Made by a program: the position numbers and the translations under genes. Under the pieces are notes generated by a model that was not told the origin of the DNA, made no database searches, and saw nothing but the letters and a program-made list of their open reading frames with translations. From assembly GCA_014384025.1 (NCBI GenBank), contig JACNGQ010000216.1:1-34965 (forward strand): 34,965 bases of DNA, written 5' to 3'. Positions 1-34,965 of the stretch are shown here, one piece after another (the first letter of the stretch is position 1; each line of letters opens with the position of its first letter). The stretch is from Planctomycetota bacterium (GTDB lineage: Bacteria > Planctomycetota > Phycisphaerae > Sedimentisphaerales > Anaerobacaceae).

Positions 1-1
1 T

Positions 2-574
2 GATATGGGAAATATAAAAGGGATAGAGGCCCTTTTTGAGAATATCGCCGCTGAAAAAAACGGCATAGATATTCTCGTTAATTGCGCAGGTACGACCATT
101 CGCGGGCCGAGCGAAGATGTTGACCTTGAGACCTGGAACCATGTTATCGAGGTGAATCTTACGGCCACGTTCGTGATCTCTCAGGCCTTCTGCCGGAATC
201 GAAGGCTGGTTGAAAAAGGCGGCAGGATTATCAATATCGGCTCGCTTACATGTCACGGCGGAAGGCCGACAACCGCGGCGTATGCAAGCAGCAAGGGCGG
301 CCTGCTTTCACTGACGAGAACATTGGCAGTGGAGTGGGCAAAATACGATATCAACGTAAACGCCATCGGGCCCGGCTATATAGCGACAGAACTCACTGAG
401 CCGCTCTGGACTAACGACGAATTTAATAAGTGGGTCCTTTCAAAGACTCCACTCGGGCGATGGGGAAAGCCTGAAGACCTCGCGGGGACGGCTGTTATGT
501 TGGCTTCAAAAGCGGGTGATTTTATCACGGGGCAAATCATATATGTCGATGGCGGCTGGCTGGCTTTGCTATAG
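2..574 (+). CDS. SDR-family oxidoreductase (KduD / gluconate 5-dehydrogenase-like), 5' truncated
   Basis: C-terminal three quarters of a short-chain dehydrogenase/reductase, an NAD(P)-dependent cytoplasmic enzyme. The frame is open to the window edge: codon 2-4 (Asp) reads straight into the first Met at 5, and the N-terminal TGxxxGIG nucleotide-binding motif is missing. The true start therefore lies upstream, and the ATG at 5 is internal. Visible family marks are the NCAG motif, catalytic Ser (codon 242-244), the Tyr-x3-Lys pair (281-283 and 293-295), the NxxxPGY segment and a C-terminal VDGG. The sequence resembles 2-deoxy-D-gluconate 3-dehydrogenase and gluconate 5-dehydrogenase types, but SDR substrates cannot be read reliably from sequence. 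It ends 52 bp before a GH27 lipoprotein gene on the same strand, which supports a sugar-catabolic role. Confidence 0.93.
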   Translation, partial: DMGNIKGIEALFENIAAEKNGIDILVNCAGTTIRGPSEDVDLETWNHVIEVNLTATFVISQAFCRNRRLVEKGGRIINIGSLTCHGGRPTTAAYASSKGGLLSLTRTLAVEWAKYDINVNAIGPGYIATELTEPLWTNDEFNKWVLSKTPLGRWGKPEDLAGTAVMLASKAGDFITGQIIYVDGGWLALL

Positions 575-626
575 AACACTGTGCTCTTTTTAGAAAACCA
601 CAAAACATATTTTAAGGAGAAAAGCG

Positions 627-2663
627 ATGATTAGAAACCGTCAACAAAACACTGTATTAGTCTTTATCCAACTTGTAATTTGTATCGTTTTAATCGCAGG
701 TCTGTGCGGCTGCAGCTCGTTCGTCAAATCGAGTCAACCTGAGCGGACGGTTTGGCTGTCATCACTGGATCTGGAAAAGATGACGTCCGGCTGGAGCACA
801 CCTCAGAAGGACAAATCTATTCAGAGCAAGCCGCTACGAATCGGCGGCATTCAGTTCGAAAACGGCGTAGGGACACATGCCAACAGCGTTATGCATGTTG
901 ATTTGAAAGGAGCCTGCCGGAGATTCTCCGCTTATGTTGGCGTCGATGATGAAGTTGTCGGCAAAACAGGGAGCGTGCGTTTCAAGATATACGCAGATGG
1001 GAAGCGTTTATATGACAGCGGCGTTATCAAGGCCGGTGAAAAAGCACGGGAAGTCGATGTGGACCTGGCCGGCTGCAAAATAATTAAGCTGGTAGTCGAT
1101 GCAGCGGGAGACAGCACCAACAGCGACCACGCCGACTGGGCACAGGCGGCTTTCATCGTAGCAGGAAAAGATCCTGTGGCGATTGATGCGCCGGTGATAA
1201 ATGAGAAAAAGGTAATCCTTACACCCAAACCCGGCCCGCTGCCGCGTATAAACGGGCCGAAGGTCTATGGCTGCCGAGCGGGCAGCCCGTTCATTTACCG
1301 CATTCCCTGTACCGGCACAAGACCGATTAATTTCAGTGCGGAGAATCTGCCCCAGACTTTATATTTAGATTCAGATACCGGTATTATCAGAGGCACCGCT
1401 CCTGAGCAGCGAGGTGAATATGCTGTTAAACTCAAAGCCGCCAATAGCCGGGGCTCAATGCAGCAGGCTTTCACAATTGTCGTAAGCGACTCATTGGCAC
1501 TGACACCGCCGATGGGGTGGAATAGCTGGTATATTCATTATGCCCGGGTAACAGACGGGCACATGCGGAGGGCAGCCGATGCAATGATTGATTCAGGGAT
1601 GGCGGACTTCGGCTATCAGTACGTCAATATCGACGACTGCTGGATGGTTGAGCCGAACGACGAAGACCCGAAGAGGGCGGGGGAAATTCGAGACGGCGAC
1701 GGCGCTATTAATTCCAACGCATATTTTCCCGATATGAAGGCGCTGGCAGATTATATCCATTATAAAGGACTCAAGGCCGGGCTTTATACATCGCCGGGGC
1801 CGACAACCTGCCAGAGGTACACGGGCACTTATCAGCATGAGAAGATTGATGCGGAAAAGTTCGCCGAGTGGGAATTCGACTTTTTGAAATATGACTGGTG
1901 CTCGTACGGCCGGGTGGCGGACGGCGAAGGTCTCGAACGGATGCAGAAGCCTTATCGCAAGATGGGCGATATCCTCGTAAATCTCGACCGTGACATCGTC
2001 TATAATCTCTGCCAGTACGGTATGGGCGACGTATGGGAATGGGCCGGGTCGGTAGAAGGAAACTGCTGGCGGACAACGGGCGATTTAGGCCTTGCAAGAG
2101 GGGCCGAGCTGCCGGGATTTTATCACATCGGCCTTAGTAATGCACGGCATTGGGAATATGCCAAACCGGGTGAATGGAACGATCCGGATTATATCCTTAT
2201 CGGCTGGGTCGGAAATGCCCACAAGCAGGCAGTGGGGACACTGACCACCCTAACGCCCAACGAGCAGTATTCTTATATGTCGATGTGGTGCCTGATGGCG
2301 GCCCCTTTGATATTCTCAGGCGATATGGAAAAGCTCGATGAGTTTACGCTCAATATCCTTTGCAACACAGATGTCATCGAGATTAACCAGGACCCACTCG
2401 GAATCCAAGCCCCTATTATCGAAGAGACCGAGGACTACTTCATTATGGCCAAGGATTTGGAAGACGGCTCAAAGGCCCTCGGCCTGTTCAATACCGCCGA
2501 AATCCAGACTGAAATTGCAGTCTCATGGGAGGACCTCGGTATCATGGGCCCGCAGCGGGTCCGCGACCTCTGGCGCCAAAAAGATTTAGGTATTTATAAA
2601 AATCAGTTCCAAGCCAAAGTACCAAGGCATGGCGTTGTATTCGTTCGTTTGTTCCCGAAATAA
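627..2663 (+). CDS. GH27 alpha-galactosidase-like lipoprotein with N-terminal NPCBM domain
   Basis: Predicted exported glycoside hydrolase of 678 aa. Order: hydrophobic signal segment (about 10-26) ending in a Cys-rich lipobox-like LCGC, NPCBM carbohydrate-binding module (about 40-180), a putative-Ig linker domain (about 205-290), then the GH27 barrel from about residue 292, opening with PPMGWNSW and followed by NIDDCW. The expected nucleophile is Asp423 in KYDWC. Asp486 in the RTTGDLG segment fits the acid/base position, and WNDPD follows. GH27 enzymes are retaining alpha-galactosidases or alpha-N-acetylgalactosaminidases; the exact substrate is not decided here. AAGGAG at 614-619 supports the ATG at 627. 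It probably shares a transcript with the upstream SDR gene. The lipobox is atypical (Cys at -2), so lipidation is less certain than export. Confidence 0.93.
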   Translation: MIRNRQQNTVLVFIQLVICIVLIAGLCGCSSFVKSSQPERTVWLSSLDLEKMTSGWSTPQKDKSIQSKPLRIGGIQFENGVGTHANSVMHVDLKGACRRFSAYVGVDDEVVGKTGSVRFKIYADGKRLYDSGVIKAGEKAREVDVDLAGCKIIKLVVDAAGDSTNSDHADWAQAAFIVAGKDPVAIDAPVINEKKVILTPKPGPLPRINGPKVYGCRAGSPFIYRIPCTGTRPINFSAENLPQTLYLDSDTGIIRGTAPEQRGEYAVKLKAANSRGSMQQAFTIVVSDSLALTPPMGWNSWYIHYARVTDGHMRRAADAMIDSGMADFGYQYVNIDDCWMVEPNDEDPKRAGEIRDGDGAINSNAYFPDMKALADYIHYKGLKAGLYTSPGPTTCQRYTGTYQHEKIDAEKFAEWEFDFLKYDWCSYGRVADGEGLERMQKPYRKMGDILVNLDRDIVYNLCQYGMGDVWEWAGSVEGNCWRTTGDLGLARGAELPGFYHIGLSNARHWEYAKPGEWNDPDYILIGWVGNAHKQAVGTLTTLTPNEQYSYMSMWCLMAAPLIFSGDMEKLDEFTLNILCNTDVIEINQDPLGIQAPIIEETEDYFIMAKDLEDGSKALGLFNTAEIQTEIAVSWEDLGIMGPQRVRDLWRQKDLGIYKNQFQAKVPRHGVVFVRLFPK

Positions 2664-2753
2664 AAGGTATTTTCAAATGAATAGTAAATACTAAGTACCG
2701 GGTCAGCTATACACAGAGAGAGTATTTGCGGATTGAATTTGAGAGGATTAGAG

Positions 2754-4298
2754 ATGTATAGAACAATAATTCTGGCCGTGGCGTTGTCTGTCGTTATCCT
2801 GCCAGAAACACAGGCACAAACCAAAGCTGATGATAAAGCCAACACTCCAAAAATCACGATCACTAAGCTGGAAGTAAACGATAAGAACTTGAAATTGGAC
2901 TATGAAATAAGAAATAATTCTGGACAGGATATATGGATTTTATTAGGATTTGGAATTACTGATGCTAGCGTTGATGTTTTCATGGACAAAGATGAACGCA
3001 CTCTTCTCATGCGCAGACGTTTTGATGTACCATTTTCCATAGGTGGCGATATTGCCTCAGGTCGGTATGTTGTAATGCGCAACGGAGAAACACAGATAGA
3101 ATCGATTTCCCTTGTTTTACCTGTCCATCCCAAATATGAATTTGCGAGCAATCAAAAAATACAAGGCCTTGAATACGCGACACGTCTAGCTTTCGAAATC
3201 GGCTATTATATGGGAGACCTGCCTGAAATGGTTCGTCGTATCATTGAAGAAGATGAGAAAAATCCACGTAAAATACCCCCCACTGATGGATACTATCCCG
3301 ATACTGTCAGTGGTTGGTTTGGAGGTCTCGTAGGCTTTAACAAACTCAATGAACTCTTAAGGTCTCGAGATAATGAAGTCTTAATACCTTATACAGAACG
3401 GGCTTTCACAGGTGAGCGGATCTTACACGTTACAGTAGATAACCTACACATTCCATACACAGAGAAAGAAGATCGATCAGAACCCCTCCCACCTGATTTG
3501 ACTCCTTCAACACGAGTGGAGATCATGTATAAACCTTCAATGCTCGAATATTTCTTCCCATATGCTGAAGAAAAAATGCTCTTGAGTCCATCTGAAAAGA
3601 AACTTTTGCATACGGGGAAAACAATTGTTGTTGAAGATCCAAGCGATATAAAAGCACTTGCCAGTGACGTAAAAAACATGAAACGAGCTGCTGTAAATGT
3701 CTGTCAGAAAACAGTGGCCAATGTAACCTGCTATAAGAATGATGATATAATATTATCCTTCCCGATATACAATAATTATTACGTTGTAGCTAAAGGAAAC
3801 TACAAGTTTAGGAATCCAAATGAGTTTAGAAGTCTGAGTTTGATTACACCATATATATATCAGATTGACTTGCGAGTGAAGTGTGCAGCTAATCTAAAAC
3901 ATCTCTGGAACCGCTTTCGTTTGTATAGGAAAGTCACAAAGTCTGGCTTTTTAAGGAGGCGCAAGAATTTATATCCGGTGCCTAAGAAATGGTGTGATTC
4001 TATATTAGGAATTTATCGTGTAACAAAAAAGAGTGACCAGTATTTCTCGAAGCAATACAAATGCCCTGGCTCGGACCATGGCAAATGCCATTATGCGATG
4101 AATCCTAATTGTAAAGTGGATTCTCCATCGGATATGGTGCTTTTGTTCGAGACTAAAGCTGGTTGGAATCAGCACGGCGGGTCGGAGCTGTTTACTTTCG
4201 ATAATCATGAGCCAAAGGGCGGCTGCGTTCTCTTAAACGATGGCACTGTAAAATTCATTCGCACAAAGGAAGAAATCCAGCAGCTAAGATGGAAATAG
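2754..4298 (+). CDS. Secreted protein of unknown function with H-X9-DG-like C-terminal tail
   Basis: I do not recognise the bulk of this 514-aa protein. The ATG at 2754 is chosen over an in-frame TTG at 2733 because GAGAGG (2741-2746) sits at the right distance and the protein then begins with a clean signal peptide (YRTIILAVALSVVIL, probable cut after QAQ). Residues about 25-370 match nothing I can name. The last 100 or so residues look like the tail common in Planctomycetota: a KCP...CHYAMNPN segment, a Trp/Gly-rich LLFETKAGWNQHGG stretch, and NHEPKGGCVLLNDG. That last piece is close to the H-X9-DG motif but has ten residues between His and Asp-Gly. The gene is visibly more AT-rich than the GH27 gene before it and the fusion gene after it, so acquisition or domain shuffling is possible. 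Confidence 0.85.
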   Translation: MYRTIILAVALSVVILPETQAQTKADDKANTPKITITKLEVNDKNLKLDYEIRNNSGQDIWILLGFGITDASVDVFMDKDERTLLMRRRFDVPFSIGGDIASGRYVVMRNGETQIESISLVLPVHPKYEFASNQKIQGLEYATRLAFEIGYYMGDLPEMVRRIIEEDEKNPRKIPPTDGYYPDTVSGWFGGLVGFNKLNELLRSRDNEVLIPYTERAFTGERILHVTVDNLHIPYTEKEDRSEPLPPDLTPSTRVEIMYKPSMLEYFFPYAEEKMLLSPSEKKLLHTGKTIVVEDPSDIKALASDVKNMKRAAVNVCQKTVANVTCYKNDDIILSFPIYNNYYVVAKGNYKFRNPNEFRSLSLITPYIYQIDLRVKCAANLKHLWNRFRLYRKVTKSGFLRRRKNLYPVPKKWCDSILGIYRVTKKSDQYFSKQYKCPGSDHGKCHYAMNPNCKVDSPSDMVLLFETKAGWNQHGGSELFTFDNHEPKGGCVLLNDGTVKFIRTKEEIQQLRWK

Positions 4299-4370
4299 GC
4301 GGAAACGCGGTTACATTTAATTTAAAAGTTGTAATTCTACAATTGATGCGGAGTTTAGTATTTCAATCAT

Positions 4371-4400
4371 CCTGGATTCCTGCTTTCGCAGGAATGACAT
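4371..4400. repeat. REP-like palindrome, GTCAT-tailed, copy 1
   Basis: Perfect hairpin with arms ATTCCTGC (4376-4383) and GCAGGAAT (4388-4395) around a TTTC loop, followed by GACAT. Read on the minus strand it begins GTCATTCCTGC with a GAAA loop. The arrangement resembles short palindromic intergenic repeats that are scattered through many bacterial genomes. A structurally matching but sequence-diverged element lies at 24559-24583. Confidence 0.6.
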
Positions 4401-4540
4401 TCATCTGACCAATAGTTACAAATCATATTCAAGTGTGTAATAAGGTTGTATTTTGGTCGATTCTTTGATAACATATTACGAAGTAATTTAGAGGCTGTTT
4501 CGAAACATAAATTTCGAGCGAATTGAGAAAATTTTATTGT

Positions 4541-4612
4541 AACCAGATTTCTCCACTTCGCCCCCGCTCTTGCTATCGCAAGAAAACGCGGGGGCTTCGG
4601 TCGAAATGACAG
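4541..4612. repeat. Nested-hairpin intergenic repeat
   Basis: Compound palindrome. The outer GC-rich arms GCCCCCGC (4560-4567) and GCGGGGGC (4588-4595) pair perfectly. Inside them TCTTGC (4568-4573) pairs with GCAAGA (4578-4583) around a TATC loop. The flanks carry ATTTCTCC on the left and GTCGAAATGAC on the right, which pair weakly. No T-run follows, so it looks more like a dispersed repeat than a terminator. It lies just upstream of the ribosome-binding site of the isochorismatase-ThuA gene. Confidence 0.6.
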
Positions 4613-4663
4613 ACGGTCTTTTTATCGAGCAGATACACTACTGAAGTTGAAGGAGGCATTTTT

Positions 4664-6271
4664 ATGAAGAGGCATCGATTTGTGAAATTCACTTTTGTTT
4701 GCGTGCTATTATCAGGTTTATTAGTTTGCTTATATCCGGTAATGCAGGCTGAGGGTGCGCGCGGGTCAGAGAAGAAGCTGGTATTCGATGCACGGGCCCG
4801 CGAGGCAGTATCGGATGGGACGGGTCGATTCAGGGTGGTGCGAAAGAAGATGGAATGGGAGCCTGAGCAGACGGCTATTATTATCTGCGATATGTGGGAC
4901 CAGCACTGGTGCAAGGGGGCGACGAGCAGGGTCGGGGAGCTTGCTCCGCGGATGAACAGGATTGTTCGCAGGGCGCGTAATCAAGATATGCTGATAATTC
5001 ACGCACCGAGCGGGACGGTCGATTTTTACGAGAACCATCCGGCGCGTAAACGAGCACAGGCAGCACCAAAGGCGGCGAACCTGCCCGGCGATATAAGTAA
5101 ATGGCGTAACTGGATTGATGACAATGAAGAGACGTTGGGATACCCCATCGACCATTCGGACGGGGGCTGTGATTGTGAGCCGCAGTGCAAGCAGCGTACG
5201 GCATGGAGCAAGCAGGTAGGAGCAATCGAGATTAGCAATCAGGACGCTATAAGCGATTCGGGCGTGGAAATATGGAACCTGTTAGAGCAGCGGGGTATCG
5301 AGAACGTTATCATTATGGGTGTGCATACCAATATGTGCGTGCTCGGGCGGCCGTTCGGGCTGCGGAATATGGCGAGGTACGGCAAGAACGTTGTGCTGAT
5401 GCGCGATATGACTGATACGATGTACAACTCGCGGATGCGGCCATTTGTTAATCACTTTACGGGGACGGACCTTGTTGTCGAGCATATTGAAAAGTATGTG
5501 TGCCCGACCATTACTTCGACGGTGATAACGGGGCGGCCTGCGTTTTGTTTTAAGAATGACAAGCGGCCGCGAGTGGTTTTTATTGCGGCTGAAAGTGAAT
5601 ATGGATCTGCGGAGACGCTTCCGGAATTTGCCAATGAGCTTAAGACAAAATACGGGCTGTACTGCGAGGTGCTACAGGGCAGCACAGATAAAGATGACCC
5701 CGGGCGACACTACGTTCCGGGTATGGAGGCGCTGAGTAATGCGGATTTAGCGGTGCTGTTCGCACGGCGCAGGGCGCTGCCTGCCGAGCAGATGAAGTAT
5801 TTTCGTGACTATATGGAAAGCGGCAGGCCGCTAATAGGATTGCGGACGGCCAGTCACTCGTTCGATACCCGCGGCAATGCGCCGGCAGGTTACGCCGAAT
5901 GGGCAAAGCTCGACCCGGAGGTATTAGGGGGGAATTATCACGGCCATCACGGCAACGGACCGAAATGCACTGTTACGCCGGCGGCCAAGGCCAAAAATCA
6001 TCCGATACTGGCCGGCGTGGAACTGCCGATTACAAGCGATGGCTCGCTTTATGAGGTACGCCCGCTGGAAGAATCAACGACAAGGCTGCTGATTGGCACG
6101 ATTCCCGATAAGGAACCTGAGCCGGTGGCATGGACCAACATTTACAAAAGGTCACGAGTTTTTTATTCATCATTGGGACATCCGGACGACTTTAAGAATG
6201 CGGAGTTTCGCAAGATGCTTATCAACGCGGTGTTCTGGGCGATGGACAAGCCGGTTCCCGAACCGAAATAA
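4664..6271 (+). CDS. Secreted fusion: isochorismatase-like cysteine hydrolase plus ThuA-like domain
   Basis: Two-domain exported protein of 535 aa. AAGGAGG at 4650-4656 fixes the ATG. Residues about 7-30 form a signal peptide. Residues about 65-275 are an isochorismatase-superfamily hydrolase: the early acidic residue is Asp76 in the ICDMWD strand and the nucleophile is Cys225 in GVHTNMCVLGRP. In this superfamily Asp, Lys and Cys form the catalytic triad, acting on amides or vinyl ethers. Residues about 302-530 look like a ThuA/glutamine-amidotransferase-like fold (VVFIAAESEYG, RPLIGLRTASHSF, GNYHGHHGNGP). Each domain is common alone in Planctomycetota. The substrate is unknown, and the fusion suggests the two act on one extracytoplasmic substrate. 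No partner gene is adjacent. Confidence 0.9.
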   Translation: MKRHRFVKFTFVCVLLSGLLVCLYPVMQAEGARGSEKKLVFDARAREAVSDGTGRFRVVRKKMEWEPEQTAIIICDMWDQHWCKGATSRVGELAPRMNRIVRRARNQDMLIIHAPSGTVDFYENHPARKRAQAAPKAANLPGDISKWRNWIDDNEETLGYPIDHSDGGCDCEPQCKQRTAWSKQVGAIEISNQDAISDSGVEIWNLLEQRGIENVIIMGVHTNMCVLGRPFGLRNMARYGKNVVLMRDMTDTMYNSRMRPFVNHFTGTDLVVEHIEKYVCPTITSTVITGRPAFCFKNDKRPRVVFIAAESEYGSAETLPEFANELKTKYGLYCEVLQGSTDKDDPGRHYVPGMEALSNADLAVLFARRRALPAEQMKYFRDYMESGRPLIGLRTASHSFDTRGNAPAGYAEWAKLDPEVLGGNYHGHHGNGPKCTVTPAAKAKNHPILAGVELPITSDGSLYEVRPLEESTTRLLIGTIPDKEPEPVAWTNIYKRSRVFYSSLGHPDDFKNAEFRKMLINAVFWAMDKPVPEPK

Positions 6272-6413
6272 ATCACCAGCGGATTTATAAGTCATATCGA
6301 TTTGCCGGGGGAAAATGGCGGCAGGTCGGCTATTAATGTAAGCGGAGGCTCCCTTCCCGATACACAGCATTGGAAAAGCCATATTTTTCCATAAAAATTA
6401 CTTCATTATTTGT

Positions 6414-6438
6414 CAACCGATAAGCTACGATAGCCGTT
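6414..6438 (+). promoter_or_regulatory. Candidate ECF-type promoter upstream of the sigma gene
   Basis: CAACC (6414-6418), a 16-bp gap, then CGTT (6435-6438). This is the spacing and base pattern expected of an ECF sigma promoter (AAC-type -35, CGT-type -10). It lies just before the ECF sigma gene at 6460, so autoregulation would be natural. A single match of this length is weak evidence. Confidence 0.3.
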
Positions 6439-6459
6439 TATACAGATAGCTGGAGTAAT

Positions 6460-7050
6460 ATGGCCTCAATGGAAAGCACCGATAAAAGTTTGGTTGAAGC
6501 CCATTGTAAGGGCGACCCGAAGGCGTTTGGTGAGCTTGTACGCCGATACGGGGACGGTTTGCTGGGATATTTAACGCGAATGAGCAGGAATCGCCATGAA
6601 GCTGAGGACCTTTTTCAGGAGACCTTTAAGCGTGTACATGAAAAAGCCCATACATTTCGAGGCAGTCAATTTAAGAGCTGGCTTTTTACGATTGCGACAA
6701 ATGCGGCTATCGATGGTATGCGGAGGGGCAAAGGGATACGAATGTTATCGCTGAATCAGAAATTCGATTGCAATGACGCCGACAGCGAAGAGCTGAGCAG
6801 CGTTGCGCTGGCGGACGATTCGTATGAGCCATCGCAGGAGGCGGCGAAGGCCGAGCAGGTCCAGCAGGTGAGAGAGGCCGTGATGTCACTGCCTTCGAGG
6901 CAGCGGGCAACGCTTGTGCTGGCCTATTATCAGCAGCTTAGTTACCCGGAAGTGGCGAAGGTTTTAGGCTGCTCCGTCGGCACGGTGAAAACACAAATGT
7001 TCAGGGCACTGAAGACCTTAGGGCAAAAATTACCTGATGTTCAGGGGTAG
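6460..7050 (+). CDS. ECF (RpoE-type) RNA polymerase sigma factor
   Basis: Group IV sigma-70 family protein of 196 aa, the usual length for the class. Region 2 covers about residues 24-90 (YGDGLLGYLTRM, AEDLFQETF, SWLFTIATNAAID) and region 4 covers about 140-190 (LPSRQRATLVL, YPEVAKVLGCSVGTVKTQM, a helix-turn-helix). The middle linker is acidic. GGAG at 6452-6455 lies close to the ATG; a second ATG at 6469 is possible. Its stop is 4 bp before the ATG of the zinc-finger anti-sigma gene, the classic sigma/anti-sigma layout, and four more genes follow on the same strand. The role inferred is envelope-responsive control of its own operon. Confidence 0.95.
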   Translation: MASMESTDKSLVEAHCKGDPKAFGELVRRYGDGLLGYLTRMSRNRHEAEDLFQETFKRVHEKAHTFRGSQFKSWLFTIATNAAIDGMRRGKGIRMLSLNQKFDCNDADSEELSSVALADDSYEPSQEAAKAEQVQQVREAVMSLPSRQRATLVLAYYQQLSYPEVAKVLGCSVGTVKTQMFRALKTLGQKLPDVQG

Positions 7051-7054
7051 TAAA

Positions 7055-8968
7055 ATGAAACATCATCTTACAGAAAAAGAGCTTATCGAATACCAGTTCA
7101 AACTGGCCTCGGATGCACAGATGAAGGAGGCGGCCGAACATCTGGAAGGCTGCGGCCAATGCCGGGGGAATCTGGAGAAACTGCAGCGTAAATATGCGGC
7201 TTTGGATTTGCTGGGTGAGAAGGCAGAGATTTCCGAGGATTTGATTACACGTGTTACCGAGCAGGTGAGAAGACCTGTAGTGAAAACAATTGCCTGGTTT
7301 AAGAAGCCTTTGTGGATGAGTTCGGCAGCGGCTGTGCTGGTAGTAGGATTGGTGCTGGTTGCTAATCAGATGGGCAAGGATGGGACAAAGCAACGGGAAA
7401 TTGCTCAAGAGCCGATGCCAACGGTGGATAAAATGGAACTACGAAGCGGCCAGTCAATTGCACCGATGACGGAAATGGAAGTAGCAAGCAAGCCGGAGAG
7501 TACACAGGCCAGGGCTTTGCAAAAAAATGATATGTCAAGGAAGGCAACACTTGCGATGGCGCCTAAGGAGAAGGCTGATACGTATGTTGCGATGGATAAA
7601 GCTTCGGATGATGCGATATCCGAGCAGCCGCCCTTTGCACCGGCAAGTGCGATAGAATTAGTTACTCTGCCGAGGCGGGACAAGGTGCAGCTTACGATTT
7701 ACAATTCCGCTGATATGACGTTGGTGCGGGAGAGGCGGAATTTGACTATGAAGAGGGGGTGGAACTGGCTGCAGTTTATGTGGGCCAATACATTGATTGA
7801 TCCGACGTCGTTGTCACTTGAGCCGCTGGCAGAGGCGGATAAAATTAATATTGAACAGTTGGTGTTTCCAGCGAGGCTGCGGGAGCTTGGCCGCTGGCTC
7901 ATCCATTCAGAAGTCAGCGGCCAGGTACCGTTCGAGATAACGTATTTCACGAGCGGTATTTCCTGGCGGGCGTTTTATATGGGAACTCTCGCAGAAGATG
8001 AAAAGACGATGCAACTGCAGGGCTACGTGCGAGTGGCCAATAACAGCGGGGAGGATTATGAGGAGGCCCAGACCCGGCTGATTGTCGGTAATGTTCATAT
8101 TCTCGATGAGATAGCCGAATTGGCCAAACGCCAGTATCCTTATAACAGGCCCATCAGCTTAGGCGAGGCGGGCGGCATGGGCGGCGGTATGATGGTTGGG
8201 GGAATGCTAAAAGGGCAAGAGTTGGATGGAGATCGCTATTTATATGACGTCGCTGCCGATAGTTTTGGCGCTGCTTTCAGCGATAAATTAGGCCGCAAGG
8301 AAATCAGGAAAGAAGGGCTCAGTGAGTATTTTCTTTATTCGATTGAGGGGACCGAGACCATACCGAACCAGTGGGGCAAGAGGCTGCTGTCTTTCGATGT
8401 GAAGGATATTGAAGTCGAGAGCTTGTATAAATACGACGAGGAGCGATGGGGTAATCAGACAATAAGATTCGTTAAGTTTGCAAACGATGAAGAGCATAAC
8501 CTGGGCGAAACGCCGATTCCGAACGGGGACGTAAAACTTTACGGCAAGGCGGACAGTGAAGGCCTTTTATCATACGTTGGTGGGACGAATATCAAGTATA
8601 TTCCGGTCGATGAGGAAGTTGAGCTGAATCTTGGCCCAGCCAGATTGGTCAAAGTTGAGCCGAAACTGATGGATTTCAGGACCGATAATTATATGTTCGA
8701 CAGGAGGGGCAACGTAGCCGGCTGGGACGAGATACGAACGTGGAAAATCGAGATTATCAATACCCGTGAACTGCCGATAGAAATCGAGATTACGCGCGGC
8801 TTTGGGACGGTGTACTGGATCATCGAGTCCGATACTGCTTATGAAAAACATGATGCCACGCATGCTCGCTTTAACTTAAAACCTGAACCCAAAAGCAGGC
8901 AGGCGCTTGAATACACGGTAACGACGTATCACGGTATGCGGGAAAATACATTAACTGGAAATAATTGA
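7055..8968 (+). CDS. Membrane anti-sigma factor: ZAS zinc finger, TM helix, external DUF4139-like domain
   Basis: A 637-aa single-pass protein. The start is set at the ATG 7055, just after the sigma stop, because residues 1-40 then make a normal ZAS anti-sigma domain with His29-x3-Cys33-x2-Cys36. One membrane helix follows at about 87-107 (SSAAAVLVVGLVLVANQ), then a low-complexity Met/Ala/Lys-rich linker to about 200. The C-terminal 435 residues match the two secreted proteins encoded downstream and look like DUF4139, including GETPIPNG and KYIPVDEEVELNLG. A Gly/Met-rich insert splits this region (about 8150-8280). Inference: the cytoplasmic part holds the sigma factor and the external domain senses an envelope signal. 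Calling it simply a DUF4139 protein would miss the anti-sigma end. Confidence 0.88.
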   Translation: MKHHLTEKELIEYQFKLASDAQMKEAAEHLEGCGQCRGNLEKLQRKYAALDLLGEKAEISEDLITRVTEQVRRPVVKTIAWFKKPLWMSSAAAVLVVGLVLVANQMGKDGTKQREIAQEPMPTVDKMELRSGQSIAPMTEMEVASKPESTQARALQKNDMSRKATLAMAPKEKADTYVAMDKASDDAISEQPPFAPASAIELVTLPRRDKVQLTIYNSADMTLVRERRNLTMKRGWNWLQFMWANTLIDPTSLSLEPLAEADKINIEQLVFPARLRELGRWLIHSEVSGQVPFEITYFTSGISWRAFYMGTLAEDEKTMQLQGYVRVANNSGEDYEEAQTRLIVGNVHILDEIAELAKRQYPYNRPISLGEAGGMGGGMMVGGMLKGQELDGDRYLYDVAADSFGAAFSDKLGRKEIRKEGLSEYFLYSIEGTETIPNQWGKRLLSFDVKDIEVESLYKYDEERWGNQTIRFVKFANDEEHNLGETPIPNGDVKLYGKADSEGLLSYVGGTNIKYIPVDEEVELNLGPARLVKVEPKLMDFRTDNYMFDRRGNVAGWDEIRTWKIEIINTRELPIEIEITRGFGTVYWIIESDTAYEKHDATHARFNLKPEPKSRQALEYTVTTYHGMRENTLTGNN

Positions 8969-8995
8969 AAAATTAAAATTTTAGGAGATTGAATT

Positions 8996-10207
8996 ATGAA
9001 CGGTAAAAGAAACAAAGTAATGGCAATTGTACTGCTGCTTATGGTTAGTGCGGTCTCTCATGGCAGGATCAAATTAGTTGCGCTTCCCGAGCGGGCGGCG
9101 ACGGTGATTCGCCTGGATAATCCGAGGGCGACATTGATAGAGGAAGAGCGTGTCCTGACGCTTCAAAAAGGGCTTAACAAGGTGGATTTTTCCTGGAAGG
9201 CTGTGTCTATCGACGCCGACTCAATCCGGCTTCGGGCGCTCGACCACCCCGGGAACGTAACTCTTCTGAATGTAAGTTATCCGCCTAATGAGGCGGCCCT
9301 TGTCTGGGAAATCAGCAGCGAGGGCGACTACGCCGAGAAGGTTCGAATCAGCTATCTGCTGAGCAATATCGACAGGCTGATAACTTATAAAGCAATAGCC
9401 GATAAGGCCGAGACCGCGGTAGATTTGAAAAGCTACTTAGTGCTTAGGAATTTCTCCGGTGAGGATTTCGACAAGGCACGAGTGCTTCTGGATTACGGTG
9501 AGTCGTTCGAGCAGGGCATCGACCACGAGGAGACCAAGCAGATGCTGTTTCTAAAAGCGCCTAAGGTGCCTATTCAGAAGATATGGACGTTCGATGCGGC
9601 CAAGCTTCCGTGGGACCCTGAACAATTAGAAAACATGAATGTCGGTATCCCTGTAAGCTATAGAATTGTGAATAATTCCCAAAGCGGATTAGGCGAATTC
9701 TCGCTCTGGGGCGGCAAGGCACGAATCTTCCAGGATGACGGGCACGAGAGCACCATCTTTCTTGGTGAAGATGTAACTTCAATGGTGCCGGTCGGCGAGA
9801 AAACGGAACTTTATATCGGGGACAGCAGGGACATAGTAGTTACACAACGGAAAATGGAGGAGACCCAGATAAACAAGCGATACAACAACGACAGAACTCC
9901 GAGACTGGTCCTTTACGATACCGATGAAACCATCACAGCAAAGATAGAGAATTTCAAGGACAGCCCCGCGGTGCTTACGATGATACAGCACATACCCGGC
10001 CAGTGGGACATGAAAAACTGCAATATGACGTACAAGAAAAAGGACGCCAACACGCTTGAATTCGAGATTACACTGCCCGCCCGCACGGGGGACGGCCCGG
10101 CCACGAAGGAACTGACGATGAACTATAATCGGCGTAATCTTCGGCCGGGAGTAGATATCAGGCCGATGCCTACGCCAATGCCTACGATGCAACCAGTAAT
10201 AAGATAA
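8996..10207 (+). CDS. Secreted DUF4139-like protein, divergent paralogue
   Basis: Exported 403-aa protein with signal peptide MNGKRNKVMAIVLLLMVSAVSHG. The mature part begins RIKLVALPERAATVIRL, aligned with the LVTLPxRDxVQLTIYN opening of its neighbours but clearly more distant. It shares the general layout: an N-terminal beta-rich domain, the NFSGEDFDKARVLLDYG segment matching NNSGEDYExAQTRLIVG, and a C-terminal half with a LYIGDSRDIVV strand like the DUF4139 ending. It lacks the long variable insert and ends in a Pro/Met-rich tail (PMPTPMPTMQP). AGGAG at 8983-8987 supports the ATG. It starts 27 bp after the anti-sigma gene and 38 bp before the next paralogue. Its function is unknown; family and operon suggest an envelope role. 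Confidence 0.85.
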   Translation: MNGKRNKVMAIVLLLMVSAVSHGRIKLVALPERAATVIRLDNPRATLIEEERVLTLQKGLNKVDFSWKAVSIDADSIRLRALDHPGNVTLLNVSYPPNEAALVWEISSEGDYAEKVRISYLLSNIDRLITYKAIADKAETAVDLKSYLVLRNFSGEDFDKARVLLDYGESFEQGIDHEETKQMLFLKAPKVPIQKIWTFDAAKLPWDPEQLENMNVGIPVSYRIVNNSQSGLGEFSLWGGKARIFQDDGHESTIFLGEDVTSMVPVGEKTELYIGDSRDIVVTQRKMEETQINKRYNNDRTPRLVLYDTDETITAKIENFKDSPAVLTMIQHIPGQWDMKNCNMTYKKKDANTLEFEITLPARTGDGPATKELTMNYNRRNLRPGVDIRPMPTPMPTMQPVIR

Positions 10208-10245
10208 CCAGACCTTGAACCGTTCCAAAATAAAGGAGCTGTAAA

Positions 10246-11592
10246 ATGAAACGTAGAATATTTTCACTATTTATAATCGCTATGATAGCCCGTGCCGGTC
10301 AGGCCAAGGTCGATTTGGTCACACTGCCGACGCGGGATACCGTGCAGCTTACGATTTATAACTCAGCGGATATGACCTTAGTGCGTGAAAGCAGGGCGCT
10401 GACATTAAAAGGCGGCCAAAACAAGCTGCAGTTTTCCTGGGCCAATACACTTATCGACCCAACGAGCCTGGAAATGCTGCCCAAGGCCAATGCTGATAAA
10501 ATTGATATTGCGGATTTGACTTATCCGCCAAGGGTACAAAATCTGGGATTGTGGAACATCGAAAGCGGTGTAAGCGGCAAGGTGCCGGTTGAGATTTCTT
10601 ACCTGACCAGCGGATTAAGCTGGCGAGCATTTTATATGGGAACGCTCACAGAAAATGAAGAGACGATGCGTCTGCAGGGTTATGTACGGGTAACCAATAA
10701 TAGCGGAGAGGATTATGAAAACGCCCAGACCCGTCTTATTGTCGGCAAAGTCCATATCCTCGATGAGATTGCAGAGCTTGCCCGGCGACAATATCCTTAC
10801 GGCAGACCGGGCGAAGGAATTGCACCGCCAATTATGCCGGCTCCCAGAGGCAGAGGAGTGATGGATGATAAAAGAAGATCATTCGCATTAGCAGAAGAAT
10901 CTGTTATGCGCAGTCCAAAAGAAATTACAAAAGAGGGGCTGAGCGAGTATTTTCTCTATACGATTGAGGGCAAGGAGACGATCCCGACCGGCTGGTCGAA
11001 GAGGCTGCTTAGCTTTGAGGTTGATGAAGTTCCGGTCGTAAACCTTTATAAATACGAAGAAGAACGTTACGGCGCCTCAGTTGTTCGATTCCTCAGCTTC
11101 AAGAACGATAAAGAGCACGAATTAGGCGAAACTCCAATACCGGGCGGGATGCTTAAGGTTTATAGAAACGCCGGAGATGAAGGGCACTTATCTTATACGG
11201 GGCAGTCTTCGTTTAAGTATATTCCTGTGGATGAGGATGTAGAGCTTAACCTCGGTGCGGTTGCCGACATTGTTGTTAAGCCCAAGCTGATGGACTTCGA
11301 GACAGATAATTATGAATTCGACAGGCGAGGTGACGTTTCCGGCTGGGACGAGATACGCACATTTAACATCGAAGTCAAAAATACCCGTGACATTAGTCTT
11401 AAGGTCGAGATTAAACGCAACTTCAACACATCATACTGGAATCTGACCAGAAGCGGAGACTTCGGTGAATTTGAGCAGGTGGACATGGATACCGTCAAAT
11501 TTACTTTAGAACTCAAACCAAGGTCGGTAAAGAAATTTGAGTACGTCCTGAGAACATTCCATGGCACAAGAGAGGACGATTGGCGGCGATAA
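10246..11592 (+). CDS. Secreted DUF4139-like protein, paralogue A
   Basis: Exported 448-aa protein with signal peptide MKRRIFSLFIIAMIARAGQA, after which the DUF4139-like region starts at once (KVDLVTLPTRDTVQLTIYN). The ribosome site AAAGGAGC precedes the ATG. It corresponds end to end to the external half of the anti-sigma protein at 7055 and is close to the next gene. A variable, Pro/Arg-rich linker (10810-10920) separates two well conserved halves. The stretch 10957-11333 is identical base for base to 12345-12721 in the next gene, while the flanks differ, which points to gene conversion. No catalytic residues or metal sites are evident. Probably periplasmic or cell-envelope; function unknown. 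Confidence 0.88.
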   Translation: MKRRIFSLFIIAMIARAGQAKVDLVTLPTRDTVQLTIYNSADMTLVRESRALTLKGGQNKLQFSWANTLIDPTSLEMLPKANADKIDIADLTYPPRVQNLGLWNIESGVSGKVPVEISYLTSGLSWRAFYMGTLTENEETMRLQGYVRVTNNSGEDYENAQTRLIVGKVHILDEIAELARRQYPYGRPGEGIAPPIMPAPRGRGVMDDKRRSFALAEESVMRSPKEITKEGLSEYFLYTIEGKETIPTGWSKRLLSFEVDEVPVVNLYKYEEERYGASVVRFLSFKNDKEHELGETPIPGGMLKVYRNAGDEGHLSYTGQSSFKYIPVDEDVELNLGAVADIVVKPKLMDFETDNYEFDRRGDVSGWDEIRTFNIEVKNTRDISLKVEIKRNFNTSYWNLTRSGDFGEFEQVDMDTVKFTLELKPRSVKKFEYVLRTFHGTREDDWRR

Positions 11593-11630
11593 TTAACAAA
11601 GCCATAAACAACAGCATAGAGGGCAGTAAA

Positions 11631-12983
11631 ATGAAACGTATAATTTTTACATTACTGATAATCGTTGTGACAAGTGTTGCCGGCCAGGCCAAGGTTGATT
11701 TGGTTACACTTCCTACACGGGACACCGTACAGCTTACGATTTATAACTCGGCGGACATGACCTTAGTGCGTGAAAGCAGGGCGCTTACACTCAAAGACGG
11801 GAAAAACAAGCTGCAATTTTCCTGGGCCAATACACTTATCGATCCGACGAGCCTGGAAATGCTGCCCAAGGCCAACGCGGACAGAATTGATATCACGGAT
11901 TTAACTTACCCACCAAGGGTAAGAAATCTGGGACTGTGGAACATCGAGAGCGGAGTAAGCGGCAAAGTGCCAGTCGAGATTTCGTACCTGACCAGCGGCC
12001 TTTCGTGGCGGGCGTTTTATATGGGCACGCTTACCGAAGATGAAGAGACGATGCGCCTGCAGGGTTATGTACGGGTAACCAACAACAGCGGTGAAGATTA
12101 CGAAAACGCCCAGACACGCCTGATTGTCGGCAAAGTGCATATCCTCGATGAGATAGCCGAACTTGCCCGGCGGCAATATCCTTACGGGACACCAGGAGTG
12201 ATAGAACCAGAAATGGAAGGATTAGTAGAAAAACTGGAGATGGCTAAAAAGGTAATGGTCCTGAGTAGTCTCGCTGTCGATGCCGAAGCACCTTCATCTA
12301 AACAAAAGGAAATCATAAAAGAAGGCCTTAGCGAATATTTTCTTTATACGATTGAGGGCAAGGAGACGATCCCGACCGGCTGGTCGAAGAGGCTGCTTAG
12401 CTTTGAGGTTGATGAAGTTCCGGTCGTAAACCTTTATAAATACGAAGAAGAACGTTACGGCGCCTCAGTTGTTCGATTCCTCAGCTTCAAGAACGATAAA
12501 GAGCACGAATTAGGCGAAACTCCAATACCGGGCGGGATGCTTAAGGTTTATAGAAACGCCGGAGATGAAGGGCACTTATCTTATACGGGGCAGTCTTCGT
12601 TTAAGTATATTCCTGTGGATGAGGATGTAGAGCTTAACCTCGGTGCGGTTGCCGACATTGTTGTTAAGCCCAAGCTGATGGACTTCGAGACAGATAATTA
12701 TGAATTCGACAGGCGAGGTGATGTATCCGGCTGGGACGAAATACACACATTTAACATCGAAGTCAAAAATACCCGCGACATTGGCGTTAAGGTCGAGATT
12801 AAGCGCAACTTTAACACATCTTACTGGAAGCTGACCAGAAGCGGTGACTTCGGTGAATTCGAGCAGGTGGACATGGATACCGTCAAATTCACTTTAGAAC
12901 TCAAGCCAAGGACGGCAAAGAAATTTGAGTACGTGCTGAGAACATATCACGGCACAAGAGAGGATGACCGGGAAAAGGAATAA
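11631..12983 (+). CDS. Secreted DUF4139-like protein, paralogue B
   Basis: Exported 450-aa near-duplicate of paralogue A. The ATG at 11631 is preferred over an in-frame TTG at 11580, because it follows GAGGGCAG and gives a normal signal peptide (MKRIIFTLLIIVVTSVAGQA). The TTG would overlap the previous gene and bury the signal sequence. The variable linker (about 12190-12310) is Glu/Met/Lys-rich and unrelated to that of paralogue A. From 12345 to 12721 the DNA is identical to paralogue A. It is the last gene of the sigma-led operon; no strong hairpin terminator is visible behind it, and the next gene has its own promoter at 13028. Confidence 0.88.
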   Translation: MKRIIFTLLIIVVTSVAGQAKVDLVTLPTRDTVQLTIYNSADMTLVRESRALTLKDGKNKLQFSWANTLIDPTSLEMLPKANADRIDITDLTYPPRVRNLGLWNIESGVSGKVPVEISYLTSGLSWRAFYMGTLTEDEETMRLQGYVRVTNNSGEDYENAQTRLIVGKVHILDEIAELARRQYPYGTPGVIEPEMEGLVEKLEMAKKVMVLSSLAVDAEAPSSKQKEIIKEGLSEYFLYTIEGKETIPTGWSKRLLSFEVDEVPVVNLYKYEEERYGASVVRFLSFKNDKEHELGETPIPGGMLKVYRNAGDEGHLSYTGQSSFKYIPVDEDVELNLGAVADIVVKPKLMDFETDNYEFDRRGDVSGWDEIHTFNIEVKNTRDIGVKVEIKRNFNTSYWKLTRSGDFGEFEQVDMDTVKFTLELKPRTAKKFEYVLRTYHGTREDDREKE

Positions 12984-13027
12984 AGTAAAGATTTACAGAG
13001 GCTCCCGATATTCTTGATTCTAAATCA

Positions 13028-13056
13028 TTGACAAGCGTTTCCTATCCGGTTATTTT
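13028..13056 (+). promoter_or_regulatory. Sigma70-type promoter for trpS operon
   Basis: TTGACA (13028-13033), a 17-bp spacer, then TATTTT (13051-13056), about 60 bp before the TTG start of trpS. The -35 is perfect; the -10 matches four of six. Confidence 0.6.
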
Positions 13057-13117
13057 TAGCAGGAATGTTTTACGTTTCCGGTGATATATTTTTGGGTTTT
13101 GGGACAGGAGCTTAATT

Positions 13118-14083
13118 TTGAGGGTTCTATCAGGCATACAGCCATCAGGCAAACTTCATATAGGCAACTTTTTCGGGGCCATGCGTCAGCACCTCCAGTT
13201 GCAGGCGGAGCATGATTCTTTTTATTTCATTGCCGACTACCATGCTCTTACGAGCAATCCACAGCCAGACGAGATCGCCGGTCATACTCTTGGGGTCGCA
13301 ATGGATTATATCGCTTTGGGACTCGATACCGAAAAAACCGTTTTCTGGCGACAATCCGACGTGCCTGAGGTTACGGAGCTGACCTGGCTGCTGTCCTGTG
13401 TAACCCCGATGGGCCTGCTGCAGAGATGTACAAGCTTCAAAGACAAAGTCTCTCAGGGCTTGAGCCCTAATCACGGCCTGTTCGCATATCCGGTCCTCCA
13501 GGCGGCAGATATCCTCATTTACAACAGCGAGCTTGTCCCGGTGGGCGCCGACCAGAAACAGCATATCGAAGTTACCCGCGATATAGCAATCCGGTTCAAT
13601 AACGCTTACGGCGAGGTGTTCGCCGTTCCAAAAGAACACATCATCGAATCCGTAGCTATCGTCCCGGGTGTCGATGGTCGAAAGATGAGTAAAAGTTACG
13701 GAAATACTATTGAAATCTTCGAGCCCGAAAAAAGCGTAAACAAGAAGATTATGAAAATCGTTACCGATTCCACGCCGGTCGAAGACCCCAAGGACCCTGA
13801 TAAATGCAATGTCTTTGCGCTTTTGAGGCTGGTCGCCTCACCGGAGGAATCAGGCGAATGGGAAAACAAATATCGAAACGGCAGTATGGGTTACGGCGAG
13901 GCGAAAAAACGCCTCGCAGAGCTGATGTTGGATTATTTCAAGCCGTTCCGACAGAAAAGAACCGAGCTTGAAAATAATATCAATTATGTCAAAGAGGTCC
14001 TTGCCAGTGGCGCCGAACGGGCAAAAGCAGTGGCTGGCGAAACACTCGAAAAGGCCCGCCAGGCTGTGGGTTTGAGGAAGTAA
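13118..14083 (+). CDS. trpS: Tryptophanyl-tRNA synthetase
   Basis: Class Ic aminoacyl-tRNA synthetase of 321 aa, the normal bacterial length. It charges tRNA(Trp) with tryptophan using ATP in the cytoplasm. The HIGH signature reads HIGN at residues 14-17 within GIQPSGKLHIGN, the family's hallmark opening. KMSKS is intact at 189-193 (GRKMSKSYGNTI). The VGADQKQHIE segment typical of TrpRS is present. The start is TTG at 13118, set by GGAG about 8 bp upstream (13107-13110) and by alignment of the N-terminus. It is the first gene of an apparent operon: the DUF2007 gene starts 2 bp after its stop, and scpA follows directly. Confidence 0.97.
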   Translation: MRVLSGIQPSGKLHIGNFFGAMRQHLQLQAEHDSFYFIADYHALTSNPQPDEIAGHTLGVAMDYIALGLDTEKTVFWRQSDVPEVTELTWLLSCVTPMGLLQRCTSFKDKVSQGLSPNHGLFAYPVLQAADILIYNSELVPVGADQKQHIEVTRDIAIRFNNAYGEVFAVPKEHIIESVAIVPGVDGRKMSKSYGNTIEIFEPEKSVNKKIMKIVTDSTPVEDPKDPDKCNVFALLRLVASPEESGEWENKYRNGSMGYGEAKKRLAELMLDYFKPFRQKRTELENNINYVKEVLASGAERAKAVAGETLEKARQAVGLRK

Positions 14084-14085
14084 TT

Positions 14086-14310
14086 ATGGATGATAAGCTT
14101 GTTACAATCGCACAATTTCCAAGTTATATAGAAGCTGAAATGGCCAAGCAATTGCTCGCCGATCATGGAATAGAAGCAGTTGCAACCGGGGAGAATGCTT
14201 CAGATATGTTTTCACTGCCAGCCGTTGAAGGTCCGGAACTGCAGGTTCGAGAAAGCCAGGCACAGCAGGGGCGAGAGATTTTGGAATCGCAAAAAGAACA
14301 GGAGCAATAA
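14086..14310 (+). CDS. DUF2007-type small protein
   Basis: A 74-aa soluble protein opening DDKLVTIAQFPSYIEAEMAKQLLADHGIEAVATGENA. This is the pattern of DUF2007 ('putative signal transducing protein'), a compact ferredoxin-like fold: a strand, a helix in which a residue pair spans the protein, then the GIEAV strand. The middle ELQVRESQAQQGREIL also fits the family. No membrane segment, metal site or catalytic residue is seen. It is tightly packed between trpS (2 bp before) and scpA (starts on the next base after its stop), so translation is probably coupled. Function unknown. Confidence 0.85.
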   Translation: MDDKLVTIAQFPSYIEAEMAKQLLADHGIEAVATGENASDMFSLPAVEGPELQVRESQAQQGREILESQKEQEQ

Positions 14311-15234
14311 TTGGCGGACTACCGTGTAAATCTTGATATATTCGCCGGGCCCCTGGATTTGCTCTTGTATCTTGTCCGCAAAGAAGAGGTGGACATTTAC
14401 GATATTTCCATCTCTAAAATAACCGACCAGTACATCCAATACATTGAAATACTCAAAAGTCTTGATATTGACCTGGCCGGGGACTTTTTAGTTATGGCGG
14501 CAACATTGATGCAGATAAAATCTGCGATGCTTCTGCCGAAAGCAGATCCTGAGTCCGGTCTGCTCGGAGAAGATGACCTGGATGACCCCCGTGCAGAGCT
14601 TATCCGTCAGCTTCTGGAATACAAAAAGTTCAAGGACGCCGCTAATCTTCTTAATGCCGCCGCCGACGAGCAACAAGAACGCTTCCCTCGTCCGAGTACT
14701 ATTGTCGAGCATTTGAAGCCGACCGCTGAACCTGAGGTTGATATTGAACAGGTCAGCATCTGGGACCTGCTTGAAGCCTTTGATTCAGTATGCAAGGCCA
14801 CCGGGACAGTCCGCGACATCAGCCATATCACAGACGATACGCCCATTGATTTATATCAGATAGAAATTTTACACCGGCTTCAAACAGAAGGCTCATTGAC
14901 TTTCGAGCGTGTTTTCGAGACCAGAAACAATCGCCTTGCACTGGTCGGATTATTCCTTGCACTTCTGGAACTGATTCGAGAGAAACTGGTTTGGGTCGAG
15001 CAGCAGGGCTCCTCATCTATTTACCTTCGGGCACTCACCGACGAACCCGCCGAGCAGGCCGTGCAAAAAGCCATCATCGCCTCCGAGGCTGACAACGACA
15101 ATCTCACCCAGGCGGTACAGCAAAAATCGCCCCCTCTGACAATTACCGAATTTGCCTCCAAAGTCAGTTCAATGGTTTCACCCCTAAGGCAGGAACAAGA
15201 AGAAATTCAATCTTCTGAAGACCATAGGCCTTAG
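14311..15234 (+). CDS. scpA: Segregation and condensation protein A
   Basis: Kleisin subunit of the bacterial SMC-ScpAB condensin, which organises and helps segregate the chromosome. The N-terminus YRVNLDIFAGPLDLLLYLVRKEEVDIYDISISKITDQY is the diagnostic ScpA opening that binds the SMC neck. The C-terminal winged helix, which contacts the SMC head, lies at about residues 185-250. At 307 aa it is longer than many ScpA proteins because of an acidic C-terminal extension. The start is TTG at 14311, directly after the preceding stop, with CAGGAG upstream. No scpB follows: a 583-bp non-coding stretch and pseudopilin genes come next, so scpB must lie elsewhere or be absent. Confidence 0.95.
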   Translation: MADYRVNLDIFAGPLDLLLYLVRKEEVDIYDISISKITDQYIQYIEILKSLDIDLAGDFLVMAATLMQIKSAMLLPKADPESGLLGEDDLDDPRAELIRQLLEYKKFKDAANLLNAAADEQQERFPRPSTIVEHLKPTAEPEVDIEQVSIWDLLEAFDSVCKATGTVRDISHITDDTPIDLYQIEILHRLQTEGSLTFERVFETRNNRLALVGLFLALLELIREKLVWVEQQGSSSIYLRALTDEPAEQAVQKAIIASEADNDNLTQAVQQKSPPLTITEFASKVSSMVSPLRQEQEEIQSSEDHRP

Positions 15235-15817
15235 AGAGCAAATCAGCGGAATCATCTTTTGCGGTAATATTTCGATGATGTTCCCGGACGCTGCCGTGTT
15301 ATATTAATGATCGAGGCATTTTTCCTCGCAATACTTATTAATACAGTCTGAGGCATACAAATATCGGACCAATCTATAGACCGCCGTTTGAAACACAGAC
15401 TACAACTTCGGATTTTCACCAGAAATCGTACGATATCGAAAAGACCTGCAGTGATTTGTCTTTGCTGTTTTTCGTGCTATACTTTAATACAGTGAAGAAT
15501 GTGGGGGGATGAAGAGGCTTACACATCTGATATCATGCTTACAGCCCTCAAAAAACGGGAACTGTACGGCGTTTGCTCAAACAGCTTGCTGGATTAATTA
15601 ACACCGGTTGAACGACATGGTTTTCATGTAAACCTAACGGCAAATTATGTCGATTGAAACCTTATAGCGGGATAACTATAGTACAAGCATCAGGATTTGA
15701 GATTTACAGGTACGTTGCCTGATAATAATCAGATACTCGATACCTTAAAAACTGCTCGGGGGCAATAAAGACGGCATTTTTTCAACCGCCGTGCTTTTAA
15801 AAAGTGAGGATCGCAAA
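15235..15817 (+). other. Long non-coding leader before pseudopilin genes
   Basis: 583 bases without a credible gene. A promoter-like pair is present at 15456-15483. That leaves about 330 bases of probable untranslated leader before the ATG at 15818. Small hairpins can be drawn: ACATG/CATGT near 15618-15632; CAGG/CCTG (15707-15710 with 15718-15721); CTGAT/ATCAG (15719-15723 with 15728-15732). The last two share bases and could not form together. I recognise no named riboswitch. Confidence 0.5.
15456..15483 (+). promoter_or_regulatory. Sigma70-type promoter for pseudopilin operon
   Basis: TTGTCT (15456-15461), a 16-bp spacer, then TATACT (15478-15483). It lies about 330 bases before the first pseudopilin start, so a long leader is implied. 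Confidence 0.5.
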
Positions 15818-16294
15818 ATGGTCCAAAAAAAACGCAAAATTCGTTGTCGCAGCGGATTCTCAATAACCAGCTTAATGATTGCGACTACCATACTTTTAGC
15901 AGCGCTTATAGGAACTTCCAATTTTAGATATTATTCCGCTTTGGACGCAAAAAAAGCTGCCGCAAAGATAACGGCCTCCAGAATCGGACTGATGCTCTGT
16001 GAAAATTGGCGGGGACTCGGAGGTATAGAGACTTATGATCCGGTAGCATATTTTGGTTCAGATCTGACCTTCACAGCAAGCAGCGGCCCTGCCGAACCTG
16101 GGGATTTTACCCTTCTGGGAAGCTATACCACTACTGTAAATAGCGCCAACTTCTATATAACTTTATCGTGGAAAGACGTTAGTGCCGGATTGAGGGCCTT
16201 GAATATTATTGTAAGCTGGGCGCAGCGAGAGCAGGGACAGAGCAGCCTTAATGATGCAGATACAATCTTTAAGCTGACAACCTATGCCTTATAA
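15818..16294 (+). CDS. PilV-like type IV pseudopilin lacking Glu+5
   Basis: A 158-aa prepilin-like protein. The start is ATG 15818 behind GTGAGGA; the upstream in-frame GTG at 15791 has no site. Residues 1-13 are a basic leader ending in Gly13, followed by FSITSLMIATTILLAALIG, a hydrophobic helix as in type IV pilins and type II secretion pseudopilins. The prepilin peptidase would cut after Gly13. The usual Glu at +5 is Ser18 here, a loss seen in some minor pseudopilins that cap the filament. The rest is a small beta-rich head with one Cys. It begins a three-gene operon with two other pilin-like genes 20 and 31 bp apart. The exact minor-pilin class (PilV or GspI/K type) is uncertain. Confidence 0.75.
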   Translation: MVQKKRKIRCRSGFSITSLMIATTILLAALIGTSNFRYYSALDAKKAAAKITASRIGLMLCENWRGLGGIETYDPVAYFGSDLTFTASSGPAEPGDFTLLGSYTTTVNSANFYITLSWKDVSAGLRALNIIVSWAQREQGQSSLNDADTIFKLTTYAL

Positions 16295-16314
16295 CGGTGA
16301 GGGAGAAGACGATA

Positions 16315-16818
16315 ATGAAAAAAAGATTAATATCCACACAAGGCTCTACACTTATAGAGATTCTAATAGCCATAGGAATTATGATTTTTGTCATACTTGC
16401 AATAGGCATGGCCTTAGTTGACGGCCAGCGTGGCTGGAACTACATGTATAATCGTATATACTCCGATGTCGTTACAGACGGCTATGTCGCACGGAGGAAG
16501 CTTGACGCAATATTGCGAAAGGCAAGCGGGGAAACATTTTCATTAGCCGGCGACGGTAGCTGGATCGAGGTTAATTACTATGCAGACGACACATCTATTG
16601 TCGTTGACCGTTACGCACGATTCTATGTATCCGGCGGTGACCTGAATGTTGAGTACGGCCAATTAAATCCGAAGCAAACAATCTCGGTTGAAACAGTATG
16701 CAGCAACGTATCTGGTTGCATTTTCAAGCAATCCGGTCGTTCTGCTCAAATGATACTTACACTCGATGACGGAGTAAAGACGAACACAATTATCACGTCT
16801 GCCATAGCGAACAATTAA
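16315..16818 (+). CDS. PilW-like type IV pseudopilin
   Basis: A 167-aa prepilin-like protein with a classical class III leader: MKKRLISTQG then STLIEILIAIGIMIFVILAIGMAL. Gly10 is the peptidase cut site, and Glu15 is the conserved Glu at +5. The globular part (about 40-167) has two Cys (VCSNVSGCIF) that could form a disulfide. The start is ATG 16315 with GAGGGAGAAG before it; an in-frame GTG at 16297 is less likely because it would lengthen the leader and overlap the ribosome site. Second gene of the pseudopilin operon. The PilW/PilJ-type assignment rests on gene order and the helix only. Confidence 0.75.
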   Translation: MKKRLISTQGSTLIEILIAIGIMIFVILAIGMALVDGQRGWNYMYNRIYSDVVTDGYVARRKLDAILRKASGETFSLAGDGSWIEVNYYADDTSIVVDRYARFYVSGGDLNVEYGQLNPKQTISVETVCSNVSGCIFKQSGRSAQMILTLDDGVKTNTIITSAIANN

Positions 16819-16849
16819 ATTGTCTCGTAACAAGAAAAGGGAGGTAAAT

Positions 16850-18037
16850 ATGAAAAAGCTTATACAATCAAAAAAGCGTGGCTCTGCCATACCTCTGGCG
16901 ATGCTTTTGGTTGTATTATTGATTTCAATGGGCATGGGACTGTTGAATCTGGGTTTACACAGCCGCATGATTTCTATACGAACCAGTTCGGACATTGCAG
17001 CTCGATGCGCCGCTGACGCCGGGCTGACAAAGGCCCTCTTTGAAATGAACGAGCAATTGAAAGTCAAGCCATGGAATGACAGCACCTTACCGATTGAAAC
17101 ACAAATAAGCCTGCCTAATTGCGACGCAGTTTATAGTTACTCAGTTACAGTTGATTCCGGCATTTATACTCTCCAATCTACCGGAACATCCGGCCAGTTC
17201 CAAAGAACAGTAAGCTGCACTTTACAATTACAGGGACCATTTGAATCGGCAATCTTCACAGAGGGATTCATAAACCTGAATAACTCGGCCGAAGTGGACT
17301 GGTACAATTACGATGCGAGCGATGTAAATCTGAAAGTCGGAACGAACAGCACCGCAGACGGCTCTGTGGACCTGGCAAATTCGGCGATTATAAGGGGTGA
17401 CGTTGCTGTGGGTGTAGGAGGAGACACTGATACTGCTATTGTTTTAGGAGGCAGTGCAATTATCACAGGTCAGACTTCAGCTCTGACCGAAGAAGTGGAG
17501 CTGCTACCGATAACGGTACCGGAAGCGATAGACTCTCTGCCATCCGGGGGAGATATAAACAATAATACAACGATAAGCAGCTCGGGCAAATACAGCAGCA
17601 TTGATCTTGGGAACAGCGAAACAGTTGTCATTGACGGAGACGTTACCCTCTATATTACCGGCGACATAACGCTTGGTAATTCCGCTGAACTGCAGATAGA
17701 ACCGGGGGCCTCTCTGACGCTGTATTTAGGCGGGGATTTTGAAGGCCAAAACTCAAGCTCCGTTAACAATGAAACCGAAGACCCGAAGAGTCTTCAAATA
17801 TACGGCCTCGACAGTTGTGAAGAATTGCGATTCAAAAACAGCTCCGACTTTTTTGGAGCGATCTATGCTCCTAATGCTGATGTCATAATGAACAATTCCG
17901 CTACGGTATATGGGGCGGTTGTATCCAAAACCTTTGACATGAGAAACTCCGGTGTCTTTATGTATGATGCTTCGCTGAGAGATTCAAGTGTAAATGACGA
18001 GTTAGTGCGCTTCAAAATAAATCGCTGGCACGAGTAA
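16850..18037 (+). CDS. PilX-like pilus-associated protein with beta-solenoid-like C-terminus
   Basis: A 395-aa protein whose start, ATG 16850, follows GGGAGGT. The N-terminus (MKKLIQSKKRGSAIPLAMLLVVLLISMGM) resembles PilX N-terminal domains of minor pilins: basic leader, Gly, one long hydrophobic helix, then SIRTSSDIAARCAADAGL. From about residue 145 a repeated NS(A/S/G) motif recurs every 15-25 residues (LNNSAEVDW, LANSAIIRGDV, LGNSETVVIDGDV, LGNSAELQIE, FKNSSDFFGAIYAPNADV, MNNSATVYGAV, MRNSGVFMYD), as in a beta-helix. The end resembles DUF7305-type pilus proteins. It is likely surface-exposed or filament-tip material, although this is inferred. Last gene of the operon. Confidence 0.75.
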   Translation: MKKLIQSKKRGSAIPLAMLLVVLLISMGMGLLNLGLHSRMISIRTSSDIAARCAADAGLTKALFEMNEQLKVKPWNDSTLPIETQISLPNCDAVYSYSVTVDSGIYTLQSTGTSGQFQRTVSCTLQLQGPFESAIFTEGFINLNNSAEVDWYNYDASDVNLKVGTNSTADGSVDLANSAIIRGDVAVGVGGDTDTAIVLGGSAIITGQTSALTEEVELLPITVPEAIDSLPSGGDINNNTTISSSGKYSSIDLGNSETVVIDGDVTLYITGDITLGNSAELQIEPGASLTLYLGGDFEGQNSSSVNNETEDPKSLQIYGLDSCEELRFKNSSDFFGAIYAPNADVIMNNSATVYGAVVSKTFDMRNSGVFMYDASLRDSSVNDELVRFKINRWHE

Positions 18038-18189
18038 TATAATAAGCACACCCTCATTGATAATCAGGTTTGAATGTAATATAAGGCATCTTCGGTCTTA
18101 AACTCTGATTGGTTCACCGGAGTAAATGCAGGATAGTCGCGATATCAATTCTCAATAGACCTTTTTCACTACTTCGAGCACAATAATTC

Positions 18190-18218
18190 TTGACAAACAG
18201 ACCTGCCTATCCGATAAT
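18190..18218 (+). promoter_or_regulatory. Sigma70-type promoter for nfnAB
   Basis: TTGACA (18190-18195), 17-bp spacer, then GATAAT (18213-18218): a perfect -35 and a five-of-six -10. It lies 38 bp before the ATG at 18256. The -35 overlaps an in-frame TTG that would otherwise look like an upstream start, so that start is unlikely. Confidence 0.75.
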
Positions 18219-18255
18219 TCTTGTTCTTGGTAATCTTAGTCTGAAAAAAGCAAAA

Positions 18256-19113
18256 ATGCCGCACAAAATATTATCTAAAAAACAGCTTTCAGAGAACGTT
18301 TTCATGGCCGACATTGAGGCACCGCTGGTTGCGCAGGCAAGAAAACCGGGCCAATTCGTGATTATAAGCATAAATAATGAATACGGTGAACGGATCCCCC
18401 TGACAATAGCCGGCGCCGACCCGGAAAAGGGCACTATCCGGCTTATCTGGCAGCGACTCGGCAAAACCACCGCCGAATTAGCTGATTTGCAGGAGGGGGA
18501 CGAAATCACCAACGTCGCAGGGCCCCTGGGCCTGCCGACACATCTCGAAAAATTCGGTACCGTCGTCTGTGTCGGCGGGGGAATCGGCAATGCCCCCCTG
18601 CTGCCCATTGCAAAAGCCCTGAAAGAAGAGGGCAACAATATCATCAGCATTCTCGGAGCAAAAAATAAAGAGCTGCTCATCCTCGAAGAAGAATTCGCAC
18701 AGATAAGCGACGAATTGATAATCACAACCGATGACGGTTCATATGGGCGAAAAGCACTTGTTACCGAACCATTGAAAGAACTCTGCCAGCGCAATGCTAA
18801 GCCTGACCAGGTATTTGCTATCGGCCCGGCTATAATGATGAAGTTTTGCTGCGAGGTAACAAAGCAGTTTGACATACCAACACAAGTATCACTCAATACT
18901 ATCATGGTTGACGGGACCGGCATGTGCGGCGGCTGCCGGATAGAATTTGATAATAAGCCAAAATTCGTTTGTGTTGACGGGCCGGAATTTGACGGCCACA
19001 AAGTCAACTTCGATTTGATGATGAAAAGATTGAATGCCTATCAAGACCAGGAAAAAAAGGCACTCGAACAATATAAAGAACACCAATGTAAAATTGAACA
19101 AATTGAACCTTGA
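18256..19113 (+). CDS. nfnA: NfnA/SudB-like ferredoxin-NADP+ oxidoreductase subunit (sulfide/dihydroorotate dehydrogenase-like FAD/NAD-binding protein)
   Basis: Small flavoprotein subunit of 285 aa. An FAD-binding barrel comes first (about 5-95, with RIPLTIAG as the FAD motif). An NAD(P)-binding domain follows (about 98-215, CVGGGIGNAPLLPIAKAL), then a C-terminal [2Fe-2S] loop with Cys224, Cys227 and Cys239 and Asp219 just before them. Three Cys plus one Asp is the ligand set reported for NfnA. With its downstream partner it probably forms NfnAB, the cytoplasmic bifurcating NADH-dependent ferredoxin:NADP+ oxidoreductase that links NADPH to ferredoxin and NADH. A dihydroorotate dehydrogenase electron-transfer role is less likely, as no pyrD is nearby. 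The start is ATG 18256, downstream of the promoter at 18190-18218. Confidence 0.9.
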   Translation: MPHKILSKKQLSENVFMADIEAPLVAQARKPGQFVIISINNEYGERIPLTIAGADPEKGTIRLIWQRLGKTTAELADLQEGDEITNVAGPLGLPTHLEKFGTVVCVGGGIGNAPLLPIAKALKEEGNNIISILGAKNKELLILEEEFAQISDELIITTDDGSYGRKALVTEPLKELCQRNAKPDQVFAIGPAIMMKFCCEVTKQFDIPTQVSLNTIMVDGTGMCGGCRIEFDNKPKFVCVDGPEFDGHKVNFDLMMKRLNAYQDQEKKALEQYKEHQCKIEQIEP

Positions 19114-19173
19114 ATATATCTGACAGTTACAAGACAACAGATATTTCTCGATAATTGTTAGGAAACACTTACA

Positions 19174-20649
19174 GTGACAGATAAAGAAAGACAGCAGCTT
19201 CTCCAGCAACTCTTAGAAAAGCAAAAAACCGATAAACTCAAACCAAGCGACAGATACGATATACCCCAGCAGGACATGCCCGAACAGGACCCCGCCGTCA
19301 GAAGAGGCAATGTCAACGAAGTGGCAACCGGCTATACTGAAACACACGCCCGACTGGAGGCCATGCGCTGTCTCCAGTGCAAAAAGGCCCCTTGTGTTAA
19401 TGGCTGTCCTGTGCAAATCAGAATAAGAGACTTCGTTACCGCCATTGCCGAAGGCAACTATAAGGAAGCCCTGGATATCATAAAGGAAAATTCTTTGTTG
19501 CCGGCTGTATGCGGCCGAGTCTGTCCACAGGAGGTCCAGTGCCAGCAAACATGCACTGTCGGGAAAAAATTCAAAGATCCTACAAAAGGCGTTTCAATCG
19601 GCCGGCTCGAAAGATATGTAGCCGACCTCAATAAAAATTCTGATTCTGTCCCGACCGTCGCAGCCGAAACCGGAAAGAAAATCGCCATAATCGGCTCCGG
19701 CCCCGGGGGTATTGTTACCGCCGCTGATGTCAGAAGGGCAGGCCATGATGTTACAATATTCGAGGCTTTTCATAAGCCGGGCGGCGTCATGGTTTACGGA
19801 ATCCCGGAATTCAGGCTCCCTAAAGCCATTGTCCAGGAGGAAATTGATACCCTGACCAAAATGGGCGTCAAAATCGTCTATAATTTCATCGTCGGCAGAA
19901 CCAGGACCCTCGAGCAATTGCTAACCGAGGACGGCTTTGATGCAGCCTATATCGGTGTTGGGGCAGGCCTGCCGAGATTTATGGGAATTGAAGGAGAATC
20001 CCTTATCGGCGTCTATAGCGCCAACGAATATCTAACACGTGCAAATCTTATGAAGGCATACGATTTTGGCAGGGGAGCAGACACGCCAATCGCCCTCTCA
20101 AAGAAAGTTGCTGTTATCGGCGGCGGCAATGTTGCCATGGACTCAGCGAGAACAGCACTCAGGCTCGGAGCCGAAAAGGTCTATCTGGTCTATCGAAGAA
20201 CCGAAAAGGAAATGCCCGCCCGAATAGAGGAAGTCCATCACGCAAAAGAAGAAGGAATCGAATTTCATATTTTGCAAAGTCCTAAACGAATAATCGGCGA
20301 TGAAAACAGCCGTGTCGTTGCTATCGAATGCCTTAAGTATGAGCTTGGTGAACCGGACGATTCCGGCCGGCGACGTCCCATTCCAATAGAAGGCTCAGAA
20401 TTTAGAATTGACCTTGATACCTGTATAATGGCCATCGGTAACGGTGCAAATCCGTTGATTCGTCAGACAACCCCTGAACTGGAATTCAACAAGTGGGGCA
20501 ATATCGTTGTCGATGAAAACTGCAAAACCTCAATGGAAGGTGTCTATGCAGGCGGAGATATTGTCCTCGGCGCCGCTACCGTTATCCTCGCGATGGGTCA
20601 GGGCCGAATCGCGGCGGCTGCAATTAATGAATATCTGGCTAAAAAGTAA
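19174..20649 (+). CDS. nfnB: NfnB/SudA-like flavoprotein (annotated elsewhere as NADPH-dependent glutamate synthase, gltA)
   Basis: A 491-aa protein of the glutamate synthase small-subunit family. Two N-terminal ferredoxin-like Cys clusters are visible: Cys66, Cys69, Cys74, Cys78 and Cys113, Cys117, Cys123, Cys127. Then come two Rossmann motifs, IIGSGPGGIVTA for FAD and VIGGGNVAMDSART for NAD(P), and the C-terminal AGGDIVLGAATVILAMGQGR flavin segment. Members often carry the name gltA, but no large GltB subunit is present and the partner just upstream is NfnA-like. NfnAB, which bifurcates electrons between ferredoxin, NADH and NADPH, is therefore the better reading. The start is GTG 19174 with TAGGAA upstream. 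It is convergent with the minus-strand STN gene, 66 bp away. Confidence 0.92.
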   Translation: MTDKERQQLLQQLLEKQKTDKLKPSDRYDIPQQDMPEQDPAVRRGNVNEVATGYTETHARLEAMRCLQCKKAPCVNGCPVQIRIRDFVTAIAEGNYKEALDIIKENSLLPAVCGRVCPQEVQCQQTCTVGKKFKDPTKGVSIGRLERYVADLNKNSDSVPTVAAETGKKIAIIGSGPGGIVTAADVRRAGHDVTIFEAFHKPGGVMVYGIPEFRLPKAIVQEEIDTLTKMGVKIVYNFIVGRTRTLEQLLTEDGFDAAYIGVGAGLPRFMGIEGESLIGVYSANEYLTRANLMKAYDFGRGADTPIALSKKVAVIGGGNVAMDSARTALRLGAEKVYLVYRRTEKEMPARIEEVHHAKEEGIEFHILQSPKRIIGDENSRVVAIECLKYELGEPDDSGRRRPIPIEGSEFRIDLDTCIMAIGNGANPLIRQTTPELEFNKWGNIVVDENCKTSMEGVYAGGDIVLGAATVILAMGQGRIAAAAINEYLAKK

Positions 20650-20715
20650 AACTTCCAAAATCTGAACTATCCAAGTCGTGTATTTCACTTCTGTACAGAA
20701 TGTTTGGGCTAATTA

Positions 20716-21933
20716 TCAATTTAAAATCGAGTACGATTGCGGACGAGCCGCTATTTCGGTAGCTTTGTCACCGGCCTTGCTGAATTTCCGAAGAATCTCT
20801 TTGATCTTATCTTCTCTTAGCTTCTTCAATCCCTCCGTCAAATCAGACTCGCGCAGCATAAATTCAATAAAGTACTTACCTTCACCTTCGCCGATGGGAA
20901 TACTTATCTTTCCGACATAACCTTCACCGGCACTACTACTTTTAGGTTTTGCTGGAGCAGCTACTTTTTGGAGGTGCACTGGTCCTTTTATCTCTATGTA
21001 ATTATCTCCGATATGAGTTTCCCCGTCTACAGTATTTACTATATTTAGCAAGGCCTGCTTGAGTTTTATATTTTGCATGTTAACAGTTATTTCTTCTTCC
21101 AGCCATGATGGCTCTTCCTTTGCTATCACAAGTTCCATACCAGTCCATCCGGCAAGCCTTTGAAGTATCACATCAGCCCTATCAATCCTTTTGCCTTCAA
21201 AGGAGATATCAACCACCTGGTCAAGCTTCGCTTCCCGAAAATCCTCTTCATTAACCATTCTTATCACAGGGGCCTGACCAGGAAAATCCATTCCCGAAAG
21301 ATACCACCTTGGTGTCTTGTACTTATCACCCACCTGTTCCAATATAACAGTAAAAAATACAGGCGCAATTCCTTTGTCAGTTGACATCATTTTAAATATC
21401 TCAGACATTCTTTGGGGTACGTCATACGGTAAAAAAGAGACTCCATCAAACGCTCTCCTTATAAGATCCAAGGCATTCTCGAAAGAAAAACTACCGTCAA
21501 ATGACAGTTTCATTGAATAGATTTTCTTAAGCAGTTCAAGTTGTTCAGCATTTGGCCTGCCAAGAATATGCTCTAGCTCCTGCCGGGGATATATCGTAAT
21601 TTTATCATCACCCACGGCGTAACGCATAAAAAATGCGTTCAGCATCTCTGTCAAACTGTCAGCCAATGATCCATCATTAAGCGATGCCGACAATCTTGTG
21701 GCCCTACCATTAGGCAACTTCCATTCCGCCTCATCAGATAAAACAATCTTCGCTCCCAACTCCGATCCGATGTCGTAAAGGGCTTCGGCAATAGTAACAT
21801 CCTTGAATTCGAACTCCGCTTGTTCTTTGCTGAGACTGTCCAGCAATTGTTGTTGGTCAGCCTGCGTATAGCAGGTTACGATACCTATTATTATGACTGC
21901 AACAACCATTTTTCTTAAATTTATCGCCTTCAT
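20716..21933 (-). CDS. Secreted protein with two STN/secretin-like short domains, in ECF cluster
   Basis: A 405-aa exported protein. The start is set at minus-strand ATG 21933, since AGGAGAC (21944-21938) precedes it and gives signal peptide MKAINLRKMVVAVIIIGIVTCYTQA; an upstream in-frame ATG at 21975 has no site. Residues about 30-125 (EFEFKDVTIAEALYDIGSELGAKIVL) are typical of the STN domain found at the start of secretins and TonB-dependent receptors. A second STN-like unit lies at about 255-325 (VDISFEGKRIDRADVILQRLAGWTGMELVI). No barrel or secretin pore follows; the C-terminus is charged. It is the third gene after an ECF sigma and its membrane partner. Inference: a periplasmic signalling partner for that pair. 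Function unproven. Confidence 0.78.
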   Translation of the reverse strand: MKAINLRKMVVAVIIIGIVTCYTQADQQQLLDSLSKEQAEFEFKDVTIAEALYDIGSELGAKIVLSDEAEWKLPNGRATRLSASLNDGSLADSLTEMLNAFFMRYAVGDDKITIYPRQELEHILGRPNAEQLELLKKIYSMKLSFDGSFSFENALDLIRRAFDGVSFLPYDVPQRMSEIFKMMSTDKGIAPVFFTVILEQVGDKYKTPRWYLSGMDFPGQAPVIRMVNEEDFREAKLDQVVDISFEGKRIDRADVILQRLAGWTGMELVIAKEEPSWLEEEITVNMQNIKLKQALLNIVNTVDGETHIGDNYIEIKGPVHLQKVAAPAKPKSSSAGEGYVGKISIPIGEGEGKYFIEFMLRESDLTEGLKKLREDKIKEILRKFSKAGDKATEIAARPQSYSILN

Positions 21934-21962
21934 TTTTGTCTCCTTTATTTCAAAATTAATAT

Positions 21963-22400
21963 TTACATTAAACATGCAAAGTCATTTTCGTCTCTGCTTT
22001 GCCCATTATCCGCTACTTTTGGTTCACTTGTACGAATTATAATCCAGGTCGATTGGTCTTTTCCCTGATTGCCCTGTTTATTGGAATCAAGTATCTCGAC
22101 TTTGGCTGAGCCTTTACTCTCAATAAATGTCACTATTGCTTTTCCACCGTTCTCAAATCGTACCGTCGGCGGCGTATCAGTTTTTATTATTACGGCGATA
22201 AACACAACTGCCGCAATCGCAGCAATTCCAGCGGCTATCTTAAATACACGTCTGTATTTAATTGTTGAGGTTTTACTATGGTCGGCCTGGCTCAGCCTTT
22301 TCGATATCGATGTCTGTAATCGGTTCCAGTTAACACCGGCTAACTGTTCGCTCTCATTTTGTCTGAGCAGAAGGTCTATTTGTTCTTTTTCATTTTTCAT
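21963..22400 (-). CDS. Putative single-pass anti-sigma factor without zinc finger
   Basis: A 145-aa protein with a charged N-terminal region (about 1-50, ending TSTIKYRR), one membrane helix (about 53-72, FKIAAGIAAIAAVVFIAVII) and a short external part. Its ATG overlaps the sigma stop by four bases (ATGA, 22400-22397), so translation is coupled and the pair is very likely functional. No HxxxCxxC zinc motif is present, so it is not a ZAS-type anti-sigma; the N-terminus (VNWNRLQTSISKRL) is of unknown type. The anti-sigma role comes from position, topology and coupling, not from a recognised domain. The STN-domain gene follows. Confidence 0.7.
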   Translation of the reverse strand: MKNEKEQIDLLLRQNESEQLAGVNWNRLQTSISKRLSQADHSKTSTIKYRRVFKIAAGIAAIAAVVFIAVIIKTDTPPTVRFENGGKAIVTFIESKGSAKVEILDSNKQGNQGKDQSTWIIIRTSEPKVADNGQSRDENDFACLM

Positions 22401-22963
22401 TCCAGATAATCTTTCAGTAATACCTTAAGCTTTTGTCTTGCCTTGAATACATACCACTTTACCGACTCTGTAGAGCAACCCATAATCTCGGCGACTTCAT
22501 CTCGCGGCAATTCTTCAATTCCAATCAGGGCTATCGCCTGTGCCTGTTTTTTCGAGAGCTTTAACATCACCCGCTGTATTTCTTCTTTTAATTCTTTGCC
22601 GGCTTCCTTTTGCTCCGGCGTAAAAACTTTCTTGCTCTCACAGTCTCCTGAAATTTTTATTTTTTCCGCCCTGCCTCTGGCGGCTCTTCGCTGACTGATA
22701 GCTGTATTGGCAATAATCCGAATAAACCATGCCTCGAACCTCTTGGGTTCCTTTAATTTATCAATACTTAGATAAGCCTTCACAAACCCATTCTGAACAG
22801 CCTCAGCCGCCTCATCTGCATCACCCAGCATTCTTACAGCCACCTGTATCGCCCGCCGTTGATACAAACCCACAAGCTCATCAAACGAAGCACGATCCCC
22901 TGTCTGGCTTGCCTTGACCAGCCGTTCAATACCATCGGTGTTTGTTTTCGGGTTACCATTCAC
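22397..22963 (-). CDS. ECF RNA polymerase sigma factor
   Basis: A 188-aa group IV sigma factor. Region 2 is at about 25-95 (DRASFDELVGLYQRRAIQVAVRM, FVKAYLSI, AWFIRIIANTAIS) and the region 4 helix-turn-helix at about 132-182 (LSKKQAQAIAL, PRDEVAEIMGCSTESVKWYVFKARQKL). The linker between them is Lys/Glu-rich. The start is GTG at 22963 with AAGGAAG upstream. It leads a three-gene minus-strand unit (sigma, membrane anti-sigma, STN protein). It differs clearly from the ECF factor at 6460 and is partnered with a different anti-sigma, so the two circuits are probably separate. A possible AAC-N17-GTCTA promoter lies at 23007-22983. Confidence 0.93.
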   Translation of the reverse strand: MNGNPKTNTDGIERLVKASQTGDRASFDELVGLYQRRAIQVAVRMLGDADEAAEAVQNGFVKAYLSIDKLKEPKRFEAWFIRIIANTAISQRRAARGRAEKIKISGDCESKKVFTPEQKEAGKELKEEIQRVMLKLSKKQAQAIALIGIEELPRDEVAEIMGCSTESVKWYVFKARQKLKVLLKDYLE

Positions 22964-22982
22964 AAATACTTCCTTACCCTTA

Positions 22983-23007
22983 TAGACTCACAAATTCCAG
23001 GAACGTT
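22983..23007 (-). promoter_or_regulatory. Candidate ECF-type promoter before the second sigma gene
   Basis: On the minus strand AAC (23007-23005), then 17 bases, then GTCTA (22987-22983), about 20 bases before the GTG start. The pattern fits ECF promoters, and no good sigma70 pair was found here. Short motif, weak evidence. Confidence 0.25.
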
Positions 23008-23139
23008 AGCAAGAATTTATGATTTTTTTTCAAACAAGAGCCTTTTTTGCCTTTCAGAATAGTATTATTTGAAGTATTTCCATTCGCCAAATGCTTATGC
23101 TGCCATGCAAAGCCACTTTTAAAAATGCCCTGATCGTAT

Positions 23140-23168
23140 TTGACAATTCTCCTTTTCTTTAGTATTAT
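23140..23168 (+). promoter_or_regulatory. Sigma70-type promoter for the DUF1015 gene
   Basis: TTGACA (23140-23145), 17-bp spacer, then TATTAT (23163-23168). A second, weaker pair (TTGTAA 23177-23182, 17 bp, TATATT 23200-23205) lies just downstream. The ATG is at 23229. Confidence 0.65.
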
Positions 23169-23228
23169 TTGTGTTTTTGTAATCTCAAGCTGTCTTAAAT
23201 ATATTAATCCTGATTTCAAATACGAGAA

Positions 23229-24545
23229 ATGAATATGCAAATTAAGCCATTCAAGGCATTTAGGTTTGATAAGGCGGTTGTCGGCGACCTGGGCAGTTGT
23301 ATTGCTCCTCCCTATGACGTTATCAGCGACGCCCAGCAGGAGCAGCTTTATAATAAAAGCGAACATAATATTGTTCGTATAATCAAAGGAAAGACAAACG
23401 CCTCTGATAACGGCGACAATAATCAATATACAAGGGCTGCCGGCTATCTCAATAACTGGATAAATCAAGGGGCATTAAAGGAGGATGCTACTGACACTAT
23501 CTATGCTTATGTCCAGGACTTCGAGCTGGGGGGAATACAATTTCAGCGTCTGTCCTTTATAGCTTTGGCCAGGCTCGAGGAATTCGGAGAAGTCGTCAGG
23601 CCCCACGAACAAATCCTCAAAAAGCCGATGCTCGACAGACTCAGTCTCAAAAAAGCAACAACAGCCGATTTCGGCCTGGTCTTTATGCTCTATGAAGACG
23701 AGCAGGAAATCGCAGACAAAATCATAGAACAGACCGTCACAACCGAGCCGCTTATTGACTTTATCGATGAACAAAATGTACGTCATCGTCTTTTTGCAAT
23801 AACCGCCGAAGAAGATATCCAGCAAATTGTGAAAATGATGAATGACAAAAGCTGCGTCATCGCAGACGGACATCATCGTTATACGACAGGTTTGGCTTAT
23901 TCCAAAGAAAGCGACTACCCGGCAGCTAAGTATCAAATGCTGGCCTTTGCCAATATCTCACACAAAGGGCTGATAGTTTTAGCCACACACCGGCTAGCAT
24001 GCAATCTCGAAAACTTCAGTTTTGAAAAACTTATTACTGAGCTTAAAGAAAACTTCGAGCTTACCGAGCTCAAGTTTGATTCTCCCGAGAGCAAAATTGA
24101 TGCAAGGCAAAAGATGCTTGAACAAATGAAGGCCGGGCACGATGAAGATGAAAACGCATTCGGTATCTACGGAGCAAACAACGCCTTTTACGTTGCCGTC
24201 CTGAGAGATAAACAGGCGATGGATCCGGTTGCACCTGATATGAGCCCGGCATGGAGGACACTCGATGTATCTATTCTGCATAAGCTAATCCTGGAAAAAA
24301 TATTGGGTATTGACGAAGAAAGGCTGGCCAAAGGCGAAAATCTTCAATATGTGAAAGATACTCCAAATGCAATCGATGAGTCAATCTTTCAGGTTGACTC
24401 AGGGAACAAACAAGCGGCCTTTTTTATGAATCCCGTAAAGATGCAGCAGCTAAAACTGGTAACGGAAGCAGGGGAAAGAATGCCTCAGAAATCAACGTAC
24501 TTTTATCCTAAAATATTTACAGGCTTAACGATTCAAAAATTGTAA
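23229..24545 (+). CDS. DUF1015 family protein
   Basis: A 438-aa soluble protein of the DUF1015 family, recognised by its opening IKPFKAFRFDKAVVGDLGSCIAPPYDVISDAQQEQLYNKSEHNIVRI (read in pieces: FKAFRF, APPYDV, HNIVRI) and by the central CVIADGHHRYTTGLAY motif. His-His-Arg in that motif is the most conserved point and hints at a catalytic site, but no activity is established. The family is often encoded beside serine-biosynthesis genes (serA, serC). Here a class V aminotransferase starts 125 bp downstream on the same strand, which fits that pattern. The ATG at 23229 has only a weak ribosome site; a second ATG lies two codons on. A promoter is at 23140-23168. Confidence 0.93.
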   Translation: MNMQIKPFKAFRFDKAVVGDLGSCIAPPYDVISDAQQEQLYNKSEHNIVRIIKGKTNASDNGDNNQYTRAAGYLNNWINQGALKEDATDTIYAYVQDFELGGIQFQRLSFIALARLEEFGEVVRPHEQILKKPMLDRLSLKKATTADFGLVFMLYEDEQEIADKIIEQTVTTEPLIDFIDEQNVRHRLFAITAEEDIQQIVKMMNDKSCVIADGHHRYTTGLAYSKESDYPAAKYQMLAFANISHKGLIVLATHRLACNLENFSFEKLITELKENFELTELKFDSPESKIDARQKMLEQMKAGHDEDENAFGIYGANNAFYVAVLRDKQAMDPVAPDMSPAWRTLDVSILHKLILEKILGIDEERLAKGENLQYVKDTPNAIDESIFQVDSGNKQAAFFMNPVKMQQLKLVTEAGERMPQKSTYFYPKIFTGLTIQKL

Positions 24546-24558
24546 GACTAACTAAAAC

Positions 24559-24583
24559 GTCATCTCTGCGAGAGCAGAGACAT
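24559..24583. repeat. REP-like palindrome, GTCAT-tailed, copy 2
   Basis: Arms TCTCTGC (24563-24569) and GCAGAGA (24574-24580) around a GAGA loop, preceded by GTCA. It has the same arrangement as the element at 4371-4400 read on the minus strand (GTCAT, CCTGC arm, GAAA loop). The stem has changed on both sides so that pairing is kept. It lies between the DUF1015 gene and the aminotransferase gene. Confidence 0.5.
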
Positions 24584-24670
24584 ATTAACAAAAACAATAT
24601 AAATTCCCTCTGGAGTTTATCCCGCAGTACAATGCGGAGTGGGAATGAAAGAAAGAAGAGAGTAGATGAT

Positions 24671-25759
24671 ATGGCAGATTGGAAAAAACCACCAAGATTA
24701 TTCATTCCAGGACCTGTAAAGGTCAACGAAGACGTCCTGCAGCAGCTCGCACGGCCGACGCTCGGACATCGTGGCAAAGAGTATGCTCAACTGCACGGTG
24801 AAACAGTCGATATGCTCAAAAAAGTCCTCTTCACCGACCAGAATATTTTTCTCTTCACGTCCTCGGCCTCAGGTATCTGGGAAGCCGCTGTTCGCAACTG
24901 TGTTGGTCCTGACGAAACCGTTCTGGCCACCTGCTGCGGGGCCTTCAGCGATAAATGGGCCGATGTGGCCAAGAGCTGTGGTAAAAACGTAGATGAGCTT
25001 AAAGTCGAATGGGGTACGCCTACTTTGCCAGAGATGATTGATGAGAAACTCGCTACGGGCAAGTACGCCGCTGTTACCCTCGTTTATAACGAAACGAGTA
25101 CCGGGCTGACAAATCCGGTCTATGAAATCAGCAAAATGATGAAGGAAAAATATCCGGATGTCCTTGTCTTCGTCGATGCTGTCAGTGCGATGGTTGGCCT
25201 GCCTTTGCATTTCGACGAGCTTGGCTGGGACATAGTATTAGCCTCGGTACAGAAAGCATTCGCAATTCCGCCGGGCCTGGCTGTTGCCGCGGTAAGCAAT
25301 AGAGCTTTGGAAAAAAGCAGTAATGTTCCCAACAGAGGTTACTACTTCGACTTCCAGGCTTTCGCAAAAATGGCCGCGAAAAACCAAACGCCCACCACAC
25401 CAAATGTCCCTCATATTATGGCCTTGAACTACCAGTGCGAAAAGCTGCTTAAAGAGGGTATGGACAATGTCTGGGAAAGACATCAACAAATGGCTGATTT
25501 TGTAAGGGCCTGGGCTAAGGAAAAATATGACCTCTTCTGCGATGAAAAGTACGCCTCAGATACACTTACAACGGTCAAGAATACCAGAGGTATCAACGTC
25601 TCCGAAACCATCAATAAAATACAGCAAAAGCACAATACGATTTTCGGGAACGGCTACGGCAAGCTCAAAGAACAAACTTTCCGAATCGCTCACATGGGCG
25701 ATATCACCCTCGACGATCTGAAGGAGCTTCTCGGCTGGATTGATGAGGAAACCTCTTAA
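24671..25759 (+). CDS. Class V PLP-dependent aminotransferase (serine/alanine-glyoxylate or phosphoserine type)
   Basis: A 362-aa fold-type I PLP enzyme. The opening RLFIPGPVKVNEDVLQ and GHRGKEY are typical of the serine-pyruvate / alanine-glyoxylate aminotransferase group. SSASGIWEA binds the cofactor phosphate, VDAVSAMVGLP holds the cofactor Asp, and Lys195 in ASVQKAFAIPPG should form the Schiff base. The start at ATG 24671 (MADWKKPP) is preferred over 24632, since AGAAGAGAG precedes it and the family begins here. Beside a DUF1015 gene a role in serine synthesis, as phosphoserine aminotransferase, is plausible; glyoxylate transamination is the alternative. A clear terminator follows at 25787-25820, ending the unit. 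No serA is present in the window. Confidence 0.9.
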   Translation: MADWKKPPRLFIPGPVKVNEDVLQQLARPTLGHRGKEYAQLHGETVDMLKKVLFTDQNIFLFTSSASGIWEAAVRNCVGPDETVLATCCGAFSDKWADVAKSCGKNVDELKVEWGTPTLPEMIDEKLATGKYAAVTLVYNETSTGLTNPVYEISKMMKEKYPDVLVFVDAVSAMVGLPLHFDELGWDIVLASVQKAFAIPPGLAVAAVSNRALEKSSNVPNRGYYFDFQAFAKMAAKNQTPTTPNVPHIMALNYQCEKLLKEGMDNVWERHQQMADFVRAWAKEKYDLFCDEKYASDTLTTVKNTRGINVSETINKIQQKHNTIFGNGYGKLKEQTFRIAHMGDITLDDLKELLGWIDEETS

Positions 25760-25786
25760 ATTCGCTATCAAACTCTAAGAGCGTTC

Positions 25787-25820
25787 AGCTCCCGGGTTCT
25801 ACAATCCGGGGGCTTTTTTT
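25787..25820 (+). terminator. Rho-independent terminator after the aminotransferase gene
   Basis: Arms AGCTCCCGG (25787-25795) and CCGGGGGCT (25806-25814) form a 9-bp stem with one G-T pair around a 10-base loop, directly followed by a run of seven T. It stands 28 bases after the stop codon. Confidence 0.9.
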
Positions 25821-25843
25821 ATATTCGCCACAGGAAGCTGCAA

Positions 25844-26308
25844 TCACGACGTCATATGATAGCTGAATTCAAGCACTTTAGGCTCTGCAAGCTTTCGGTA
25901 ATCAACCATATCCATCCGTATCGCTTTGTCATGCGTGCCGGCCTGGAACTTTATATGGTCGTCCTTTTCCAGTGCCTTGTCCATAATAGTAGGCAAGTCA
26001 TACAGATTGCCGAATGGCGGCTCGGCTCCCAGCTCACAATCGTCAAATATCGCGCCGATTTCCTCTTCCCTGGCCAGATCAACTGATTTAGCACCAATTT
26101 GACTTTTCAAGACACCTAAATCAATCTTGCAACACGCTGAGAGCACACACATGATGTATTTACCGTCGGCTTTGACAATAACCGGTTTTGCTACGTATTT
26201 GCCCGGCTCGTGCTCGGCAGCGGCCATCTGCTGCGCCGTAAAAGCAGGTGAGTGTTCGGTAATATCGTAATTAATCGCCGACTTGTCCAAAAGTTCTATC
26301 ACTCGCAT
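25844..26308 (-). CDS. YbaK/EbsC-type aminoacyl-tRNA deacylase
   Basis: A 154-aa single-domain member of the YbaK / ProX trans-editing family, which hydrolyses mischarged aminoacyl-tRNAs in the cytoplasm. Family features visible: N-terminal RVIELLDKSAINYDITEHSPAFTA, the substrate-pocket strand GKYVAKPVIVKADGKYIMCVL, and LGAEPPFGNLYDLPTIMD, matching the conserved G-x-PPFG loop. Length fits a stand-alone protein rather than the ProRS insertion domain. Which mischarged tRNA it edits cannot be told. The start at ATG 26308 is firmly set by AGGAGG (26321-26316). It is convergent with the aminotransferase terminator. Confidence 0.88.
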   Translation of the reverse strand: MRVIELLDKSAINYDITEHSPAFTAQQMAAAEHEPGKYVAKPVIVKADGKYIMCVLSACCKIDLGVLKSQIGAKSVDLAREEEIGAIFDDCELGAEPPFGNLYDLPTIMDKALEKDDHIKFQAGTHDKAIRMDMVDYRKLAEPKVLEFSYHMTS

Positions 26309-26469
26309 ATTAAACCTCCTGAAAACTAATACCGGCTGATATGTATAATAAATAATATTTATCTAACCACCTTTTTAGCACTAATCAAGAAAAAACAGCA
26401 AATTTTTAATTGGAGGATGGATAAGAAAATGCAGAACCAGAATGCAAATTAAGGGGATTTTTCAAGAGG

Positions 26470-26500
26470 GCACCACGGCGTGATTTACGCCGTGGCGCCA
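26470..26500 (-). terminator. Strong hairpin downstream of the DUF11 lipoprotein gene
   Basis: Arms CCACGGCG (26473-26480) and CGCCGTGG (26488-26495) pair perfectly around a 7-base loop, and the stem extends by GGC/GCC with one mismatch. On the minus strand, the direction of the gene ending at 26517, no T-run follows, so termination is possible but not textbook. A T-run exists on the plus-strand side. Confidence 0.5.
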
Positions 26501-26516
26501 TATTTTTAAATCGTAA

Positions 26517-28166
26517 CTACTCGTAAATATTCGTAGATTCCGTTTCTTCAACCGGACGCGTAAGCTGGTCAACATTCATAACGGCTTTGAAGCGTACATC
26601 TCCGGGCTTTACGGCTGCGACGACCACACGCCAGGCGGCTCTGGCCTTCGGCTCAAGACTGCTTAAGGGGTAGAACTTCACCATTTGTCCCTCTAAAGAA
26701 CCGGCAGTTGCGCCCGCTGAGGAAACATATTGAACATTACCTTCCAAAAGACAATTGATGCGGATATTTGTGGCGGCAGCAGAACCCTGGTTCGTAACAC
26801 TGATTACGTATGTCGTTTGTGAGCCGACTTTTACCGGGTCTTCGACGTCAACGACTTCCAGCGACACTGCGGAAATCCCTGTTACCTCAGTCGGCACAGA
26901 AGCAGTTACAGCCTCCGAACAGTATGCAGTTACGGTTGCGCTATTCGTTTGCATACCAGGCTCTGTCGGGACATAGGAAACACGTACTTTTTTGATGCTA
27001 TTCGGCGCTAGAGTACCGAACTCCCAGATCAATTTTGAGCCGGAAAGCTTTGCGCCCTCATCTGCTTCTATAGAGGTAGCCCCATTCGGGACGGTATCTT
27101 CGACAATAGTATTTTTAGCCGGTATATCCGACTTATTGGCAACTGTTATTTCGTAAGTTACCTTTCGACCGAGATAATGTTTTCTTGGGACGTTGTTTTC
27201 AATTGTCAGTACAGGCAGACTTACAATCGTAGTAGTTTCTGCTGATTCTGCTCTCAGGCCTGTAGCCGAGGTGGCCACTGCTTTGCTGGTGTACCTGCCA
27301 ACCTTTGCCGCACGCAGTTCAGCCGAGAATTGCCGCGACTGACCTTCGGCCAATGTACCTACATCCAAAACTAATTTACTCTTGCCGTCGGTTGTTCGCA
27401 GCCCGATGGAAAGTTCGTCAATGATTCTGACATTTTGCGCGGATCCTGTACCTGAATTGGTCACCACGAATACAACCGGAATCGCCTCACAGAGTAATGC
27501 CTCATCCGGCGCTACCCTCGCCAGCTCTAACCTGGGTTGAACGATTCTTATAGGAGCACAAGCCGGGATGATAGGTGTAATAACAGTTGTGCAATGCTCA
27601 AGGGAATCGGCGCTCGAAGCCACACCGGAAACTGTAATTCGCTTGCTGGCTTTAGGCCCAAGTGATTTTATCTCCCACACAAGTTTATCCACATCTTTTC
27701 TCGCTGCCGGATTTGACCTTGTGAATTCGAAACCACGTGAAAGCTCTTCGTTTACCACAATATCGGTCAGTACCGCTTCCGTCAGGTTTGTAACTGCGAT
27801 GAAATAATCAAACGACCTGTTTAGTTCGACTTCTCTCGGCACGGTCTTGTCCAATCGAACAATCCCGCATTCCGGCCATGGATAGGTCATCGAGATCACG
27901 GCCATGTCGGACTGACTGAGAACTACCAGTTGCCTACCCTCGCTGACAACAGGTCCATCTATCCGAACAGGCAAACCACCCAGAGGAGCAGGCACTGCAT
28001 TGATTGGAGCTATAGCTATGGGTTCGTGGCTGCTATCCCAAAAGAACTTTTCAGGCTGCTTTAATTCCGGCTCGCCCTCCTTCGGCTTAAAGAAACTCTT
28101 CATGCTCTCGCAGCCCAGGGAGCTAAATACCAGCAAAATAAGCGAGATAGTCAGGATTTTTTTCAT
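26517..28166 (-). CDS. DUF11-repeat surface/periplasmic lipoprotein
   Basis: A 549-aa lipoprotein. The signal segment MKKILTISLILLVFSSLGC carries a proper lipobox (SLGC, Cys19). After a Pro-rich spacer come four Ig-like repeats of the DUF11/CARDB kind at about 100-200, 210-310, 320-420 and 430-545. Each opens with a 'Y-x-I-x-V-x-N' strand (YFIAVTNLTEA, VVFVVTNSGTG, YEITVANKSDI, YVISVTNQGSA) and then has the 'xxxVVEDTVPxG' type turn. Similar repeats occur in chlamydial OmcB and in many Planctomycetota envelope proteins; a structural or adhesive envelope role is inferred. Cys are few, so it is not OmcB itself. The ATG at 28166 is preceded by AAGGG. It appears to be transcribed alone. Confidence 0.85.
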   Translation of the reverse strand: MKKILTISLILLVFSSLGCESMKSFFKPKEGEPELKQPEKFFWDSSHEPIAIAPINAVPAPLGGLPVRIDGPVVSEGRQLVVLSQSDMAVISMTYPWPECGIVRLDKTVPREVELNRSFDYFIAVTNLTEAVLTDIVVNEELSRGFEFTRSNPAARKDVDKLVWEIKSLGPKASKRITVSGVASSADSLEHCTTVITPIIPACAPIRIVQPRLELARVAPDEALLCEAIPVVFVVTNSGTGSAQNVRIIDELSIGLRTTDGKSKLVLDVGTLAEGQSRQFSAELRAAKVGRYTSKAVATSATGLRAESAETTTIVSLPVLTIENNVPRKHYLGRKVTYEITVANKSDIPAKNTIVEDTVPNGATSIEADEGAKLSGSKLIWEFGTLAPNSIKKVRVSYVPTEPGMQTNSATVTAYCSEAVTASVPTEVTGISAVSLEVVDVEDPVKVGSQTTYVISVTNQGSAAATNIRINCLLEGNVQYVSSAGATAGSLEGQMVKFYPLSSLEPKARAAWRVVVAAVKPGDVRFKAVMNVDQLTRPVEETESTNIYE

Positions 28167-28526
28167 CGTATATACCCTTTCACACCTTCAGGTAAAAAAA
28201 AACGGGCAGAAAATCATTAAGCAGGATTTCCTTTCCTCGTTTTAATACCGCACAATTTCCGTTAATATATCGGTACAAGCCTTCGCTAAGTTAACCCAAA
28301 AAACGAATATGGCTCATTGCAAAGGTGATAAAATTTATCAATAAGAACCGATAAAAACCGAAGTCTGCACATCCTTATGAACACTTCAGGCGCACATTAT
28401 GTCAATTCTATACCGTTACAGGACCTATAAAAAGCAGACTAAAAGGAATTGTACACCCTTCTCCTTTCAGCGCTCGCCAGGCCGCTAAATATAAAATAAT
28501 TATACACCTTTTGAGACTGTGAATCA

Positions 28527-28565
28527 AGTAAAAAATGCCCGTTTCGAGGACTTCGGAGGGCATTT
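28527..28565 (-). terminator. Intrinsic terminator-like hairpin with no obvious gene before it
   Basis: Arms AAATGCCC (28533-28540) and GGGCATTT (28558-28565). On the minus strand the second arm runs into TTTTTT. No minus-strand gene ends here: upstream on that strand are the plus-strand toxin-antitoxin genes. It may end an antisense or small RNA, or be a relic. Confidence 0.45.
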
Positions 28566-28632
28566 AAAATATCTTCACACCCCGATAGACCGGTAAAAAA
28601 CTACAAATTATGAAAAATATATTAATAACATC

Positions 28633-28670
28633 TTGACATTAAGACGTTATAATGTTATGATGTTACTAAT
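28633..28670 (+). promoter_or_regulatory. Toxin-antitoxin promoter with three tandem octamers (candidate operator)
   Basis: TTGACA (28633-28638), 17-bp spacer, then TATGAT (28656-28661). Overlapping the -10 are three direct repeats at exact 8-bp spacing: GTTATAAT (28646-28653), GTTATGAT (28654-28661), GTTACTAA (28662-28669). Ribbon-helix-helix antitoxins often bind such tandem short sites to repress their own operon. GAGGTG (28671-28676) is the ribosome site. Confidence 0.6.
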
Positions 28671-28681
28671 GAGGTGATAAT

Positions 28682-28915
28682 ATGAAAGCTAATACGAAAA
28701 GAACTACCGTTTATCTGGATTCTGATTTGCATCGCGCATTACGCATAAAAGCGGCCCAAACGGAACACTCCATGTCGGAGCTGGTTCAGGAGGCGATTAA
28801 ATTTTCTTTAGCGGAGGATTCCATTGACCTGACGGCTTTCGAGCAGCGCAGGAAAGAGCCCAGCCTGCCGTTTGAGGATGTTTTGAAGAAGCTCAGAAAA
28901 AATGGCAAAATATAG
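28682..28915 (+). CDS. CopG/RHH-type antitoxin
   Basis: A 77-aa ribbon-helix-helix protein. The N-terminal KRTTVYLDSDLHRALRIKAAQTEHSMSELVQEAI gives the DNA-binding strand (TTVYLD) and two helices. The charged C-terminal tail (about 45-77) would wrap the toxin. The ATG at 28682 follows GAGGTG. The gene overlaps the toxin gene by 14 bases, which keeps the two products in ratio. Likely autoregulated through the tandem octamers at 28646-28669. Confidence 0.9.
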   Translation: MKANTKRTTVYLDSDLHRALRIKAAQTEHSMSELVQEAIKFSLAEDSIDLTAFEQRRKEPSLPFEDVLKKLRKNGKI

Positions 28916-29162
28916 AATAACTATCAAAAAATCCGCTGCAAAAGAGCTGGAAGCTCTCCCCAAGAAAGACCTGCAAAGAATCATCAAACGCATTCATGCA
29001 CTTGCCGAAAATCCCAGACCACAAGGCTCAAAGAAACTCTTGGGACAGGAGCAATATCGCATTCGACAGGGGGATTACAGAATAGTTTATTCTATTGAAG
29101 ATAAAGATTCGCTGATTGATATATTCAAAATCGGACACAGACGAGAAATTTACCACCCCTGA
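28902..29162 (+). CDS. RelE/ParE-family toxin
   Basis: An 86-aa small basic protein of the RelE/ParE superfamily. Family marks: KYRITIKKSAAKELEALPKKDLQRIIKRI at the start, then LAENPRPQGSKKLLGQEQYRIRQGDYRIVYSI, and the C-terminal strand IDIFKIGHRREIYHP. The late Arg/His residues (RREIYH) agree with RelE-type mRNA-cleaving toxins, but a ParE-type gyrase poison cannot be excluded. It lies downstream of and overlaps the antitoxin gene by 14 bases. Both genes look intact. Confidence 0.92.
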   Translation: MAKYRITIKKSAAKELEALPKKDLQRIIKRIHALAENPRPQGSKKLLGQEQYRIRQGDYRIVYSIEDKDSLIDIFKIGHRREIYHP

Positions 29163-29222
29163 CAAATCACCGCATCAAAGCCGAGCAGCAAGAATGCGGC
29201 AATTTGGGGGAAAAAAGTAATA

Positions 29223-29819
29223 TTACTTTTCTTCTTTCTTATTAGACCTCTGTGTCAAGGTTGATCCTACAAAACTCTTTACTGCCTTTAGCAACCCATC
29301 GATTTTTTCAGCGGCTATAACTTGAGCGCTAAAAGCGAATGCTCCTAAGAACATAAGAATTGGAAACAAGACGACAACAGCAACAAGTTGAATCCAAGTT
29401 GGCAGGTTATCTATTTCGTCGATATACACAAAAAGGAGTACGCAGAATGTTGCGCCGATTAGAATGATAATCCATTCGGCAATTGCTTTGCTTCTCTTGT
29501 GACGTATGTGTGCATGAATCAATTTGTGTATAAACAATTGTTTAACCATGCTTTCTTTTTCGTCGTCAGAGGCTATTCCATATTGGTTACCTGTAACAAG
29601 TTTAAGATTCTTATGTTGAGGATATATCTCTTCGACTTTTTTTCGGTAGATTGCAGCCCACAAACTCGCAATCTCATTCAATTCTATAGGTGTAGAGCCT
29701 GCTAAGGCCAAATCGTGCATGAGTGACAGATATTCACTGAGCCAATCGCCTCCTTTGAGAACACGCTCCTGGGCTTGATGAATATAAAGTTCAAGATGAC
29801 TTTTATTTGCCTCGGCCAT
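29223..29819 (-). CDS. Hypothetical membrane protein with two C-terminal helices
   Basis: I do not recognise this 198-aa protein. Residues about 1-105 are soluble and helical (HQAQERVLKGGDWLSEYLSLMHDLAL, EIASLWAAIYRKKVEEIYPQHKNL). Two strong membrane helices follow at about 114-132 (AEWIIILIGATFCVLLFVY) and 143-168 (VAVVVLFPILMFLGAFAFSA). The tail is amphipathic and Lys-rich. Both ends would face the cytoplasm. The ATG at 29819 has no strong ribosome site. The gene sits between a toxin-antitoxin module and another orphan membrane protein, a setting typical of accessory DNA, and composition is AT-rich. Confidence 0.7.
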   Translation of the reverse strand: MAEANKSHLELYIHQAQERVLKGGDWLSEYLSLMHDLALAGSTPIELNEIASLWAAIYRKKVEEIYPQHKNLKLVTGNQYGIASDDEKESMVKQLFIHKLIHAHIRHKRSKAIAEWIIILIGATFCVLLFVYIDEIDNLPTWIQLVAVVVLFPILMFLGAFAFSAQVIAAEKIDGLLKAVKSFVGSTLTQRSNKKEEK

Positions 29820-29986
29820 TATGAATTACAAATTAGAAATTGCCCACCAGAGATTTTCAGAATACGAATTTACCGAATTCGAAATTTATACAGAAATCGT
29901 TGAACGTTTTATGACAAGATTGTGTAATTACTGCTCTTGATTTTAGTAATTCGGGAGTTGAAAAGCAAGGAAAAACGGGTAAATCT

Positions 29987-30015
29987 TTGCTATTTAGACA
30001 CATACATCTTATGAT
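29987..30015 (+). promoter_or_regulatory. Sigma70-type promoter for the orphan membrane-protein gene
   Basis: TTGCTA (29987-29992), 17-bp spacer, then TATGAT (30010-30015), about 70 bases before the ATG at 30084. Confidence 0.5.
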
Positions 30016-30083
30016 ATAAGCCAAAATTGAGGCTCGAAATTACTAACTAAGCTGCTTATTTGTTCAAACAAGGATGTTTGAAA

Positions 30084-30758
30084 ATGGATAATCCAGAATA
30101 TGAAAAATTCCTATTAGACATAGCTGATGATGTGGCGAAACTTGTCGCAATTTCGGAAAACCGAACATGCTTTGAGCATCATAGCTGTGACCTTGGTAAG
30201 AAACAGGCGGCCTACTCAGAGGCAAGGAAACGAGGAGCTAATCAAATGCCCCCCGAACCTTTAGCAGGATTTCTATCTGTCTTAACCCACGACAAAGACA
30301 TCCCTGATGTAGTGCCAAGGCCAAAAATTGATGAAGCACTTGCATATTATTACTTTTCGCTTGCTACCATTCACGACAAAATGCGTGATGAGGGATACAT
30401 CCCAATTCATAATAACAGTGAGGCTAAACAGTTGGCTAAAAGCGTATGGGCTACTATAGAAAAGCTTTGTGTCGATAGACAATTTATCATCAAAATAGCC
30501 CTTGATTACGTGGAAGCTGACCTTGCCAGAAAAAAGCCAGCAGAAACAGAGCCGGATACTGCTCGGGCCAAATGCTGGAGGATAATAAAGAAGATACCCG
30601 GCTGGCTATTCAAGAAAACATGGCATCTTGTTGTTATTATTATTGGTGGTCTTATTGTTGCAATACTGATTGATATTTTTGGTGATTTCGGCTGGCTCGA
30701 AAGAATTAAGGATTTCATTTACGAGATACTTCATATTTGTCGAGACAATATCCAGTGA
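30084..30758 (+). CDS. Hypothetical protein with one C-terminal membrane helix
   Basis: No family recognised for this 224-aa protein. The start is ATG 30084 with AAGGATG (30070-30076) before it; an in-frame TTG at 30060 lacks a site. Residues 1-165 are soluble and mostly helical, with Cys/His in NRTCFEHHSCDL (about 30-41) that might bind metal. A basic stretch (KCWRIIKKIPGWLFKKTW) leads into one membrane helix at about 187-204 (LVVIIIGGLIVAILIDIF). The short end (WLERIKDFIYEILHICRDNIQ) is probably amphipathic. It is divergent from the gene at 29223 and convergent with the URO-D gene. Possibly a small accessory or defence-related gene, but nothing proves this. Confidence 0.7.
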   Translation: MDNPEYEKFLLDIADDVAKLVAISENRTCFEHHSCDLGKKQAAYSEARKRGANQMPPEPLAGFLSVLTHDKDIPDVVPRPKIDEALAYYYFSLATIHDKMRDEGYIPIHNNSEAKQLAKSVWATIEKLCVDRQFIIKIALDYVEADLARKKPAETEPDTARAKCWRIIKKIPGWLFKKTWHLVVIIIGGLIVAILIDIFGDFGWLERIKDFIYEILHICRDNIQ

Positions 30759-30796
30759 GAGGTTGCTCCGCATACAATATGAGGTACGAACTAAAA

Positions 30797-31822
30797 TTAT
30801 CTTGGTTTGTAACCGCTCTGGGTGTGGAGGGCATCTATAAAGGCCAGCATATTTTCCAGGGGTACATCGCCCTCGACGGCGTGGGCGGGTGCGAAAATAT
30901 AGCCTCCGTTTTTGCCGGCTTTTAACAGTTTGTCCGCTGCATTCTTAACATCTTCGACTGAGCCGTATGGCAGGATTTGCTGCGTCGAGAGGCCCCCGTG
31001 AAATGCAAGCCGTCCCTTGTACCTTTCCATAAGGCCAAAGACGTCCATAACCTCCGGCTGAAACGGATTGAAACAATTAAGCCCTATTTCAATCAAATCG
31101 TCAAAAAGCTCATCCACCTTGCCGCACGAATGGATAATCACGTACTTGCCCGCATCCCGAGCAACCGAATACATCCGTTTCAACTGCGGCTGGATAAATT
31201 CCCGCCAGAGGTTAGGCCCCATCTGAAGGCCTCTCTGCTGGCCCCAGTCATCACCTAAATAAATCGCGTCTATATCATATTTTAAGGCTTCTGTTATCTG
31301 GGCGATGTTATAATCAGCTATTTGTTCCAACAGCTCATGGACGAAGTCCGGGACTGTGAGAAAATCCATCATCAGGTTCTCCATACCCCGCAGAGTCCAG
31401 GCCCGCTCGTACAGCGAGAATCCAATTTTAAATACCCGGAAGCAATCCTCGTACAAAGAGAGCTTCTCGGGAATATCCTCAAAAATACGCCTGTCAAGCG
31501 GGTCAGGAAATTCGTATCCGTCAAGTGTGGGCTCCGGCAAAAGACACCCTTCAACAATACCGATATCTTTATCGACGCTGCGGTCCCACGCAACTCCGAA
31601 AACATCACGAAAGCGCTCATTGCCAATATCAGTAAAAAAACCTGTATCGCTGCCTAATTTGACAAAATGATTGTCCAAGTCCCGCTCCAGATCATCCCGG
31701 CCAAAATGCCTTCGCAGCTTATCAGCAGCCTCGACGGTAAAGCCGCAGTGCCAGGGAACATATGGAACTCTGCACCCCTCAATCGCCAGCTTGACCACAT
31801 CTCTTTTGTTCATCCGCTGCAT
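30797..31822 (-). CDS. Uroporphyrinogen decarboxylase (URO-D) superfamily protein
   Basis: A 341-aa TIM-barrel protein of the URO-D / corrinoid-methyltransferase superfamily. Visible are VPYVPWHCGFT near the start, YLGDDWGQQRGLQMGPNLWREFIQPQLKRMY, IIHSCGKVDELFDDLIEIGLNCFNPFQPE and LAFHGGLSTQQILPYGS. The His-x-Cys in IHSCG is the pair that in MtaA/MtbA-type methyltransferases helps bind zinc. No other haem genes are nearby, so true haem synthesis is unlikely. Close relatives are abundant in Planctomycetota, without known substrates. The start is uncertain: ATG 31822 or 31813, with no strong ribosome site. It follows ribD by about 50 bases on the same strand and may be co-transcribed. Confidence 0.85.
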   Translation of the reverse strand: MQRMNKRDVVKLAIEGCRVPYVPWHCGFTVEAADKLRRHFGRDDLERDLDNHFVKLGSDTGFFTDIGNERFRDVFGVAWDRSVDKDIGIVEGCLLPEPTLDGYEFPDPLDRRIFEDIPEKLSLYEDCFRVFKIGFSLYERAWTLRGMENLMMDFLTVPDFVHELLEQIADYNIAQITEALKYDIDAIYLGDDWGQQRGLQMGPNLWREFIQPQLKRMYSVARDAGKYVIIHSCGKVDELFDDLIEIGLNCFNPFQPEVMDVFGLMERYKGRLAFHGGLSTQQILPYGSVEDVKNAADKLLKAGKNGGYIFAPAHAVEGDVPLENMLAFIDALHTQSGYKPR

Positions 31823-31875
31823 TTCCAAATTATGTAAACCATGAAACTATTGTTCAGAATGAGATTGAAATTTCA

Positions 31876-34965
<3,090 letters not shown>

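Follow-up and report, generated by a model that had tools for sequence, protein, structure and literature searches.

A conserved ECF sigma factor cassette of Phycisphaerae with a putative anti-sigma factor and a predicted periplasmic, barrel-less STN protein

Introduction

In the VreA-VreI-VreR system of Pseudomonas aeruginosa, also called PUMA3, the anti-sigma factor VreR is of the FecR type. Its partner VreA is described as a mostly soluble STN protein that lacks a barrel and is found with the sigma/anti-sigma pair (PMC2729926). According to the accounts of the system, VreA has one STN domain and a TolA/TonB-like C-terminal domain, the genes lie in the order A-I-R and the operon is driven by PhoB (PMC2729926; PMC4971064). 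Deletion of vreA is reported to have no effect under phosphate starvation (PMC4971064), which calls for caution with regard to the STN protein described below. In the FoxA system of the same species, the signalling domain is reported to bind FoxR when no signal is present, to block its proteolysis and, as proposed there, to be cut free from the receptor (PMC11637429). Likewise, RseB is described as binding RseA, the cleavage of which needs that binding to be disrupted, or RseB to be released (PMC8103513).

Here, a cassette of three genes is described from a planctomycete contig (JACNGQ010000216.1), of which the whole stretch of 34,965 nucleotides that was analysed is called the window. A literature search, mainly of open-access papers, returned none on this cassette in planctomycetes.

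Layout and conservation of the cassette

All three genes lie on the minus strand, in the order sigma, anti-sigma, STN protein. The ECF sigma gene (22397..22963) has a GTG start and encodes 188 amino acids; it overlaps by ATGA with the gene of the putative anti-sigma factor (21963..22400, 145 amino acids), which is followed by the gene of the STN protein, predicted to be exported (20716..21933, 405 amino acids). The ATGA overlap, the coordinates, the strand and the gene order agree with the preliminary description of this DNA. The open reading frame of the STN protein had been listed from 21975; the start common to relatives is the ATG at 21933, which has a Shine-Dalgarno sequence GGAG (21940-21943) six bases ahead of it. 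The protein is accordingly shortened from 419 to 405 amino acids and its gene does not overlap that of the membrane protein. The sigma protein matches the Pfam families Sigma70_r2 (E 9e-15) and Sigma70_r4_2 (E 3e-11) and is 82-84% identical to those of the relatives L011 and L012.

The STN protein is 38-77% identical to those of ten members of the same family and 19-23% identical to six more distant ones of the same order. The trio is present in 11/11 family loci, the window included, and in five of the six more distant loci, the sixth (L024) being one where the DNA stops short of the expected place of the sigma gene. Compared with three relatives that keep all three genes in order (L011, L012 and L013), each gene gave a dN/dS of 0.11-0.30, which indicates that all three are under purifying selection. 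Since they are kept in relatives at these identities and with such ratios, the three genes are not products of chance.

When the 397 class genomes were searched with a profile built from 17 STN proteins, 145 gave a match at E<=1e-5 and 128 at E<=1e-13. From the best 30 of these matches, 24 new loci were read, giving 41 loci in total, all from different genomes, some of them closely related. The sigma gene lies upstream on the same strand in 35 of the 41, that is in 35 of the 37 with enough DNA; too little was available to judge in L024, L036, L052 and L054. A single-pass membrane ORF was found between the sigma and STN genes in 37 of the 41 loci (36 by script, after a false call in L043 had been discarded, plus L041), and only the start of one is visible in L051. 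In two loci with enough DNA, L039 and L043, the STN gene stands without the sigma/anti-sigma pair. The preliminary description had proposed that gene order be checked in relatives and had regarded an unlinked STN gene as grounds for giving up the circuit; two such loci in 37 are too few for this. In 28 loci from outside the class (L071-L098) the sigma gene was absent from the fetched flank, a weak control, as the open frame fills that flank in many of them.

Outside the class, 39 of 392 genomes of the phylum matched the profile at E<=1e-10. The only full-length matches of that search were G000 and G040, both of the order of the window, and the remaining ones were partial, the longest (G630) covering profile positions 28-307. 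No relative of the STN protein was found on viral contigs. As judged from gene order and similarity, the trio is conserved across Phycisphaerae.

The STN protein

A signal sequence, judged by eye, is present at the N terminus, and the protein is predicted to be exported and periplasmic; a lipobox-like motif is absent in 31/31 members. Taken alone, the protein of the window matched no Pfam or NCBIfam family, including no barrel, plug or secretin pore (PF00263), in line with the earlier statement that no barrel or pore is attached. Its reading as an STN protein hence relies on relatives and on fold. In a set of 17 aligned members, to which the window protein belongs, PF07660 (STN) was matched at E<=1 by 11 (best 1.6e-12) and PF16344 (FecR_C) by 4 of 17 (best 3.6e-9), and neither PF00263 nor RseB/MucB is among the nine Pfam families matched by the 17 proteins. 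When ten members were considered singly, STN was above the Pfam cut-off in L007, L009, L023 and L025 and FecR_C in L007 and L023; all of these scores come from the more distant group of the same order, and the family of the window itself stays below the cut-off.

The AlphaFold model of the protein has a mean pLDDT of 77.6. A Foldseek search with the whole model gave nothing at E<=0.001, and single units were compared by re-aligning Foldseek candidates with VIA. The first STN domain (21580..21846, about residues 30-118) aligned with EscC N0 (Z 10.8), FecR-like 4m0h (Z 10.0), PupR 6ovk (Z 9.4) and FpvA 2iah (Z 8.5), and also with PupA, the Z scores of units 1 and 3 being about 8-11 overall. Phage baseplate proteins align with this unit as well as secretins do, so that fold alone does not fix the function. 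The third unit (20974..21234, about residues 234-320) is an STN domain as well, as seen from VIA alignment with DotD 7mud (Z 11.4) and PilQ N0 4ar0 (Z 9.5) and by a profile search of PDB sequences, which returned PilQ 4ar0 at E 0.0022 and, weakly, PupA 2a02 at E 0.11. Units 1 and 3 are related to each other (hhalign 99.3%, E 3e-20). In the middle unit (21250..21555, about residues 127-228), strands and helices follow one another in the model as they do in the other units; it is called degenerate, because in hhalign it matches unit 1 moderately (82.8%, E 9e-6) and unit 3 hardly at all (14.7%). Its W210 is invariant in 31 sequences.

The C-terminal module (20776..20919, about residues 339-386), recognised by its conservation and in the model, is a predicted beta-hairpin followed by a long helix and carries an RExDL motif. 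R361 and L365 are nearly invariant in the 31 sequences, and hhalign found no similarity of the module to units 1 and 3. The STN protein thus consists of three beta-alpha-beta units, two clear and one degenerate, without a barrel or pore. The secreted two-STN-domain protein of the preliminary description keeps its two clear STN domains but gains a third unit, besides the later start. The profile searches suggested there did bring out STN and FecR_C in relatives, but no match for the window protein alone and neither FecR nor FecR_C in the anti-sigma factor.

The putative anti-sigma factor

The membrane protein has a short cytoplasmic part (residues 1-45), a single hydrophobic, transmembrane stretch at about 53-72 and an external tail of about 70 residues; its position and topology make it a putative anti-sigma factor. 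The tail (21966..22178, residues 75-145) was compared in an alignment of 11 family members, in which W119 and L144 are invariant, P127 and D131 nearly so, and the last residue is M, L or F. The ZAS motif H-x3-C-x2-C is absent from this protein, as had been stated, as well as from each of 35 further anti-sigma ORFs. Such zinc-free proteins are common: about 44% of class I anti-sigma domains are reported to lack the zinc motif (PMC7406223).

Contrary to the earlier interpretation, the anti-sigma factor is not of the FecR type: neither FecR nor FecR_C was matched at E<=1 in Pfam by any of 11 family members, and profile comparison gave no similarity between the tail and the STN units. For these reasons the STN-STN handshake by which PupR pairs with PupB is not directly transferable to the cassette. 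Nor could any likeness be detected between the tails of the window family and those of the wider class (hhalign 0.23%), though their STN partners are alike.

An AlphaFold model from 11 sequences (pLDDT 47) shows, at low confidence, two cytoplasmic helices before the transmembrane stretch and was too poor for a fold search. Anti-sigma factors of the wider class have a longer domain that begins with a helix of the LL..LLDGDL type. The segment DW..L...IS.RL of the window family, together with the transmembrane stretch, aligns with the last helix and transmembrane stretch of the class-wide proteins (hhalign 96.4%, E 1.2e-9), a score that may be raised by the inclusion of this stretch. For this comparison 19 proteins were used, and L035, L037, L044, L045, L049, L050 and L052 had been left out beforehand on account of a seemingly doubled or odd domain. 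From the alignment, the family seems to derive from the longer domain by loss of its middle, which would leave two helices as in CnrY. There, the second helix is described as binding sigma in the way the fourth one does in class I domains (PMC7406223).

A candidate promoter of the sigma gene

A candidate ECF-type promoter, AACGTT-N14-GTCTATA, lies on the minus strand at 22981..23007, 17 bases 5' of the sigma start codon. The pattern AACGTT-N14/15-GTCTRTA is exact in six of ten testable family loci and has 1-3 mismatches in the other four; the eleventh, L016, is masked and was left out. It ends 11-19 bases 5' of the sigma start in nine of the ten, the exception being L020, where the start used lies upstream of the motif. 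When each upstream region was shuffled 200 times by base, an equally good match arose 0 times for eight family loci, in 5/200 for L015 and in 10/200 for L017. Four cassettes from further away had best matches with 2-4 mismatches, and here 4, 35, 48 and 124 of 200 shuffles did as well.

Exact matches in the genome that holds the window number one, before the sigma gene, and one for the reversed control. Ten cassette genomes have eight against seven for the control, and ten others of the family, which had given no match, have two against ten. The count of exact matches is thus no more than chance and it is their position that is telling, six of the eight in the cassette genomes directly preceding the sigma gene. 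This conserved promoter-like motif suggests that the cassette may be autoregulated.

An attempt was made to extend the pattern to a regulon. With up to two mismatches allowed, the pattern has 30 sites in the own genome and its reversed control 75; in G005 the numbers are 36 and 72. As the control yields more sites, no regulon can be read from the promoter. One site with two mismatches, on contig C58 (L119), shares 55 of 65 bases with the promoter and leader of the window. It precedes a frame that is open for at most 607 residues, of which 467 were read, with a product that appears exported by eye. This product has no Pfam match and contains a GFSAS motif, which by eye we take to be hydrolase-like. 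It was found in two of 14 genomes searched, its own and G065, and no such promoter was found in front of the G065 copy; we regard this gene as no more than a lead.

TonB receptors and secretins in the genome

The genome of the window is 95% complete, with 4% contamination. A search with PF07715 gave no TonB plug domain in it; among 14 control genomes, the search was positive in three (E. coli, Caulobacter and Bacteroides). Of the 128 class genomes with an STN protein at E<=1e-13, 76 had no plug match. Over the 397 genomes, a plug was found in 52/128 with and in 114/269 without the STN protein (Fisher p 0.83), where 17 genomes with weaker STN-protein matches were counted as without and G449 was included. 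Plug and STN protein are independent in this comparison, hence TonB receptors are seemingly not needed. With the tight linkage, no barrel or pore match, no lipobox-like motif and no plug match in the own genome, the receptor-less pathway put forward in the preliminary description is plausible; a circuit of this kind has been described before in VreA (PMC2729926).

Secretin is matched 14 times in the same genome, within 12 open frames, and its three PF07660 hits (E<=0.01) are all in frames that also match Secretin. When the flanks were viewed, without a systematic search, no gene for secretion stood out next to the cassette.

Proposed mechanism and alternatives

We favour, with a probability of roughly 55%, a reading in which the STN protein acts as a putative periplasmic co-regulator that binds the tail of the anti-sigma factor and gates its proteolysis, in an autoregulated operon for envelope sensing. 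The single-pass anti-sigma factor would keep the sigma factor at the membrane. At rest, the STN protein would most likely bind the short external tail, perhaps by pairing of beta-strands, and thereby guard it against site-1 proteolysis. Its position would be that of RseB in rpoE-rseA-rseB, and its fold is that of FecA, FoxA and VreA. Once a cue occupies or removes the STN protein, the tail would be exposed to regulated proteolysis, and the sigma factor would be freed to transcribe its own operon from the AACGTT/GTCTRTA promoter, until fresh anti-sigma factor and STN protein end the response. What the data show is the conserved cassette, the STN fold, the conserved promoter-like motif and the failure to find a plug match in the own genome. 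We infer the activity of the anti-sigma factor and its proteolysis, the export of the STN protein, its binding and protective role, the autoregulation and what kind of cue is sensed. Protection is preferred on the precedents of the FoxA signalling domain and RseB, and this direction is less certain than the partnership of STN protein and anti-sigma factor itself. Counting against the protector model are the tail, which is not STN-like and has no detected likeness to the tails of the wider class, the poor model of the anti-sigma factor, the STN scores of the own family below the cut-off, the baseplate matches, the lack of an effect of vreA deletion reported for PUMA3 (PMC4971064) and the loci L039 and L043.

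The same partnership could work in the opposite direction, with the STN protein as a positive transducer that senses a periplasmic or outer-membrane partner, docks on the tail and triggers release of the sigma factor. Such a transducer, which would fit the older model of cell-surface signalling (CSS) as summarised in PMC11637429, the STN signalling-domain fold and the conserved linkage with the sigma/anti-sigma pair, is considered unlikely. The anti-sigma factor has no FecR or FecR_C and its tail is not STN-like; the STN gene is behind an apparently autoregulated promoter, as would be expected of a feedback component; and the newer FoxA data point to protection (PMC11637429). The earlier idea that the STN protein passes a signal to the anti-sigma factor is not supported by that work, which suggests instead that an STN domain, once freed, protects its anti-sigma factor. 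If the third gene were instead just a co-transcribed target of the sigma factor, without a part in regulation, its downstream place in the operon and the STN genes without a pair in L039 and L043 would be accounted for; against it stand the same three-gene order through the class and a fold typical of anti-sigma partners, and among the readings weighed here this one is given the least credence.

The secretin-type frames of the genome raise another kind of partner. The STN protein could be part of a secretin machine, of type II secretion or a type IV pilus, with its units pairing with N0 domains and the sigma/anti-sigma pair sensing the machine. Secretin N0 domains and DotD are among the fold matches, all PF07660 hits of the genome are in Secretin frames, and interactions between STN domains have been reported (PMC11637429). 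The genes actually linked are those of a sigma and an anti-sigma factor, no secretion gene was noticed beside them in the unsystematic view of the flanks and a fold by itself names no partner, which leaves this reading somewhat less credible than the transducer. A more speculative form of it, and slightly more doubtful again, draws on the detection of the other STN domains of the genome in secretin-type frames and on the lack of a TonB plug match: the soluble multi-STN protein might be a sensor that monitors unassembled or misplaced secretin N0 domains and trades them against the anti-sigma tail, class-wide in Phycisphaerae. If so, the cassette would be a sensor of secretin stress rather than a siderophore pathway.

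The cassette offers an ECF circuit from a little-studied class in which the third component is clear, the operon is conserved and a candidate promoter is at hand, so that it could be reconstructed in a laboratory strain. It could then be used to ask whether an anti-sigma factor lacking any STN/FecR domain can be regulated by an STN domain, and whether a free STN domain, as in VreA and as proposed for FoxA after cleavage, represents a general way of signalling without a receptor.

Comparison with known systems

The order of sigma factor, single-pass anti-sigma factor and exported periplasmic protein is shared with RpoE-RseA-RseB, as that system is described in PMC8103513. The cassette differs in that neither RseA nor RseB/MucB is among the Pfam matches of the scanned members and that the third protein has an STN fold. 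The window protein may resemble class II anti-sigma factors of the CnrY type, as far as outlined in PMC7406223, in that its cytoplasmic part is very short and is predicted, at low confidence (pLDDT 47), to form two helices ahead of the transmembrane stretch, but its domain seems to have been shortened from a longer one by loss of the middle.

FecI-FecR-FecA and FoxI-FoxR-FoxA, in the accounts available, also combine an STN domain with an ECF sigma factor and, like the cassette, a single-pass (putative) anti-sigma factor, and the STN domain of FoxA is proposed to be cleaved and hence to act free, as the STN protein of the window would (PMC11637429). In contrast to these systems, the cassette contains no TonB receptor, its STN protein is a separate operon member without plug or barrel, and its anti-sigma factor lacks FecR and FecR_C.

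The nearest known system is PUMA3, with which the cassette shares a linked ECF sigma factor, a membrane anti-sigma factor and a free STN protein without a barrel. As PUMA3 is described, VreA has one STN domain, whereas the window protein has three STN-like units; VreA ends in a TolA/TonB-like domain and the window protein in a predicted hairpin and helix; the gene order is STN-sigma-anti in PUMA3 and sigma-anti-STN in the window; and the PUMA3 operon is PhoB-driven, whereas the cassette has an apparent promoter for its own sigma factor. The anti-sigma factor of the window, unlike that of PUMA3, has no FecR/STN domain. A receptor-free STN circuit is already known in VreA and PUMA3, and the cassette is probably an undescribed variant of this known type of envelope sensor; it departs from PUMA3 in having three STN-like units, another gene order, an apparent promoter for its own sigma factor, an anti-sigma factor without a FecR/STN domain and a class-wide spread.

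Related loci and anti-sigma variants

The cassette, with its proteins 65-82% identical to those of the window, was also present in CP070751.1 (locus L012), where a DUF1015 gene adjoins it, as it does in the window. This record is titled 'Thermoplasmata archaeon isolate bin33 chromosome', and its label or binning looks wrong. At two other loci (L039 and L043), the STN protein is full-length and is preceded by neither a sigma gene nor an anti-sigma gene. Judging from their sequences, some anti-sigmas of cassettes across Phycisphaerae, beyond the window's own family, seem to carry an extra anti-sigma-like helical segment; by eye, this apparent second segment lies ahead of the transmembrane helix at seven loci (L035, L037, L044, L045, L049, L050 and L052).

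Other genes of the window and its genome

The other ECF sigma gene of the window (6460-7047, plus strand) is followed on the same strand by three proteins with DUF4139 matches (7037-8965, 10246-11589 and 11580-12980), and no STN match was found in this region (6460-12980). On the minus strand, a 549-aa protein (26520-28166) shows repeated DUF11, CARDB and a match to Chlamydia cysteine-rich outer membrane protein 6.

A promoter-like site on contig C58 of the same genome (L119; 55804-55831, minus strand) resembles the promoter and leader of the cassette sigma gene, with 85% identity over the 65 bases compared. The open frame downstream, which had no Pfam match, looks exported and hydrolase-like by eye; no promoter of this type was found ahead of its homologue in another genome (G065). 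Contig C445 of the window's genome holds a 1995-residue open frame (L056) with three Secretin matches and one STN match, unusually long for a secretin.
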